From Micromonospora narathiwatensis (GTDB taxonomy: Bacteria > Actinomycetota > Actinomycetes > Mycobacteriales > Micromonosporaceae): 64,000 nt of DNA. How positions within the stretch are numbered: position 1 is the stretch's first letter; each line of letters begins with the position of its first letter. The DNA lies in the NCBI RefSeq assembly GCF_900089605.1, contig NZ_LT594324.1, positions 6,200,001-6,264,000 of the forward strand. Reading direction: 5' to 3'. The notes under the pieces were generated by a model. That model was given only the letters and a program-made list of their open reading frames with translations, was not told where the DNA came from and ran no database searches. This document shows positions 1 through 64,000 of the stretch, piece after piece. Both the position numbers and the translations under genes were made by a program.

Positions 1-249
1 ATGCGGGACCTGGCCGCCCGCGCGGCGGCCGTGGTCGGCGCACCGGCGCCGAGGTTGAGCCGGATGCCCTACCCGGTGCTCTGGCTCGGCGGACTCGCCA
101 ACCCGATGGCCCGTGAGCTGCGGGAGACCGCCCACCAGTTCCACCGGCCGTTCGTGATGGACTCGACCGCCGCCACCGCCACCCTCGGCATCGAGCCGAC
201 CCCGCTGGACCAGGCGATCAAGGAGACGGTGGCGGGGCTGCGCGCCTGA
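1..249 (+). CDS. C-terminal part of an NAD(P)-binding epimerase/dehydrogenase-like protein (cut by window edge)
   Basis: This is an open frame running in from the left edge and ending at a TGA at 247-249. The 82 residues visible resemble the C-terminal substrate-side part of extended short-chain dehydrogenase/NmrA-like epimerases: a helix with an R-E-L-R-E-T-A stretch, then F-V-M-D-S and a closing segment with two Pro-rich turns (E-P-T-P-L-D). The ATG at position 1 is probably internal, since the Rossmann nucleotide-binding region that should precede it lies outside the window. The family call is an inference from the tail alone. The substrate is unknown. Confidence 0.5.
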   Translation: MRDLAARAAAVVGAPAPRLSRMPYPVLWLGGLANPMARELRETAHQFHRPFVMDSTAATATLGIEPTPLDQAIKETVAGLRA

Positions 250-253
250 GGAG

Positions 254-1222
254 TCAGCGGCGCGGCGGGCCGAGCGCCGCGACGAGGACCGCGACCAGGG
301 TCAGTGCCGCACCGACCAGGGTGGTCGGGCCGGGGTGCGAGGCGGCGGTCGGCAGCAGCACGTCCAGCAGGACGGCCCCGACGACCTGCCCGGCGATGGT
401 GGCCAGGCCGAGCAGCAGCACCCCGGTGAAGCGGACGATCGCGGCGGCCAACGCGATGAACACGATGCCGATCGGGCCGCCCAGGTAGAGCCACGGCTCG
501 CTCGGGAAGCCGCCGGCCGGGCGGCCCCGGATCGCCACCTCCACGGCGAGGGTGGCGAGCAGCGCCAGCGTACCGACGGTGAAGTTGACCAGGGTGGCGG
601 TCAGGGCACTGCCGGCCGCTCCCCGTACCCGGCCGTTCACCGCCTGCTGCCAGGCGATGCCCACCCCGGCCGCCAGCGGCAGCAGGGCCAGCGCCAGCGC
701 ACCCGGGTCGCCGAGCCGGTCGCTCACCGCCAGCAGCACGGCCAGCACGGTCAGCGCCGCGCCGACCAGGCGGTACGGGGTGACCGGCTGCCGCCCGGTC
801 GGGCCGATGCCGGCCCGGTCGACCAGCAGGCTGCTGCCGGACTGCCCGGCCACCACGGCGACGGTGAACACGGCCACGCCGAGCGTGCCGATGGTCAGCC
901 CCTGGGTGGCGACCAGGAGGGCGCCGCACACCCCGCCGAGGCACTGCCACGGCCGCAGCGAGCCCTCCCGCAACGCCGCCCGGAGGGCGGCCAGGCCCCG
1001 CCGGCCGCCCGGGGTGGCGGGGACCAGCACCAGCAGCACCAGCAGGCCCAGGCCGAACGAGACCACCGCGGCGGCGATCCCGTCGGCCAGTCGTACGCCC
1101 AGTTCGCCGTTGATCCGGGACTGTACGGCCACCGCGACCCCTGAGGCGGTGGCCAGCCCGACGCCGGCGACCCGCCGCCCGGTCGGCAGCGTGGGGGTTG
1201 TCGCCGTCGCGGTCGCGGTCAC
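254..1222 (-). CDS. DMT-superfamily YdcZ-like (DUF606) membrane transporter, two-repeat form
   Basis: The protein is about 322 residues and almost entirely hydrophobic, with about ten predicted membrane helices. It is an internal duplication: [10 protein letters not shown] near the N-terminus and [10 protein letters not shown] in the middle are equivalent motifs, each followed by a long hydrophobic helix, as in fused YdcZ-type proteins. The substrate is unknown. The start chosen is GTG at 1222, which overlaps the glpX stop as GTGA, so translation is probably coupled to glpX. The frame stays open further upstream, but that stretch lies antisense to nothing useful and overlaps glpX out of frame, with arginine- and glycine-rich shadow composition. 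Confidence 0.82.
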
Positions 1223-2250
1223 TCCTGCTCGGCCAGGGGCCGGCCGTCGAAGTCGACCGCCGAGTAGAGGGCGAGTTTCTCCAGCCGGTGGTACGAGTCG
1301 ATCACCCGGATCGTGCCGCTCTTGGAGCGCATCACGATCGACTGGGTGTACGCCCCGCCGGCCCGGTAGCGCACGCCGCGCAGCAGGTCGCCGGAGGTGA
1401 CCCCGGTCGCCACGAAGAAGCAGTTGTCCCCGGTGACCAGGTCGTCGGTGAACAGCACCCGGTCCAGGTCGTGCCCGGCCGCCAGCGCCTTCTCCCGCTC
1501 CTCGGCGTCCTTCGGCCAGAGCTTGGCCTGCATCATCCCGCCCATGCACTTGAGGGCGCAGGCGGCGGTGATGCCCTCCGGGGTGCCGCCGACGCCCATC
1601 AGCACGTCGACGTCGGACTCGCCGCGGGCCGCCGCGATGGCGCCGGCGATGTCGCCGTCCGAGATGAACCGGATGCCCGCGCCGGTACGCCGGATCTGGT
1701 TCACCAGGTCGTCGTGCCGGGGCCGGTCCAGCACGCAGACCGTCACCTCGGCGACGTCGGATCCCTTGATCTTGGCGATCCGGCGGATGTTCTCGGCCAC
1801 CCCGGCGTTGATGTCGACCACGTCGGCGTACATCGGGCCGACGGCGAGCTTCTCCATGTAGAAGACGGCGCTCGGGTCGAACATCGCGCCGCGCTCGGCC
1901 ACCGCGAGCACCGCGAGGGCGTTCGGCATGCCCTTGCTCATCAGTGTGGTGCCGTCGATCGGGTCGACCGCCACGTCCACCTCGGGACCGCTCCCGTCAC
2001 CGACCTCCTCGCCGTTGAAGAGCATCGGGGCGTTGTCCTTCTCGCCCTCGCCGATCACCACGACACCGCGCATCGGAATCGAGTTGATCAGCTTGCGCAT
2101 GGCGTCGACGGCTGCGCCGTCGCCGCCCTCCTTGTCGCCCCGGCCGACCCAACGGCCGGCGGCCATCGCCGCGGCCTCGGTGACCCGGACCAGGTCGAGG
2201 GCGAGGTTGCGGTCGAGGTTCTGTGGCGTCCGCGTCCTGGTGGTTGTCAT
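1219..2250 (-). CDS. glpX: Fructose-1,6-bisphosphatase class II (GlpX)
   Basis: The gene encodes a 343-residue GlpX-type class II fructose-1,6-bisphosphatase, a cytosolic metal-dependent enzyme that converts fructose-1,6-bisphosphate to fructose-6-phosphate in gluconeogenesis. The metal and phosphate signature is visible as G-E-G-E-K-D-N-A-P and then D-P-I-D-G-T-T about 40 residues later, and G-V-G-G-T-P-E-G lies further on. Length and motifs are normal. The ATG at 2250 follows a strong GAGGAGGAAC ribosome-binding site. The gene lies head-to-head with the DUF4245 gene, an arrangement also known in mycobacteria, and its stop overlaps the start of the transporter gene downstream. Confidence 0.97.
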
Positions 2251-2397
2251 GACGGGTTCCTCCTCGCGACGTTGCGGGGTGGACCGGCGGGATGCGGCCG
2301 TCGCCGCCGCCGGCTCTGTCGCTGATCCTCACACGATGGCGGCTCCCGCGCCGGGGCGGGGCGGAGGAGGCCCGGATGACGTCACCCGGACGGCTGC

Positions 2398-2409
2398 GAC
2401 AATGGGCAG
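2398..2409 (+). promoter_or_regulatory. -10-like hexamer for a leaderless start of the DUF4245 gene
   Basis: GACAAT ends six bases before the GTG at 2410, and no Shine-Dalgarno tract lies between. This spacing places the transcription start at or next to the GTG. It is one of a series of such arrangements in this window. Confidence 0.4.
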
Positions 2410-3111
2410 GTGGAAGCCGCACAGCCTGCCGACCGCGTACCCACCGACGCCACCCCGCCCGACGGCCAGCCGCCCGTCCGGACGACCGCCGGTCCGACCC
2501 CGCAGGCCGGGGAACCGGCGCTGGTCGAATCGGCCGGCGCCGCGCCGCTGGCCGATTCGGGCGAGCCGGCCCGCCACCCGGCCGCGCCCGCCGGCGGGGC
2601 CCGGGCGCGCTCCGAGCGGTCGCCGAAGGACATGGCGCTCTCGCTGCTGGTGCTGCTGGTCCCGATCGCGCTGCTGCTCGCCTTCTACCGGGGGTTCCTC
2701 GGTGGTGAGGAGCCGACCACCGTCGACCCGACGACCGCCGTCGAGCAGGCCCGGGAGGAGGCCGCGTTCCCGGTCAGCCAGCCTGAGGGGTTGGGCTCGG
2801 ACTGGCGTACGGTGAGCGCCCGCTACCGGGCCGAGCCGGGCGGCGCGACGCTGCGGATCGGCTACCTGACCCCGGAGGGGCGCGGAGCGCAGCTCGTGGA
2901 GAGCAACGTGCCCGCCGACAAGCTGCTCCCGGCCGAGCTGAGCGGCGGCCAGCCGCAGGGGCCGGCCGCCCTGCCGGGCGGAAGCTGGCAGCGGTACACC
3001 GCCCGGAGCAACGAGCACGCCCTCGTCCTGCTGGAACCGACCCGTACGGTGATCGTGATCGGTGACGCCGGGGAGAACGAGCTGCGCGAGCTGGCCACCG
3101 CGCTGCGCTGA
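2410..3111 (+). CDS. DUF4245 domain protein, single-pass membrane anchored
   Basis: The protein has 233 residues. Its N-terminal 65 residues are rich in Pro, Ala and Gly and probably disordered. One membrane helix follows at about 75-95 (L-S-L-L-V-L-L-V-P-I-A-L-L-L-A), and then a soluble extracytoplasmic domain of about 135 residues. That domain has the DUF4245 pattern: F-P-V-S-Q-P-E-G-L, W-R-T-V-S-A-R-Y and a late R-T-V-I-V-I-G-D-A strand. The gene is divergent from glpX, the usual actinobacterial position for this family. The biochemical role of the family is unknown. Confidence 0.85.
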   Translation: MEAAQPADRVPTDATPPDGQPPVRTTAGPTPQAGEPALVESAGAAPLADSGEPARHPAAPAGGARARSERSPKDMALSLLVLLVPIALLLAFYRGFLGGEEPTTVDPTTAVEQAREEAAFPVSQPEGLGSDWRTVSARYRAEPGGATLRIGYLTPEGRGAQLVESNVPADKLLPAELSGGQPQGPAALPGGSWQRYTARSNEHALVLLEPTRTVIVIGDAGENELRELATALR

Positions 3112-3220
3112 GCAGCGCACTTTCCCCGGCGGCCGAATGTCGGGCCGGTCGGTTAGGCTGCCCCGATTCGACAACCGGCACGACCGAAGTGTCCGGAAAG
3201 CAACTGGAAAAGAGATCGAC

Positions 3221-4033
3221 GTGAACATTCGACGGTGGAGCGCCGGCGTCCTCGCCGCTGCCCTGTTCGTCCCGGGTCTGGCCGCCTGCAAGTCCGAGGC
3301 CGACTCGCCGGCCGCCGGCAGTTCGGCCGCGGCCGAGAAGCCGGCGGACCCGAAGGAGGCGCTGGCCGCTTCCACCAAGGAGCTCCAGAAGGGCAACTTC
3401 ACCTTCGCGATCAAGGGTGGGGAGCTCAACGGCAGCGGTACCGTTCACCTGCCGTCCAAGAGCGCCGAGATGAAGATGGAGACCGGCCAGGCCGCCGAGG
3501 ACCTGTCGATGTCCATGCACCTGGTCTTCATCGACAACGACAGCTGGGTGAAGCTGGAGCTCGGTGGGCCGATGGCCGACTCCGTCCCGGCCTTCAAGGC
3601 GATGAAGGGCAAGTACCAGCACCTGGACCGGAGCAAGCTCGACGGGGTCAAGGAGCTGAACTTCGACTTCGCCGACGTCGACCCGGCCGGTGCCGAGAAG
3701 ATGATCAACGCGATCACCGACGTCAAGCAGACCGGTGAGGGCGCGTACGCGGGCACGATCGACGCCACCAAGGCGACCGACTCCGACCTGCTCGACGCCG
3801 ACACCGTCAAGGCCCTGGGTGCCGGGGCCAGCGCTGTGCCGTTCACCGCGAAGGTCGACGCGCAGGGCCGGCTGACCGAGTTCGCCGTCGAGGTGCCCGC
3901 CGCCGACAGCGGCAAGGCGCAGACCCTGACCGTCACGTACGCCGACTACGGCTCGGCCGCCGCCGTCAAGGCGCCGCCGGCCGGTGAGGTCGTCGAGGCG
4001 TCCGACCAGCTCTACGAGATCTTCAAGGGCTGA
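3221..4033 (+). CDS. LprG/LppX-like lipoprotein (first of a tandem pair)
   Basis: The 270-residue product begins with a short basic signal peptide and a lipobox L-A-A-C, with Cys at residue 23, so it should be lipidated and exported. The mature part has the LppX/LprA/F/G fold pattern: an alternating beta-strand domain containing S-W-V-K-L-E-L-G-G and K-Y-Q-H-L-D. In mycobacteria this family binds acylated glycolipids and carries them to the outer surface. The same role here is an inference. The start is GTG at 3221, preceded by GGAAAAGAG. A perfect 15-bp hairpin follows the stop, and a paralogue lies 237 bases downstream. Confidence 0.85.
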   Translation: MNIRRWSAGVLAAALFVPGLAACKSEADSPAAGSSAAAEKPADPKEALAASTKELQKGNFTFAIKGGELNGSGTVHLPSKSAEMKMETGQAAEDLSMSMHLVFIDNDSWVKLELGGPMADSVPAFKAMKGKYQHLDRSKLDGVKELNFDFADVDPAGAEKMINAITDVKQTGEGAYAGTIDATKATDSDLLDADTVKALGAGASAVPFTAKVDAQGRLTEFAVEVPAADSGKAQTLTVTYADYGSAAAVKAPPAGEVVEASDQLYEIFKG

Positions 4034-4040
4034 TACCGAG

Positions 4041-4076
4041 GCCGGTCGGGAACGGCGTACCCCGTTCCCGACCGGC
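4041..4076 (+). terminator. Strong hairpin after the first lipoprotein gene
   Basis: Arms 4041-4055 and 4062-4076 form a perfect 15-bp GC-rich stem with a six-base loop, eight bases after the stop codon. No T-run follows, as is common in high-GC actinobacteria. It should end or reduce transcription before the second lipoprotein gene. Confidence 0.75.
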
Positions 4077-4146
4077 ATCCGGGCGCGGGAGACCATCCGC
4101 GAACCGGACGGGGATTGCGCAACGCCGCTTCAGGGAACAGAGGAGG

Positions 4147-4192
4147 GCACGAGCCCGCCGGGGCCGCCCCGCCGGCCGGACGGGGCTCGTGC
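4147..4192 (+). other. Second inverted repeat between the paralogous lipoprotein genes
   Basis: GCACGAGCCC at 4147-4156 is repeated as its exact reverse complement at 4183-4192, around a GC-rich 26-base interior. It lies in the 5' leader of the second lipoprotein gene, about 80 bases before its start. It could be a second terminator, an attenuator, or simply RNA structure in a long leader. Confidence 0.45.
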
Positions 4193-4270
4193 GCCCGCAG
4201 CCGGGGGAGAGCTGCGGCGCCCCGCCTCCGGCGCCCTCGTGCGCCGGACGACCCACCTGGAGTGGTTCAC

Positions 4271-5113
4271 GTGAAGATTCGACGCTTCAGCGCGGCGGCC
4301 TTCGCCGCGGCGCTGCTCAGCCCCGGCCTGGCCGCCTGCGACGACAACGGGACCGGCGAGGCGGGGGCCTCCGCGTCCCCGGCCGCCTCCGGCAGCATCG
4401 CCCCGAGCGGTACGTCCGACACCGGCGACGCCAAGCAGGCCCTGCTCAACTCCACCAACGCGATCCGCGACGGGAACTTCCGGTTCACCATCTCCGGGGC
4501 GGGCTCGACCGCCGAGGGACAGGTGCACGAGCCGAGCCAGAGCGCAGAGATGCGGATGACGATCGGCGACCCGTCGTCCGACCTGATGATGAAGCTGGAC
4601 CTGATCCACTACAAGCCGGACAGCTGGGTGAAGCTGGAGCTGGGCGGCAGGGCCGCCGCCGGCGTACCCGGGGTGCGGCAGCTCAACCTCGGCAAGTACC
4701 AGCACCTCGACCAGACCCGGATCAAGGGCAACCGGGCGCTGGGCTTCGACTTCGACCAGCTCGACCCGGCCGGCAGCGCCGTGCTGACCCAGGGCGTCAC
4801 CGAGGTCCGCCGGACCGGCGACGGCACCTACGAGGGCACGCTCGACGTGTCGAAGGCGGCCGAGGCCGGCTCGCTCGACCCGGCGCTGATCACCGCGCTC
4901 GGGACGCAGGCGAAGTCGGTGCCGTTCACCGCCGGCGTCGACCCGCAGGGTCGGCTCAGCGAGCTGGTGATGCGGGTGCCGGCCGCCGGCCAGAACGCCG
5001 CGCAGGAGATCAAAATCACGTACGCCGACTACGGCAACGCCACCGCCGCGCAGAAGCCCCCGGCCGACCAGGTCGTCGAGGCACCGGCGGAGTTCTACCA
5101 CCTGTTCAACTGA
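4271..5113 (+). CDS. LprG/LppX-like lipoprotein (second of a tandem pair)
   Basis: The 280-residue product parallels the first lipoprotein along its length: the same K/N-I-R-R start, a lipobox L-A-A-C with Cys at residue 23, and a conserved core including [16 protein letters not shown] and V-T-Y/I-T-Y-A-D-Y-G near the end. The two are therefore a tandem duplication. It is probably a surface or periplasmic lipid- or glycolipid-binding lipoprotein, by family analogy. The GTG at 4271 aligns exactly with the start of the paralogue. Only a weak ribosome-binding site is visible. A near-perfect hairpin follows the stop. Confidence 0.83.
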
Positions 5114-5123
5114 GCACGACGAC

Positions 5124-5153
5124 TCGACGGGACGGCCACGGCCGTCCCGTCGA
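5124..5153 (+). terminator. Hairpin after the second lipoprotein gene, also facing xseB
   Basis: TCGACGGGACGGCC at 5124-5137 and its reverse complement at 5140-5153 form a 14-bp perfect stem directly after the stop at 5113. The convergent xseB gene ends at 5202, so the hairpin may serve both directions. Confidence 0.72.
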
Positions 5154-5201
5154 CCCGTTGCGGGGTTGGCCGGGCCCGGCCCGCAGAGCGCTCCGGCAGG
5201 G

Positions 5202-5414
5202 TCAGGCGTCGGTGCCCTGGCGGGCGGCGTCGATACGCGCCCGCGCGCCGTCCAGCCAGCGCTGGCAGGTCTCGGCGAGCTGCTCGCCGCGCTCCCAGAG
5301 CGCCAACGACTCCTCCAGCGAGGTGCCGCCGGCCTCCAACCGCTCGACCACGGTGGCCAACTCGGCGCGGGCCTGCTCGTAGCTGAGCCGCTCGTCCTTC
5401 TTCTCGTCAGTCAT
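5202..5414 (-). CDS. xseB: Exodeoxyribonuclease VII small subunit
   Basis: The product is the small subunit of exonuclease VII, about 70 residues. It forms a complex with XseA that degrades single-stranded DNA. The family pattern is clear: [31 protein letters not shown], and a C-terminal helix around a Cys-Gln pair. Two in-frame ATGs exist, at 5423 and 5414. The one at 5414 is preferred because an AAGGA tract lies at proper spacing before it but abuts the upstream one. It lies 24 bases after xseA on the same strand, so the two form an operon. Confidence 0.93.
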
Positions 5415-5438
5415 CGCACCCATCCTTGTGCAGAACCG

Positions 5439-6674
5439 TCAGCCGTCGACCGTCGCGGTCAGCTCGCCCTCGGCGAGGCGTACCCGCAGCGGGTCGCCCT
5501 TGGTCACGTCGCCGGCGGCGCGAACCACCTGGCCGTCGGCGCGCTGGACGATCGCGTACCCCCGGTCGAGGGTGGCCGCGGGGGAGAGGGCGCGCAGCCG
5601 GGCCAGGGTGTGTCGCAGGTCGTCGGCGGCGGCCCCGAGCCGGTGGTCCAGGCAGCGGCCCGTACGGTCGCGCAGGGCGGCGACGTCGGCGGCCCGCTGG
5701 TCGACCATCACCTGCGGGCGGGCCAGCACCGGACGGGAGCGGAGCAGGTCGAGGCGGTGCTGCTCCCGGTCGACCAGGTTGCGGACCGCCCGCTCCAGCC
5801 GGGACCGGGCCTGGCCGATGAGACGTATCTCCTCGGTGAGGTCGGGGACGATCCGCTTCGCCGCGTCGGTCGGCGTCGACGCGCGGACGTCGGCGACGTA
5901 GTCCAGCAGGGGCGCGTCCGTCTCGTGGCCGATCGCGCTGACCACCGGCGTACGGCAGGCGAAAACCGCCCGGCAGAGCGCCTCGTCGGAGAAGGGCAGC
6001 AGGTCCTCGATGCTGCCGCCACCCCGGGCAATGATGATCACGTCGATGGTCGGGTCGGCGTCGAGCACCTTCAGCGCGTCAACGATCTGCGGCACCGCGC
6101 TCGGGCCCTGCACCGCGACGTTGACCGTCCGGAACTCCACCGCCGGCCAGCGCCGCCGGGTGTTGGTCAGCACGTCCCGCTCGGCGGCCGAGGCGCGGCC
6201 GGTGATCAGCCCGATCCGCCCGGGCAGGAACGGCGGGCGACGCTTGCGGGCCCGGTCGAAGAGCCCCTCGGCGGCGAGCAGCTTCTTGAGCTTCTCCAGC
6301 CGGGCCAGCAGCTCGCCGAGCCCGACCTGGCGGATCTCGTCGGCCCGCAGGCTGAGCGTGCCCCGGGCGGCGTAGAACTCGGGCTTGGCGCGCAGCACCA
6401 CCCGGGCACCCTCGCGCAGCTCCGGCGCGCCCGCGTCGAGCACGTCCCGGTTTGTGGTGACGGTCAGGCTGAGATCGGCCGACGGGTCACGCAGGGTGAG
6501 GAAGACCGTGGTCGCGCCGGGCCGGCGGCTGATCTGAGCGACCTGCCCGTCCACCCAGACCCAGCCCAGCCGCGCGATCCAGGCGCCGATCTTCTGGCTG
6601 ACCACCCGGACCGGCCACGGCTCCTCGGACGTGCTCCGCCCCGCGTCGCTGCCGCCCTGCCCCGCCTCACTCAC
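5439..6674 (-). CDS. xseA: Exodeoxyribonuclease VII large subunit
   Basis: This 411-residue protein is the catalytic large subunit of exonuclease VII. An N-terminal OB-fold DNA-binding domain (about residues 20-125, with [11 protein letters not shown]) is followed by the XseA catalytic core. Core motifs include [22 protein letters not shown] and [11 protein letters not shown], and a helical C-terminal part comes last. The GTG at 6674 has no Shine-Dalgarno site but lies six bases after TAGGGT, which suggests a leaderless transcript. The gene faces ispH across a short spacer containing a palindromic repeat. Confidence 0.96.
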
Positions 6675-6686
6675 CCGCCCACCCTA
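6675..6686 (-). promoter_or_regulatory. -10-like TAGGGT for a leaderless xseA transcript
   Basis: On the minus strand TAGGGT (6686-6681) is followed by six bases and then the xseA GTG. No convincing -35 is seen at 17-18 bases, although TTGATC of the adjacent repeat lies 15 bases upstream of the hexamer. Confidence 0.5.
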
Positions 6687-6698
6687 CGGCCCACCCCT

Positions 6699-6757
6699 GA
6701 CGATCAAGAGATTTGCGTCCGGCGGCGGGCGTTTCCAGACACGAACCTCTTGATCAA
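6699..6757. repeat. REP-like palindromic element, copy 1 (TTGATCAAG family)
   Basis: The left arm at 6699-6719 (core GATCAAGAG) and the right arm at 6738-6757 (core CTCTTGATCAAC) are imperfect inverted repeats around about 18 bases. A second copy with the same arms lies at 25533-25593. The element fills most of the xseA-ispH spacer. No transposase is linked to it. Confidence 0.7.
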
Positions 6758-6830
6758 CGCGATCAGGCGAGGGCGGGGAGGGTTTGGGCGGTACCCGCCC
6801 GCGCCATCAGCTCGGGAGAAACCGGGCACG

Positions 6831-6842
6831 TACGATGGTCGG
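6831..6842 (+). promoter_or_regulatory. -10-like TACGAT for a leaderless ispH transcript
   Basis: TACGAT at 6831-6836 is followed by six bases and then the GTG at 6843. There is no ribosome-binding site. The spacing fits transcription starting on the G of the start codon. Confidence 0.55.
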
Positions 6843-7832
6843 GTGACTGATGCTGAGACGACTCCCCGGACCGGCAAGCGCGTGCTCCTGGCCAAGCCCC
6901 GCGGCTACTGCGCGGGCGTGGACCGGGCGGTGCAGACCGTCGAGGAGGCGTTGAGGCTCTACGGCGCCCCGATCTACGTCCGCAAGCAGATCGTGCACAA
7001 CAAGCACGTGGTGCGGACCCTGGAGGCCAAGGGCGCGATCTTCGTGGAGGAGAACGAGGAGGTGCCCGAGGGCGCCACCGTCATCTTCTCCGCGCACGGT
7101 GTCGCCCCCGAGGTGTACGAGCAGGCGAAGGCGCGCTCGCTCAAGGCGATCGACGCGACCTGCCCGCTGGTCACCAAGGTGCACCAGGAGGCCCGGCGGT
7201 TCGCGGCCGAGGACTACGACATCCTGCTGATCGGCCACGAGGGGCACGAGGAGGTCATCGGCACCGCCGGCGAGGCCCCCGCGCACATCCAGCTCGTGGA
7301 CGGCCCGGACGGCGTCGACAAGGTAACCGTGCGTGACCCGAACAAGGTCGTCTGGCTCTCCCAGACCACCCTCTCGGTCGACGAGACCCTGGAGACCGTG
7401 GGCCGGCTCAAGCAGAAGCTGCCGCTGCTCCAGTCGCCGCCCAGCGACGACATCTGCTACGCCACCTCCAACCGGCAGCACGTGGTGAAGGAGATCGCCC
7501 CGGACTGCGACGTGGTGATCGTGGTCGGCTCGCGCAACTCGTCCAACTCGGTACGCCTGGTCGAGGTGGCCCTGGACGCGGGCGCCAACGCCGGGCACCT
7601 GGTCGACTTCGCCCACGAGATCGACGACGCCTGGCTGGCCGACGCCCGTACGGTCGGCGTCACCTCCGGTGCCAGCGTGCCGGACGAACTGGTCCAGCAG
7701 GTGCTCGCGCACCTGGCCGAGCGGGGCTTCACCGACGTCGAGGAGATCACCACCGCCAACGAGCGGCTGACCTTCTCGCTGCCGCAGGAACTCAAGCGGG
7801 ACCTGAAGGCCGCCGCGGCCGCACGCGGCTGA
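6843..7832 (+). CDS. ispH: 4-hydroxy-3-methylbut-2-enyl diphosphate reductase (IspH/LytB)
   Basis: The 329-residue product is the last enzyme of the MEP pathway. It reduces HMBPP to IPP and DMAPP with a [4Fe-4S] cluster in the cytosol. The three cluster cysteines are visible in [14 protein letters not shown] and D-D-I-C-Y-A-T. H-N-K-H-V-V, S-A-H-G-V and S-N-R-Q-H are the usual substrate motifs. The open frame extends far upstream, but that part is the shadow of xseA. GTG at 6843 fits both the family start and the leaderless promoter. Position next to xseA is typical in actinobacteria. Confidence 0.96.
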
Positions 7833-7873
7833 CGAGCCGGAACGAATCGCCCGCCTGGCACGTCCAACCACTC

Positions 7874-8266
7874 ATGAAGACTCCGCGGATGGCGTTCGTC
7901 GCCCTGCTCGCCTGCGCCGCGCTGGGCGCCTGCGCCGGCCCGGGCACCGAGCCCGCCAGTTCCGGCCCGACGGGAGGCCCGGTGACCAGCACGCCCAGCC
8001 CCGATCCCAGCGCCACCCCGAGTGACCCGACCGCGCCGACCGGTCCGGTGTCGGCGTCGCCCGGCGCCACCACCCTCACCGGTACGGTGCAGGCCGGCGT
8101 GGAGCCGAACTGCCTGCTGCTGGACGGCAACCTGCTGGTCGGTGGGCCGCGTGACGTGCTGAAGGCGGGCACCCGGGTGACCGTCACCGGTCATCCCCAG
8201 CCGGATCTGATGACCACCTGCCAGCAGGGCACCCCCTTCGTCGTGGAGTCCGCGAAGCCGGCCTGA
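7874..8266 (+). CDS. Small secreted lipoprotein of unknown function
   Basis: The product has 130 residues. Its signal peptide ends in L-G-A-C (Cys 20), so it should be lipidated. A Pro/Ser/Thr-rich linker follows from about residue 21 to 62, then a compact domain of about 65 residues containing T-L-T-G-T-V, a Cys in N-C-L-L-L-D-G and a second Cys near T-T-C-Q-Q-G. The two cysteines could form a disulfide. The domain looks like a small OB or beta-barrel fold, but the family is not recognised with confidence. It lies 41 bases after ispH with no terminator between, so it may be co-transcribed. Confidence 0.75.
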   Translation: MKTPRMAFVALLACAALGACAGPGTEPASSGPTGGPVTSTPSPDPSATPSDPTAPTGPVSASPGATTLTGTVQAGVEPNCLLLDGNLLVGGPRDVLKAGTRVTVTGHPQPDLMTTCQQGTPFVVESAKPA

Positions 8267-8298
8267 ACGGCGACCGCGAAGCCGGCGCCGATACGGCG

Positions 8299-8330
8299 GG
8301 AGGCCCGCCCCCACGCGGGGACGGGCCTCC
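8299..8330. terminator. Bidirectional terminator between the lipoprotein and S8 protease genes
   Basis: GGAGGCCCG at 8299-8307 pairs perfectly with CGGGCCTCC at 8322-8330. T-rich sequence (TGTCTTCTTC) follows on the plus strand. It lies between two convergent genes. Confidence 0.8.
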
Positions 8331-8349
8331 TGTCTTCTTCGCCGGACCG

Positions 8350-11300
8350 TCAGCCGACGTTCCTTACCACCACGTCACCGCTGCCGATCAGCAGGTTCGT
8401 GTCGGTCCGGACCTGCACCGTGCCGTAGAGCACCCGACCGCTGCCCGGCGCGGCGTTCGCCGTCACCGAACCGGGCACCGTCCACGAGCTGCCGCTGGGC
8501 CGCGACGCGTTCGTGTCCGTCACCGCGAGGGTGCCGAAGGCCGGGTTGGTGAAGACGTCGACATAGTTGTAGCTGGTCGAGCCGGAGGGCACCGAGTAGC
8601 CGTCGACGCGTACCTTCCAGGCGCCCGGCGCCGGGTTGTTGATGGTCACCGACTCCTCGGAGCTGCCGCCCGCGCTGCGGCCGGCCTCCACGCAGGTGCC
8701 CGACGTGCAGTTGAGCACGAACAGGTCCAGGTCGGCGGCCGGGTCGGAGGTGCCACCGATGGTGGCCCGCAGCTGGGTCGAGCCCGGGGTCACCGTCAGG
8801 TCGTAATCCTGGACCGCGCGGTTGCCGATGGTGAACGGACCCTGCCGGGCGCTACCCAGCGTGCCGCCGACCGCCCGGCCGCTGAACGAGCCGAGGGTGC
8901 TGGTCAGCGAGTACGACCGGGACACCGGCACGCCCGCCGTGGCGGAGTCGATCACGTCGGGGTTCGGGGAGACCGTCGCGCCGAGGACCGAGGCGGTCAG
9001 CGTGAACTTGGTCCACTCCGCGTCGGAGGTACGCCGGGCGTCCACCGTGACCTCCCACACCCCGGGAAGGGGGCTGCCGGTCGTCCGGCTGTTCGGCGAG
9101 CCGGTGGCGCAGGCGCCCGCGGCCGGGACGAAGCAGGACGTGGACGCGTTGTCGTCGATGTTGACGCCGTACGGGTGGTAGCGCAGGAAGCGCGCCTGCC
9201 CGGTGCCCGGCTCACCGGTCGGGCCGGTGAAGTCCACCTTCAGCGCCGGCGTGCCCGCCGGAACCTGGAAGAAGTAGCGCAGCGCCTGGTTACGGCCGAC
9301 CTTGTCGTTGATCGTCACCTGGAAGTTGTCCGCCGCCCGGAAGGTGTACGGGACGACCACCAGGTTCATCGTCTGGTAGTCGACGCCGGTGGTCGCCGGG
9401 TCGTCCAGCCGCAGGATCGCCGAGTGCGCGCCCGGGGTCGCCGGGTCGATCGCCACGGTCACGTCGACCGGCTTGTTCAGCGGAAGGGCCACCGACGTGC
9501 CGGACGAGAAGGTGCCGTCGTTGCCCACCCACGACAGGTCGTAGGTGATCGCCTTCGACCCACCGGTGGTGCGGGTGAAGGTGTAGGTGCGGGTGTACCT
9601 CCGACCCGCCGTGACACCCTCACGGTCGTGGATGCCGACGCCGACGCCGGGGGTGGCGAGGTAGCCGGCGAGCACCGTGTTCACCGGCACCGACGAGGTG
9701 ATGCCGACGGTCTTGATGTTCTGGCGCAGCAGCGCGTACGCCGCCTTGACGTCGATCAGGCCGGCGCCCTGCTCGAACGCCCCGACGCCGTCGAGGAACC
9801 GGGCCGAGGACATCATGGCCTGCCGGATCTGGTCCGGCTTGCGCTGGAAGCCCTCCGCCTTGGCGGCGCTGACCAGCAGCGCCCCGGCGCCCGCCGCCTG
9901 CGGCGAGGCCATCGAGGTGCCGTTGAGCATGGAGTAGCCCGGCGGCAGCGGGTACGTGCCGGCGACCGGCCCGCCCGACTGCCAGGTCGGCGTGGTGGAG
10001 ATGGCCGAACCGGGGGCGACGACGTTGGGCTTGAAGCCGCCGTCCTCGCGCGGCCCACGGGAGCTGAAGTAGTGCAGGTTCTCCTGGTACGGCGAGCTGG
10101 AGCCGTAGTTCGCCCGCCAGGTGGCGTCGGTGATGTACGAGCCGACGCTCATCACCTTCTCGGCCACGGACGGGTCGCCGACGGTGTTGGTGCCCGGCCC
10201 GCTGTTCCCCGCGGAGATGAACATCTGCACCTTGTACTGCTCGATGAGGCGGTTGTAGAGCAGCGCGCGGGTGTTGTTGCCGTCGTTGAGCGACGGGAGA
10301 CCGCCGATCGACATGTTGATGACGTCCACGTTCGCCTGCTTGGCGGCGTAGATCATGCCCTCGATGAGGGCGTGCGCGGTGCAGCCGCCGGCGAACATGC
10401 AGACCCGTACGGAGACCAGCTTGGCGCCCGGGGCGACGCCGGTCATCTTGCCGCCGAACAGCCCGTTGCCGGCGGTGATGCCGGCGACGTGCGTGCCGTG
10501 CTGGCCGGAGACGATGCCGATGTTGACGAACTTGTTCTTGCCGTCGATCTGCACGACGAACGGCATCGCCTCGACCACCGGGGTCGCCGGGTTGTCGGTG
10601 CCGAAGGTGCCGACGTCGTAGCGGACCTTGTAGTCGGTCATCGGGGTCTCGTCGGCGAAGGAGCCGTTCTGGTTGGTGTCGACCCAGACGGTCTTGTCGC
10701 CGTCCCACAGGACACCGAAGAGCCCGCTGCTGCCGGCCCGGTTGCCGTCGCGGTTGACGTCGTTGCCGACCTCGCCGCCGAGGCTCGCGGCCCGCTCGTT
10801 GAAGACGCCGAAGCGGTAGGAGCCCGAGCGCGGCGCGGTCCAGGTGCGGCTGTCGACGGTGAACGTGGCGCCCGACACCTTGGTCGCCATGCTGATCCAG
10901 GTCGGATCGCCGTCGTCGGTCGGCGAGGTCGCGGTGACCCAGTCGACGATCTTGCGCTCGCCGGTCGTGGTGGTCCGCAGCGCCGGGTGCGCCAGGTCGA
11001 CGCCGGTGTCGATGATGCCGATGGTGACGCCGCGCCCGTCGAGTGTGGGGTGTTCGGCCACGAACTGCGCCGCGTTCATGTCCTGGATCGGCATGTACGG
11101 GTTGGCGGCGGGGGTGGCCGCGCCGGGTGCCGGCTGGGGTGCCGGCGACTCGCTGGCGTCCGGACGCGGGTCGGGCACGGCGAGCGCCGCGTCGATCTCG
11201 ACCGTCTCCACGCCGCTCAGCTCGGCGATGCGGTCGGCCCGGTCGGTGGCCACGCTGGCACGCAGGTAGCCGAGGCTGTCGTCGCGGTAGTCGACGCTCG

Positions 11301-11565
11301 CGCCGAGCGCCGCGAGACGGTCGGCGACGGCGCTGGCCTGGCCGTCCTGCGCGCCGACCAGAACGTCGACGGTCTGCTGGCCCTCGGCCTCCGCCTGAGC
11401 CAGTCGATCCTGGTCGGTCGGGCTCCAGCCGGCCTTGGGAATGTCGGGGGACGACCCGGCGAGGGCCGGGGTGCCGGCGGACGCCAGGGTCAGTGCGCCG
11501 GCCGTGAGGGCGGACGCGACGAACCCGGCCGAGGCACGCCGGATCCAGGTTGGGGGCTTCTTCAC
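8350..11565 (-). CDS. Large secreted subtilisin-family (S8) serine peptidase
   Basis: The product is about 1071 residues, with a signal peptide (K-K-P-P-T-W-I-R-R then a hydrophobic stretch to about residue 37). A proregion-like segment follows, then a split S8 catalytic domain: Asp about 186 (I-I-D-T-G-V-D), His about 356 (Q-H-G-T-H-V-A-G), oxyanion Asn (S-A-G-N-S-G-P-G) and Ser about 551 (L-N-G-T-S-M-A-S-P). The Asp-His gap of about 170 residues is far longer than in subtilisin and recalls tripeptidyl-peptidase II/pyrolysin-type enzymes. The C-terminal 400 residues are beta-sandwich/pre-peptidase-like domains. GTG at 11565 follows GGAGGAAGAGAAC. It is probably extracellular. Confidence 0.93.
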   Translation of the reverse strand: MKKPPTWIRRASAGFVASALTAGALTLASAGTPALAGSSPDIPKAGWSPTDQDRLAQAEAEGQQTVDVLVGAQDGQASAVADRLAALGASVDYRDDSLGYLRASVATDRADRIAELSGVETVEIDAALAVPDPRPDASESPAPQPAPGAATPAANPYMPIQDMNAAQFVAEHPTLDGRGVTIGIIDTGVDLAHPALRTTTTGERKIVDWVTATSPTDDGDPTWISMATKVSGATFTVDSRTWTAPRSGSYRFGVFNERAASLGGEVGNDVNRDGNRAGSSGLFGVLWDGDKTVWVDTNQNGSFADETPMTDYKVRYDVGTFGTDNPATPVVEAMPFVVQIDGKNKFVNIGIVSGQHGTHVAGITAGNGLFGGKMTGVAPGAKLVSVRVCMFAGGCTAHALIEGMIYAAKQANVDVINMSIGGLPSLNDGNNTRALLYNRLIEQYKVQMFISAGNSGPGTNTVGDPSVAEKVMSVGSYITDATWRANYGSSSPYQENLHYFSSRGPREDGGFKPNVVAPGSAISTTPTWQSGGPVAGTYPLPPGYSMLNGTSMASPQAAGAGALLVSAAKAEGFQRKPDQIRQAMMSSARFLDGVGAFEQGAGLIDVKAAYALLRQNIKTVGITSSVPVNTVLAGYLATPGVGVGIHDREGVTAGRRYTRTYTFTRTTGGSKAITYDLSWVGNDGTFSSGTSVALPLNKPVDVTVAIDPATPGAHSAILRLDDPATTGVDYQTMNLVVVPYTFRAADNFQVTINDKVGRNQALRYFFQVPAGTPALKVDFTGPTGEPGTGQARFLRYHPYGVNIDDNASTSCFVPAAGACATGSPNSRTTGSPLPGVWEVTVDARRTSDAEWTKFTLTASVLGATVSPNPDVIDSATAGVPVSRSYSLTSTLGSFSGRAVGGTLGSARQGPFTIGNRAVQDYDLTVTPGSTQLRATIGGTSDPAADLDLFVLNCTSGTCVEAGRSAGGSSEESVTINNPAPGAWKVRVDGYSVPSGSTSYNYVDVFTNPAFGTLAVTDTNASRPSGSSWTVPGSVTANAAPGSGRVLYGTVQVRTDTNLLIGSGDVVVRNVG

Positions 11566-11724
11566 GTTCTCTTCCTCCGATGAGAGAAAGCCGCCCAGAG
11601 GGGTCCAGGGCGAGTAGGAAGCGATCCTGTATGTGGAATCGGAGGCTGTCACTAGCATGCGGCCGGTTGTGACCCGCCTGTGATATGTCCGATCGGTGAT
11701 GTAACAAAGGCGTGGCCAGCGGCG

Positions 11725-12885
11725 CTACAGCGCCGGAGAAGTGTCGCCTCCGGCCAGCTCCGGCGCCTGCGGCTGCCTCGGTGCCAGCTCCACCTGGGGC
11801 GGGGCCGGCAGCTCCTGGTCGGAGACGCCCAGCTCGGCCAGCTTGCGGGCGCTGACCAGCACTCGCGCCTCCAGCGAACCGACCGCCCGGTTGTACGCGG
11901 TCACCGCCCCGCCCAGCGACGCGCCCAGCTTGCCGACGTGGTCGCCGAGGGTGGACAGTCGCCCGTACAGCTCGCGGGCCAGCGTGTGCACGCTGGCGGC
12001 GTTGCGCGCCAACGCCTCCTGCCGCCACGAGTACGCCACGGTGCGCAGCAGCGCCACCAAAGTGGCAGGCGTGGCCAGCACCACGTTGCGGGCGAACGCG
12101 TGCTCCAGCAGCGTCGGGTCGCGCTGCAACGCCACGTCGAGGAACGGATCCGCCGGCACGAAGAGCACCACGAACTCGGGCGACTGGTCGAACGCGGCCC
12201 AGTAGGACTTGGCGGCCAGTGAGTCCACGTGTGCCCGCAGGTGCCGCGCGTGCGCGTCGAGGTGGGTGTCCCGCCCCCGCTCGTCGCGCGCCTCCATCGC
12301 GGTCAGGTACGCGTCGAAGGGCGCCTTGGCGTCGACCACCACCGTCCGGCCGCCGTGCAGCCGGACCACCAGGTCGGGGCGTACCCCCTGGTGGTCGGTG
12401 GCGGCGGTGACCTGCTCGTTGAAGTCGCAGTGCTCCAGCATGCCGGCCGCCTCGACGATCCGACGCAGTTGGTGCTCGCCCCAGCGGCCCCGGACCTGCG
12501 GGGCGCGCAGCGCCGCGACGAGCTGCTTGGTCTCGGTGCGCAGCTCGCCGGAGACCGTGCTCATCGCCCGCACCTGCTCACGCAGCTCGGCGTACGCGTC
12601 GACCCGGTCGCGTTCCAGCTCGGTGACGCGCTGCTCGTAACGCCGGAGGGTCTCGTGCAGCGGGGCCACCGCCCGCGCGACGGCCTCCTGGGACTGCGCG
12701 GTCGCCTCGTAGCTGAGCGCCCGCATCGACTGCTCCAGCCGCCCCTCACCCGCCCGGGCGGCGGCGAGGGTCGCCTCCAGTCGGGCGACCTCGGCGGCCG
12801 ACCGGGCCCGGGCGGCCAGCCAACCCAGCGCGCCGCCCGCGCCGAGACAGACGATCACCACGGCCAGCGTTGCGAAGCTCGTCAC
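11725..12885 (-). CDS. rmuC: RmuC family DNA recombination protein
   Basis: The 386-residue product has an N-terminal membrane helix (about residues 3-22), a coiled-coil of about 100 residues (E-V-A-R-L-E-A-T-L, Y-E-Q-R-V-T-E-L-E-R-D) and then the RmuC nuclease-like domain. That domain contains R-G-R-W-G-E-H-Q-L, R-P-D-L-V-V-R-L, V-V-D-A-K-A-P-F-D-A-Y and F-V-P-A-D-P-F-L-D. In E. coli RmuC limits recombination at inverted repeats. The GTG at 12885 directly follows a GGAGG, which is unusually close, but no other start keeps the membrane helix. Confidence 0.9.
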   Translation of the reverse strand: MTSFATLAVVIVCLGAGGALGWLAARARSAAEVARLEATLAAARAGEGRLEQSMRALSYEATAQSQEAVARAVAPLHETLRRYEQRVTELERDRVDAYAELREQVRAMSTVSGELRTETKQLVAALRAPQVRGRWGEHQLRRIVEAAGMLEHCDFNEQVTAATDHQGVRPDLVVRLHGGRTVVVDAKAPFDAYLTAMEARDERGRDTHLDAHARHLRAHVDSLAAKSYWAAFDQSPEFVVLFVPADPFLDVALQRDPTLLEHAFARNVVLATPATLVALLRTVAYSWRQEALARNAASVHTLARELYGRLSTLGDHVGKLGASLGGAVTAYNRAVGSLEARVLVSARKLAELGVSDQELPAPPQVELAPRQPQAPELAGGDTSPAL

Positions 12886-12927
12886 CCTCCGAAGCTTGCC
12901 AAACGGGTGCGACGTGACCCCGATGGG

Positions 12928-12939
12928 TACCGTCGAGTC
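12928..12939 (+). promoter_or_regulatory. -10-like TACCGT for a leaderless start at 12940
   Basis: TACCGT at 12928-12933 is followed by six bases and the ATG at 12940. The region also holds the divergent rmuC start, so both genes share a spacer of about 54 bases. Confidence 0.5.
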
Positions 12940-13809
12940 ATGAAAGTTTTGCTGTGCCTCGTTCTGGTGCTGATGCTCGGAGGTGCGCTGGTGTTCTGGA
13001 GGTCGGGAAGCAGGTCGCGGCGGGCCACGGAGCTGGCCGATGCCCGCGCCGAGGCGCAGCGCTGGTACGAGCGGCTCGGCGGGCAGTTGATGAACCTGCA
13101 CGGCGACGCCCCGGCGGTACGCCAGGCGCTCGCCGACGCGGGTGAGCGGTACAACGCGGCCGGCTCCCAACTGGAGCAGGCGCGCACCCCGCACCAGTTC
13201 GCGCTGGCCCGGGAGACCTCGCTCGAGGGGTTGGCGTACATCCGGGCGGCGCGGACCGCGATGGGCATCGACCCGGGGCCGGAGCTGCCGGCGCTGGCCG
13301 CCGCCCGGGGCGCCGGGATGCTGACCAAGGAGCGCGAGGTCAACGTGCAGGGGCAGACCTACCGGGCCGGGCCGCAGCCGGGCAACCAGACGCCGTACTA
13401 CTACCCCGGCGGCAGCTGGCAGGGGCGGCGGGTGCCGGCCGGCTGGTACTCGACGCCGTGGTGGAAGACCGCGCTCGGTGCCGGCGCCGGAGTGATCGGC
13501 GGCATGCTCATCGCCGACGCGCTCTTCTCGCCGGCCTTCGCCGACCCGGGCCACGGCTACGACGCCGGCTACCAGGAGGGCTTCCAGGACGGCTTCGGCG
13601 ACGGCCAGGACTACGGCGACCACGCCGGCAACGACTTCGGCGGCGACCAGTTCGCCGGCAACGACATCGCCGGCAATGATTTCGGCGGTGGCCAGTTCGC
13701 CGGTGGCCAGGGCGGCGGCGACTTCTCCGGCGGCGATTTCGGCGGCTTCGGCGGTGGGGACCTCGGCGGGGGCGACTTCGGCGGGGACTTCGGCGGCGGC
13801 GACTGGTGA
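12940..13809 (+). CDS. Membrane protein with Gly/Asp/Phe-rich repetitive C-terminus, function unknown
   Basis: The product is 289 residues. An N-terminal helix (about 3-20) could be a signal anchor. A mostly helical region follows (D-A-R-A-E-A-Q-R-W-Y-E-R and on to about residue 125), then a Pro/Tyr-rich linker and a second hydrophobic segment at about 178-204. The last 85 residues are low complexity, with repeats of G-G-D-F-G, A-G-N-D-F and G-Q-F-A-G built from a GGCGGCGAC-like DNA unit. Such a tail suggests a disordered or phase-separating segment, by inference only. I do not recognise the family. Confidence 0.8.
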   Translation: MKVLLCLVLVLMLGGALVFWRSGSRSRRATELADARAEAQRWYERLGGQLMNLHGDAPAVRQALADAGERYNAAGSQLEQARTPHQFALARETSLEGLAYIRAARTAMGIDPGPELPALAAARGAGMLTKEREVNVQGQTYRAGPQPGNQTPYYYPGGSWQGRRVPAGWYSTPWWKTALGAGAGVIGGMLIADALFSPAFADPGHGYDAGYQEGFQDGFGDGQDYGDHAGNDFGGDQFAGNDIAGNDFGGGQFAGGQGGGDFSGGDFGGFGGGDLGGGDFGGDFGGGDW

Positions 13810-13839
13810 GGCCCGGCCGCGCCCGGCGCGGTTGTCGAC

Positions 13840-13882
13840 AGGGCCCCCTGCCACGCGAAATGCGTTGGCCGGGGGCCCTTTC
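13840..13882. terminator. Bidirectional terminator between the 12940 gene and ppc
   Basis: AGGGCCCCC pairs with GGGGGCCCT around a partly paired interior (TGCCA with TTGGC). A T-run follows on the plus strand. It separates two convergent genes. Confidence 0.8.
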
Positions 13883-13888
13883 CTACTC

Positions 13889-16675
13889 TCAGCCGGTGTT
13901 GCGCATGCCGGCGGCGATGCCGTTGACGGTGGTGAGCAGCGCCCGCTCCAGCGCCGTACCGTCGTTGGGGCCGCGTCGCCCGCCCGGCGCGGTCGCGACC
14001 GCTCGGCCGGCGGCACCGGAGTCGCGGTACTGGCGCAGTAGCGCCACCTGGAGGTGGTGCAGCGGCTCCAGGTAGGTGTCCCGTACGGCCAGGGTGCGCT
14101 GGAGCACGGGCGAGTTCTCCAGCAGGGCCGGCGAGGCGGTGACCGCCAGCACCTCCTGCTTGGTCAGCTCGTACTCCTGCCGGATCTCGTCGAAGATCGG
14201 GTGCAGCTTCTTCGGGACGAGCGTCTCCACGTACCGCTGGGCGATGCTCAGGTCGGTCTTGGTGAGCATCATCTCCACGTTCGACAGGAACGTGCGGAAG
14301 AAGTGCCAGTTGCGGTGCATCTCGGCGAGCACGTCCTGCAAACCGGCGGCCCGCGCGGCGGCCAGGCCGGAGCCCACGCCGAACCAGCCGGGCACGATCT
14401 GCCGGGTCTGGGTCCAGCCGAACACCCACGGGATGGCCCGCAGGCCGGCCAGGCCGGCGCCGGTGTTCGGCCGCTTCGCCGGCCGGGAGCCGATGTTGAG
14501 CGCCCCCAGCAACTCCGTCGGGGTGGAGGCCCAGAAGTATGCCGGCAGGTCCGGGTCCTCGACCAGCGACCGGTACGACCGGAACGCCGCCTCGGAAACC
14601 ACGTCCATGGTGGCGTCCCAGCGTTCCAGCATCTCGGCCGGCTGTCGGGGCGCGGTGTGCAGCAGCGTCGCCTGGAGCACCGCCGCGACGGTCAGCTCCA
14701 GGTTCTCGCGGGCCAGCGCGGGCAGTGTGTACTTGTCGGAGATGACCTCACCCTGCTCGGTCACCTTGATCGCGCCGTCCAGGGTGCCGTACGGCTGGGC
14801 CAGGATCGCGTCGTGGGTGGGGCCGCCGCCCCGGCCCACCGTGCCGCCCCGACCGTGGAACAGCCGCAGGTGCACGCCGTGCCGGGCGGCCACGTCGCGC
14901 AGCGCGCGCTGGGCCCGGTGGATCGACCACTGGCTGGTGGTGATGCCGGCCTCCTTGTTGGAGTCGGAGTAGCCCAGCATCACCTCCTGCACGTCGCCCC
15001 GCGCCGCGACCAGCGCCCGGTAGGCGGGCAGCGACAGCAGCTCGTCCAGCAGCTCCCCGCCACTGTTCAGCTCGGCCGGCGTCTCCAGCAGCGGGACGAA
15101 GCCGATCCGGGCCCGGCCGCTGTGTACGTCGATCAGGCCGGCCTCGCGGGCCAGCACCACCGCGGCGAGCACGTCGTCCACGCCGAGGGTCATCGAGATG
15201 ATGTACGACTCGATCACCTCGGCGCCGAACCGGTCCTGCACCTCGCGGATCGCCGTGAACACGTCGAACGTCTTCTGCGCGCCCTCGGTGAGCGGGCTGT
15301 CCAGGGTGGAGAGCGGCCGGCGGCCGGCCAACTCGTCGGCGAGCAGCTTGGTGCGCTCCAGCCGGGTCAGCGACGGGTAGTCGGACACCTCCCCGACCGC
15401 GCCGTAGAGCTGGGCGAGGACCGCGTGGTGCGCCTCGGCGTGCTCGCGGACGTCCATGGTCGCCAGGTGCAGCCCGAACGCGGACACCGTACGGATCGTC
15501 GAGGCGAGCCGGCCCACGGCGGTGAGCTGCCCGGAGTTGCGGGCCAGCGAGGCGCGCAGCAGCTCCAGGTCGGCGATCAGCTCGGCCGAGCCACGGTAGT
15601 CCCGCCCCGGCACGTGTGCGGTGCCGGTACGCAGCCGCTCCCGGGTGTTGGCCAGCTTCGCCTTCACGCAGCGCGCCTTGAGCCGGTAGGGCTCCTCGGC
15701 GTTGACCCGGCGGAACCGGGGCGCCACCTCGGGCAGCGCGTCCAGGTCGGCGGCGAGGCTGGCGGAGAGGTCCAGCGAGACCGCGCGCAGCCGGCGGGAG
15801 ACGGAGACCTCGCTGATGAGCGCGTCCATCGCCTTCTCGGTGGCCTCGATGCCGTGCTCGTGCTGGATCCGCAGCACCTCCCGGGTGACCGCCGGGGTGA
15901 CGAAGGGGTTGCCGTCCCGGTCGCCGCCGATCCAGGTGCCGAAGGTCAGCGGGCGGGCGGTCGGCGAGGTCTCCACCCCCAGGGTGCGCAGCGTGTCGGC
16001 GAGGTCGTCGAGGACCTGCGGAGCGGCCTCGGCATGGAGGTCGCGCAGGTAGTAGATGGCGTTGCGGGCCTCGTCGGTCGGGTCCGGCCGGTCCAGCCGC
16101 AGCTCGTCGGTCTGCCACATCAGGTCCAGCAGCTCGGCCAGCCGCCGGTTGGCCGGGCCCTCGTCGCTGGCCCCGTAGAGGATGGCGTTGGCGGTCTCGG
16201 CGTCCAGCTCGTCGGCCACGGCGCGCAGCTTGGACAGGATCGACCGGCGGGCCGCCTCGGTCGGGTGGGCGGTGAAGACGGGGCGTACCGCGAGCCGGCG
16301 GGCCACCGCGGCGATCTCCTCGGCCGGCACCCCCCGCTCGGCGATCATCCTGGCCGCCTGGTCCAGCCAGCCGCCGTGCACGGCCCGGCGCCGGCGCAGG
16401 TCACGGGCCCGGTGCACCTGCTCGGTGATGTTGGCCAGGTGGAAGTAGGTGGAGAAGGCGCGGGCCAGCTTGGTGCCGGTGGTGACGTCGAGCCCGGCGA
16501 GGCGCTGGGCGGCGGCCGGGGCGTCGGATCGGACCTGGGCGCGGATCTCCTCGACCAGGTCGAGCAGCGGTCGGCCCTCCTGCCGGGCGAGGGTCTGCCC
16601 GAGCAGCGTGCCGAGGCGGCGGATGTCGGCCCGCAGCGCGGCGTCCGGGCCGTCGTGGTCGTGCTGGTCGGTCAC
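13889..16675 (-). CDS. ppc: Phosphoenolpyruvate carboxylase
   Basis: The 928-residue enzyme carboxylates phosphoenolpyruvate to oxaloacetate, replenishing the TCA cycle in the cytosol. The family signatures are present: V-F-T-A-H-P-T-E-A (catalytic His), [24 protein letters not shown] (catalytic loop) and the C-terminal R-N-T-G that forms part of the allosteric site. Length is normal. The GTG at 16675 follows AAGGAGC at good spacing. The gene appears monocistronic, with a terminator downstream and a spacer of about 200 bases upstream. Confidence 0.97.
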
Positions 16676-16866
16676 GGGTGCGCTCCTTACGAGAGTACGA
16701 AGGACAGCGCTGTCCGACTCCCTGGATCGTATCCGCGCGGGGCCGCCCGAGAGCAGGGGGACCGCGTGATGATCTGCACTCTGGGACAGGCGCGCCGGCT
16801 CAGCGTATTAACCCGCCATGCCGGGGATGAGTGCTTTCCGGGGCGGAAATCGCTGGTCCGACCGGA

Positions 16867-16878
16867 TAGCGTCCGATC
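16867..16878 (+). promoter_or_regulatory. -10-like TAGCGT for a leaderless S66 peptidase transcript
   Basis: TAGCGT at 16867-16872 is followed by six bases and the ATG at 16879, with no ribosome-binding site. The rest of the spacer 16676-16866 holds no gene that I can see. Confidence 0.5.
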
Positions 16879-17919
16879 ATGAGCAACCCCAGCTACCCGC
16901 CCAAGCCCCGGCCGGGCGACCGGGTCGCGGTCGTGTCGCCCTCCGCCGGCCTGCCCGGCCTCTTCCCCCACGTGTACGAGCTGGGCCTGCGCCGGCTCCG
17001 CGAGGAGTTCGGGCTGGAACCGGTGGAGTATCCGACCACCCGGCGGATGGGCGCCGACCCGCGGGACCGGGCAAGGGACCTGACCGCCGCCTTCGCCGAC
17101 CCGACGATCACCGCCGTGCTCGCCACGGTCGGCGGGGACGACCTGATCACGGTCACCCCGTATCTGGACGACGAGGTGCTGCGGGCCAACCCGAAGCCGT
17201 ACTACGGCTACTCGGACAACACCAACATCCTCAACCACCTGTACCGGCTGGGCCTGGTGGCGTACCACGGCGGGTCGGTGCTGGTGCACCTCGGCCGGCC
17301 CGGCAAGCCGCACCCGCTGACCTTCGACTCGCTGCGCGCCGCCCTGTTCACCTCCGGCTGGTACGAGCTGACCCCCGCGCCCGAGTGGGGTGACCAGCCG
17401 AACGACTGGCGGGACCCGTCCACGCTGGCGTACGAGCCGGTGATGTTCCCCGGCGAGGGCTGGCGGTGGCACGGGCCGGCCACCGTGGTGCAGGGCCGCA
17501 CCTGGGGCGGGAACCTGGAGATCCTGCACTGGCTGATGGCCACCGGCCGGGTGCCGTCGGCGGCGGAACTGGCCGGGTCGGTGCTGGTCGTCGAGACGTC
17601 GCAGGAACTGCCCACCGCCCAGGAGGTCTTCCGGATCGTGCGGAACATGGGGGAGCGGGGCCTGCTCGCGGCCTTCCCGGCGATCGTGGTCGGTCGCCCG
17701 AAGGCGTGGGACTTCGACCGCCCGCACACGCCGGAGCAGCGGCGGGAGTGGGGCGGGGCGCAGCGGGAGGCGGTCACCCGGGCGCTCGCGGACTACGCCG
17801 ACGACCCCGTGGTGGTCTTCGACGTCGACCTCGGCCACACCGACCCGCAGTTGATCATCCCGTACGGCGGGGAGGTCCGGGTCGACGCGGTCGAGCGGCG
17901 CATCTCGGTGCGCTACTGA
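16879..17919 (+). CDS. S66 family peptidase (LD-carboxypeptidase / MccF-like)
   Basis: The 346-residue cytosolic-looking protein begins with K-P-R-P-G-D-R-V-A-V-V-S-P-S, the standard S66 opening. Candidate catalytic residues are Ser112 in Y-G-Y-S-D-N-T, a Glu in V-V-E-T-S-Q-E and a His in D-L-G-H-T-D-P-Q. S66 enzymes either trim LD-linked muropeptides or, in the MccF branch, hydrolyse aminoacyl-nucleotide antibiotics. The length of about 346, with a substantial insert after G-G-N-L-E, points toward the MccF side. The real substrate cannot be told from sequence. Confidence 0.88.
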   Translation: MSNPSYPPKPRPGDRVAVVSPSAGLPGLFPHVYELGLRRLREEFGLEPVEYPTTRRMGADPRDRARDLTAAFADPTITAVLATVGGDDLITVTPYLDDEVLRANPKPYYGYSDNTNILNHLYRLGLVAYHGGSVLVHLGRPGKPHPLTFDSLRAALFTSGWYELTPAPEWGDQPNDWRDPSTLAYEPVMFPGEGWRWHGPATVVQGRTWGGNLEILHWLMATGRVPSAAELAGSVLVVETSQELPTAQEVFRIVRNMGERGLLAAFPAIVVGRPKAWDFDRPHTPEQRREWGGAQREAVTRALADYADDPVVVFDVDLGHTDPQLIIPYGGEVRVDAVERRISVRY

Positions 17920-17953
17920 CCCTGGCCCACGCGCGTATCTGGAGTGGGCCGGC

Positions 17954-18640
17954 CTAGCCGTCGACGGCGGCGAAGGCGCGGACCGGGAAGGTGCCCATGC
18001 CGGCCACCATCGGCGGCACGGCGGTGAACCGGAACCCCTCCGGAGGCAGGTCGCCCAGGCCGGTCAGGTGTTCCACGATCGGGATGCCGGCGGCGAGCAG
18101 GGCACTGTGCGCCGGGCGCTCGCCGGCGGCGGCCGGGGTCATGTCGTCGATGTTGATCGAGTCGATGCCGACCAGGGTCGCACCCGCCTCGACCAGCAGG
18201 TCCGCGCCGTCCCCGGTCAGGTAGGGGGCATCGGGGGCGGCGTACCGGTCGGTGCCGAAGTGTCGGTCCCAACCGGTGTGCAACAGCACCGCCCGCCCGG
18301 AGACGTCGTACGGCGCCAGCATCGACCGATCCACCGCCCGGGTGCCGGCGGGCACCCGGACCACCAGCCCGGGCAGGTCGGCGAGGCGGTCCAGCGGCAC
18401 ACCGGTGAGGTCCGGCCCGTCGGCCCACCGGTGCGAGGGGGTGTCCAGGTAGGTGCCGGTGTTGGCGATCATGTCGATCCGGCCGACGTGGAACTCGACG
18501 CCCGGGGCGTACCTCGGTCGGGACTCCTCGCGGGTGAGCCAGTCGGTGATCCGGGGCGGCTGCCAGCCGGGCAGGGTGGTCATCCCGTCGGTGATCACAT
18601 GGCTCAACTCGACGAACCGCGTCCGATGCTGCCCCGTCAC
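17954..18640 (-). CDS. Cyclase family protein (kynurenine formamidase-like metal hydrolase)
   Basis: The product is about 228 residues with the cyclase/formamidase pattern: V-E-L-S-H-V-I-T-D-G-M near the start, the metal-site motif N-T-G-T-Y-L-D-T-P-S-H, and later L-V-G-I-D-S-I-N-I-D. These are manganese- or zinc-dependent amide or lactone hydrolases, and the substrate here is unknown. GTG at 18640 is chosen because the family motif starts soon after. A TTG at 18676 is the alternative, but it also reads as a TTGACC -35 box, with TGCGCT 18 bases later and six bases before the GTG. Confidence 0.82.
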   Translation of the reverse strand: MTGQHRTRFVELSHVITDGMTTLPGWQPPRITDWLTREESRPRYAPGVEFHVGRIDMIANTGTYLDTPSHRWADGPDLTGVPLDRLADLPGLVVRVPAGTRAVDRSMLAPYDVSGRAVLLHTGWDRHFGTDRYAAPDAPYLTGDGADLLVEAGATLVGIDSINIDDMTPAAAGERPAHSALLAAGIPIVEHLTGLGDLPPEGFRFTAVPPMVAGMGTFPVRAFAAVDG

Positions 18641-18952
18641 GCTCTCAGCGCACCACGCCGGGCGGCCAGCGGTCAAGATCCGCGCGTCGGACCCGGTGCC
18701 GACGACCGGCCGGGAAGGCGGGCGGTGAGGTGCCGTACTGGGGGGAGCACGGCACCTCGGCGGGGCACGCCGAGAGGCGAGCCGCCAGGAGGTCCGGTAA
18801 CGGGGGTCGGACCTCCCCGAACAGGCCCGCGTTCCCCTGCTCCGGCTCCCCCTCTCCCCGGCGGCCAGAGCCCGGACTGACGGAATCCATCCTCGGGGCG
18901 TGGCCGGCCCGGTTCTTGAAGAATCTTGCGCGGTTCGGGTGACCCGCGCTGC
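18641..18952. other. 312-base spacer with two adjacent hairpins, no gene seen
   Basis: GAGGTGCCGT (18727-18736) pairs with ACGGCACCTC (18749-18758), and CTCGGCG (18756-18762) pairs with CGCCGAG (18768-18774). The two stems share bases and could be alternative structures. Both lie downstream of the AraC-family gene on its strand, so they are probably its terminator. A possible cyclase promoter is near 18650-18676. No supported coding frame is present. Confidence 0.5.
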
Positions 18953-19867
18953 TCAGGCAGCGTCGGAGCCGGTGTCGTGGGCGGCGAACAGCCGGCGCAG
19001 CCGGGCCGGCGGGTGACCGACCTGCTCCCGGACCACCCGGGTCAGGTGGGCCTGGTCGGCGAAGCCGTGCGTGGCGGCGACCTCGCCCAGCGGAGGCCCG
19101 TCCCCGTCGGCCAGCACGGTCAGCACCGACCGCACCCGCAGCCGGTTCCGGTACGCGGTGAGGCTGTGGCCGGTCACCCGCTGGAACACCCGGCTCAGGT
19201 GGTGCGGCGAGCAACCCACCTGCTCGGCGACCTCGGTCAGCCCGATCCGGAAGTCGGAGGCGACCAGCACCTCGCGGGCCCGGTCGGCGAGCCGCCGGTG
19301 GGCGGCCAGGGTGGCCGGCCGCCGGCCGACGGCCCGCTCGATCTCCGCGCCCGGCTCGCCGACGCCCAGCGGCGTCCGGCTCAACAGCCGGCCCAGGAAC
19401 CGGTGCAGCCGTTCGGCCACCTCGAACTGGTCGATGCCGCGCCGGCAGTGCGCCGCGAGCATCCGGTGTTCGAGATCCAGCCGCCCGTCGACGCTGCCCC
19501 ACCAGCCGCGTCGGTGCAGCCACTGTTCGGTGTCCGGGCGCTCGGCGAGGACCTCCGGGGCGAGTTCCAGACAGCTGTAGACGTCGCCGTCACCGTACGG
19601 GTGGCTGCTGGCCATCTCGTCGCCCGGCCGGGTCAGCCAGATCGTGGTGGCGTCGGTGAGGATGAGCCGGTCGTTGAGCCGCACCTGGGCGCTACCCGCG
19701 CGGCCGAGGAAGAGTCGGTGGCCGACCTCGGGCGTCGGCCCGTGCCAGCCGGGGTCCTCGACGATGCACTTGACCTGATAGAACAACATGCCCCGCGGGG
19801 CGCCCAGCACCTGCCACCGTCCGGGTGTGGTCCGTCTCCTGGGATCACTACCGACCCGTTCCGGCAT
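18953..19867 (-). CDS. AraC family transcriptional regulator
   Basis: The 304-residue product has an N-terminal sensing region (about residues 1-170, with W-L-T-R-P-G-D-E-M-A typical of cupin-like AraC ligand domains). Its C-terminus is a two-helix-turn-helix AraC domain: L-T-E-V-A-E-Q-V-G-C-S-P-H-H-L-S-R-V-F and then L-G-E-V-A-A-T-H-G-F-A-D-Q-A-H. ATG at 19867 follows a clear GGGGAGGAACG ribosome-binding site. The open frame upstream of it is not needed. It is divergent from mfd, but mfd is a housekeeping gene, so its target is not evident. Confidence 0.92.
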   Translation of the reverse strand: MPERVGSDPRRRTTPGRWQVLGAPRGMLFYQVKCIVEDPGWHGPTPEVGHRLFLGRAGSAQVRLNDRLILTDATTIWLTRPGDEMASSHPYGDGDVYSCLELAPEVLAERPDTEQWLHRRGWWGSVDGRLDLEHRMLAAHCRRGIDQFEVAERLHRFLGRLLSRTPLGVGEPGAEIERAVGRRPATLAAHRRLADRAREVLVASDFRIGLTEVAEQVGCSPHHLSRVFQRVTGHSLTAYRNRLRVRSVLTVLADGDGPPLGEVAATHGFADQAHLTRVVREQVGHPPARLRRLFAAHDTGSDAA

Positions 19868-20004
19868 CGTTCCTCCCCTGTGCGCCGTACGCGGCGCCAC
19901 CCGGATTGTCCCCGCCGGGGGATAGTCTCGACAGGTGCACCCCCCGTCCGGCTGGACGAGGGGCCCATCGCCGTGCGCCGACCCTGCACTGGAAGTGATC
20001 ACAG

Positions 20005-23000
20005 ATGCTCACCGGACTCTTCTCCGCCGCCCTGGCCGACCCCGGGCTGGCCCGGGCGCGTGACCTGGCGCGCTCCGGTGCCGCCCAGGTCGACGGACTC
20101 GACATCACCGCCCCGGCCGCGCTGCGCCCGTTCGCCGTCGCCGCCGTCGCCGCCGACGAGCCGGCCGGCGGCGCGGGACGCCCGGTGCTGGCGGTGACGG
20201 CGACCACCCGCGAGGCGGACGACCTCGCCTCCGCGCTGGGCAGCCTGCTGCCGCCGGAGCAGGTGGCCGTCTTCCCCTCCTGGGAGACGCTGCCGCACGA
20301 GCGGCTCTCGCCGCGTTCCGACACGGTCGGCCGGCGACTGGCCGTGCTGCGCCGCCTGGCGCATCCGGAGTCCGCCGACGCGCACGGGCGTACCGGGCCG
20401 GTGCGGGTGGTCGTGGCGCCCGTCCGGTCACTGCTCCAACCGCAGCTCAAGGGGCTCGGCGATCTGGAGCCGGTGCAGCTTGCCGCCGGCGACGAGGCGG
20501 ACCTGGAGGAGGTCGCCCGCCGGCTCACCGACATGGCGTACGCCCGGGTGGACCTGGTCACCAAGCGGGGCGAGTACGCCGTGCGCGGCGGCATCCTCGA
20601 CGTCTTCCCGCCCACCGACGAGCACCCGTCGCGGGTCGAGTTCTGGGGCGACGAGGTGGAGGAGATCCGCACCTTCGCCGTCGCCGACCAGCGCACCATC
20701 GAGCAGGTCGCCCAGCTCTGGGCCCCGCCCTGCCGCGAGCTGCTGCTCACCCCGACCGTGCGGAGGCGGGCCGCCGCGCTCGCCCAGGAGCACCCGGAGC
20801 TGGCCGAGATCCTCGACAAGCTCGCCGAGGGCATCCCGGTCGAGGGCATGGAGTCGCTCGCCCCGGCCTTGATCGGGCCTGCGCACGCGCCGACTCGCGG
20901 CGGGCCGCCCGAGGTGGCGGCCGCGCCAAGCGACTCGCCGCATGCGTCGATGGAGCTGCTGCTGGACTGCATGCCGGCCGGCACCCACGTCGTACTCTGC
21001 GACCCGGAGCGGATCCGCACCCGGGCGCACGACCTGGTGCGTACCTCGGAGGAGTTCCTCCAGGCGAGCTGGGCCGCGGCCGCCGTCGGGGGCCAGGCCC
21101 CGGTCGACCTCGGCGCCGCCGCCTTCCGCACCCTGGCCGACGTACGCGCGGCCGCCCGCGCCCTGCGCCAGCCCTGGTGGACCCTCGCGCCGTTCGGCCT
21201 GCGGGAGGCGGACGCCGCCCCGGCCCGGCAGCCGTGGGAGGATGCGCCGACCGAGGTCGACGTCACCCCCGACGACGCGATCGCGGTGACCCTGGCCGCC
21301 CAGCCGGCCCCGCTCTACCACGGCGAGACCGCCCGGTTGGTCGACGACCTCAAGCGCTGGGCCGGCGAGGGCTGGTCGATGGCGCTGGTCTTCGAGGGCC
21401 ACGGCCCCGCCCAGCGGGCCGTCGAGGTGCTCCGCGACGCCGGCCTCGGCGCCCGGCTCACCGAGGAGGTGCCGACCGCGCCCGCCCCCGGCGAGCTGCT
21501 GGTCTCCTGCGGCTGCCTGACCGCCGGCTTCGTCGACGAGGCGTCCCGGTTCGTGCTGCTCACCGGCGAGGACGTGACCGGCGGCCGGGGCACCTCCACC
21601 CGGGACATGCGCCGGATGCCCAGCCGGCGGCGCAACACCATCGACCCGCTGGAGCTGAAGGCGGGCGACCACGTGGTGCACGAGCAGCACGGCATCGGCC
21701 GGTACGTCGAGCTGGTGCAGCGCACGGTGAACGGCGCGAGCCGGGAATACCTGGTCATCGAGTACGCCCCGAGCAAGCGCGGCCAGCCCGGCGACCGGCT
21801 CTTCGTCCCCACCGACCAGCTCGACCAGCTCTCCCGGTACGTCGGCGGGGAGCAGCCCACCCTGCACAAGATGGGCGGCTCCGACTGGCAGAAGTCCAAG
21901 GCGCGGGCCCGTAAGGCGGTCCGCGAGATCGCCGCCCAGCTCATCCAGCTCTACGCCGCCCGTAAGGCGTCCAAGGGGCACAACTTCGGTGCGGACACCC
22001 CGTGGCAGCGGGAGCTGGAGGACGCCTTCCCCTGGCAGGAGACGCCGGACCAGCTCGCCGCGATCGAAGAGGTCAAGCGGGACATGGAGCAGACCGTCCC
22101 GATGGACCGGCTGATCTGCGGCGACGTCGGTTACGGCAAGACCGAGATCGCGGTCCGCGCGGCGTTCAAGGCGGTGCAGGACGGCAAGCAGGTGGCCGTG
22201 CTGGTGCCCACCACCCTGCTGGTGCAGCAGCACTACAACACCTTCGCCGAGCGGATGAGCCAGTTCCCGGTCACCATCCGGCAGCTCTCCCGGTTCCAGA
22301 CGCCGAAGGAGACCGAGCAGACCCTGACGATGGTCGCCGACGGCACCGTCGACATCGTCATCGGCACCCACCGGCTGCTCCAGGCGTCCACCCGGTTCAA
22401 GCAGCTCGGGCTGGTCATCATCGACGAGGAGCAGCGCTTCGGCGTCGAGCACAAGGAGCACCTGAAGACGCTGCGCGCCTCGGTCGACGTGCTGGCCATG
22501 TCGGCCACCCCGATCCCGCGCACGCTGGAGATGGCGATCACCGGCATCCGGGAGATGTCCACCATCGCCACCCCGCCCGAGGAGCGGCACCCGGTGCTCA
22601 CCTTCGTCGGGGCGTACGACGACAAGCAGGTGGCGGCGGCGATCCACCGCGAGCTGCTCCGCGACGGGCAGGTGTTCTACCTGCACAACCGGGTGGAGTC
22701 GATCGAGAAGGCGGCCCGCCGGATCCGTGAGCTGGTGCCCGAGGCCCGGGTCGCGGTGGCGCACGGCCAGATGAGCGAGGAGGCGCTCGAGAAGGTGATG
22801 GTCGGCTTCTGGGAGAAGGAGTTCGACGTCCTGGTCTGCACCACGATCGTGGAGTCCGGCATCGACATCCCGAACGCCAACACGCTGATCGTGGAGCGGG
22901 CCGACCTGCTCGGCCTGGCCCAGCTGCACCAGATCCGGGGTCGGGTCGGCCGCGGTCGGGAGCGGGCGTACGCGTACTTCCTCTATCCGTCGGACCGGCC

Positions 23001-23706
23001 GCTGACCGAGAACGCGCACGAGCGGCTGGCCACCATCGCCCAGCACACCGAGCTGGGCGCCGGCATGTACGTGGCGATGAAGGACCTGGAGATCCGGGGC
23101 GCGGGCAACCTGCTCGGCGGCGAGCAGTCCGGGCACATCGAAGGCGTCGGTTTCGACCTGTACATCCGGATGGTCGGCGAGGCGGTCTCCGCCTTCAAGG
23201 GCGAGCAGCCGGAGGAGGAGTCCGAGGTCAAGGTGGATCTCCCGGTCGACGCGCACCTGCCGCACGACTACGTCGGGGTGGAGCGGCTGCGCCTGGAGAT
23301 GTACCGCAAGCTGGCCGAGGCCCGCGACGAGGAGCGGCTGCGCGAGGTGGTGGCCGAGATGACCGACCGTTACGGCGAGCCGCCCGCGCCGGTGCAGAAC
23401 CTGGTCGCGGTGGCCCGGTTCCGGCTGCTGGCCCGCCGGTACGGCCTCACCGACGTCTCGATGCAGGGCAAGCACATCCGGTTCGGCCCGCTGCCGTTGC
23501 CCGACTCGAAGCAGCTGCGACTCAAGCGCTACCACCCGGACTCGGTCTACAAGCAGGCGCTCGACCAGGTCAGCGTGCCTCGGCCGAGCACCCGTCGGGT
23601 CGGCGGCGAGCCGCTGCGCGACCAGGCGTTGCTGGAGTGGTGCGCCCAGCTCCTCTCCGACGTGCTGGGCGAGCCCGCGGCGCTGGCCGGGGCGGGGGCG
23701 CGGTGA
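20005..23706 (+). CDS. mfd: Transcription-repair coupling factor Mfd
   Basis: This 1233-residue DNA translocase removes RNA polymerase stalled at lesions and recruits UvrA. Visible parts are the UvrB-like N-terminal region, a CarD-like RNA polymerase interaction domain (G-D-H-V-V-H-E-Q-H-G-I-G-R-Y, about 553-566), and the RecG-like helicase with Walker A G-D-V-G-Y-G-K-T-E and Walker B I-I-D-E-E-Q-R-F-G. A C-terminal TRCF domain follows. The ATG at 20005 has GGAAG nine bases upstream. Residues 291-315 are an unusual in-frame insert encoded by a palindromic DNA segment, listed separately. Confidence 0.97.
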   Translation: MLTGLFSAALADPGLARARDLARSGAAQVDGLDITAPAALRPFAVAAVAADEPAGGAGRPVLAVTATTREADDLASALGSLLPPEQVAVFPSWETLPHERLSPRSDTVGRRLAVLRRLAHPESADAHGRTGPVRVVVAPVRSLLQPQLKGLGDLEPVQLAAGDEADLEEVARRLTDMAYARVDLVTKRGEYAVRGGILDVFPPTDEHPSRVEFWGDEVEEIRTFAVADQRTIEQVAQLWAPPCRELLLTPTVRRRAAALAQEHPELAEILDKLAEGIPVEGMESLAPALIGPAHAPTRGGPPEVAAAPSDSPHASMELLLDCMPAGTHVVLCDPERIRTRAHDLVRTSEEFLQASWAAAAVGGQAPVDLGAAAFRTLADVRAAARALRQPWWTLAPFGLREADAAPARQPWEDAPTEVDVTPDDAIAVTLAAQPAPLYHGETARLVDDLKRWAGEGWSMALVFEGHGPAQRAVEVLRDAGLGARLTEEVPTAPAPGELLVSCGCLTAGFVDEASRFVLLTGEDVTGGRGTSTRDMRRMPSRRRNTIDPLELKAGDHVVHEQHGIGRYVELVQRTVNGASREYLVIEYAPSKRGQPGDRLFVPTDQLDQLSRYVGGEQPTLHKMGGSDWQKSKARARKAVREIAAQLIQLYAARKASKGHNFGADTPWQRELEDAFPWQETPDQLAAIEEVKRDMEQTVPMDRLICGDVGYGKTEIAVRAAFKAVQDGKQVAVLVPTTLLVQQHYNTFAERMSQFPVTIRQLSRFQTPKETEQTLTMVADGTVDIVIGTHRLLQASTRFKQLGLVIIDEEQRFGVEHKEHLKTLRASVDVLAMSATPIPRTLEMAITGIREMSTIATPPEERHPVLTFVGAYDDKQVAAAIHRELLRDGQVFYLHNRVESIEKAARRIRELVPEARVAVAHGQMSEEALEKVMVGFWEKEFDVLVCTTIVESGIDIPNANTLIVERADLLGLAQLHQIRGRVGRGRERAYAYFLYPSDRPLTENAHERLATIAQHTELGAGMYVAMKDLEIRGAGNLLGGEQSGHIEGVGFDLYIRMVGEAVSAFKGEQPEEESEVKVDLPVDAHLPHDYVGVERLRLEMYRKLAEARDEERLREVVAEMTDRYGEPPAPVQNLVAVARFRLLARRYGLTDVSMQGKHIRFGPLPLPDSKQLRLKRYHPDSVYKQALDQVSVPRPSTRRVGGEPLRDQALLEWCAQLLSDVLGEPAALAGAGAR
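20875..20949. repeat. In-frame palindromic insert within mfd
   Basis: The arms 20883-20899 and 20930-20946 are imperfect inverted repeats (14 of 17 positions pair; core GCGCCGACTCGC against GCGACTCGCCGC). The segment encodes about 25 Pro/Ala/Gly/Ser-rich residues, between L-A-P-A-L-I and M-E-L-L-L-D. In other Mfd proteins I recall these two motifs being almost adjacent. The length is a multiple of three, so the frame is kept. It looks like a small palindromic element accommodated in a surface loop. Confidence 0.55.
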
Positions 23707-23762
23707 GTCAGGCCGGGTGGGCGGCGTCACAGCCTCGTACGGGGCGTGAGAGAGTGGCCGAC

Positions 23763-24536
23763 ATGCGTGCACGCCGTCTCACCGCCGCCGCCAGCGTCGC
23801 GGCCCTCGCTGTCCTCTCCCTCGCCGCCTGCGGCCGGTCCGCGCCGGGCGTCGCCGCCTACGTGGGGGACCGGACGTTCTCCGTCGACCGGGTCAACGAG
23901 ATCTACGACGACGCCCAGACGCAGTACGCCGACGCCGTCCGCAGCCAGCAGGAGCAGATGGGCGCCACGCCGGCGCCGGAGGAACTGCGCTCCTCGGTGA
24001 CCCGGCAGGACGTGGTGAACCTGCTGGTCAGCGTCGAGCTGGGCAAGCGCCTGGCGGACGAGAAGGGGATCGAGATCCCCGACATGCTCACCCCGGAGCA
24101 GCTCCAGCAGCAGCTCCAGCTGCCGGCCAGCACCGAGTACGTCCAGCTCTGGGGCGAGTGGGTGGACATCTCCGATGCGCTCCAGAAGCAGCTGCCGCCG
24201 GCCGAGCTGAGCGACGACGCGGTGATGGCCGTCTACCAGGCCATCGCGCAGACCGGCGCGATCCGCGCGGGGCTGTCGGTCGCCGAGGTCCGGCAGGCGT
24301 TCGGCGAGGGCGGCTTCGTCCGTAGCGCCACCGCGCTCAGCTCGGCGCTGCGTGAGGAGGCCGAGAAGTCGGGCGCCTCGATCAACCCGAAGTACGGGCC
24401 GATCGGCGTGCCGTCGGTGGTCAGCACCGGCCAGTCGTTGGTCTTCTACTCGCTGCCCTTCATCAACCACGACGGCCCGGTCACCGACATCTCGACCCCC
24501 GAGGCCCCGGAGACCGGCGACCCGGTCACCCACTGA
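23763..24536 (+). CDS. SurA N-terminal-domain lipoprotein
   Basis: The 257-residue product has a signal peptide ending L-S-L-A-A-C (Cys 23), so it is a lipoprotein. The mature part begins V-A-A-Y-V-G-D-R-T-F-S-V-D-R-V-N, the opening of SurA/PrsA N-terminal chaperone domains. A long helical region follows, with no recognisable PPIase (rotamase) domain, so a foldase activity is not supported. ATG at 23763 is preferred, with a GTG a few codons upstream as alternative. It follows mfd by 56 bases, and mazG starts three bases after its stop. A lipoprotein near mfd, mazG and eno is also known in mycobacteria (LpqU region). Confidence 0.85.
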   Translation: MRARRLTAAASVAALAVLSLAACGRSAPGVAAYVGDRTFSVDRVNEIYDDAQTQYADAVRSQQEQMGATPAPEELRSSVTRQDVVNLLVSVELGKRLADEKGIEIPDMLTPEQLQQQLQLPASTEYVQLWGEWVDISDALQKQLPPAELSDDAVMAVYQAIAQTGAIRAGLSVAEVRQAFGEGGFVRSATALSSALREEAEKSGASINPKYGPIGVPSVVSTGQSLVFYSLPFINHDGPVTDISTPEAPETGDPVTH

Positions 24537-24538
24537 GC

Positions 24539-25537
24539 ATGACCGCACGGATCGTCCTGCTGGTCACCTCGCCGCGGCTGCCGGCCGGCCTGCTGACCGC
24601 GCCCGCCTGGGACGTCGTACGTTCCGGGCCGGTGCTGGCCGGCACGGAGAGCGAGCTGGCCAGGGCGGTCGGGGCGGCGGGCGCCGAGGTCACGGTGGTG
24701 GCCGAGGGCGCCACCCAGGCGTTGCTCGACGAGGTGGCGGCGCACGGCACGGCGGTCTGGCTGGCCGGGCCGACCGGCGACGAGGCGCTGGCCCGGGAGC
24801 TGGGGCTGCGGCTGGCTCGCGAGCCGGGCCTGGCCGAGCTGGAGCTGATGTACGGCTCGTGGGACCCGCCGGGTGCCCGACTGCTCGACGCGGTCGAGGT
24901 GATGGATCGGCTCGCCTCCCCCGGCGGTGACCCGTGGAAGCGGGCGCAGACCCACCGCAGCCTCGCCGGCTTCCTGCTGGAGGAGTGCTACGAGGCGTAC
25001 GACGCGATCAGCGCCGACGACACCGACGCGCTCCGCGAGGAGCTGGGCGACGTGCTGCTCCAGGTGCTGCTGCACGCCCGGCTCGCCGAGGAACTGCCGG
25101 AGGGCGAGCGGTGGACCGTCGACGACGTGGCCGGTGGCCTGGTCGACAAGATGGTCCGGCGCAACCCGCACGTCTTCGGCGGGGCCGAGGCCGGCTCGAT
25201 CGAGGAGATCGAGGCGAACTGGGAGCGGATCAAGCGGGCCGAGAAGACCCGCGAGTCGGTGCTGGACGGCATCGCGTTGAGCCAACCGGCGCTGGCCCTG
25301 GCCGCGAAGATCCTGGACCGGGCCGGCCGGATCGGCCTGGCGGTGCCGCCGCCGCTGGCCGAGTCCCAGGTGGACCCGGAAGCGAGACTCGGCGCCAGCC
25401 TCCTGGCCACCGTCGCCGCGGCCCGGGAGGCGGGAATCGACCCCGAGGCCGCCCTCCGCCGCGCCACCCTGGCGTACGCCGACGCCGTGCGCGCCGCCGA
25501 ACGCGCCGCCCGTCCCGCCCCCGACCCGGCGAGTTGA
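24539..25537 (+). CDS. mazG: Nucleoside triphosphate pyrophosphohydrolase MazG
   Basis: The 332-residue protein hydrolyses non-canonical or excess NTPs to NMP and PPi. The all-alpha MazG motif is seen at L-L-E-E-C-Y-E-A-Y-D and R-E-E-L-G-D-V-L-L-Q-V, giving the paired E-E-x-x-E and E-x-x-D magnesium sites. R-R-N-P-H-V-F-G is the usual following motif. The first 115 residues are an extra domain typical of actinobacterial MazG. The start is three bases after the lipoprotein stop. The TGA stop is formed by the left arm of a REP-like palindrome, so the last few residues may differ from relatives. Confidence 0.95.
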   Translation: MTARIVLLVTSPRLPAGLLTAPAWDVVRSGPVLAGTESELARAVGAAGAEVTVVAEGATQALLDEVAAHGTAVWLAGPTGDEALARELGLRLAREPGLAELELMYGSWDPPGARLLDAVEVMDRLASPGGDPWKRAQTHRSLAGFLLEECYEAYDAISADDTDALREELGDVLLQVLLHARLAEELPEGERWTVDDVAGGLVDKMVRRNPHVFGGAEAGSIEEIEANWERIKRAEKTRESVLDGIALSQPALALAAKILDRAGRIGLAVPPPLAESQVDPEARLGASLLATVAAAREAGIDPEAALRRATLAYADAVRAAERAARPAPDPAS

Positions 25538-25593
25538 TCAAGACATTCGCGTCCGGCTCACGCCGCTCGGCCGACGCGAACTCCTTGATCAAC
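25533..25593. repeat. REP-like palindromic element, copy 2, overlapping the mazG stop codon
   Basis: GTTGATCAAG... at 25533-25553 and its partner at 25573-25593 match as inverted repeats at 18 of 21 positions, with a loop of about 19 bases. The arms share the GATCAAGA-TT-GCGTC pattern with copy 1 at 6699-6757. The TGA of mazG lies inside GTTGATC at 25535-25537. Confidence 0.75.
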
Positions 25594-25614
25594 CGGAAGG
25601 TCGGGGGAGATCGG

Positions 25615-25627
25615 TAGGGTCGTCGGC
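25615..25627 (+). promoter_or_regulatory. -10-like TAGGGT for a leaderless DUF885 transcript
   Basis: TAGGGT at 25615-25620 is followed by seven bases and then the ATG at 25628. No ribosome-binding site is visible. Confidence 0.5.
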
Positions 25628-27247
25628 ATGGAATCGTTCGTGCCGCTGGCGGAGCGGATCGTCGAGGCGTTGCTGGAGAGCCGGCCGGGGCTGGCCACGT
25701 CGGCCGGGGACCACCGGTACGACGACCGGCTGCCCGACCTCTCCGCCGACGCCCTCGCGGCCGACCAGGCGATGCTGCGGGACGCGGCCGACGCGCTCTC
25801 CGAGATCGACCCGGACTCGCTCGACGTCGAGGAACGGGTCGACCACGCGCTGCTCAGCAGCATGGTCGACCAGGGGCTGTTCGAGCTGACCGAGATCCGC
25901 GCGCACGAGTGGGACCCGCTGCGGCACAACCCGGGCCCGCTGCTGCACGCCCTGCTGGCCCGCCCGTACGCGCCCGTCGAGGAGCGGCTGACCCAGCTCA
26001 CCGGGCGGCTGGCGGCCGTACCGGATGCCCTGGCGACCGCGCGCGCGACGCTGCGGGACATGCCACGGATCCACGCGGAGACGGCGGTCGGGCAGTTCAC
26101 CGGCACGGCGGCGCTGATCCGCGACGAGGTGCCGGCGCTGCTCGCCCAGGCACCGGCGCTGCACGACCGGGTGGAGCCGGCGGTGACCGCCGCGATCGCC
26201 GCGCTGGAGGAGTTCGTGGCGTGGCTGCGGATCGGGCTGGCCGCCGACGCCGGCCCGGGGCGCGACCCCCGGCTGGGCCGGCGGCGCTGGGAGGCGCGAC
26301 TCTGGCACACCCTGGACACCGAGCTGAGCGCCGCCGAGATCCAGCGCCGCGCCTGGGAGAACCTGGACCGGGTGACCGCGGAGATCCGCGAGGCGGCCGT
26401 CGAGCTGGTCGGCGGCCCGGCCGACGACGAGACGGTACGCCGGGCGCTGGACCTGCTCGCCGCCGAGCACCCCGACGACGCCACGATCGTGGATCTCGCC
26501 TCGGTGACGCTCGACGAGGCGACCGACTTCGTCCGCGCGCACGACGTGGTCAGCCTGGTCGACGACCCGTGCGTGATCCAGGAGATGCCGGAGTTCGCCC
26601 GGGGCGTGGCGGTGGCCTACTGCGACTCGCCCGGCCCACTGGAGACGGCGGACGTGCCGACCTTCTACTGCATCGCGCCCACGCCGGTGGACTGGCCGGC
26701 GCAGCGGGTCGAGTCGTTCTACCGGGAATACAACGACCACATGATCCGGAACCTGAGCGTGCACGAGGCGATGCCCGGTCACTTCCTCCAGCTCGCCCAC
26801 GCCCGCCGGTACGCCGGCCCGACCCGGGTCCGCGCGCTCACCGAGTCCGGGGTGTTCGTCGAGGGCTGGGCGGTCTATGCCGAGGAGGTGATGGCCGGCC
26901 TCGGCTTCGGCGGCCTGCCGGTCCGGCTACAGCAGCTCAAGATGCAGCTGCGGATGACCATCAACGCGCTGCTCGACCAGCTCGTGCACTGCGAGGGGAT
27001 GCCCGAGGCGGAGGCGATGGCGCTGATGACCGGGCGCGGCTTCCAGGAGGAGGGCGAGGCGGCCGGCAAGTGGCGCCGGGCGCTGCTCACCTCCACCCAG
27101 CTCTCCACGTACTTCGTCGGGTACAGCGAGATGGCCGACATCGCCCGCGCCCGCCCCGACGGGGTGTCGGTCCGCGAGTGGCACGACGCGATGCTGTCGC
27201 ACGACTGCCCACCGCCCCGGCACCTGCGTACCCTGCTGGGGATCTGA
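25628..27247 (+). CDS. DUF885 family protein, probable zinc metallopeptidase
   Basis: The 539-residue product matches the DUF885 family throughout. The zinc-binding signature is H-E-A-M-P-G-H at 379-385, followed by E-S-G-V-F-V-E-G-W-A-V-Y-A-E, which supplies the downstream glutamate as in M32/gluzincin-like folds. N-terminal L-A-T-S-A-G-D-H-R-Y-D-D-R-L-P-D is also standard. No signal peptide is seen, so it should be cytosolic. The family is predicted to be peptidase-like, and the substrate is unknown. It is transcribed alone and converges on nudC. Confidence 0.88.
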   Translation: MESFVPLAERIVEALLESRPGLATSAGDHRYDDRLPDLSADALAADQAMLRDAADALSEIDPDSLDVEERVDHALLSSMVDQGLFELTEIRAHEWDPLRHNPGPLLHALLARPYAPVEERLTQLTGRLAAVPDALATARATLRDMPRIHAETAVGQFTGTAALIRDEVPALLAQAPALHDRVEPAVTAAIAALEEFVAWLRIGLAADAGPGRDPRLGRRRWEARLWHTLDTELSAAEIQRRAWENLDRVTAEIREAAVELVGGPADDETVRRALDLLAAEHPDDATIVDLASVTLDEATDFVRAHDVVSLVDDPCVIQEMPEFARGVAVAYCDSPGPLETADVPTFYCIAPTPVDWPAQRVESFYREYNDHMIRNLSVHEAMPGHFLQLAHARRYAGPTRVRALTESGVFVEGWAVYAEEVMAGLGFGGLPVRLQQLKMQLRMTINALLDQLVHCEGMPEAEAMALMTGRGFQEEGEAAGKWRRALLTSTQLSTYFVGYSEMADIARARPDGVSVREWHDAMLSHDCPPPRHLRTLLGI

Positions 27248-27264
27248 CCGGGGTCCGCGCGGGT

Positions 27265-30335
<3,071 letters not shown>

Positions 30336-30363
30336 GCCGCAAGCTCCGGGGAGGGGTGTGACG

Positions 30364-30996
30364 ATGCAGCAGCGCCGCACACCGGGTGGTCAGCGTCCCG
30401 CCCATCGGCCGGGTCAGGCCGGTCGGGCGGGCGGGGCCCGGGTCCGGTCGTCGGTCCGCGACGGTGGCGTCCGCGCCGAGCCGCGCGCCGCCGGCCGGTC
30501 GCCCGGCGGCACCCGCGGCGCCGACGGCGTACGCTCCGCGAGCCGTCCCGCGGCCGCGCGGCGTACGGCGGCCGGCGGGGCGGTCAAGCGCCTCACCGCA
30601 CCCCAACCCCGGCGCTTCACCGGGCGCGCCACCGTGCTCTTCGCGGTGCTGATCGCGCTCGCCCTCGCCTACACCTACCCGGTCCGGGTCTATCTGGACC
30701 AGCAGGCGGACATCGCGCGGATGGAGGCGTCCCAGGCCGATCAGCGCGAGCTGATCGAGGGCCTGTCGGCTGAGGCGGCCAAGTGGCAGGACCCGGCGTA
30801 CATCGAGACGCAGGCCCGGCAGCGGTTCTTCATGGTCCGGTCGGGAGAGACCCCCCTGGTGGTGCTCTCCGACCCGGAGGGGGCCGCGAAGGACGCCGGC
30901 AAGGGGAAGCCGGGGCCGCCGAAGCAGCCCGACCGCTGGTACGACACCCTGTGGTCGAGCGTGCAGGCGGCCAACGCCGAGCGCCCCGCCAAGTGA
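30364..30996 (+). CDS. FtsB/DivIC-like septum formation initiator
   Basis: The 210-residue bitopic protein has a long basic, disordered cytoplasmic N-terminus (about 1-85, rich in Arg, Gly and Pro) and one membrane helix at about 89-105. An extracytoplasmic coiled coil at 110-140 follows (L-D-Q-Q-A-D-I-A-R-M-E-A-S), then the FtsB-type Y-I-E-T-Q-A-R-Q-R-F-F-M-V-R-S-G-E. It probably joins the FtsQ-L-B divisome complex. ATG at 30364 is preferred over a GTG at 30358, since GGGGAGGGG is then correctly spaced. Confidence 0.88.
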   Translation: MQQRRTPGGQRPAHRPGQAGRAGGARVRSSVRDGGVRAEPRAAGRSPGGTRGADGVRSASRPAAARRTAAGGAVKRLTAPQPRRFTGRATVLFAVLIALALAYTYPVRVYLDQQADIARMEASQADQRELIEGLSAEAAKWQDPAYIETQARQRFFMVRSGETPLVVLSDPEGAAKDAGKGKPGPPKQPDRWYDTLWSSVQAANAERPAK

Positions 30997-31007
30997 GCAG
31001 CAACCCC

Positions 31008-31187
31008 AGCGCGAGGAGCGAGCCGGTTCTGCGAGCCCCGCAGTCGCGAACGAAAGGCGAGCCCGTGAGCGCGAGGAGCGAGCCGGTTCTGCGAGCCCCG
31101 CAGTCGCGAACGAAAGGCGAGCCCGTGAGCGCGAGGAGCGAGCCGGTTCTGCGAGCCCCGCAGTCGCGAACGAAAGGCGAGCCCGTG
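31008..31187. repeat. Three perfect 60-bp tandem repeats at the start of the DUF501 gene
   Basis: Units 31008-31067, 31068-31127 and 31128-31187 are identical. Each contains a small CTGCG/CGCAG hairpin, an RBS-like GAAAGGCGAG and then a GTG ending the unit. The period is 20 codons, so all three GTGs (31065, 31125, 31185) are in frame with DUF501. The next bases diverge after AGC. Confidence 0.97.
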
Positions 31188-31742
31188 AGCGTCGTACCAC
31201 CGCAGGATCCGGCGGCGGATTCCGTACCCCTGCCGGAGCGGCAACCGGCCACCGAGGCCGACCTGGCCGCGGTGGCCGCGCAGCTCGGACGCCCGCCCCG
31301 GGGCACCCGGGCGGTGGCCCACCGCTGCCCGTGCGGCCTGCCCGACGTGGTGGAGACGACGCCCCGGCTGGCCGACGGCACCCCCTTCCCGACGCTGTTC
31401 TATCTGACCTGCCCGCGTGCGACGGCGGCGTGCAGCCGGCTGGAGTCGGCCGGGCTGATGAAGGAGATGGCCGAGCGGCTCGCCGAGGATCCCGAGCTGG
31501 CCGCCCGCTACCGGGCCGCGCACGAGGACTACCTGGCCCGTCGGGAGGCGATCGGCCAGGTGCCGGAGATCGCCGGCATTTCGGCCGGCGGCATGCCCGG
31601 GCGGGTGAAGTGCCTGCACGTGCACCTCGGGCATGCGCTCGCCGCCGGGCCGGGGGTCAACCCGTTCGGCGACGAGACCCTGGCGCTGGTGGAGAAGTGG
31701 TGGGCCACCGGTCCGTGTGTGGACGTCCCGGCGGCGGAGTGA
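31185..31742 (+). CDS. DUF501 family protein
   Basis: The 185-residue product matches DUF501: C-P-C-G-L-P-D-V-V-E-T-T-P-R, then F-P-T-L-F-Y-L-T-C-P and a C-terminal G-R-V-K-C-L-H-V-H-L-G-H. Conserved Cys and His residues suggest a metal site or disulfide, but the family has no established function. GTG at 31185, the end of the third 60-bp repeat, gives a family-like length. Starts at 31125 or 31065 would add one or two 20-residue copies of a Ser/Arg/Pro-rich repeat. It lies between ftsB-like and argA, one base before the latter. Confidence 0.87.
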   Translation: MSVVPPQDPAADSVPLPERQPATEADLAAVAAQLGRPPRGTRAVAHRCPCGLPDVVETTPRLADGTPFPTLFYLTCPRATAACSRLESAGLMKEMAERLAEDPELAARYRAAHEDYLARREAIGQVPEIAGISAGGMPGRVKCLHVHLGHALAAGPGVNPFGDETLALVEKWWATGPCVDVPAAE

Positions 31743-31743
31743 G

Positions 31744-32253
31744 ATGACGGCCGACGAGATCGTGGTCCGTCGGGCCCGTACCTCGGACGTACGCGGCATC
31801 CGGCGGCTGGTCGACACCTACACCGACGATCGGCGGCTGTTGAGCAAGGCCACCGTCACGCTCTACGAGGACGTCCAGGAGTTCCGGGTGGCGGTGGCGC
31901 CGGACGGCGCCGTGGTCGGCTGCGGGGCGCTGCACGTGATGTGGGAGGACCTGGCCGAGATCCGTACGGTGGCGGTGGACCCGGTGTGCCGGGGGCACCG
32001 GATCGGGCAGCGGATCGTCGGTGAGCTGATCGACGCGGCCCGGGAGCTGGGGGTGGCCCGGATCTTCGTGCTGACCTTCGAGACCGGGTTCTTCGGCTCG
32101 TTCGGGTTCCGGGAGATCGACGGCGCACCGGTGCCGCATCCGGTCTACGAGCAGCTGCTCCGCTCGTACGACGAGGGCGTGGCCGAGTTCCTCGACCTGG
32201 AACGGGTCAAGCCGAACACCCTCGGCAACACCCGGATGCTGCTGCGCCTCTGA
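31744..32253 (+). CDS. argA: Amino-acid N-acetyltransferase (short NAGS type)
   Basis: The 169-residue GNAT-fold protein closely follows the short actinobacterial N-acetylglutamate synthase that I remember from M. tuberculosis. Shared motifs are V-R-R-A-R-T-S-D-V, L-Y-E-D-V-Q-E-F, G-C-G-A-L-H-V and A-E-I-R-T-V-A-V-D-P, then V-L-T-F-E-T-G-F-F and G-V-A-E-F-L-D-L-E-R-V-K-P-N-T-L-G-N. It would acetylate glutamate for arginine synthesis. ATG at 31744 directly follows the DUF501 stop. The assignment rests on motif memory and not on a search. Confidence 0.85.
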   Translation: MTADEIVVRRARTSDVRGIRRLVDTYTDDRRLLSKATVTLYEDVQEFRVAVAPDGAVVGCGALHVMWEDLAEIRTVAVDPVCRGHRIGQRIVGELIDAARELGVARIFVLTFETGFFGSFGFREIDGAPVPHPVYEQLLRSYDEGVAEFLDLERVKPNTLGNTRMLLRL

Positions 32254-32286
32254 CGACCGCTTGACCGGCTCGGGCATGCTGTCTGG

Positions 32287-33528
32287 ATGCGGATCTTGGG
32301 GTGGGTCGGCCGGGGCGCGGGCGCGCTGGTGTCGCTCGCCGCCCTGATCGGGGTGGTCCGCCTCGTCGCGCCGGCCATCGCCGCCGGACCGAGCGGATCG
32401 CCGCCCGGGGTGAGCCGGCAGCTCACCTTCCTCCGCGCCGAGCTGGACCGGGGTGCGGGGGAGGACGCCCAGGCCCTGTTCCCCGAGGGGTGGTTCTTCG
32501 CGCACGTCCTCTACGGCCTGGCCCGGGTGGAGAGCGGCATGCGGCTGCCGGCGGGCGAGCGGGGCGAGGCCGTCCGGGAGGCACGCTGGGCGCTGGAGCG
32601 GCTGGAGTCGCCGGCCGGCCGGGCGCCGTTCAGTCCCGACCTCACCCCCGCCTACGGGGTCTTCTACCAGGGCTGGACGAACTGGTTGCGCGGCGGCGTG
32701 CTCGCCCTCCAGGCGCCCGAGCGGCGCGATCCGGCCGAGGTACGCCGCTTCGCCGACGTCTCGGCCGGCCTCGCCGCCGCCTTCGACGCCTCGGCCTCGC
32801 CGTACCTGGCGGCGTACCCCGGGCAGGCGTGGCCGGTGGACTCGACGGTGGCGGTCGCCTCGCTGCGGCTGCACGACACGTTGCTGCCGCCCCGCTTCGC
32901 GCCCACGGTACGGCGCTGGCTGGACGGCGTACGCCAGCGGTTGGACCCCCGGACCGGGCTGATGCCGCACCGCGTCGAACTAACCACCGGGGCGCCGGCC
33001 GAGGTGGCCCGGGCGACCTCGCAGAGCGTGATCCACCGTTTCCTCGGCGAGGTCGACCCGGCCTTCGCCCACGCCCAGTACCTGCGGTTCCGTTCGCTGT
33101 ACGTGGTCACGCCGCTGGGCCTCGGCCCAGCCGTCCGCGAATATCCGCGCGGGATGGACGGCCCGGCCGACGTGGACTCCGGGCCGCTGCCGCTCGGGGT
33201 GAGCTTCTCCGCCACCGTGGTCACTCTCGGCGCGGCACAGGTACGCGGGGACGCGGCGCTGGCCGGAGCGCTGGCGAACTACGGCGAACTGGTCGGCCTG
33301 CCGCTGAACACCCCGCACACCAAGCGGTACGCCCTGGGCCTGCTCCCGGTCGGCGACGCCTTCCTGGTCTGGTCGAAGACCGCTCGCCCGTGGGTGGCGC
33401 CGACGCCCGACCCGCCCCCGCCGACCGTGTCCTGGTGGTGGCGGCTGCCGTTGCTGTCGCTGCTGGTGCTGGCAGGTGCGCTGCCCTGGTTGCCGTTCGC
33501 CCTGGCCCGATTCCGTCGCCGGTCCTAG
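32287..33528 (+). CDS. Membrane-anchored protein of unknown function
   Basis: The 413-residue product has an N-terminal hydrophobic segment (about 10-35) and a C-terminal one (about 385-405), with a large helical domain between, probably outside the membrane. F-Y-Q-G-W-T-N-W-L-R-G-G and the many amphipathic helices recall alpha/alpha-barrel proteins of the linalool dehydratase-like type, but I cannot confirm this. The start ATG lacks a ribosome-binding site and lies six bases after CATGCT. It sits between argA and ppx. Confidence 0.72.
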   Translation: MRILGWVGRGAGALVSLAALIGVVRLVAPAIAAGPSGSPPGVSRQLTFLRAELDRGAGEDAQALFPEGWFFAHVLYGLARVESGMRLPAGERGEAVREARWALERLESPAGRAPFSPDLTPAYGVFYQGWTNWLRGGVLALQAPERRDPAEVRRFADVSAGLAAAFDASASPYLAAYPGQAWPVDSTVAVASLRLHDTLLPPRFAPTVRRWLDGVRQRLDPRTGLMPHRVELTTGAPAEVARATSQSVIHRFLGEVDPAFAHAQYLRFRSLYVVTPLGLGPAVREYPRGMDGPADVDSGPLPLGVSFSATVVTLGAAQVRGDAALAGALANYGELVGLPLNTPHTKRYALGLLPVGDAFLVWSKTARPWVAPTPDPPPPTVSWWWRLPLLSLLVLAGALPWLPFALARFRRRS

Positions 33529-33691
33529 CTCCCCCGGGCGCGCCTGTTGCGGCGCTGCCTGGCCGGCATGCCGCGGCGTGCGCCACGTCGCCGGTCCGGC
33601 GTGGTCGGAGCGGTCGGGATGCCGCGAGGTGGGCGACGTGCGGGCGCGGGCTTTCGGACCGCCACCGCCTCGGGGAGGGCCCGGCCTGCCG

Positions 33692-33704
33692 TAGGGTTGC
33701 TGCC
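33692..33704 (+). promoter_or_regulatory. -10-like TAGGGT for a leaderless ppx transcript
   Basis: TAGGGT at 33692-33697 is followed by seven bases and the GTG at 33705. The 176-base spacer before it holds no coding frame that I can support. Confidence 0.5.
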
Positions 33705-34646
33705 GTGACGACGCGCGTGGCCGCCATCGACTGCGGGACCAATTCGATCCGACTGCTGGTCGCCGACCTGCCCGAGCCGGCGGCCGGCCCGCAGGCGCCG
33801 CTGGTGGACCTGTGCCGCCGGATGGAGATCGTCCGGCTGGGCCAGGGCGTCGACCGGACCGGCCGGCTCGCGCCGGAGGCGATCGAGCGGACCCGGGTGG
33901 CGCTCGCCGACTACGCGGCCGAGATCGAGAAGTTCGGTGCGGAGCGGGTCCGGATGTGCGCCACGTCGGCGACCCGGGACGCCAGCAACGCCGCCGACTT
34001 CCGGGCGATGGTCGAGCAGACCCTCGGCGTGCCGCCCGAGGTGGTCACCGGCGACGAGGAGGCCCGGCTCTCGTTCACCGGCGCGGTGCGCGGGCTGCCC
34101 GCCGACGCCAAGGCGCCGTACCTGGTGGTCGACATCGGCGGCGGCTCGACCGAGTTCGTGGTCGGCACCCGCGAGGGCGGGGTCCAGGCGGCCGTGTCGA
34201 TGGACATCGGCTGTGTCCGGATGACCGAGCGGCACCTGCACGGCGATCCGCCCAGCCTCGACCAGGTCGCCGCCGCGCAGGCCGACATCGCCGTGGCGGT
34301 GGACCGGGCGCTGGAGGTGGTGCCGGGGCGCGAGGCGGCCACGCTGGTCGGCCTCGCCGGGTCGGTCACCACCGTCGTCGCCGTCGCCCAAGGGCTCCAG
34401 GCGTACGACCCGGAGCGCATCCACCACGCCCGGGTGTCGTACCAGCAGGTCGCGGAGGTCACCGCCGACCTGCTGGCGAAGACCCGCGAGCAGCGGCTGG
34501 CCATCCCGGTGATGCATCCCGGCCGGGCCGACGTGATCGGGGCGGGCGCGCTGGTGCTGCGGGTCATCATGGAGCGCGCCGGGATGCCCTCCGTCGTCGC
34601 CTCCGAGCACGACATCCTCGACGGTATCGCCTGGAGCCTCGCCTAG
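33705..34646 (+). CDS. ppx: Ppx/GppA family exopolyphosphatase
   Basis: The 313-residue protein has the ASKHA phosphatase motifs A-I-D-C-G-T-N-S-I-R-L-L at the N-terminus and V-V-D-I-G-G-G-S-T-E-F in the middle, and A-T-S-A-T-R-D-A between them. It should release phosphate from polyphosphate or hydrolyse pppGpp. The short length, without the C-terminal HD domain of E. coli Ppx, is the actinobacterial form. GTG at 33705 is supported by both the family start and the -10-like hexamer. Confidence 0.93.
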   Translation: MTTRVAAIDCGTNSIRLLVADLPEPAAGPQAPLVDLCRRMEIVRLGQGVDRTGRLAPEAIERTRVALADYAAEIEKFGAERVRMCATSATRDASNAADFRAMVEQTLGVPPEVVTGDEEARLSFTGAVRGLPADAKAPYLVVDIGGGSTEFVVGTREGGVQAAVSMDIGCVRMTERHLHGDPPSLDQVAAAQADIAVAVDRALEVVPGREAATLVGLAGSVTTVVAVAQGLQAYDPERIHHARVSYQQVAEVTADLLAKTREQRLAIPVMHPGRADVIGAGALVLRVIMERAGMPSVVASEHDILDGIAWSLA

Positions 34647-34687
34647 CCATCGGGACGGCATCGTCGGGAAGCATCGTGGGTGGTGCT

Positions 34688-34720
34688 GGGGTGCCCGGCG
34701 GTGGGACGACCGAGCACCCC
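34688..34720. terminator. Terminator between ppx and the convergent 34738 gene
   Basis: GGGGTGC at 34688-34694 pairs with GCACCCC at 34714-34720, between two convergent genes. The stem is seven bases with a long loop, so it is a modest terminator. Confidence 0.55.
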
Positions 34721-34737
34721 TTGGGGACGCTGAGCTG

Positions 34738-35427
34738 TCAGCGGCTCTGGCGCGGCCAGTCCGACGATCGCTTGGGCCGGTCGCCGGAACCGCCCGACGA
34801 CAGGGAGCCGGCCCAGTCCGAAGTGCTGGTCCAGTCCGAACTACCGGACCCGCTCGAAGTGCCGGCCCGAACCAACTCCGGCTCGGGGGTCCCGCTCGGT
34901 GTGCCCGGGCCGAGACCGTCCGCGCCCAGCGGGCGATCCCGTTGCGTTGTGGGCGAGAGGATCTCGTCTGGTTCCAGCGCCGCGGTATTGTCGGCCACGG
35001 GCTGCGGCCACCGCTGCCACCGGCGGACGCTGACCACCGCGACGAGCAACAGCGAGCCCACCAGCAGGGTCGTCCCGCTCCGGACCGGGGCTGCCAGGTC
35101 GACCTGCTGGCCGGCCAGGGTCGGTTTGTGGTTCACGAGCTTCATCAACGAGGTCGGGCTGAACAGCAGGCCCAGGTAGCTGGCCGAGTAGAAGAGGCCG
35201 GTCAGTGCCGCGCCCAGCGGCGAGAACCGGAGCGTGGCGATGATTCCGAGCAGGATCCCAGCAGCCGCCAGCACCAGCGCGGGGCGGACGAAGTCGCCGC
35301 TGTCCAGGACACCGCCGTCTTGTGCGTCCGCGAACGCCTGCGCTGACCGATCCTGGCCGAGGGCGAAGAGGACCCAGGCCAGCGGGCCCACGATGGCTGC
35401 GGCGATCACGGTTCCGATGTGTCGCAT
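34738..35427 (-). CDS. Small polytopic membrane protein with Ser/Gly-rich tail, function unknown
   Basis: The 229-residue product has four predicted membrane helices in its first 145 residues (for example I-A-A-A-I-V-G-P-L-A-W-V-L-F and L-L-V-G-S-L-L-L-V-A-V-V) and a hydrophilic C-terminal tail of about 80 residues. The tail is rich in Ser, Gly, Asp and Trp (S-D-W-T-S-T-S-D-W) and presumably cytoplasmic. The start at ATG 35427 is supported by TACCTT six bases upstream. An ATG 14 codons earlier is the alternative. I do not recognise the family. Confidence 0.75.
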   Translation of the reverse strand: MRHIGTVIAAAIVGPLAWVLFALGQDRSAQAFADAQDGGVLDSGDFVRPALVLAAAGILLGIIATLRFSPLGAALTGLFYSASYLGLLFSPTSLMKLVNHKPTLAGQQVDLAAPVRSGTTLLVGSLLLVAVVSVRRWQRWPQPVADNTAALEPDEILSPTTQRDRPLGADGLGPGTPSGTPEPELVRAGTSSGSGSSDWTSTSDWAGSLSSGGSGDRPKRSSDWPRQSR

Positions 35428-35439
35428 CGGGGCAAGGTA
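35428..35439 (-). promoter_or_regulatory. -10-like TACCTT for a leaderless start at 35427
   Basis: On the minus strand TACCTT (35439-35434) is followed by six bases and the ATG. This decides the start of the gene in the absence of a ribosome-binding site. Confidence 0.5.
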
Positions 35440-35560
35440 CCGATCATCCTCGTGGATCAGCGGGCCCATAAGCGAAATTTAAGGGCCGGCACAGAACCGA
35501 TCCGTCCGCGACCCGAGCGGCGCGGCCGTCGACGTGACCCAGCGCCACGAGTGAGCGAAC

Positions 35561-36190
35561 TCAGGCGCTCTCCGCGGCGAGGCGGGCGCCGAAGCCGAGC
35601 AGGGCCACCCCGGTCAGCCCGTCGAGCCAGCGCCGCACCCGTCGCCGGGACAGCACCAGGCGGACCCGGTTCAGCGCCGTGACCAGCACCATCAGGTACG
35701 TCAGGCTGAGCACCGCGTGGCTGAACGCGAAGGCGAGCAGCACCTCCAGGGGCGCCGACGGGCCGACGAACTGCGGCAGCACGGCCAGATAGAACGCCAG
35801 CACCTTGGGGTTGGTGATGTTGGACAGGAAGCCCTGCCGGAAGCCGGTGAGCGCCTGTCCGGGCGTATCCGCCGCCTTGCCGGCCAACGGGGGGTAGCTG
35901 CCGCGCCAGGCCGAGCGCCACGCCTGCACCCCGAGGTAGAGCAGGTACGCCACCCCGGCCCAGCGGATCGTCTCGAACAGCGGCTGGGAGCGGACGACGA
36001 GCGCGCCCAGCCCGGCCGCCGCGGTGCCGCCCTGTACGGCGTTCGAGCTGGCCACCCCGATCGCGCTCCACCTGCCACGCCGGCGTCCGGCGGCCAGGGT
36101 GTTGCGGGTCACCACGGCGAAATCCGGTCCCGGGATCAGGACCAGCACCAGGGCGAAGACCAGGAACGAGGCGTAGCTGCTCCATGACAT
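35561..36190 (-). CDS. LysE/RhtB family exporter
   Basis: The 209-residue inner-membrane protein has about six helices and the LysE signature L-I-P-G-P-D-F-A-V-V-T-R-N near the N-terminus, then G-F-L-S-N-I-T-N-P-K in the middle. The family exports amino acids or derivatives, and the substrate is unknown. ATG at 36190 fits the family start and lies six bases after TACGTT. A longer frame upstream crosses the padR promoter and is rejected. It is divergent from padR, so it may share that regulator. Confidence 0.88.
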   Translation of the reverse strand: MSWSSYASFLVFALVLVLIPGPDFAVVTRNTLAAGRRRGRWSAIGVASSNAVQGGTAAAGLGALVVRSQPLFETIRWAGVAYLLYLGVQAWRSAWRGSYPPLAGKAADTPGQALTGFRQGFLSNITNPKVLAFYLAVLPQFVGPSAPLEVLLAFAFSHAVLSLTYLMVLVTALNRVRLVLSRRRVRRWLDGLTGVALLGFGARLAAESA

Positions 36191-36202
36191 GCCCTCAACG
36201 TA
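36191..36202 (-). promoter_or_regulatory. -10-like TACGTT for a leaderless lysE-type transcript
   Basis: TACGTT on the minus strand (36202-36197) is followed by six bases and the ATG at 36190. Confidence 0.48.
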
Positions 36203-36232
36203 CGGCCGGTCCGGCGGAGAACTACTGTTTTC

Positions 36233-36269
36233 TTGACGGTACTCCGCAATCCACAGTACTGTGCCAGAC
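36233..36269 (+). promoter_or_regulatory. padR promoter with overlapping 12-bp palindromic operator
   Basis: TTGACG at 36233-36238 and TACTGT at 36257-36262 are separated by 18 bases. TACTGT is inside the perfect palindrome CACAGTACTGTG (36252-36263). A related half, ACTACTGT, lies upstream at about 36221. A regulator bound here would block RNA polymerase at the -10. Transcription would begin at about 36270, the proposed GTG start. Confidence 0.68.
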
Positions 36270-36602
36270 GTGGATACGACGCAGCTCCTCAAGGGCGTGC
36301 TCGACCTGGCCGTTCTCGCCGTGCTCAGGGACGAGGACGGCTACGGTTACGACATCCTCCGCCGGCTGCGCGAGGCCGGCCTGGAGGAGGTCGGCGACGC
36401 CTCGGTCTACGGCACCCTGCGCCGGCTCTTCGCCGCCGGCCTGCTCACCACCTACGTGGTGCCGAGCGAGTCCGGCCCGCACCGCAAGTACTACGCGCTC
36501 AACGCCGCCGGCCGGGACCAGCTAGCCCGCTCCGGCAAGACCTGGCGCTCGTTCGCCACCACCATGGACGCACTGCTCGACGATCGGGGGATGGCGGCAT
36601 GA
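36270..36602 (+). CDS. PadR family transcriptional regulator
   Basis: The 110-residue winged-helix protein has the PadR pattern L-L-K-G-V-L-D-L-A-V-L-A-V-L, G-Y-G-Y-D-I-L-R-R-L, G-D-A-S-V-Y-G-T-L-R-R-L and H-R-K-Y-Y-A-L. GTG at 36270 fits a leaderless transcript from the promoter just upstream. A GTG at 36261 would add three residues. Its stop overlaps the HAAS gene as ATGA, the usual PadR/HAAS pairing in which the regulator controls a membrane partner and itself. Confidence 0.92.
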   Translation: MDTTQLLKGVLDLAVLAVLRDEDGYGYDILRRLREAGLEEVGDASVYGTLRRLFAAGLLTTYVVPSESGPHRKYYALNAAGRDQLARSGKTWRSFATTMDALLDDRGMAA

Positions 36603-37648
36603 CCGTCACTGGGCAGGAGATCGCGGACTACGTCGACCGGGTGCGGGCCGCCCTCGCCGATCTACCACCCGCCGTCCGCGACGAGTTGACCGAGGACCTG
36701 CCGGAACACCTGGCCGAGGTGGCCGCGGAGGCCGACGGCACGCTGGTCGACCGGCTGGGCACCCCGGAGGCGTACGCGGCCGAACTGCGCGCCGCCGCCG
36801 GCGCCGACGGCGAGCGTGGACGCTCGTCGCTCGACCGGCGGTACAGCGCCCTCCGGAAGCGGCTCGCCGCCCTGTTGCTCGGCCTGGACACCCGGCTCGG
36901 CCCACTGCTCGGGTACGCCTCGGCGAGCGAGTTCCTCCGGCCGCTGCGCCCGGCCTGGTGGCTGGTTCGCGGCTGGCTGGCCGCGCTGCTGATCTCCGCC
37001 CTGCTCGGGGAGCCGTCCGGGCTGCTGCCCCGGCTCAGCGGCAACGTGCTGGCCGGCCTGTTCCTGCTCGCCGGCACGGTCCTCGCCTCGGTCTGGCTGG
37101 GGCACCGCTCCGGCGGCCTGCGGGGCTGGCCACGGCGGCTGCTGCGCGTCGGCACGGCCGCTCTGCTGCTCTTCGCCGTCGCCGCGTTGCTGAACGTGGA
37201 CCAGCACGCCAGCTCGGACGAGTTCCGCAGCTACCACGAGGTCTCGGTGGGCAACCCGTACGACTCGATCCAGGACGTCTTCGTCTACGACGAGCATGGT
37301 CGACTGGTGCCCAACGCCCGGTTGTTCGACCAGAACGGCGTACCGATCCGGCTCGGCTATCCAACCTGCGACGACCCGCGCTGGCAGGCGGCGCCGCCGC
37401 GGAACGTCTACCCGTACTGCCCGGAGCAGGCTCCCTTCGCGCTGCCCATGCCGAGCGAGAGCGCCCCGCCCGCGCCGACCGACAGCCCGCCGGCCGAGAG
37501 CGCGCCGACCGACAGCGCGTCGCCCACGCCGACGCCGAGCGGAAGCGCGCCGGCGACGCCGACCGACAGCGCCCCGGCCGCGCCGACCGCGAGCGCGCCG
37601 ACCGGGGCGCCGGAGCGGACTCCGCCGGAGCCGATCCCGACCCGCTGA
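36599..37648 (+). CDS. HAAS-domain (DUF1700-like) membrane protein with Pro/Ser/Thr-rich tail
   Basis: The 349-residue product starts with a HAAS signalling domain: Y-V-D-R-V-R-A-A-L-A-D-L-P, E-L-T-E-D-L-P-E-H-L-A-E-V and L-G-T-P-E-A-Y-A-A-E-L, residues 8-66. Three membrane helices follow at about 124-137, 148-168 and 181-200, then an outer domain with two cysteines (T-C-D-D and Y-C-P-E). Residues from 287 onward are Pro/Ser/Thr/Ala repeats (A-P-T-D-S type). HAAS domains accompany PadR regulators and are thought to pass membrane-stress signals. ATG overlaps the padR stop. Confidence 0.85.
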   Translation: MTVTGQEIADYVDRVRAALADLPPAVRDELTEDLPEHLAEVAAEADGTLVDRLGTPEAYAAELRAAAGADGERGRSSLDRRYSALRKRLAALLLGLDTRLGPLLGYASASEFLRPLRPAWWLVRGWLAALLISALLGEPSGLLPRLSGNVLAGLFLLAGTVLASVWLGHRSGGLRGWPRRLLRVGTAALLLFAVAALLNVDQHASSDEFRSYHEVSVGNPYDSIQDVFVYDEHGRLVPNARLFDQNGVPIRLGYPTCDDPRWQAAPPRNVYPYCPEQAPFALPMPSESAPPAPTDSPPAESAPTDSASPTPTPSGSAPATPTDSAPAAPTASAPTGAPERTPPEPIPTR

Positions 37649-37788
37649 GCCCGCCCGAGGGCGTCCGCCGACCGGCGGGCGCCCTCGCTGCGTCCACCAT
37701 GGACAGAACGGGTGGGGTGGTGTGGCGGGGCCCGGAGTCGGTCGCTACGGTGGCGTCTGCTCCATCGACTCCCACGAAGGGACCGCCC

Positions 37789-38268
37789 GTGTCTGAGCAG
37801 GTTGCCCTCGCGCCCGAACCGCCGGAGATCGACGACGCCCCCGCGCCGCCCCCGCCGTCCCGCCTCGGTGCCGTGCTCGGGGTGGTGGTACTCCTGCTGG
37901 GCGTCGCGGCGGCCATGCTGGTGGGGCTGCTGATCCGGGTCGGGCCGGGCGGCGACCTGCGCGACGTGTTCGCCGGCGGCGACGGCACGGCCGAGGCGAA
38001 GGCCGGCGACTGCGTCGCGGAACTGCCCCGGGTGGCCGGCGTGGAGGCGAAGCCGGCCGACGACGCCCGGGTGGTCCCCTGCGGCTCCGCCGACGCCGCG
38101 TACAAGGTGGTCGGCCGGGTGCAGGACCCGGCGGCGGCGCGGAGCCGCTCGGCGAACGCGTGCGAGCCGTACTTCCGGCCGGGTGACGACGGGTACGTCC
38201 TCTACCGGGTCGGCGACGACGGCGACGGTTACCTGCTCTGTCTCGTCCACAAGACGAACGCGAGGTGA
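37789..38268 (+). CDS. LppU/SCO3897-like membrane-anchored protein
   Basis: The 159-residue protein has a Pro-rich cytoplasmic stretch and a membrane helix at about 28-50. Its extracytoplasmic domain has the pattern A-G-D-C-V, V-V-P-C-G-S-A-D-A-A-Y-K-V-V-G-R-V, A-C-E-P-Y-F and L-C-L-V-H, with four cysteines likely in two disulfides. This is the LppU/SCO3897 family as I remember it, function unknown. GTG at 37789 follows AAGGGA at normal spacing. An open frame upstream is the shadow continuation and adds no domain. Confidence 0.8.
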   Translation: MSEQVALAPEPPEIDDAPAPPPPSRLGAVLGVVVLLLGVAAAMLVGLLIRVGPGGDLRDVFAGGDGTAEAKAGDCVAELPRVAGVEAKPADDARVVPCGSADAAYKVVGRVQDPAAARSRSANACEPYFRPGDDGYVLYRVGDDGDGYLLCLVHKTNAR

Positions 38269-38380
38269 ATGCCACTCTGCGCGCGTCTTCCGCGCGCCGG
38301 TCAGCGCGTGGCAGGCTACCCGCACGTAACACCCACTGTGCGACCAGCCGACGATGACTGACCGCTAGGAGGACGGGTCG

Positions 38381-39067
38381 ATGGGCGAGATGGTGAGCTT
38401 CACCGGCAACGGAGGGACGAGCGAGGGGTATCTCGCGATACCCTCCGACGGTGCGGCCAGCCCGGCGGTCATCGTCATCCAGGACTGGTGGGGCCTGGTG
38501 CCCCACGTCCGGGCCGTGGTGGACCGCTTCGCGGAGGCCGGCTTCGTCGCCCTCGCGCCGGACTTCCGGCACGGCGGCCCGGCCAGCCGGCCGAGTGAGC
38601 CCCGGCAGATGCTGAACAGCACGCAGATGGACGAGGCGGCCACGGACATCGCCGCCGCCGCGGAATACCTCGCGGGCCGTCCCGAGGTCGCCGGCAGGAT
38701 CGGGTGTGCCGGGTTCTGCGCCGGTGCCAGCCTGGCCCTCTGGTCCGGCGTGTTCTCGAAGCGGATCGTCGCGACCGCGGGCTTCTATCCGCGCCTGCCC
38801 TGGGAGGGCATGCGGACCGACTGGGCCGACTACGCGGGCAAGGCCGCCCTCATCCACTGCTCCGAAGCGGACGGCACCTCCGTCGCCGACGGGGTGCAGA
38901 GCGTACGCGGGGCCATCGAGGCCGCCGGAGGCGCCTGCCAGACGTACGACTACCCGGGCACCGCGCACGCGTTCTTCAACGAGGACCGTCCGGAGCACTT
39001 CGACCAACGGGCCGCGGCCACCGCCTGGGCCCGTACGCTGGAACTCTTCCGGGCCAGGCTTGGCTGA
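38381..39067 (+). CDS. Dienelactone hydrolase family protein
   Basis: The 228-residue alpha/beta hydrolase has a Cys nucleophile at 113 in G-F-C-A-G-A-S, an acid at E162 or D164 in S-E-A-D-G-T, and His196 in G-T-A-H-A-F-F. The oxyanion-side Q-D-W-W-G-L is also typical. The family cleaves dienelactones in aromatic catabolism, but many members have other ester substrates. ATG at 38381 has AGGAGGA upstream. Its last codons overlap the uracil-DNA glycosylase gene by eight bases. Confidence 0.92.
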
Positions 39068-39800
39068 GCCGCGTACCCCGCAGGACGTGGTCGCCCGCGC
39101 CGCGCGGGCGACCGACCTGGCCGACCTCGACGGCGCGGTGAGCAACTGTTTCGCCTGCCCGCGCCTGGTCTCCTGGCGGGAGGAGGTCGCCCGGACGAAG
39201 CGGGCGGCCTTCCGTGACCAGGAGTACTGGGGGAGGCCGGTGCCGGGCTTCGGCGCGCCGGACGCGCGGATCGCGATCCTCGGTCTGGCGCCGGCCGCGC
39301 ACGGCGGCAACCGCACCGGCCGGATCTTCACCGGTGACCGCTCCGGGGACGTGCTCTTCGCCGCGTTGCACCGCGCCGGGCTCGCCAACCAGCCGACCAG
39401 CGTCGCCGTCGACGACGGCCTCACCCTGCGCGAGACCCGCATCTTCGCCGCCGTGCGCTGCGCCCCGCCGGACAACAAACCCACCCCGGTCGAGCGGGAC
39501 ACCTGCGCGCCCTGGCTGCACCGCGAGGTCACGCTCATCCGGCCCACCCTGCGGGTCGTGGTCGCGCTGGGCGCGTTCGCCTGGGCCGCGTGGTGGCCAC
39601 TGCTGCGCGATGTGTACGGTCAGCGCCCGCCCACACCTCGCCCCGCATTCGGCCATGGGGCACACTGGTCCGGCACGTCCGCACCGGCGCTGCTCGGCTG
39701 CTACCACGTCAGCCAGCAGAACACGTTCACCGGGCGGCTGACACCAACGATGTTGGACGACGTGTTCGCCCGGGCGAAACGGCTGGCGGGGGTGGACTGA
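39060..39800 (+). CDS. udgB: Family 5 uracil-DNA glycosylase (UdgB-type)
   Basis: The product of about 246 residues removes uracil and related deaminated bases from DNA. It has N-terminal iron-sulfur cysteines (N-C-F-A-C-P-R-L), the family 5 motif [16 protein letters not shown] and motif B-like [16 protein letters not shown] at 39060, within the end of the hydrolase gene, gives the family-like N-terminus. GTG at 39087 is an alternative that would still keep all motifs. Overlap implies co-expression with the dienelactone hydrolase. Confidence 0.9.
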
Positions 39801-39820
39801 GGAATGCGTGGGGCGGTGGG

Positions 39821-40561
39821 ATGGACCTCGGCGTGCTGCGCAGGTGGTGGCCGGTCGCGGCGGTGACCCTGCTGCTGGCCGGCACCGCGCTGGCCGCCGG
39901 GCACTCCACGATCGGGGCGAGCCGGATCCCGCCCGCCGCGGACAACATCCCGTACGTGCCGGAATACCCCACCGCCGAGCCCGCGCCCTCGATCCCCGTC
40001 GAGCCACGGGACGTGGGCGAGCCCACCTCCGGCGGGATTCCCCAGTGGATACTCACCGCCGCGCTGGTCGTGCTGGGCCTGGCCATGCTGGTCGCCCTCG
40101 CGTACGCGATCTGGACGGTGGTCGGCGGGGTGCTGCGGCGGACCACCCGGGCCCTCCCGACGAAGCGGACCCGGCGTACCGCCGAGGGCACCGCACGGGA
40201 GGTGGTGGCCGCCCTGGACGCCGGCCTGGAGGAGCTGGACGACCGGTCCACCGACCCCCGGACCGCCGTGATCGCCTGCTGGGTCCGCCTCGAGGAGGCC
40301 GCCGAGGAGGCCGGGGTGCCGCGACTCGCCGAGGACACCTCCACCGACCTGGTCAGCCGGCTGTTGCGCGGCGACCCGGCGGCCGGCGTCCCGGCTATCG
40401 CCAGTGCCGACGTGCTGGACGGTTTCGCGCACGTCTACCGCGAGGCCCGGTACGCCACCCACACCGTCGACGAGCGGATGCGCGACCAGGCCCGGGCCGC
40501 GCTGCGCCGGCTGCGCGGCGAACTGACCAGCCTGGCCGGGGCCGGCGAGGAGCCGCGATGA
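39821..40561 (+). CDS. DUF4129 domain membrane protein (MoxR operon)
   Basis: The 246-residue product has an N-terminal helix (about 12-28), an outer Pro-rich loop, a second helix (about 68-98) and a cytoplasmic DUF4129 domain. That domain contains C-W-V-R-L-E-E-A-A-E-E-A-G, a D-T-S-T-D-L-V-S-R motif, Y-R-E-A-R-Y-A-T-H and A-R-A-A-L-R-R-L. It opens a five-gene same-strand operon with MoxR and DUF58. Such operons are thought to assemble membrane or envelope protein complexes. The stop overlaps a 15-codon frame as ATGA. Confidence 0.85.
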   Translation: MDLGVLRRWWPVAAVTLLLAGTALAAGHSTIGASRIPPAADNIPYVPEYPTAEPAPSIPVEPRDVGEPTSGGIPQWILTAALVVLGLAMLVALAYAIWTVVGGVLRRTTRALPTKRTRRTAEGTAREVVAALDAGLEELDDRSTDPRTAVIACWVRLEEAAEEAGVPRLAEDTSTDLVSRLLRGDPAAGVPAIASADVLDGFAHVYREARYATHTVDERMRDQARAALRRLRGELTSLAGAGEEPR

Positions 40562-40605
40562 ACGAGCGAACCGGCAGGCTCGGCGCCGTGGGGACGACGG
40601 CGTGA
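40558..40605 (+). CDS. 15-codon bridging open frame between DUF4129 and the next gene
   Basis: ATG at 40558 overlaps the DUF4129 stop (ATGA), and the TGA at 40603-40605 overlaps the next gene's GTG (GTGA). The encoded peptide is M-N-E-R-T-G-R-L-G-A-V-G-T-T-A. It may act as a coupling device that carries terminating ribosomes across a 40-base gap. A functional peptide is not supported. Confidence 0.35.
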   Translation: MNERTGRLGAVGTTA

Positions 40606-41183
40606 GCACCAGCATCGACGACCTGCTGTCGTCCGAGGAGTACGCCGAGGAGCCGGCCCGGGAGCGGCGCGGCCGGCTGCGCTGGCTGCCGCGTGCGCTC
40701 CTGAGCACCGCGGCGATCGTGGCGGTGGTCGTGGTCGGCCTGCGCGCGGTGGGCCTCCAGGTCTCGCTCTGGATCATCGTGGCGGGCGTGCTCGCCCTGC
40801 TCGCCGTACGCCGGTTCACCGCCGCGCTGGCACCCCCGCCGCCGCCCCGGGCCGGCGGCCGGGCCCCGGCCGGCGAGGAGCCGGGCACCTGGAACTGGGG
40901 AGCCCGGGACGCGCTGCGCGCCGCGATCAACGGTTGGGAAACCCCGCTGGACTGGTCCGCCACCCGGCCCGAGCGGTTCACCAAGGTGATCCTGCCCCGG
41001 CTCGGTGAGTTGGCCGACGAGCGGCTGCGCCAACGGCACGGCGTCACCCGCGAGTCCGACCCGACCCGCGCCCGCGCTCTGCTGGGCGAGCCGCTGTGGA
41101 CGTTCCTCAACACGACCCCCCGCCGCCGCCCCCCGTCGCCGCGCGACCTCGCGGCGATCGTCGCCGAACTGGAGAAGCTGTGA
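40602..41183 (+). CDS. Membrane protein of the MoxR operon, function unknown
   Basis: The 193-residue product has two membrane helices at about 27-66 (A-L-L-S-T-A-A-I-V-A-V-V-V-V-G and W-I-I-V-A-G-V-L-A-L-L-A-V) and a basic cytoplasmic C-terminal half with W-N-W-G-A-R-D-A-L-R and R-F-T-K-V-I-L-P-R-L-G-E-L-A-D. That half ends in D-L-A-A-I-V-A-E-L-E-K-L. Actinobacterial MoxR operons often carry such a protein at this position. The stop overlaps the moxR ATG by one base. Confidence 0.8.
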   Translation: MSTSIDDLLSSEEYAEEPARERRGRLRWLPRALLSTAAIVAVVVVGLRAVGLQVSLWIIVAGVLALLAVRRFTAALAPPPPPRAGGRAPAGEEPGTWNWGARDALRAAINGWETPLDWSATRPERFTKVILPRLGELADERLRQRHGVTRESDPTRARALLGEPLWTFLNTTPRRRPPSPRDLAAIVAELEKL

Positions 41184-42190
41184 TGAACGACGTGGACCGG
41201 AGCATGCCCCCCGCCGAGGTGGGCCGGCTGGCCCGGGCGGTGCTGGACGCGGTCGGCACGGTCGTGGTCGGCAAGCGGGAGGCCCTGGAGTTGGTTCTCG
41301 CCGGCATCCTGGCCGGCGGCCACGTGCTGCTGGAGGACCTGCCCGGCCTGGGCAAGACGCTGACCGCGCGCTCGTTCGCGCAGGCCCTCGGGCTGGACTT
41401 CCGCCGCCTCCAGTTCACGCCGGACCTGCTGCCCGCCGACGTCACCGGCTCCTTCCTCTACGACCAACGCAGCGGCGACTTCTCCTTCCGCGCCGGGCCG
41501 GTCTTCACCAACCTGCTGCTCGCCGACGAGATCAACCGGACCCCGCCGAAGACCCAGTCGGCGCTGCTGGAGGCGATGCAGGAGAAGCAGGTCTCGGTCG
41601 AGGGCGTGACGTACCGGCTGGACGAACCGTTCCACGTGCTCGCCACCGCCAACCCGATCGAGTACGAGGGGACGTACCCGCTGCCCGAGGCGCAGCTCGA
41701 CCGGTTCCTGCTCCGGGTGTCGTTCGGCTACCCCGACCACGAGGAGGAGTGGGAGGTGCTGCGCCGGCGGATCGCCCGCCGCCGCGAGGAGGCCGAGATC
41801 AAGCCGGTGGTGGACGCCGCCACGGTGCGCGCCATGCAGGCCGCGCTGGAGGACGTGGTCGTCGAGGACTCCATCGGCCGGTACATCGTGGCGGTCACCG
41901 CCGCCACCCGCGAGCACCCCTCCGTGCTGGTCGGCGCCTCGCCGCGCGGCTCGCTGGCGCTGCTGCTGCTCGCCCGGGTCCGGGCGGTGCTCGCCAACCG
42001 CGACTACGTGGTGCCGGAGGACGTCAAGGCGGTGGCGGCGCCCGCGCTGGCCCACCGGATCACCCTGCGTCCGGAGATGTGGCTGCGTCGGGTCGACCCG
42101 TCCTTCGTCGTCGGCGAGGTCCTGTCGTCCACGTCGGCCCCGGCCAGCGGCGCGCTGCCCAGTTACGCGGCCGGGCCCGCCGGGCGCTGA
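41183..42190 (+). CDS. moxR: MoxR family AAA+ ATPase
   Basis: The 335-residue AAA+ protein has Walker A L-P-G-L-G-K-T (53-59), Walker B L-L-L-A-D-E-I-N-R, sensor 1 A-T-A-N-P-I-E and an arginine finger in E-A-Q-L-D-R-F. MoxR ATPases act as chaperones with neighbouring von Willebrand or DUF58 proteins. ATG at 41183 overlaps the stop before it and its own stop overlaps the DUF58 start, so the operon is tightly coupled. Confidence 0.95.
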   Translation: MNDVDRSMPPAEVGRLARAVLDAVGTVVVGKREALELVLAGILAGGHVLLEDLPGLGKTLTARSFAQALGLDFRRLQFTPDLLPADVTGSFLYDQRSGDFSFRAGPVFTNLLLADEINRTPPKTQSALLEAMQEKQVSVEGVTYRLDEPFHVLATANPIEYEGTYPLPEAQLDRFLLRVSFGYPDHEEEWEVLRRRIARRREEAEIKPVVDAATVRAMQAALEDVVVEDSIGRYIVAVTAATREHPSVLVGASPRGSLALLLLARVRAVLANRDYVVPEDVKAVAAPALAHRITLRPEMWLRRVDPSFVVGEVLSSTSAPASGALPSYAAGPAGR

Positions 42191-43554
42191 TGGCCGACCG
42201 TCACGAGCCGGCGAGCGGCTGGGCGCCCACCCGGGCGCTCGGCCGGGCCGTGCTGCTCACCGGGCTGCTGCTGGTCGCGGCCGTGCTGCTCGGCCGGATC
42301 GACCTGGTCGTGCTGGCCACCCCGTTCGCCCTGGGCACCGCGTACGGGCTGCGCCGCCGTCCCACCGCGCTGCCCGAGCTGGAGATCGCCACCGGGGAGG
42401 CGCACCTGGTCGAGGGCACGCCGATGACCGCCGCGGTCGCCGTCGCCAACCCGGACACCGTGTCGTACGACCTGGCGGTGGTGCGGACCCGGATGTCGCG
42501 CTGGCTGCGGGTCGAGAAGGCCGGCTTCGGCGGGGCCGGGGTGGACGTGAGCCGGTCCGGCGGGGCCGACCGGCCCTTCGCCACCTCGGTGCCGTCCGGC
42601 CGGGCGATCGACCTGGAGCTGACCGGGACGGCGCTGCGCTGGGGCCGGCACCCGATCGGCCCGGCCGGGGCACGGGTCGCCGCCGCCGACGGGCTGCTGG
42701 TCTCGCGGGCCGTGATCACCGATCCGGTCCGGATGCGGGTCTATCCGATGACCGAGCCGTTCGAGGCGGTGGAGGCGATGCCCCGGGCCGCCGGGCTGGT
42801 CGGCGCGCACCGCTCCCGACGGCCGGGGGAGGGCGGCGAGCTGGCCGGCGTACGGGTCTTCGCCCCCGGCGACCGGCTGCGCCGGATCGACTGGCGGGTG
42901 TCGCTGCGGGCCCGGCAGCTGCACGTGGCGGCCACCCTCTCGGACCGGGACGCCGAGGTGGTGGTGCTGCTCGACGTGCTGGCCGAGGCGGGCCGCTCCG
43001 GTGGCATCCGTGGCCCGGCCTCCGTGCTGGACACCACGGTCCGGGCCGCCGCCGCGATCGCCGAGCACTACCTGCACCGGGGCGACCGGGTGGCGTTGCT
43101 GGAGTACGGCCCGGCCGCGCGGCGGCTACGACCGGCCACCGGCCGCCGGCAGTACCTGACCGTGCTGGAGTGGCTGCTCGACGTGCGGGCCGAGTCCTCC
43201 CCGCACGAGCCGTACGACCAGGTCTTCGGTCACCAGGTGCTCTCCTCGGACGCGCTGGTGGTGGTGCTCACCCCGCTGCTCGACGAGCGGTCCGCCCAGA
43301 TGCTGGCCCGGATGGCACGGGGCGGGCGGTTCGTGGTGGCGGTGGACACCCTGCCGGCCGACCTGCCGATGCCCCGGGAGCGGGGCTGGGCCGAGGTGGC
43401 GTACCGGCTGTGGCGGCTGGACCGGGACACGATGATCGGGCAGCTCCGCGAGCACGGCGTACCGGTGGTGCGCTGGGCCGGCGCCGGCAGCCTCGACCAG
43501 GTGCTGCGGGACGTGGCCCGGCTGGCCACGGCGCCCCGGGTCGGTGGCCGGTGA
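42190..43554 (+). CDS. DUF58 domain protein
   Basis: The 454-residue protein has two N-terminal helices (about 20-55), a beta-rich region, and the DUF58 core F-A-P-G-D-R-L-R-R-I-D-W-R-V-S-L-R. A von Willebrand A-like domain follows (V-V-V-L-L-D-V-L, with a following D-T-T-V-R). DUF58 proteins are the usual partners of MoxR. The ATG overlaps the moxR stop by one base. Confidence 0.92.
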   Translation: MADRHEPASGWAPTRALGRAVLLTGLLLVAAVLLGRIDLVVLATPFALGTAYGLRRRPTALPELEIATGEAHLVEGTPMTAAVAVANPDTVSYDLAVVRTRMSRWLRVEKAGFGGAGVDVSRSGGADRPFATSVPSGRAIDLELTGTALRWGRHPIGPAGARVAAADGLLVSRAVITDPVRMRVYPMTEPFEAVEAMPRAAGLVGAHRSRRPGEGGELAGVRVFAPGDRLRRIDWRVSLRARQLHVAATLSDRDAEVVVLLDVLAEAGRSGGIRGPASVLDTTVRAAAAIAEHYLHRGDRVALLEYGPAARRLRPATGRRQYLTVLEWLLDVRAESSPHEPYDQVFGHQVLSSDALVVVLTPLLDERSAQMLARMARGGRFVVAVDTLPADLPMPRERGWAEVAYRLWRLDRDTMIGQLREHGVPVVRWAGAGSLDQVLRDVARLATAPRVGGR

Positions 43555-43576
43555 GCGCGGGCGAAGGCGGACACGC

Positions 43577-44149
43577 ATGAACGAACTGGTCGAAGGGCTG
43601 CACGAGCGGGTCCGGGCGATGCGGTACGCGGTCAACCGGATCAGCCTCATCCCGCTCCTGGTGCGGGCCGGCATCTTCCTGACCGTGCTGGTCGGTCTCC
43701 TGGTCGCGTACCCGGCGCAGACGTTCACCCCACGGTCGCTGGTGGCGTTCGCGGTGGTGGCGGTGCTGCCGGCGGTCGGGCCGCGCCGGGTGTGGCCGAC
43801 CTTCGCGGCGCTGGTCACGGTCGGCGGCTGGCTGCTCGCCACGCTGGGCTTCGGCCGGCCACCGGCGCTGTGGCGGCTGCTCGCCGTGGCGGCCCTGCTC
43901 TATCTGGCGCACACGCTCTGCGCGCTGGCCGCGCTGCTGCCGTTCGACGCGGTGGTCGACCCGGAACTGGTGGTCCGCTGGTTGGTCCGGGCCGGCGGGG
44001 TGGTGCTGGCCAGTGCGGTGCTCGGCGTCGTGCTGGCCTGGCTCGGCGGGGTCGGCGGGGACCGCGGCTTCCAGGCGGTGACCCTGGCCGGTCTGCTCGT
44101 CGCGGTGGCGCTCAGCGCGCTGCTCGGCTGGCTGCTGCGTCGCAGATAG
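43577..44149 (+). CDS. Polytopic membrane protein closing the MoxR operon
   Basis: The 190-residue protein has a short amphipathic N-terminus and five or six predicted helices (for example V-R-A-G-I-F-L-T-V-L-V-G-L-L-V-A and W-R-L-L-A-V-A-A-L-L-Y-L-A). No enzymatic motif is visible. ATG at 43577 follows GAAGG, and an ATG-less extension upstream overlaps DUF58. It is likely part of the same membrane assembly as the DUF58 and DUF4129 proteins, by location. Confidence 0.8.
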   Translation: MNELVEGLHERVRAMRYAVNRISLIPLLVRAGIFLTVLVGLLVAYPAQTFTPRSLVAFAVVAVLPAVGPRRVWPTFAALVTVGGWLLATLGFGRPPALWRLLAVAALLYLAHTLCALAALLPFDAVVDPELVVRWLVRAGGVVLASAVLGVVLAWLGGVGGDRGFQAVTLAGLLVAVALSALLGWLLRRR

Positions 44150-44152
44150 CGG

Positions 44153-44200
44153 AACGTCTCGGGACGTTGCGCAGGTCACAAGGGTTGTGCTCCGTCACAG
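44153..44200. promoter_or_regulatory. Cluster of dyads upstream of ndh
   Basis: AACGTC-TCGG-GACGTT (44153-44168), CACAA-GGG-TTGTG (44177-44189) and TTGTG...CACAG (44185-44200) are overlapping or adjacent inverted repeats in the 93-base spacer before ndh. TGTG/CACA halves recall Rex redox-regulator sites, but the spacing is six bases where Rex needs eight. Another repressor is possible. Confidence 0.4.
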
Positions 44201-44242
44201 AACGGGGTCTCGAAAGGGATTAGCCGAGCCGCCCGGGGAAAG

Positions 44243-45577
44243 ATGGATAGCGTGAATCCGAAGCGGATCCTTGTCGTGGGTGCCGGGCACGTCGGCCTGT
44301 ACGCCGCGCTGCGCCTGTCCAAGAAGCTGAAGTCTCGTGAGGCTGAGGTCATCGTCGTCGACCCGCAGCCGCACATGACGTACCAGCCGTTCCTCCCCGA
44401 GGCGTCCGCGGGCAACATCTCGCCGCGGCACGCCGTGGTGCCCCTGCGCCGGGAGTTGCGCAGGTGCAAGGTCCTGGCCGGTACGGTCACCCGGATCGAC
44501 CACGACCGCAAGACCGCCCTCGTGCAGCCGATCAGCGGCCCCACCCGGGAGGTGCGGTACGACCACGTGGTGGTCGCCCCGGGTTCGGTCTCCCGCACGC
44601 TGCCGATTCCCGGCCTGCATGAGCACGGTATCGGGTTCAAGACCATCGGCGAGGCGATTTTCCTCCGAAACCACGTGCTGGACCGGCTCGACGTGGCGGC
44701 GGCCACGACCGACCCGGAGGTCCGTCGGCGCGCGCTGACCTTCGTCTTCGTCGGTGGTGGCTACGCCGGCATCGAGGCGCTCGCCGAGATGGAGGACATG
44801 GCCCGGGACGCGCTGCGCTACTACCCGGAGCTCAAGCCGGAGGACATGCGCTGGGTCCTGGTCGAGGCCACCCAGCGGGTGCTGCCCGAGGTCGATCGGG
44901 ACATGGGCGCCTACACGGTGCAGCAGCTGCTCAAGCGGAACATGGACATCCGCCTGGACACCCGGCTGGAATCCTGCGTCGACGGGATCGTGAAGCTCTC
45001 CGACGGCGACAGCTTCCCCACCGACACCATCGTCTGGACGGCCGGGGTCAAGCCGTCGCCGATGCTGGACGCGACGAACTTCCCGCGTGACGAGCGTCGC
45101 CGGGTCACCTGCCTGCCCACCCTCCAGATCGTCGACGGCGACCGGGTGGTCGAGGGCGCCTGGAGCGCGGGCGACTGCGCCGCGGTGCCGGACCTGACCA
45201 AGGAGCCGGGCAACTACTGCTCGCCGAGCGCGCAGCACGCGGTACGGCAGGCCGCCCGGATGGCCGACAACATCGTGAACGTGGTTCGCGGGCGGGAGCC
45301 GGTCAACTACAAGCACAAGCACGCCGGCAGTGTGGCCAGCCTCGGCCTGCACAAGGGCGTGGCGCAGGTCTACGGCGTGAAGATGACCGGCTGGCCGGCC
45401 TGGTTCATGCACCGCACGTACCACATGTCGCGGATCCCGTCGGTCAACCGCAAGGTCCGGGTCGTGGTCGACTGGACGCTGGCGTTCTTCCTCAAGCGTG
45501 AGGTGGTCGCGCTCGGCCAGCTGCACGACCCGCGCGAGGAGTTCGCCGAGGCGTCCCAGCCGGTCAGCACCCGCTGA
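44243..45577 (+). CDS. ndh: Type II NADH dehydrogenase (NDH-2)
   Basis: The 444-residue membrane-bound flavoprotein passes electrons from NADH to menaquinone without pumping protons. The FAD motif I-L-V-V-G-A-G-H-V-G is at the N-terminus, the NADH motif V-F-V-G-G-G-Y-A-G-I-E lies in the middle, and S-A-G-D-C-A-A-V-P is the second FAD contact. The C-terminal part (V-D-W-T-L-A-F-F-L-K-R) is the membrane-binding amphipathic helix. ATG at 44243 follows GGGGAAAG closely. A GTG three codons in is an alternative. A strong terminator follows. Confidence 0.95.
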   Translation: MDSVNPKRILVVGAGHVGLYAALRLSKKLKSREAEVIVVDPQPHMTYQPFLPEASAGNISPRHAVVPLRRELRRCKVLAGTVTRIDHDRKTALVQPISGPTREVRYDHVVVAPGSVSRTLPIPGLHEHGIGFKTIGEAIFLRNHVLDRLDVAAATTDPEVRRRALTFVFVGGGYAGIEALAEMEDMARDALRYYPELKPEDMRWVLVEATQRVLPEVDRDMGAYTVQQLLKRNMDIRLDTRLESCVDGIVKLSDGDSFPTDTIVWTAGVKPSPMLDATNFPRDERRRVTCLPTLQIVDGDRVVEGAWSAGDCAAVPDLTKEPGNYCSPSAQHAVRQAARMADNIVNVVRGREPVNYKHKHAGSVASLGLHKGVAQVYGVKMTGWPAWFMHRTYHMSRIPSVNRKVRVVVDWTLAFFLKREVVALGQLHDPREEFAEASQPVSTR

Positions 45578-45586
45578 CTTCGTCGG

Positions 45587-45622
45587 CCGAAGGGCCCTTC
45601 CCGGACGGGAAGGGCCCTTCGG
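45587..45622. terminator. 16-bp perfect hairpin between ndh and the convergent 45638 gene
   Basis: Arms 45587-45602 and 45607-45622 are exact reverse complements with a GGAC loop. The arm itself contains AAGGGCCCTT, a palindrome. It should terminate both genes. Confidence 0.85.
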
Positions 45623-45637
45623 CGTATCCGTCTCCGG

Positions 45638-47467
45638 TCAGAAGCGCCAGGTCCAGGCGTCGGCGACCCGGGTACCCGGGCCGAAGAGCGCCTCCAGCGT
45701 CCGGCGCAGGGGCTCCGCGTGCGGCGCGTCGTCGGTCAGCGCCACGCAGGAGGCGCCCCAGAAGCGGATGTCCCGGGCGGCCTGCCGGCGCTGCTCGGCG
45801 CCGATCGCCGCCGGCACCCCCCGGGAGGCGACCTCGGTCAGCAGGGCCGAGGTGGGCCGCTGGTAGGTGCCGACGGACGCGGCGCCGTCGTTGCCGTACG
45901 GGCCGATGAAGAAGCCCTCCGGTATGCCGAACGCGGCGTTCGCGGCGGTGGCCCAGCGCATCGGCCAGGGGTCGGTCGGGCTGGCCGCCGGCACCGGGAC
46001 CAGCACCCCGCCGGGGCGTACGCACTGCCGCCAGTGTCCGGCGGTCACGAACTCGGGCAGCGCCGGCCGGGGTGTGGTCGGCAGCGGCGCGGGAAAGACG
46101 CTGAGCAGACCCACGCCGACGGCCAGCGGCACCAGCCGCCGGGCCCGGCCGCGCCCCGCCAGGGCCCGGTCCACGGCGAGGGTCAGGATCGTTCCGGCCA
46201 GTGGCAGCACCGCCAGGCCGAACCGGGTGGGCAGCGCGTTGTCCAGCACCGGCAGCCCGACCAGCGGCGCGTACGGGGCGGGCAGCCCGCTCCGTACGCC
46301 GGAGACCAGCACCTCGGGGCCGAGCGACAGGGCGCCCATGACCACGGCGGCGGCCGTGCAGGCGACCGCCACCGGACGGCGACCGAGCCAGCCGGCGCAG
46401 CCGACGGTGACCAGCAGCAGGGGCCAGCCGAGGAAGGTGTTGAACTCGGCCGGGCCGGTGGTCAGCCGGGACGCGTCGCCGCCCAGCACGGAGAGCGGGG
46501 AGAACGTCACCCAGCTGGTCAGGTCGGCGGCGTAGTGGTGCGGGTCGAACAGCGCCCCGGAGACGGCCTGCGGACCGGCGAACTGGTACCAAATCGGGTA
46601 CGCGAGCACGAACCCGGCCAGACCGGCGGCCAGTATCAGCCCACCGCCGAACGCGGGCAGCGCCCGCCGGAGCCGGGCCCGGTCGGCCAACCCGTACGCC
46701 GGTGCCATCACCAGCAGGGTGACCCCGGTCAGGAGGAGTACCTCCTCACCGATGAAGAGCTGGGCGGTGACCGCCGTGGCCAGCCCGACCGCCGAGGCGG
46801 CCACCCGCCGGCGGTCCGGCCCGCCCGTGCGTCCGGCCGGGTCGGCGGCCCGAAGCATCCTGACCACCAGCCACACGAGCACCGGGACCAGCCACTGCGC
46901 GGTCATGTGCAGGTGCGCGTTGCTCTGCGAGACCATGGCCGGGCCGAAGCCGCAGAGCGCGGCGCCGAGGCCGGCGGCGAGCGGGTGGGCGCGCAGCGTC
47001 CGGGTGAACAGCAGGTACCAGGCGACCGCCGTGCCGGCCAGATTGCCGGCGGCCAGCAGGGCGAAGGTGACCGGCGCGCCGAACGCGAACGTGACCGGGG
47101 CGAGCAGCACGCCGAGCGCGATCACCGTGGTGTTGGCCAGCAGGTTGACCCCGTCCGGTGCGTTGAGCCGGTCGGTGAGCAGACCGAAGTCGCCCAGCAG
47201 GGCGCGCGAGTCGACGGCCAGGAACCATTCGTAGAGGGTCTGGTCCGCCGGGTTGAGCGCGAGCACCCGCTGCCCCGGTGCCGGCCACAGGCCGTGGGTG
47301 AGCCATCCGGCGAGCACGGCGAAGAGGAGTCCGGCCAGCAGCCCCGCGCGGTGCCGGGCCACGGTGGCCAGCAGCCGGGCCGTGCGGGTCGGGCGGGCGA
47401 CCGCCGGGCCGAGGCGGCCGGCCGGGCCGAGGGCCGTACGGGCGGCGCTGGTCACGGCTTCGACCAT
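45638..47467 (-). CDS. Large polytopic membrane protein, possible GT-C type glycosyltransferase
   Basis: The 609-residue protein has about 11-12 predicted helices, from L-L-A-G-L-L-F-A-V-L-A-G-W onward, with an acidic first loop (Q-T-L-Y-E-W-F-L-A-V-D-S-R) and a soluble C-terminal domain of about 140 residues. The topology and the D-x-D-like loops resemble GT-C glycosyltransferases or YfhO-like proteins, but a donor-binding motif is not clear. The start at 47467 has no strong ribosome-binding site. It is monocistronic. Confidence 0.78.
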   Translation of the reverse strand: MVEAVTSAARTALGPAGRLGPAVARPTRTARLLATVARHRAGLLAGLLFAVLAGWLTHGLWPAPGQRVLALNPADQTLYEWFLAVDSRALLGDFGLLTDRLNAPDGVNLLANTTVIALGVLLAPVTFAFGAPVTFALLAAGNLAGTAVAWYLLFTRTLRAHPLAAGLGAALCGFGPAMVSQSNAHLHMTAQWLVPVLVWLVVRMLRAADPAGRTGGPDRRRVAASAVGLATAVTAQLFIGEEVLLLTGVTLLVMAPAYGLADRARLRRALPAFGGGLILAAGLAGFVLAYPIWYQFAGPQAVSGALFDPHHYAADLTSWVTFSPLSVLGGDASRLTTGPAEFNTFLGWPLLLVTVGCAGWLGRRPVAVACTAAAVVMGALSLGPEVLVSGVRSGLPAPYAPLVGLPVLDNALPTRFGLAVLPLAGTILTLAVDRALAGRGRARRLVPLAVGVGLLSVFPAPLPTTPRPALPEFVTAGHWRQCVRPGGVLVPVPAASPTDPWPMRWATAANAAFGIPEGFFIGPYGNDGAASVGTYQRPTSALLTEVASRGVPAAIGAEQRRQAARDIRFWGASCVALTDDAPHAEPLRRTLEALFGPGTRVADAWTWRF

Positions 47468-47557
47468 AACGGCGGGGCCCCGCCGGGTACGCCAGCTCGC
47501 CGCGCAACGGCTACGGTGAGACCTGCACCGCCGCGCGTCGAGGCGCGGGTGTCACCC

Positions 47558-47638
47558 GCCCGGGTGGTGGAACGGCAGACACGGCCGCCTTAAAAGCGGC
47601 TGCCGCGAGGCGTGCGGGTTCGAGCCCCGCCCCGGGCA
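47558..47638 (+). tRNA. bldA: tRNA-Leu (anticodon UAA), bldA type
   Basis: The acceptor GCCCGGG (47558-47564) pairs with CCCGGGC (47631-47637), and the discriminator is A at 47638. The anticodon arm GCCGC/GCGGC encloses CTTAAAA, so the anticodon is TAA at 47591-47593. A variable arm (TGCCGCGAGGCG region) and a T arm GCGGG-TTCGAGC-CCCGC make a class II tRNA. CCA is not encoded (ACCCA follows). It reads the rare UUA codon, which in Streptomyces (bldA) controls development and antibiotics. Confidence 0.95.
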
Positions 47639-47747
47639 CCCAGACTCTCAGGTTTCCCACAGCTTCACTCCCGGCGCGGGGGTGCACGTCCCGTTTACCC
47701 TGGAGGGGCGCGTTCGCGTGCATCGACCCCCTGAGGGAGGCCTGAAA

Positions 47748-48587
47748 GTGAAGACCTCGAACCCGGTGCTCTCGCGGTTCGGCCAGGCGGCCGAACGCGA
47801 GCGGGCGGCCGGGTACGCCCAGCCCGGGCCGTACGGTCAGCCCGGATACCCGCAGCAGTACCAGCCGCACCCGCAGCAGCAGTACGCGACCGGTTACGAC
47901 TCCCCGGTGACTCCGGCCACCGCGGCCCCGATGACCCTGGACGACGTCGTCGTCAAGACGGTCACCATGCTGGCGATCCTCGGCGGCGCGGCGGCGGCCA
48001 CCTGGGTCCTCGTCCCGGACCAGCTGCTCGGGGCGGCCTGGCTCGGCGGCGCGGTGATCGGCCTGGTGCTCGGCCTGGTCATCTCGTTCTCCCGGATGGC
48101 GAACCCGGCCCTGGTGGTGGCGTACTCGATCATCGAGGGTGTCTTCGTCGGCGCGGTGAGCAAGTTCTTCGACAACCGCTACCCCGGCATCGTGCTCCAG
48201 GCCGTGGTGGCGACCTTCGGCGTCTTCTTCGTGATGACGATGCTCTACAAGGCGCGCGTCATCCGGGCCACCCCGAAATTCACCAAGATCATGGTCGCGA
48301 TCATGGGCGGCCTCTTCGCCGCCATGCTGATCAACCTGGTGCTCTCGCTCTTCGGCGTCAACACCCACCTGCGCGACGGCAGCGGGCTGGCCATCGTCTT
48401 CAGCCTGGTCTGCATCGTGGTCGCCTCGCTGAGCTTCGTGCTCAACTTCGCGAACATCGAAGAGGGCGTCCGGATGGGCCTTCCGCAGCGCTACGCCTGG
48501 ACGGCCGCCTTCGGCATCGTGGTCGGCCTGGTCTGGCTCTACCTCGAGGTGCTGCGCCTGCTCAGCTACTTCCAGGGCGACGACTGA
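47748..48587 (+). CDS. Bax inhibitor-1/YccA family membrane protein
   Basis: The 279-residue protein begins K-T-S-N-P-V-L-S-R-F, the standard opening of actinobacterial YccA proteins. A Tyr/Pro/Gln/Gly-rich cytoplasmic stretch follows (about 20-60), then seven membrane helices. Y-P-G-I-V-L-Q-A-V-V-A-T-F-G-V-F and the final R-Y-A-W-T-A-A-F-G are family motifs. In bacteria the family includes calcium-leak channels and FtsH modulators, and the role here is not known. GTG at 47748 follows GGGAGG. Confidence 0.92.
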   Translation: MKTSNPVLSRFGQAAERERAAGYAQPGPYGQPGYPQQYQPHPQQQYATGYDSPVTPATAAPMTLDDVVVKTVTMLAILGGAAAATWVLVPDQLLGAAWLGGAVIGLVLGLVISFSRMANPALVVAYSIIEGVFVGAVSKFFDNRYPGIVLQAVVATFGVFFVMTMLYKARVIRATPKFTKIMVAIMGGLFAAMLINLVLSLFGVNTHLRDGSGLAIVFSLVCIVVASLSFVLNFANIEEGVRMGLPQRYAWTAAFGIVVGLVWLYLEVLRLLSYFQGDD

Positions 48588-48602
48588 CCGTCGTTTGACC
48601 TC

Positions 48603-48646
48603 CGACGCCCGCCTGCCGCGACCGCGGCGGCGGGCGTCGTCGTTTT
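48603..48646 (+). terminator. Terminator between the tandem YccA genes
   Basis: CGACGCCCGCC and GGCGGGCGTCG arms with a GC-rich interior are followed by TTTT at 48643-48646. It separates the two paralogues transcriptionally. Confidence 0.78.
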
Positions 48647-48707
48647 CCCGCCGTCGCCGAGCCGCCCGAGGCACAGTGAGGGCGGGTACGTCGGCGAGGA
48701 GGTCGCG

Positions 48708-49460
48708 GTGCGGAGTGCCAACCCGGTGCTGACCCGACTCGACGACGTCGGCCGGACCGAGCGTCAGGTGCTCGGCGCCGCCGACACGATGACCGTGACC
48801 GACGTGGTCAGCCGTACGGTCGGCCTGCTGCTGCTCACCGGGGCCACCGCGGCGGTCGCCTGGGTGGTCGTACCGCAGGCGGCGTGGATCCCGGCGGCGC
48901 TGGCCGGCAGTTCCCTGGCCAGCCTGGCGCTGGTGCTGTTCATCTCGCTGAGGCAGATCACCAACCCGCCGCTCATCGTCGGGTACGCGGTGCTCCAGGG
49001 GGTGTTGCTCGGGGTGGCCAGCCGGGCCTTCGAGCTGGTGTACCCGGGCATCGTGGTGCAGGCGGTGATCGGCACCTTCGGCGTCTTCCTCGGCATGGCG
49101 CTGCTCTACCGGGCCCGGGTGGTCCGCGCCACCCCGCGGATGGCCCGGCTGGTCGCCGGCACGCTGCTCGGGATCCTGGTGCTGAGCCTGGTCAACCTGG
49201 TCACGTACCTGTTCACCGGGCGGCAGGGGCTGGCGGTCTACAGCCTGACCGCGCGGGTGGGCTGGCTGCCGTACGTCTTCTCGGTCGTGGCGATCATCGC
49301 CGGCGCGTTCAGCTTCATCCTCGACTTCGACCTGGTCGAGCGGTCGGTGCGGGCCGGCCTGCCCCGCCGATACGCCTGGTACTGCGCGTTCGGGCTGCTG
49401 GTCGGCTTGATCTTCCTGTACTGGCAGATCCTCCGGCTGCTCGGCTACGCCCGGCGCTGA
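48708..49460 (+). CDS. Bax inhibitor-1/YccA family membrane protein (paralogue)
   Basis: The 250-residue product aligns with the preceding gene: R-S-A-N-P-V-L-T-R-L at the start, Y-P-G-I-V-V-Q-A-V-I-G-T-F-G-V-F in the core and R-Y-A-W-Y-C-A-F-G at the end. It lacks the Pro/Gln-rich N-terminal stretch. Seven helices are predicted. The GTG at 48708 follows GAGGAGG. Tandem duplication with separate terminators suggests the copies may be expressed differently. Confidence 0.9.
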   Translation: MRSANPVLTRLDDVGRTERQVLGAADTMTVTDVVSRTVGLLLLTGATAAVAWVVVPQAAWIPAALAGSSLASLALVLFISLRQITNPPLIVGYAVLQGVLLGVASRAFELVYPGIVVQAVIGTFGVFLGMALLYRARVVRATPRMARLVAGTLLGILVLSLVNLVTYLFTGRQGLAVYSLTARVGWLPYVFSVVAIIAGAFSFILDFDLVERSVRAGLPRRYAWYCAFGLLVGLIFLYWQILRLLGYARR

Positions 49461-49517
49461 CCGTTTGACAGCGCCAGCTCGGCGCGTCTGCAACCCCGCC
49501 ACGACCTGGAGCCGTCG

Positions 49518-49530
49518 TAGACTCGCCGCG
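49518..49530 (+). promoter_or_regulatory. -10-like TAGACT for a leaderless start at 49531
   Basis: TAGACT at 49518-49523 is followed by seven bases and then the ATG. There is no ribosome-binding site. Confidence 0.45.
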
Positions 49531-49851
49531 ATGAGCGCAGCGGAACTGGACCGGGCGGTGGAGCTGCTGGTCCGTCGGGTCGGGCACTGGCAGCAGCCGC
49601 GCTGGTCGGCGACGGCCGAGGGCGGCAACGTCTCCCGGGCCGACCTGGTGCACAAGCTGGTGCAGGAGATCGCCAACCTGGCGGCGGACGCGGAGGGAGG
49701 GCCGCGCCGGGAGGTGCCCCGGCTCGCCGGCGACCTGGTGCTGCCCGACCAGCTCCGGGTGGTCGCCGCCGACCTGGTGGCGGCCGGTCCACCGGAGTCG
49801 GTGCTGGCCGAGGCCGCCACCGCGGTCGCCCGGACCCGCTCCGCGCTGTAG
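49531..49851 (+). CDS. Hypothetical small soluble protein
   Basis: The 106-residue product is helical and amphipathic. It starts S-A-A-E-L-D-R-A-V-E-L-L-V and has a central basic patch H-W-Q-Q-P-R-W and a closing helix S-V-L-A-E-A-A-T-A-V-A-R-T-R. No known domain or signal is recognised. ATG at 49531 is favoured by the -10-like hexamer. An upstream frame extension is not supported. It converges on the thiolase gene. Confidence 0.72.
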   Translation: MSAAELDRAVELLVRRVGHWQQPRWSATAEGGNVSRADLVHKLVQEIANLAADAEGGPRREVPRLAGDLVLPDQLRVVAADLVAAGPPESVLAEAATAVARTRSAL

Positions 49852-49856
49852 CCGGC

Positions 49857-49901
49857 GTCCGGGGCGCGGCCGGCCGGTGTGGCCGCTCCGCGCGCCCGGA
49901 C
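49857..49901. terminator. Terminator between the 49531 gene and the thiolase gene
   Basis: GTCCGGGGCGCGG at 49857-49869 and a near-complement ending GCGCCCGGAC at 49901 form a bulged GC-rich stem. It lies between convergent genes. Confidence 0.55.
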
Positions 49902-49917
49902 GGGCCGTCGAGTCGGC

Positions 49918-51180
49918 TCAGCTCAGCCGTTCGAGCACCATGGCCATGCCCTGGCCGCCGCCGACGCACATGGTCTCCAGGCCGATGGTCCCGTCGTGCC
50001 ACTGCAGGGCGTTGAGCAGGGTGCCGGTGATCCGGGCCCCGGTCATGCCGAACGGGTGCCCGACGGCGATCGCGCCGCCCATCACGTTCAGCTTCTCCTC
50101 GGGGATGCCGAGCTGCCGGTACGACGGGATCACCTGGGCGGCGAACGCCTCGTTGATCTCGACCAGGTCGACGTCGTCGATGGTCATGCCGGCCCGCCGG
50201 AGCGCCTGCTTCGACGCCTCCACCGGACCGAGTCCCATGATCTCCGGGGACAGCGCGGTCACACCGGTGGAGAGGATCCGGGCCAGCGGGGTGAGGCCGA
50301 GGTCCTTCGCCCGCTGGGCGCTCATCACGATCACGGCGGCGGCGCCGTCGTTGAGCGGGCAGCAGTTGCCGGCGGTGATCCGGCCGTCCGGGCGGAACAC
50401 CGGCTTCAGGCCGGCGACGCCCGCCAGGGTCACCCCCGCACGCGGGCCGTCGTCGGCGCTGACCACGGTGCCGTCCGGCGTGGTCACCGGCGTGATTTCG
50501 CGGGCCCAGAAGCCGTCCGCGATCGCCTTCTCGGCCAGGTTCTGGCTGCGTACGCCGAAGGCGTCCATCTCCTTGCGGGTGATGTCGTAGACCTGGGCGA
50601 GGTTCTCCGCGGTCTGCCCCATGGCCAGGTAGATGTCGGGGAGCTGGCCGGCCTCTCGCGGGTCGGTCCACACCTCGGCGCCGCCCTGGGCGCGGGCCGC
50701 CGAGCGCGCCCGCGCCGCCGCGAAGCGGGCGTTCTCCCAGCCGCCGCCGACCGGCGCCTGCGCCTCGGGCGGCAGGGCGTCCGAGTTGCCGCGGGCGTAC
50801 CGGGAGACGGTCTCGACGCCGGCGGAGATGAAGACGTCGCCCTCGCCCGCCCGGATCGCGTGCATGGCCATCCGGGTGGTCTGCAGCGAGGAGGCGCAGT
50901 ATCGGGTGAGCGTGGCGCCGGGCAGGCCGTCCAGGCCCAGCAGGGTGGCGACCACCCGGGCCAGGTTGAAACCCTGCTCGCCGCCGGGCAGGCCGCAGCC
51001 CAGGTAGAGATCGTCGATCGTGGTGGGGTCGAGCGCCGGCACCTCGTCGAGGGCGGCCTGGACGATGGTGGCGGCGAGGTCGTCCGGGCGGACGTCCTTC
51101 AGGGATCCCTTGACCGCGCGACCGATGGGGGACCGGGCGGTGGCGACGATGACGGCGTCGCGGGGCGACTCAATCGGCAT
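49918..51180 (-). CDS. fadA: Acetyl-CoA acetyltransferase / thiolase (FadA-type)
   Basis: The 420-residue thiolase has the nucleophile Cys in T-R-Y-C-A-S-S-L-Q-T, the N-E-A-F-A motif, G-G-A-I-A-V-G-H-P-F-G-M-T-G-A-R with its His, and the second Cys in C-V-G-G-G-Q-G. It degrades or condenses acyl-CoA. Length and motifs are normal, but whether it is beta-oxidation or acetoacetyl-CoA type cannot be told. ATG at 51180 lies six bases after TAACGT. From memory a thiolase gene also sits near the cbs locus in mycobacteria. Confidence 0.93.
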   Translation of the reverse strand: MPIESPRDAVIVATARSPIGRAVKGSLKDVRPDDLAATIVQAALDEVPALDPTTIDDLYLGCGLPGGEQGFNLARVVATLLGLDGLPGATLTRYCASSLQTTRMAMHAIRAGEGDVFISAGVETVSRYARGNSDALPPEAQAPVGGGWENARFAAARARSAARAQGGAEVWTDPREAGQLPDIYLAMGQTAENLAQVYDITRKEMDAFGVRSQNLAEKAIADGFWAREITPVTTPDGTVVSADDGPRAGVTLAGVAGLKPVFRPDGRITAGNCCPLNDGAAAVIVMSAQRAKDLGLTPLARILSTGVTALSPEIMGLGPVEASKQALRRAGMTIDDVDLVEINEAFAAQVIPSYRQLGIPEEKLNVMGGAIAVGHPFGMTGARITGTLLNALQWHDGTIGLETMCVGGGQGMAMVLERLS

Positions 51181-51192
51181 GACGCAACGTTA
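51181..51192 (-). promoter_or_regulatory. -10-like TAACGT for a leaderless thiolase transcript
   Basis: On the minus strand TAACGT (51192-51187) is followed by TGCGTC and then the ATG. Confidence 0.52.
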
Positions 51193-51255
51193 ACTCGCGG
51201 GTAACTTGTGGCGGAAGCCGGCCACCGGGCGGGAAATGTCACGCCCGGCGTCGGG

Positions 51256-52053
51256 TCAGTGGTGTCGGGAGGCGACCGTCGCCGCCGCCTCGACCGCCGG
51301 CAGCAGGGCGTGCGCCCAGACCCGGTAGCCGTCGGCGGAGGGGTGGTAGCCGTCGTGGCAGAGCGTCCCCGCGTCCGCCCGGAACACCGGGCCGGTCTCG
51401 ACGGCCAGGTCGACCACGGTGCCGCCGGCGTCCAGGACGGCCGAGGTCTGGGCCCGGGCGACCCGCCGCCCCGACCAGGCGAGCAGTTGCCGCAGCGGGG
51501 ACGCGACCGCGCGTACCGCGCCGAGGTCGGGGCAGGTGCCCACGACCACCTCGACGTGGGCCTCGCGCAGCCGGCGTACCGCCGAGGCGAGGTATGCCGC
51601 GGCGTCCGTGGGCCGGGCCAGCGCGGTGGCGTCGTTGGCCCCGATCAGGATCACCGCCACGTCGGGGCGCTCACCGAGCAGGGCCCGGGCCACCTGGGTG
51701 GCCAGGTCGGTGGAGCGGGAACCGGAGACGCCCACGCTGGACAGCTGCACCCGCCGGCCGGCCGGCCCCTCGGCGAGCAGGTGGGCCAACTGGCCACCGA
51801 TGGTCTCCTCGAAGCGTTCCACGCCGACGCCGAGCGCCGACGAGTCGCCGAGCAGCACCAGGCGCAGCGGCGGAGCGCCCGCCCGGCCGACCGTGGCGCG
51901 CAGTGCGAGGCCAAGCTCGGGCTGGGCGTACTGACGGCTGCGGGCGACGATGGCCTGGCCGGCGAGGATGGCCGCCCCGCCCACCGTGCCGGCGACCAGG
52001 GAGAGGGCCGCGGCCCGACCCAGCCGGACCACGAGCTCGTTACGCCCAGTCAT
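51256..52053 (-). CDS. SGNH/GDSL hydrolase, membrane anchored (copy 1)
   Basis: The 265-residue product has a hydrophobic N-terminal helix (about 14-34) and an SGNH esterase domain: the Ser block L-L-G-D-S-S-A-L-G-V-G, G-A-N-D-A-T with the Asn, and D-G-Y-H-P-S-A-D-G-Y with Asp and His. It is probably an extracytoplasmic ester or lipid hydrolase, and the substrate is unknown. ATG at 52053 follows GGGGAGGTG. It is the second gene after its paralogue on the same strand. Confidence 0.9.
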   Translation of the reverse strand: MTGRNELVVRLGRAAALSLVAGTVGGAAILAGQAIVARSRQYAQPELGLALRATVGRAGAPPLRLVLLGDSSALGVGVERFEETIGGQLAHLLAEGPAGRRVQLSSVGVSGSRSTDLATQVARALLGERPDVAVILIGANDATALARPTDAAAYLASAVRRLREAHVEVVVGTCPDLGAVRAVASPLRQLLAWSGRRVARAQTSAVLDAGGTVVDLAVETGPVFRADAGTLCHDGYHPSADGYRVWAHALLPAVEAAATVASRHH

Positions 52054-52152
52054 GGCGACACCTCCCCGGGGCCGGCGCAGGGGCCGGCCAGCTTGCGAGG
52101 CGCGCTCATGTCGCGCCTGCGTTGTGCCTGATGATGCCCCTGCCACCCGCCC

Positions 52153-53199
52153 TCATGCCAGTCCCTCCAGGGTCGGAGAATCGGCGGTGGGCTCCGGGTG
52201 CGGCACCGGGCCGACACCGAAGAAGGCACGCCGCCGAAGCTGCGCCCAGCGACCACCGGGACCCCGGTCGCGCCCCCGAACCTGGGTGCCGCTGACCTCG
52301 GTGCCAGCGTGCCGGGCCGCCTCGTGGGCCGCCTCCGGGAGCGACCGTACGCCGGCCCGACCGGCGAGCGGGGCCCGGCGCTCCTGGCCGAGGCCCAGTG
52401 CGGAGAGCATGGTGGGCAGCAGGGCCGCCGCGGCGACCGCGTAGCCCTCGGCGGACGGGTGGAACCGGTCCCAGGCGAACATCCGGGCCGGCTCCGCGGC
52501 GAACCGGGGACCGAGCAGGTCGCCGAGGGAGACCGTCCAGCCGCCCGCCTCGACCACGGCCACCGTCTGGGCGGCGGCAAGCTGACGGCTCCAGCGGCGG
52601 GCCAGCCACCGCAGCGGCGGATGGATGGGCTGGATCGCCCCCAGGTCGGGGCAGGTGCCGACGACCACCTCGCAGCCCGCCGCGCGCAGCGTGCGTACGG
52701 CGTCGACCAGATAGCGCACCGCCACCGAGGGTGACGTGCGGTTGGTGACGTCGTTGCCGCCGATCAGGATGACCGCGATGTCCGGCTCGACCTCCAGGGC
52801 CGACTCGACCTGCGGCCTCAGCCCCGCCGACAGGGCGCCCACCACGGCGAACCGGTGCAGCCGCACCGGGCGGTGCAGCCGGCGGGACAGCCCGGTGGCC
52901 AGCAGCGCGCCCGGTGTCTCGCGGCGGCGGTGCACGCCGTAGCCGGCCGCGGAGGAGTCGCCGAGGAGGACCATGGTGACCGGCGGGCCGGGGAGCTTCG
53001 CGGCGTACACGCCGTCGCAGCGCGGCGGGGGCGCCTCGGCCATCGGGATGGTGCGGCGGGCCTGCCGGGCCTGGCCGAGCAGCACGCCGCCGGTCGCGAC
53101 GGTGGCCGCCACGGTGGCACCCGTGCCGATCGCCGCCAGGCGGGCGATCCGCCGGACATCCCGCCAACCGGCCGGTGCGACGGAACCAGCGTCCCCCAT
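52153..53199 (-). CDS. SGNH/GDSL hydrolase, membrane anchored (copy 2)
   Basis: The 348-residue paralogue has an N-terminal helix (about 21-43), L-L-G-D-S-S-A-A-G-Y-G-V, I-G-G-N-D-V-T and D-R-F-H-P-S-A-E-G-Y, so all catalytic blocks are present. It carries an extra C-terminal tail of about 70 basic and Pro-rich residues not in copy 1. C-P-D-L-G-A is shared by both copies, showing a tandem duplication. ATG at 53199 lies six bases after TAATGT. In mycobacteria an esterase of this type lies beside cbs. Confidence 0.9.
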   Translation of the reverse strand: MGDAGSVAPAGWRDVRRIARLAAIGTGATVAATVATGGVLLGQARQARRTIPMAEAPPPRCDGVYAAKLPGPPVTMVLLGDSSAAGYGVHRRRETPGALLATGLSRRLHRPVRLHRFAVVGALSAGLRPQVESALEVEPDIAVILIGGNDVTNRTSPSVAVRYLVDAVRTLRAAGCEVVVGTCPDLGAIQPIHPPLRWLARRWSRQLAAAQTVAVVEAGGWTVSLGDLLGPRFAAEPARMFAWDRFHPSAEGYAVAAAALLPTMLSALGLGQERRAPLAGRAGVRSLPEAAHEAARHAGTEVSGTQVRGRDRGPGGRWAQLRRRAFFGVGPVPHPEPTADSPTLEGLA

Positions 53200-53211
53200 G
53201 AACTGACATTA
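53200..53211 (-). promoter_or_regulatory. -10-like TAATGT for a leaderless SGNH copy 2 transcript
   Basis: On the minus strand TAATGT (53211-53206) is followed by six bases and the ATG at 53199. GATAAT, two bases further upstream, is an alternative hexamer. Confidence 0.5.
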
Positions 53212-53340
53212 TCGCGCCGCACCGACACCCCGCTCTCCCGCGATCGTGCGGCTGGGGAACCACGGTTCCGGGTACGTATGCCGACAGCGGCGCACACTTG
53301 CGCCGGGACCGCACGCTGGTGGCGGAAAGGGGCGACGAGA

Positions 53341-53697
53341 ATGGCGAAGACGTTGAAGCGGAGCGCGGCGTTCGCCGCGCTGGCCCGGGCGCTGATGGTG
53401 GGGGCGCGGAGCGGCCCGTCGGTGGGTACGCGGTTGGCGGCCCTGCCGCGGATGATCCGGGCCACCGCGAAGGGCGAGTACGACGGCGGCCTGCGGCTGG
53501 CCCTGATGACCGCGGCCACGGCGTACATCGTCTCGCCGATCGACCTGATCCCGGAGTTCCCGCTGGGGATCTTCGGGCTGGCCGACGACGCCGTGATGGT
53601 GAGCTGGCTGGCCGGCAGCGTGCTCGCCGAGACCGAGCGGTTCCTGGAGTGGGAGGCACGTCGCAGCTCGGTCATCCCAGGGCATGTGGTGCCCTGA
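53341..53697 (+). CDS. DUF1232 (YkvA-like) membrane-associated protein
   Basis: The 118-residue product has the DUF1232 signature Y-I-V-S-P-I-D-L-I-P-E-F-P-L-G-I-F-G-L-A-D-D-A. It lies in a hydrophobic region that forms one or two membrane-associated helices, preceded by a basic amphipathic N-terminus. The family function is unknown. ATG at 53341 follows GAAAGGGG. A longer frame upstream is the shadow of the SGNH gene. It ends 75 bases before cbs and may be co-transcribed with it. Confidence 0.88.
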   Translation: MAKTLKRSAAFAALARALMVGARSGPSVGTRLAALPRMIRATAKGEYDGGLRLALMTAATAYIVSPIDLIPEFPLGIFGLADDAVMVSWLAGSVLAETERFLEWEARRSSVIPGHVVP

Positions 53698-53772
53698 CGA
53701 CACGTACCCTGGGCGACGAACAGACGTCCGCCCGGCCCCCGGCGCCGGTGCCGCAACGAAGGGCACAACGAG

Positions 53773-55143
<1,371 letters not shown>

Positions 55144-55149
55144 CCTGGC

Positions 55150-55176
55150 GGCGGGGCCCCGGGCCGGGGTCCCGCC
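55150..55176. terminator. Terminator between cbs and the convergent GNAT gene
   Basis: GGCGGGGCCCC (55150-55160) and GGGGTCCCGCC (55166-55176) form an 11-bp stem with one mismatch, directly before the GNAT stop at 55177. Confidence 0.72.
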
Positions 55177-55686
55177 TCACAGCAGGCGGGTGTAGCGGAG
55201 CTGGGGGACCAGCGCCGAGCCGATGTGTTCGTCGCGTACCAGACCGGTGGCGGTCCAGCCGCCGCCCTCGTAGAAGCGGCGGGCGGGCCCGTTCTCCCGG
55301 AGCACCCACAGCGCCGCGCGGGACCAGCCGCGCGCCCGCATCGCGGCCAGGGCGTCGACCATCAGCGCCCGGCCGGTGCCCCGGCCCCGCTCCGCCGGCT
55401 CCAGGTGGATGGCGTTGAGCAGCCCGGTATCCGGGTCGTCGGCGTCGTCCGGCCCGAGGTAGCTGAAGCCGACCAGCCGGTCGTCGCGTACGGCCACCGT
55501 CATCCGGTGCTCCGCGCCCTCCCAGATCAGCCGCTCCACCCAGTACCGGCCCATCTCCTCCGGCGCCGGTCGGGCCAGCGCCTCCGCCGGCAGGAACGAC
55601 GAGTACGCCGCCACCCGGGACCGCTGGTGCAGCGCACCGACCGCCATCAGGTCGGCCTCGGTGGCGGCGCGCAGCGTGATCGTCAC
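55177..55686 (-). CDS. GNAT family N-acetyltransferase
   Basis: The 169-residue protein has the GNAT acetyl-CoA motif [19 protein letters not shown] at the start and R-F-Y-E-G-G-G-W near the end. The acceptor is unknown. It is coupled to rnz, since its GTG at 55686 overlaps the rnz stop as GTGA. Confidence 0.88.
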
Positions 55687-56606
55687 CGGTCCGAGGCTAC
55701 CCGTCGGGGCGGCACCGGCACGGTCATCAGGTCCTCGGCGATCACCAGCTCACCGGTGAAGTGCTGCCGGGCCTCGTCGGCGAAGCGGCGCGGGTCGGCG
55801 TACCGCTGGGAGAAGTGGGTCAGCACGAGCGTGCGTACCGCCGACTCGGCCGCCACCCGCGCGGCCTGCGCGGCGGTGAGGTGGCCGACCTCGGCGGCGA
55901 GCGCGGCCTCCGACTCCAGGAACGTCGACTCGATGACCAGCAGGTCGGCGTGCTCGGCCAGGGCCCACACCCCGTCGCAGAGCCCGGTGTCCATCACGAA
56001 CGCGAACCGCTGCCCCGGCCGGGTCACGCTCACCTCGTCCCGGGTGACGCGACGTCCGTCCAGGTCCAGGTGGCCGTCGCGGAGCAACTCGCCGACCGCC
56101 GGACCGGCGATGCCGTACGCGGCCAGCTTCTCCGGCAGCATCCGGCAGCCGTCCGGCTCGACCAGGCGGTAACCGTACGTCTCGATCGGGTGCCGCAGCC
56201 GGCGGGCCTCCAGCGTGCCGATCCCCAGGGTGATCCGCTGCCCGTCGGCCCCGATCGGCTCGACGGCCAGCTCGGCGGTCTCGTAGAAGCTCGCCGCGTG
56301 GCGCAGCCGGGCGAAGTAGTCCGCGCCGCCGGCGGGGAAGTGGACGGCCACCGGGTGCGGCACCCGGTCGAGCGAGAGCCGCTGGATCACGCCGGGCAGC
56401 CCGAGGCAGTGGTCGCCGTGGAAGTGGGTGACGCAGATCCGGGTGAGGTCGGTGGCGGAGATCCCGGTGTGCAGCATCTGCCGCTGGCTGCCCTCGCCCG
56501 GGTCGAAGAGGAGCACCTCGTCGTCCCAGCGCAGCAGGTAGCCGTTGTGGTTGCGCTGTCGGGTGGGGGCCTGACTGGCCGTCCCGAGCACCACCAGCTC
56601 GCGCAT
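55683..56606 (-). CDS. rnz: Ribonuclease Z (tRNA 3' endonuclease)
   Basis: The 307-residue metallo-beta-lactamase-fold enzyme removes 3' trailers from tRNA precursors. The zinc motif H-F-H-G-D-H is at 61-66, with [10 protein letters not shown] and [10 protein letters not shown] typical of RNase Z before it, and L-T-H-F-S-Q-R-Y near the end. ATG at 56606 has AGGAGG upstream. tRNAs without an encoded CCA, such as the one at 47558, depend on this enzyme. The gene has a structured leader of about 250 bases with an upstream open frame. Confidence 0.94.
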
Positions 56607-56638
56607 CGACACGGCTCCTCCTGCCGCTGGCATGAAGC

Positions 56639-56698
56639 GACCCCCGGGGCTTCCGCGCTCGCGCGGGCCGGCTGGACTGGGCCGGCACCCCGGGGGTC
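56639..56698 (-). promoter_or_regulatory. Large hairpin in the rnz leader
   Basis: GACCCCCGGGG and its exact reverse complement (arms 56639-56649 and 56688-56698) close a 60-base structure that ends 33 bases before the rnz start. There is no T-run. Its location between the 12-codon open frame and rnz fits an attenuator or an expression-limiting structure. Confidence 0.6.
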
Positions 56699-56797
56699 GG
56701 GTGGCTGTCGTAGATTCGCCGCACCGCTGCCACACGGTCTCGACGATGGTGCCTGTGCCCGCCTCGCGGCGGACGGGATTACTGTCGAGGACAGCGG

Positions 56798-56836
56798 CTA
56801 GCGGACAGCCACCTCACGAGTCCGATTGCTATACAA
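56798..56836 (-). CDS. 12-codon upstream open frame with extended ribosome-binding site (rnz leader)
   Basis: TTG at 56836-56834 starts a 12-codon frame ([11 protein letters not shown]) ending at a TAG at 56800-56798. The preceding GGAAAGGAGGTGGTCC (56856-56841) is nearly complementary to the 16S rRNA 3' tail over 16 bases. Small hairpins (CTGTC/GACAG, CCGCC-GCGA-GGCGG) follow the stop. It looks like a leader peptide. Confidence 0.55.
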
Positions 56837-56840
56837 AGCT

Positions 56841-56897
56841 GGACCACCTCCTTTCCCGTGTACCGTCACGCTATCCACTACCGCGTGACCCCGGCAA
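56841..56897 (-). promoter_or_regulatory. Promoter and extended Shine-Dalgarno site of the rnz leader
   Basis: On the minus strand TTGCCG (56897-56892) and TAGCGT (56873-56868) are separated by 18 bases. Initiation near 56861 would place the extended SD about five bases from the 5' end. The remaining spacer to the synthetase-gene terminator has no coding content. Confidence 0.6.
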
Positions 56898-56921
56898 CGG
56901 ATTTGAATCACAGGATGCCGC

Positions 56922-56960
56922 GACCCGCCCGGACGTCGTGTGGGGCCGGTGAGGCGGGTC
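56922..56960 (-). terminator. Terminator after the NAGGN operon
   Basis: GACCCGCC and GGCGGGTC arms (56922-56929, 56953-56960) lie 15 bases after the synthetase stop on the minus strand. The stem is eight bases, with a loop of about 23 bases. Confidence 0.5.
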
Positions 56961-56974
56961 TGGCGGGTCTCCGC

Positions 56975-58801
56975 TCATCGGATGCCGCCCGCACCGGCCG
57001 GCGACCAGAGCCGCCGCGGCGCCCGGGTGCCGGGGAAGAGCAGGTCGACGAAGCGTTCGGCGGTCGGCTGCGGTTCGTGGTTGGCCAGCCCGGGCCGCTC
57101 GTTCGCCTCGACGAAGACGTGCTCCGGCCGGTCGGGGGCGGGCAACAGCAGGTCGAGCCCCGTGACCGGGATGTCCAGCGCCCGGCTGGCCGTCACGCAC
57201 GCCGTGGCGATCGCCGGGTGCAGCTCGGCGGTCACGTCGTGGATGGTGCCGCCGGTGTGCAGGTTGGCGGTCCGGCGTACGGCCAGCACCTGCCCCTCGG
57301 GGAGCACGTCGTGCATCCGGTGGCCGGCCTCGGCCACCACCTCGCGGGTCATGTCGTCGACCGGGATCCGCGACTCGCCCCCGGTGGCGGCGGCCCGGCG
57401 CCGGCTCTGCCGCTCGATCAGCTCGGTGACGTCGTGCACCCCGTCCCCGGTGATCTGCGCCGGCCGGCGGACCGCCGCGGCCACCACCTCGTGGTCGATC
57501 ACGATCACCCGCAGGTCCTCGCCCGCGCAGCGCTCCTCGATCAGCACGTCCGGGCAGCATCGCCGGGCCAGCTCGACCGCCGCCGTCAGCCCCTCCGGCG
57601 TACGCACCCCGACGGTGATGCCTCTGCCCTGCTCGCCCCGGGCCGGCTTGACCACCACCGGGCCGACGTCGGCCAGAAAGGCCAGGTCGTCGGCGTCGCC
57701 GGTGGCGGTCCGGCCGCGCGGCACGGGAAGCCCCGCCTCGGTGAGGACCCGCCGGGTCACCCGCTTGTCGTCGCAGCGGCTCATCGCCACCGCCGAGGTC
57801 AGCTCCGACAGCGACTCCCGGGTGTGGATGGTGCGGCCGCCGTTGACCAGGCGCAGCTCACCCCAGTCGGGATCGGTGACCTCCACCCGGATGCCGCGCC
57901 GCATCGCCTCGTCGGCGACGATCCTCGCGTACGGGTTGAGCTGGTCGTAGCCGGGCGGGGTGGCGGGGAGGAAGAGCCGCTCGTTGATCGGGTTCTTCCG
58001 CTTCACGCACAGCGCGCCGGTGCGGTGGAAGCCCAGCCGTTCGTAGAGCCGGATCGCGCCGGAGTTCTCGGCCAGCACCGACAGGTCCACGTACGCGCGG
58101 CCCCGCGCGTCGAGCCGGTCGGCCAGCGCGGTGAGCAGGGCCTGGCCGGTACCGGGCGGCGCGGTGTTGAAGTCCACGGTCAGGCACCAGAGGCTGGCCC
58201 CGTTCTCCGGGTCGGCGAAGACCGCGGCGTGGTCCACCCCGGTGATGGTGCCGACCACCTCGCCGGTGCTGTCCTCGGCGACCAGGTGCAGGAACCTGTC
58301 GCCGCCCGCGTTGTCGACCAGCACCCGTACCGGGGCGGTGACCATGCCGTTGCGGGCGTAGATCCGGTTCACCGCGTCCGCGTCGTCGGCGTCGCGCAGC
58401 GGTCGGATGCTCAGGCCGGGGACGTCGTCGCCCTCGCTGGCGGTCGGCCGGCGCTCGCCGAGCGGCAGCCGGTAGGTCAGCGACGGGTCGATGAACAGCT
58501 CGTCCGGCAGCCGGGAGACCAGCACGTGCGGGTCGCGCAGGTAGACGCAGATGTCCCGGGCGCCGGCCGCCTCCGAGCGCAGCACGTCGGCGACGGCGGT
58601 CTGCTCGGTGAAGGTCTGCCCGAAGACCAGCCGGCCCCAGCCGCAGTCCAGCACCACGCCGGCACCGGCGGACGGCCGCCGGCCGGGCTCGGGTCCGCCC
58701 GGCGCGACCGGGTCGCCGCCCGGGCCGACGCGTTCCCGGCGACTGCCCGACATCCATTCCCGGTCGAGGCGAGCCGTGCCGATGGCGAGGGTGTCGGTCA
58801 T
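56975..58801 (-). CDS. ngg: N-acetylglutaminylglutamine synthetase (GNAT-ATP-grasp fusion)
   Basis: The 608-residue bifunctional protein has an N-terminal region, a GNAT domain at about 120-290 (L-S-V-L-A-E-N-S-G-A-I-R-L-Y-E-R-L-G-F) and a C-terminal ATP-grasp ligase (V-V-V-K-P-A-R-G-E-Q-G-R-G-I-T-V, V-E-A-N-E-R-P-G). This is the architecture of Ngg, which makes N-acetylglutaminylglutamine, precursor of the osmolyte NAGGN. ATG at 58801 lies two bases after the amidotransferase stop. The usual third gene, a peptidase, is absent. The assignment rests on domain architecture and neighbour. Confidence 0.88.
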   Translation of the reverse strand: MTDTLAIGTARLDREWMSGSRRERVGPGGDPVAPGGPEPGRRPSAGAGVVLDCGWGRLVFGQTFTEQTAVADVLRSEAAGARDICVYLRDPHVLVSRLPDELFIDPSLTYRLPLGERRPTASEGDDVPGLSIRPLRDADDADAVNRIYARNGMVTAPVRVLVDNAGGDRFLHLVAEDSTGEVVGTITGVDHAAVFADPENGASLWCLTVDFNTAPPGTGQALLTALADRLDARGRAYVDLSVLAENSGAIRLYERLGFHRTGALCVKRKNPINERLFLPATPPGYDQLNPYARIVADEAMRRGIRVEVTDPDWGELRLVNGGRTIHTRESLSELTSAVAMSRCDDKRVTRRVLTEAGLPVPRGRTATGDADDLAFLADVGPVVVKPARGEQGRGITVGVRTPEGLTAAVELARRCCPDVLIEERCAGEDLRVIVIDHEVVAAAVRRPAQITGDGVHDVTELIERQSRRRAAATGGESRIPVDDMTREVVAEAGHRMHDVLPEGQVLAVRRTANLHTGGTIHDVTAELHPAIATACVTASRALDIPVTGLDLLLPAPDRPEHVFVEANERPGLANHEPQPTAERFVDLLFPGTRAPRRLWSPAGAGGIR

Positions 58802-58803
58802 CC

Positions 58804-60588
58804 TCAGTCGATTCCGTGGCTCTGGAGCCACATTTCCAGGAGTCCGAGTTGCCACAGCTTGTTTCCGTTCAACGGGGTCAGTTCGGCGTTCGGGTCGGCG
58901 AGCAGCGCGTCGACGTACTCGGTGCGGAACAGGTCGCGGCGGCGGGCCCCGGGCGCGGTGAGGGCGTCGCGTACCCGGTCGAGGAGCTTGCCCTCCAGAT
59001 GGGTGAGGCCCGGCACCGGGAAGTAGCCCTTCGGCCGGTCGATCACCTGGTGCGGCAGGACCCGGCGGCCGATCTCCTTGAGCACGCCCTTGCCGCCCTG
59101 GGCCAGCTTCAGCTCCGGCGGGCAGCTCGCGGCCAACTCCACGAACTCGTGGTCGAGGAACGGCACCCGGGCCTCCAGCCCGTGCGCCATGGTCATGTTG
59201 TCCACCCGCTTGACCGGGTCGTCGGTCAGCATCACCTCGGTGTCGATCCGCAGGCCGGCGTCGACCGCGGTCCGCGCCCCGGGCCGGGCCAGGTGCGCGG
59301 CCAGGAACTCCCGGGCCGGGTCGCCGTCGGCCAGCCACGCCGGGTTGAGCACCCGGGCCAGGCCGGCCGCGTCGCGGTCGAGGAAGGCTTCCGCGTACGT
59401 ATCCAGCGCGCGCTCCCGGTCGACCTCGGCCAGCGGGGGATACCAGTGGTAGCCGCCCAGGATCTCGTCCGCGCCCTGGCCGGACTGGACCACCTTCACG
59501 TGCCGGACGACCTCCTGGCTGAGCAGCCAGAACGCCACACAGTCGTGGCTGACCATCGGCTCGCTCATCGCCGCGACGGCGGCCTCCAGCGGCGGCAGCA
59601 GGTCGCCGGTGGGCACCCTGATCCGGTGGTGGTCGGTGCCGAAGGTCTTGGCGACCAGGTCGGAGTAGCCGAACTCGTCGCCCGCCCGGCCGCCGACGGA
59701 GTCGAAGCCGATGGAGAACGTGGACAGACCCGACTGTCCCTCCCCGGCCAGCAGGGCGACGATCAGGCTGGAGTCGAGCCCGCCGGAGAGCAGTACGCCG
59801 ACCGGCACGTCGGCCACCGTCCGGCGGCGTACGGCGGTGGTCAGCGACTCCAGCAGCGCGTCCTGCCAGTCCCGCTCGGTCCAGTCGGCCCGCTCGGCGG
59901 CACGGCTGAAGGACGGCTGCCAGTAGACCCGTTCCCGGGTCGAGCCGTCCGGCTCGTACACCCGGATCGTGGCCGGGGGGAGCTTGGCGACGCCGCGCAG
60001 GATGGTCCGCGGCGGCGGCACGATGCTGTGGAAGCTCAGGTAGTGGGCGAGTCCCACCGGGTCGATCGTCGTGTCGACGCCGCCACCGGCCAGCAGCGCC
60101 GGCAGCGTGCTGGCGAAGCGGACCACGCCCGGCGTCTCGGTCAGGTAGAGCGGCTTGATGCCGAGCCGGTCCCGGGCCAGTACCAGCCGGCCGGTGTCGC
60201 GTTCGCTGATCGCCACGGCGAACATGCCGGTCAGGTGGTCGACGAAGTCGAGCCCCCACTCGGCGTACGCCTTGACCACGACCTCGCTGTCCCCGGCGGA
60301 GAAGAAGTGGTGGCCCCTGGCCTGCAACTCCGCGCGCAGATCCCGATAGTTGTAGATGCAACCGTTGAAGACGGCGGTGAGGCCGGCGGCGGCGTCGACG
60401 ATCGGCTGGCCGCTGGCCGCGGAAAGGTCGATGATCTTCAGGCGTCGGTGTCCCAGGGCGATCGGGCCCTGTGACCACACCCCGCTGTCGTCCGGTCCTC
60501 GGTCACTCATGGTGGCCGCCATGCGCTCCACTGCCGCCACGTCGGCGCGTGAACCGTCACGGCGGAACTCCCCAGCCAGTCCGCACAT
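58804..60588 (-). CDS. asnO: N-acetylglutaminylglutamine amidotransferase (asparagine synthetase-like)
   Basis: The 594-residue class II glutamine amidotransferase has the catalytic Cys2 (M-C-G-L-A-G-E), an N-terminal glutaminase domain with G-D-S-E-V-V-V and R-D-R-L-G-I-K-P-L-Y, and a synthetase domain with PP-loop S-G-G-L-D-S-S at 268-274. It would amidate the dipeptide to NAGGN. Without the ngg neighbour it would be called asparagine synthetase. ATG at 60588 begins with the essential M-C-G. The 149-base upstream region has only a weak promoter candidate. Confidence 0.9.
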   Translation of the reverse strand: MCGLAGEFRRDGSRADVAAVERMAATMSDRGPDDSGVWSQGPIALGHRRLKIIDLSAASGQPIVDAAAGLTAVFNGCIYNYRDLRAELQARGHHFFSAGDSEVVVKAYAEWGLDFVDHLTGMFAVAISERDTGRLVLARDRLGIKPLYLTETPGVVRFASTLPALLAGGGVDTTIDPVGLAHYLSFHSIVPPPRTILRGVAKLPPATIRVYEPDGSTRERVYWQPSFSRAAERADWTERDWQDALLESLTTAVRRRTVADVPVGVLLSGGLDSSLIVALLAGEGQSGLSTFSIGFDSVGGRAGDEFGYSDLVAKTFGTDHHRIRVPTGDLLPPLEAAVAAMSEPMVSHDCVAFWLLSQEVVRHVKVVQSGQGADEILGGYHWYPPLAEVDRERALDTYAEAFLDRDAAGLARVLNPAWLADGDPAREFLAAHLARPGARTAVDAGLRIDTEVMLTDDPVKRVDNMTMAHGLEARVPFLDHEFVELAASCPPELKLAQGGKGVLKEIGRRVLPHQVIDRPKGYFPVPGLTHLEGKLLDRVRDALTAPGARRRDLFRTEYVDALLADPNAELTPLNGNKLWQLGLLEMWLQSHGID

Positions 60589-60737
60589 GCCGGCCCATGC
60601 TGCCAGAGGTCATCGCGGCTCGCCTGTTGAGCCGATGACGATCGGTGGCGGGGTTGCTAGAATGCCCGGCCGTTCCCTTTCAACGCTGCTCGGGCGCCGA
60701 CGTTTCGTGTCCCGCCCGCTCGGGTGACCAGAATGGT

Positions 60738-60772
60738 CCGGGCCTGCGTTGTGACAAACACCGCAGGCCCGG
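60738..60772 (-). terminator. Terminator after msrA
   Basis: CCGGGCCTGCG (60738-60748) and its exact complement (60762-60772) form an 11-bp stem with a 13-base loop, 18 bases after the msrA stop on the minus strand. There is no T-run. Confidence 0.72.
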
Positions 60773-60790
60773 AAACGGACATCGAGTCGG

Positions 60791-61453
60791 TCAGCCGGCG
60801 GTACGGGCCACGCCGACCGGGCAGCTCAACCCGTTCGGGCCGTGGTTGCAGTACCCGTTCGGGTTCTTGGTCGGCGCGAGGTACTGCTGGTGGTAGTCCT
60901 CGGCGAAGTAGTAGTCACCGAGCCGGGCGATCTCCGTGGTGATCTCGCCCTTGCCGGCCCGCGCCACGATCGGCGCGAACGCGTCCCGGGACGCCTGCGC
61001 GGTGGCGAGCTGCTCGTCGGTGCTGGCGTAGATCGCCGAGCGGTACTGCGTGCCGACGTCGTTGCCCTGGCGCATGCCCTGGGTCGGGTCGTGGTTCTCC
61101 CAGAAGACCTTGAGCAGGTCCTCGTAGCTGATCCGGGTGGGGTCGTAGACCACCTGGACCACCTCGGCGTGCCCGGTCATCCCCGAGCAGACCTCCTCAT
61201 AGGTCGGGTTCGGGGTGATGCCACCCGCGTAGCCGGCCGAGGTGGTGATCACGCCGGGGAGGGTCCAGAACAGGCGCTCGGCGCCCCAGAAACAGCCCAA
61301 CCCGAAGACGGCGACCTGCGAGCCCTCCGGGAACGGGCCCTTCAGCGAGGACGGCAGCACCTCGTGCCGGTCGGAGATCGGCATCGCGATCGACCGGCCC
61401 GGCAGGGCCTGGTCGGGGGTGGGCAGCTCGGCCTTCGTACGGCGAAGGAACAC
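60791..61453 (-). CDS. msrA: Peptide methionine-S-sulfoxide reductase MsrA
   Basis: The 220-residue enzyme reduces methionine-S-sulfoxide in proteins. The catalytic Cys is at about 54 in [29 protein letters not shown] and N-P-N-G-Y-C follow, the last with a resolving Cys, and another Cys is near the end (L-S-C-P). The start is GTG at 61453, preceded by GAGAGGAG. A longer frame upstream overlaps the HIT gene and is a shadow. Confidence 0.95.
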
Positions 61454-61527
61454 GGTGGGACTCCTCTCTTGCCTCTCCCAGCGTGCAACACCGCCGGTCC
61501 CCGCTTCCTTACCCGCCCGTGCCGCGC

Positions 61528-61941
61528 TCAGGCCAGCGCGGCGGCGATCCGGCGGGCGAAGCCCGTCGCCTCGGCGTCGTCGGTGTAGCGGGTACGCGGC
61601 CAGAAGAAGCCGCGCAGCCCGTCGCCCTTCGTACGGGGCACCACGTGGGTGTGCAGGTGCGGGACGGACTGGGACACCTTGTTGTTCACCGCCACGAACG
61701 TCCCGCCGGACCCCAGGCCGGTCTCCACCGCCACGATGATCTGCTGTACCAGCCGGAAGTAGCCGGGCAGCACCTCGGCCGGCAGCGTGTCCAGGGTGAC
61801 CAGGTGGGTCCGTGGCACCACCAGCACGTGCCCTTTGAAGACCGGCCGGGTGTCCAGGAAGGCCACCCCGTCCGGCTCGTCGGCGACGACGAACGCGGGC
61901 ACCTCGCCCGCCACGATCCCGCAGAACACGCACCCGCTCAC
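61528..61941 (-). CDS. HIT family hydrolase
   Basis: The 137-residue protein has the histidine triad H-L-H-T-H at 95-99 and a zinc-type C-V-F-C-G-I at the N-terminus. [11 protein letters not shown] is also a standard HIT element. It is probably a nucleoside-phosphoramidate or dinucleotide hydrolase of the Hint/Fhit type. GTG at 61941 lies six bases after TAACCT. Confidence 0.93.
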
Positions 61942-61953
61942 CGAGCCAGGTTA
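61942..61953 (-). promoter_or_regulatory. -10-like TAACCT for a leaderless HIT transcript
   Basis: On the minus strand TAACCT (61953-61948) is followed by six bases and the GTG at 61941. Confidence 0.45.
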
Positions 61954-61985
61954 GTACCGCCAGACGGATGCCTCTTACCGCCGAC

Positions 61986-62681
61986 TCACTGCGCGTCGAG
62001 ATAGGTGTCCCACTCCTCTTCCAGTGGTGGCCCGACCGGCCCGGTTTCGCCACTTGCCAGGCGGCGTCGGATGTCCGACTCCCACCGCAACGCCCAGCTC
62101 CGCAGCCCGTTGATGTCCAGCCAGCTCAGGCCATAGAAGCGGAAGGTGCGATTGTCACGTTCCACCACCGCGCCGAGGCGGTCGGCCAGCTCATCGAGGG
62201 AGAACCCCGCCGTGTGTCGTGCGCCGAGCGACTCCAGCTCGATCCAGCTGAGCCGCTCGTTGGCTGCGTGGATGTCGATGAAGTCCCGATGGGCGGCCCG
62301 GTCGTGCAGGGCGCGCACCTTGAGCCCGACCGCGTCCTCGAAGGCCAGGACCGGACCGATGCTCATCCGTGCGGGCGGCCCCAGCGCTTCCTTGAGGAGA
62401 TCAATCTCGCAGGACGCCGCGTCGTCCGACACAAGCATCCGAGCCATGCGCGGAGTGGCCTCGATCACCTGGGCAGAGAACCCGGCACGGCCGTAGGCGT
62501 CGGAGAGCCGTTGGACCACCGTTGCAAGTGGCAGTGCGGTCGCTGTGGCGAAGTCAATGTCCTGCGACGGTCGGCTTACCAGCTCGTGGGCGCACATGGC
62601 GTATCCACCGGCGAGCACCAGCCCGAGATCGTCGCCTGCGGCGAACCCGATCTCGAGAAGGCGGCGATGCAGCGGGTCCAT
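61986..62681 (-). CDS. AbiEii/AbiGii-type nucleotidyltransferase, candidate toxin
   Basis: The 231-residue protein has the minimal nucleotidyltransferase motif V-L-A-G-G-Y-A-M then S-R-P-S-Q-D-I-D-F (catalytic Asp residues near 41 and 43). The AbiEii-type block [19 protein letters not shown] follows. Such proteins are toxins of type IV toxin-antitoxin/abortive infection systems that transfer nucleotides, for example to tRNA. The ATG is directly after the stop of the upstream small gene, so the pair is translated together. Motif quality is good, but toxicity is inferred. Confidence 0.85.
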
Positions 62682-63011
62682 TCAGGCGGCGGACAGGTCG
62701 GGCAGGCGACGTTCCCAGAGAGCGACGACTCGGCGAGCCGTCAGGCGTCGGATGCGGGGCCAGTCCCGCCGCAGCAGCGTGGCGTTGACGTACCGGACGA
62801 CGTCCTCGCGCTGCCCGCAGTCAAGCAGCAGGCAGTAGAGCGTGAGACGTTCACCTGGGTCGCTGACGTTGAAGGCCGTCGGTCCGGACCAGGCGAGGCG
62901 CAGTGGCAGACTCACGCTGCCGTGATCGGGGCCGGTCAGCTGCGCGAGCGAGGCCGGAATGCGCTCGGCCACGCCGATCAGGCGGGACGGCAGCGAAACG
63001 GTCGGGGTCAC
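62682..63011 (-). CDS. Small protein upstream of the AbiEii-type gene, candidate antitoxin
   Basis: The 109-residue product is basic at its C-terminus (R-R-D-W-P-R-I-R-R-L-T-A-R-R-V-V) and has a middle segment with L-T-L-Y-C-L-L-L-D-C-G-Q. No AbiEi winged helix is seen. It occupies the antitoxin position and its TGA immediately precedes the toxin ATG. GTG at 63011 lacks a ribosome-binding site. CATACT six bases before it could be a -10. The role is inferred from position alone. Confidence 0.75.
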   Translation of the reverse strand: MTPTVSLPSRLIGVAERIPASLAQLTGPDHGSVSLPLRLAWSGPTAFNVSDPGERLTLYCLLLDCGQREDVVRYVNATLLRRDWPRIRRLTARRVVALWERRLPDLSAA

Positions 63012-63093
63012 CCGGGAAGTATGGCCCAGCGGTACGACCGATGCCGGGTGCGACCCGGGTCGGGTTCCAACCCGCGGCGACAGCCGGGCCGAC

Positions 63094-63106
63094 TAACGTC
63101 TCGGGC
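63094..63106 (+). promoter_or_regulatory. -10-like TAACGT for a leaderless metB transcript
   Basis: TAACGT at 63094-63099 is followed by seven bases and then the ATG. The 95-base spacer shared with the divergent small gene shows no riboswitch-like structure to the eye. Confidence 0.45.
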
Positions 63107-64000
63107 ATGAGTCACGGCTTCGAGACGCTCGCCATCCACGCCGGCCAGGACCCCGAGGCCCGCACCGGCGCGGTGATCCCACCGATCTACCAGACCAGCA
63201 CCTATGCCCAGGACGCGGTCGGCGCGCCCCGGCAGGGCTACGAATACAGCCGCTCCGGCAACCCCACGCGGGACGCGCTCCAGGAGTGCCTGGCCGCCCT
63301 GGAGGGCGGGCCGGTGGCACTCGCCTTCGCCAGCGGCCTGGCCGCCGAGGACACCCTGCTGCGTACGGTCTGCAAGCCGGGCGACCACGTGGTCATCCCC
63401 GACGACGCGTACGGCGGCACCTACCGGCTGTTCGCCAAGGTCGCCGAGCGGTGGGGCCTGGACTACACGCCGGCGAAGGTCTCCGACCCGGCCGCCGTAC
63501 GGGCCGCGATCCGGCCCGGCACCACGAGGATCGTCTGGGTGGAGACGCCGACCAACCCGCTGCTCGGCATCGCCGACATCGCCGCCCTGGCCGCCGTCGC
63601 GCACGAGGCCGACGCGCTGCTGGTGGTCGACAACACCTTCGCCTCGCCGTACCTGCAGCAGCCGATCGCGTTCGGCGCGGACGTGGTGGTCCATTCCACC
63701 ACCAAGTACGTCGGCGGACACTCCGACGTGGTCGGTGGCGCCCTGATCGCCGCCGACCGGGCGCTGGGCGAGGAGCTGCGCTACCACCAGAACGCGATGG
63801 GCGCGGTCAACGGGCCGTTCGACGCCTGGCTCACCCTGCGCGGCATCAAGACCCTCGGCGTACGCATGGACCGGCACTGCGACAACGCCGAGCGGATCGC
63901 GGCCTACCTGGACGGTCACGCCAAGGTCGGCCAGGTGCTCTACCCGGGCCTGCCGTCGCACCCGGGGCACGAGGTGGCCGCCAAGCAGATGCGCCGGTTC
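63107..64000 (+). CDS. metB: Cystathionine gamma-synthase/lyase (MetB family), cut by the window edge
   Basis: The first 298 residues of a PLP-dependent transsulfuration enzyme are visible and the frame stays open at 64000. The PLP lysine is at 200 in H-S-T-T-K-Y-V-G-G-H-S-D. S-R-S-G-N-P-T-R, A-S-G-L-A-A and V-E-T-P-T-N-P are family motifs. It either forms cystathionine from O-acyl homoserine or splits it, and the two activities are hard to tell from sequence. With cbs nearby the locus links homocysteine, cystathionine and cysteine. Confidence 0.93.
   Translation, partial: MSHGFETLAIHAGQDPEARTGAVIPPIYQTSTYAQDAVGAPRQGYEYSRSGNPTRDALQECLAALEGGPVALAFASGLAAEDTLLRTVCKPGDHVVIPDDAYGGTYRLFAKVAERWGLDYTPAKVSDPAAVRAAIRPGTTRIVWVETPTNPLLGIADIAALAAVAHEADALLVVDNTFASPYLQQPIAFGADVVVHSTTKYVGGHSDVVGGALIAADRALGEELRYHQNAMGAVNGPFDAWLTLRGIKTLGVRMDRHCDNAERIAAYLDGHAKVGQVLYPGLPSHPGHEVAAKQMRRF

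Follow-up and report, generated by a model that had tools for sequence, protein, structure and literature searches.

We found that the minus strand of the window (the whole 64-kb stretch of DNA that was analysed) carries, from 56861 to 56632, a full-length match to the Rfam family RF02471, Ms_IGR-5 (cmscan, 91.8 bits against a gathering cut-off of 45, model positions 1-184 of 184), of which the Micromonospora narathiwatensis genome has one copy. Ms_IGR-5 is catalogued as a small RNA but unexplained, and it has been retained in much of a phylum that includes both antibiotic producers and major pathogens; it looks like a translated, pseudoknotted RNA and holds the strongest 16S-pairing site in the surrounding 64 kb. 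A preliminary description of this locus had noticed a promoter, an anti-16S tract, a TTG-started frame and hairpins before the ribonuclease Z gene rnz, and had read them together as a ribosome-sensing attenuator of that gene. Each of these elements was confirmed in the sequence, and of the interpretation there stand the very strong ribosome binding site and a conserved short frame in a conserved structure, but not a general rnz leader. Ms_IGR-5 is a small RNA gene widespread in actinobacteria and not mainly an rnz switch, and we hold the structural and frame claims made for it below with high confidence.

Ms_IGR-5 was reportedly first found in M. smegmatis. In those portions of later published work that were accessible, the family has RNA-seq support in Streptomyces lividans and appears as a small-RNA transcription unit in Streptomyces avermitilis, ribosome-protected reads lie on it in M. 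abscessus and M. smegmatis, and cold-stress work in M. smegmatis describes an overlap with IGR-5. The authors of the M. abscessus study warn that ribosome-protected reads on non-coding RNAs need not mean translation. From its position, our guess is that the Streptomyces member is scr4389. The open-access literature, as far as its accessible text goes, gave no function or ORF for Ms_IGR-5 and no account of its 16S pairing, frame, stop spacing, or P1, pseudoknot and P3 helices.

The RNA gene occupies 56632..56863 on the minus strand, as judged by the RF02471 match and a fold z-score of -4.67, and its 5' end probably lies near 56863-56861, as placed from the position of the -10 element. Upstream the minus strand reads TTGCCG-18-TAGCGT, followed downstream by GUACACGGGAAAGGAGGUGGUCCAGCUUUGUAUAGC; the -35 element TTGCCG is at 56892..56897 and the -10 element TAGCGT at 56868..56873. 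The -10 is conserved in place across loci, 108 of 136 having a TANNNT whose first base falls at -24 to -17 relative to AAGGAGG, and TTG at -45..-43 from AAGGAGG has 84 occurrences in the same 136 loci. The promoter that had been proposed earlier is thus borne out in its letters, its spacing and the kept place of its -10, but a generic scan called neither a promoter nor a terminator at the locus, the terminator scan being of the T-tail type. The RNA closes with P6, a G+C-rich hairpin of 12 bp (56638..56699, minus strand, 56699-56688 with 56649-56638) evident in the sequence and in the energy fold; this is the large hairpin to which an 11-bp stem had been attributed, present as described except for the stem length, and it is probably a terminator without a T-tail. 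We also considered carriage on phages or plasmids and rejected it: the pattern had no match in viral contigs, and among plasmid records a single match was found, to a 2.66 Mb Nocardia record, over 29% of the query.

Comparisons were made over 237 loci in three sets, with three sequences common to more than one set. Set 1 comprises all 57 matches of the Rfam model in 296 genomes of the phylum at E 0.001, of which 26 are over the cut-off, and the same model had matches in 0 of 14 control genomes. Set 2 was obtained by a pattern scan of named genomes, which yielded at least 120 loci, taken as 80 and a further 40 (L149-L188); SD1, SD2 and GCT, whose T belongs to the stop, are fixed by its pattern, and 78 of the 80 loci are labelled as actinobacteria. 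A model built on set 1, R1, matched 153 of 396 phylum genomes at E 0.01 or below, 142 of them at 1e-5 or below, and set 3 consists of 60 loci picked from its new matches. The range given by R1 (153/396 at E 0.01) is wider than that given by the Rfam model (57/296 at E 0.001), the two coming from different samples and limits. R1 fails to find the family in 10 genomes from the same order or class and gives two matches in 5 of the 153, at least one of which is false (L241); Ms_IGR-5 is not universal in the phylum. The further 40 loci enter the frame and rnz counts and stand outside those of the pseudoknot, P3, tract letters and tree. All counts of changes on the tree are rough, since the tree was made from the RNA itself with the trait columns masked. 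Two family loci, L112 and L133, come from metagenome-assembled genomes labelled Bryobacterales and Acidobacteriota, and L133 is suggested to be mis-binned because its frame closely resembles those of the Acidimicrobiales loci L121 and L141.

SD1, the tract GAAAGGAGGTGGTCCAGC at 56838..56855 on the minus strand, is among the most constant elements of the family and is recognised by its 16S complementarity, its letters across loci and its changes on the tree. The 3' end of 16S, GGCTGGATCACCTCCTTTCT, occurs at three places in the genome, which were taken as 16S genes from the sequence. SD1 is predicted to pair with 20 of the 20 terminal 16S bases, G-U pairs included, at -37.5 kcal/mol, and the next-best place in the 64-kb window, scanned in steps of 4, reaches -29.7 kcal/mol. 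A search for GAAAGGAGGTGRTCC with zero mismatch gave four sites in 6.6 Mb, three antisense to the 16S ends and the fourth SD1, in agreement with the near-full complementarity to the 16S tail first ascribed to this tract. When up to two mismatches were allowed, the pattern had 21 sites and the same pattern reversed had 20, which makes the looser matches a matter of chance; the exact tract is not due to chance, because the element recurs across the phylum.

Among the letters of 189 loci, all but three departures from the perfect complement at tract positions -2 to +12 replace A by G where 16S has U, or C by U where 16S has G; at position -3 a non-pairing base occurs in 16 of the 189. Positions -1, 0 and +1, which the set 2 pattern did not fix, show 56 departures in the 80 loci, all 56 being A to G with G-U pairing kept, and on the tree at least 60 changes, all A/G, were counted roughly at these positions. 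At -3, pairing is broken in 7 of the 32 departures in set 2. The substitutions in the tract look like drift against an invariant 16S partner, and they mostly keep pairing; a demand for purines alone would cover -1, 0 and +1 but not the C to U changes at +11 and +12, which the search patterns partly fixed. Position +9 (window 56844, minus strand), which the set 2 pattern fixed, has G and not A opposite a 16S U in 180 of 189 loci, and there the wobble appears to be preferred over the Watson-Crick pair.

Behind the tract lies a micro-ORF of 12 codons and a stop, the TTG-started frame of the preliminary description, which reads UUG UAU AGC AAU CGG ACU CGU GAG GUG GCU GUC CGC UAG from TTG 56836 to TAG 56798 (56798..56836, minus strand). 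The same description had made its reading depend on the conservation of frame and SD in related genomes, and both proved to be conserved: a short frame running from AUG or a one-base variant of it to a stop 14-15 bases after GAGGTG is found in 235 of 237 loci (set 1, 57/57; set 2, 80/80 and a further 40/40; set 3, 58/60, of which 53 of 54 at first examination and five more with a wider pattern). Measured first base to first base, the GAGGTG element, SD2 (56810..56815, minus strand), precedes the stop by 15 bases in this window and in 218 of the 235 loci and by 14 in 17; in set 1 the figures are 55 and 2. In the 17, GAGGTG is read in another frame, and the start shifts along with the stop. These 17 are L051, L054, L203, L207, L209, L218, L224, L226, L228, L229, L233, L235, L236, L237, L238, L239 and L240; several short-loop lineages among them seem to be without the GGACC strand, and in these the pseudoknot may be lost or replaced.

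Both ends of the frame vary in identity. The stops of the 235 loci are TAG in 192, TGA in 28 and TAA in 15; the starts are TTG (109), ATG (76), GTG (19), CTG (16), ATT (7), ATC (4), ATA (3) and ACG (1), and 159 of 235 are therefore not AUG. On the tree we counted, roughly, at least 27 changes among stop codons and at least 38 among starts. The main frame count, with n=190, left out seven of 197 loci (L208, L222, L236, L239, L240, L241, L242). Frames were found later in the first five, three of them with GAGGTA at 14, and L241, which has no tract, and L242, which is diverged, stay outside the frame total. A strong start 14-20 bases past the first A of the tract occurs in frame in 161 of the 190 loci against 5 and 5 in the other two frames, an open frame is kept in 189 as compared with 55 and 23, and any listed start is found in frame in 190 against 20 and 42. 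Even the 29 loci with weak starts have a listed start in frame in all 29 against 7 and 3. Taken from sequence comparison, these counts strongly support translation of the micro-ORF.

The preliminary description had also looked to compensatory changes in the stems of an alignment, and P1, the pseudoknot and P3 do covary. P1, a helix of four pairs whose covariation is strong, joins CACG at 56857..56860 with CGTG at 56815..56818 (both strands of the helix on the minus strand) and varies among loci as CACG/CGUG, CCAG/CUGG, CUUC/GAAG, CGAG/CUCG and others. In set 1, 218 of 228 P1 cells are paired (permuted mean 149, maximum 169); in set 2, P1 is fully paired in 64 of 80 loci against a permuted maximum of 39, and in the further loci in 34 of 40. 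At least 59 changes in P1 were counted roughly on the tree. In alignment A1, P1 and the outer part of P3 show 79 two-sided cells against 19 in shuffles and a score of 0.420 against 0.139, and two of five measures of A1 covariation were not above shuffles (pairs with two-sided change, 4 vs 3.2; further pair types, 14 vs 12.8).

The pseudoknot pairs a strand GGACN just before the 3' strand of P1 with the loop of hairpin P5; in the window these are GGACT at 56819..56823, inside the ORF, and AGTCC at 56674..56678, both on the minus strand. Variants such as GGACG/CGUCC, CGGACU/AGUCCG, CGACC/GGUCG and GUGAC/GUCAC occur, and paired cells number 297 of 330 in set 1 (permuted maximum 272) and 362 of 420 in set 2 (342), counts which are without L051 and L054 of set 1 and 10 of the 80 loci of set 2, where the 3' strand of P3 or P5 was not found automatically. 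P3 pairs GGUGRCYG in the ORF with CAGYCACC before P5, here GGTGGCTGTC (56804..56813) with GACAGCCACC (56700..56709) on the minus strand; its mean energy is -14.9 in set 1 against a best permuted mean of -12.35, and -16.2 against -14.5 in set 2. The permutations preserve composition, not relatedness. Set 2 was assigned automatically; in set 1 the assignment was made by eye for eight 3' strands of P3, seven P5 loops and one 5' strand (L021), and this biases that set in favour of structure. In both sets the P5 search accepted only loops with GTC and upstream strands with GAC.

An energy fold of the window RNA contained P1, P3, P4, P5 and P6. P4 (56717..56803, minus strand, 56803-56790 with 56731-56717) contains the stop codon, and similar pairings were seen by eye in other loci; P5 (56667..56686, minus strand, GCCGGC-loop-GCCGGC) appears in the comparison of loci too. 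The minimum-energy fold pairs 9 of the 18 tract bases in weak local helices (3 of 18 in the centroid) and lengthens P1 by using two bases of the pseudoknot strand. Two further helices were tried and rejected. P2, the tract's GGUCC with GGACC, is paired in most loci, yet changes in the partner are not matched by changes in the tract; the first helix of the Rfam model, which by our hand mapping joins GGUGGU of SD1 with RCYGNC of the ORF, has 285 of 342 cells paired with no two-sided change, its 5' strand being near-invariant while the 3' strand varies. The likeness of our locus to RF02471 is in sequence and length over the whole model, far above the cut-off, whereas P1, P3 and the pseudoknot were found in place of that first helix and suggest that the current structure model can be improved; the micro-ORF goes beyond the Rfam description. 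Between P4 and the 3' strand of P3 a linker, GAATCT in the window (56712..56717, minus strand) and GAATCC in the family consensus, is conserved across loci; GAATCC resembles what we take to be the 3' half of a tRNA T-loop, and it is possibly a protein or RNA contact.

These sequence features give Ms_IGR-5 a testable mechanism. We consider it somewhat probable that it is a stand-alone structured RNA encoded on the chromosome and at the same time a micro-mRNA, acting by 30S capture and translation-driven remodelling and having its effect in trans or on its own stability. P1 and the pseudoknot would hold the anti-16S tract of 16-18 bases in a loop at the 5' end, where SD1, with its complementarity and pair-keeping changes, would capture a 30S subunit through the whole 16S tail. 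A start codon that is usually not AUG (UUG, CUG, AUU, others) may set slow initiation, and the ribosome would then pass through P1, the pseudoknot and P3 while reading about 10-17 codons, most of them arbitrary. The stop is placed so that six bases separate the end of SD2 (GAGGTG) from the P-site codon, a spacing by which a terminating ribosome or a left-over 30S could be held at the stop. With a ribosome at the stop P3 and P4 would be open, and with the ribosome gone they would close; the RNA would therefore have two states, set by the efficiency of SD-dependent initiation and termination, and the output would fall in trans or on the RNA's own stability and not on a fixed neighbour. Tentatively, we propose a ribosome sensor, phylum-wide and acting in trans: what is conserved as the product of Ms_IGR-5 would be the translating of about a dozen mostly arbitrary codons. 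Just as tentatively, it would sense whether the 16S tail is intact and how efficiently SD-dependent initiation and termination proceed, and would switch its structured 3' domain in response. We know of no cellular RNA of this kind outside cis leaders.

The features of SD1 and SD2 would also suit a ribosome trap or reserve, in which 30S or 70S particles are held on the two sites and the active pool is tuned, the remodelling being a by-product. Complementarity to the whole 16S tail, the prevalence of non-AUG starts and a spacing of SD2 that fits a ribosome on the stop all speak for it; a pure trap, however, needs neither a kept in-frame stop nor a pseudoknot to a 3' hairpin, and we regard it as unlikely.

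The rnz gene itself (RNase Z-like, named after the preliminary description; 55683..56612, minus strand, GTG start at 56612) begins 25 bases past the last hairpin in the window, and a strong hairpin stands between the frame and rnz; of an alternative terminator and antiterminator, this closing hairpin was recognised in the fold and no antiterminator was noticed. Across 177 loci, 171 of them covered by at least 400 bases downstream of the RNA, rnz lies beside the RNA in seven: L001 and L010 (Micromonospora), L143, L147, L158, L173 and L176. All seven are apparently Micromonosporaceae, Catenuloplanes having been checked, and the other genera and the family of the window being presumed; they make up 7 of the 11 loci placed in that family, and none was found elsewhere. 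In these loci the distance from the tract to the beginning of the rnz match, on the same strand, is 214-271 bases. An attenuator of rnz as the general role of the RNA fails on these numbers, and the link to tRNA maturation that went with it found no support. Because of the 7 of 11 loci and the 25-base gap, ribosome control of rnz as a local use in Micromonosporaceae is conceivable, but we rate it as rather improbable: 170 of 177 loci, four of the same family among them (L072, L085, L162, L183), showed no rnz next to the RNA in the DNA covered, in 41 (31, and 10 among the further 40) the opposite strand downstream carries a nitrobindin-like gene, and the frames of the loci compared, with codons read by eye, have no run of regulatory codons. 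Neighbours of Ms_IGR-5 differ by lineage; elsewhere we take them to be ygfZ and pabC with the opposite-strand nitrobindin-like gene, citrate synthase in either orientation, or other genes. A conserved neighbour was sought and rejected, the largest protein clusters covering 8 of 57 loci and several being shadow frames of one gene. With the actinobacterial leader-peptide attenuators (trpL, leuL, ilvL) the RNA shares a short frame near the 5' end followed by hairpins. Of those in S. lividans, according to the text consulted, most are described as leaderless; they contain codons for the amino acid under regulation and sit upstream of their own gene; Ms_IGR-5, in contrast, is SD-led, has no codon run and no constant downstream gene.

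Could the RNA be a small mRNA whose product is the peptide? The conserved frame would fit this, and in the 82 twelve-codon frames tabulated the E and V of GAG GTG are constant, followed by A or T. These residues, however, coincide with bases fixed by SD2 and P3, GAGGTG falls in another frame in 17 of 235 loci, and free codons 2-4 give a raw dN/dS of 0.74 (151 close pairs, not independent), a value that leaves room for some peptide constraint. The variation of the frame and of its free codons indicates selection on the frame and on where it ends, with hardly any on the peptide, and it seems to be the act of translation, rather than the peptide, that evolution has kept; we consider a peptide product very improbable. 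Dual-function sRNAs of the SgrS/SgrT type have a functional and conserved peptide. Ms_IGR-5 resembles them in combining structure and a reading frame in one RNA and differs in that the frame is kept and the peptide hardly so. That it is a non-coding RNA which pairs with 16S tails and has an accidental frame is scarcely credible, since in spite of the constancy of the tract an in-frame start and stop occur in 235 of 237 loci with three different stop codons, and a listed start turns up in 20 and 42 of 190 loci in the other two frames.

Returning to the structured micro-mRNA that we favour, it has likenesses to tmRNA, on which translation proceeds by resuming: both RNAs are structured and pseudoknotted, and both have a short frame that ends in a helix. 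Ms_IGR-5 differs in having an SD start and no resumption, and a tRNA-like domain was not found, neither ARAGORN nor the Rfam tmRNA model giving a call at the locus. The infC leader has an AUU start sensed by IF3, and what Ms_IGR-5 shares with it, as far as the evidence goes, is a non-canonical start behind a good SD in some lineages. Actinobacteria have many leaderless mRNAs, and Ms_IGR-5 may open a way to learn how they gauge SD-dependent translation. In the surrounding window, 56975-60588 (minus strand), upstream of the RNA, encodes what we presume to be asparagine-synthase-like and GNAT/ATP-grasp proteins as in NAGGN osmolyte synthesis, and a tRNA-Leu(TAA) gene lies at 47558-47640 on the plus strand.
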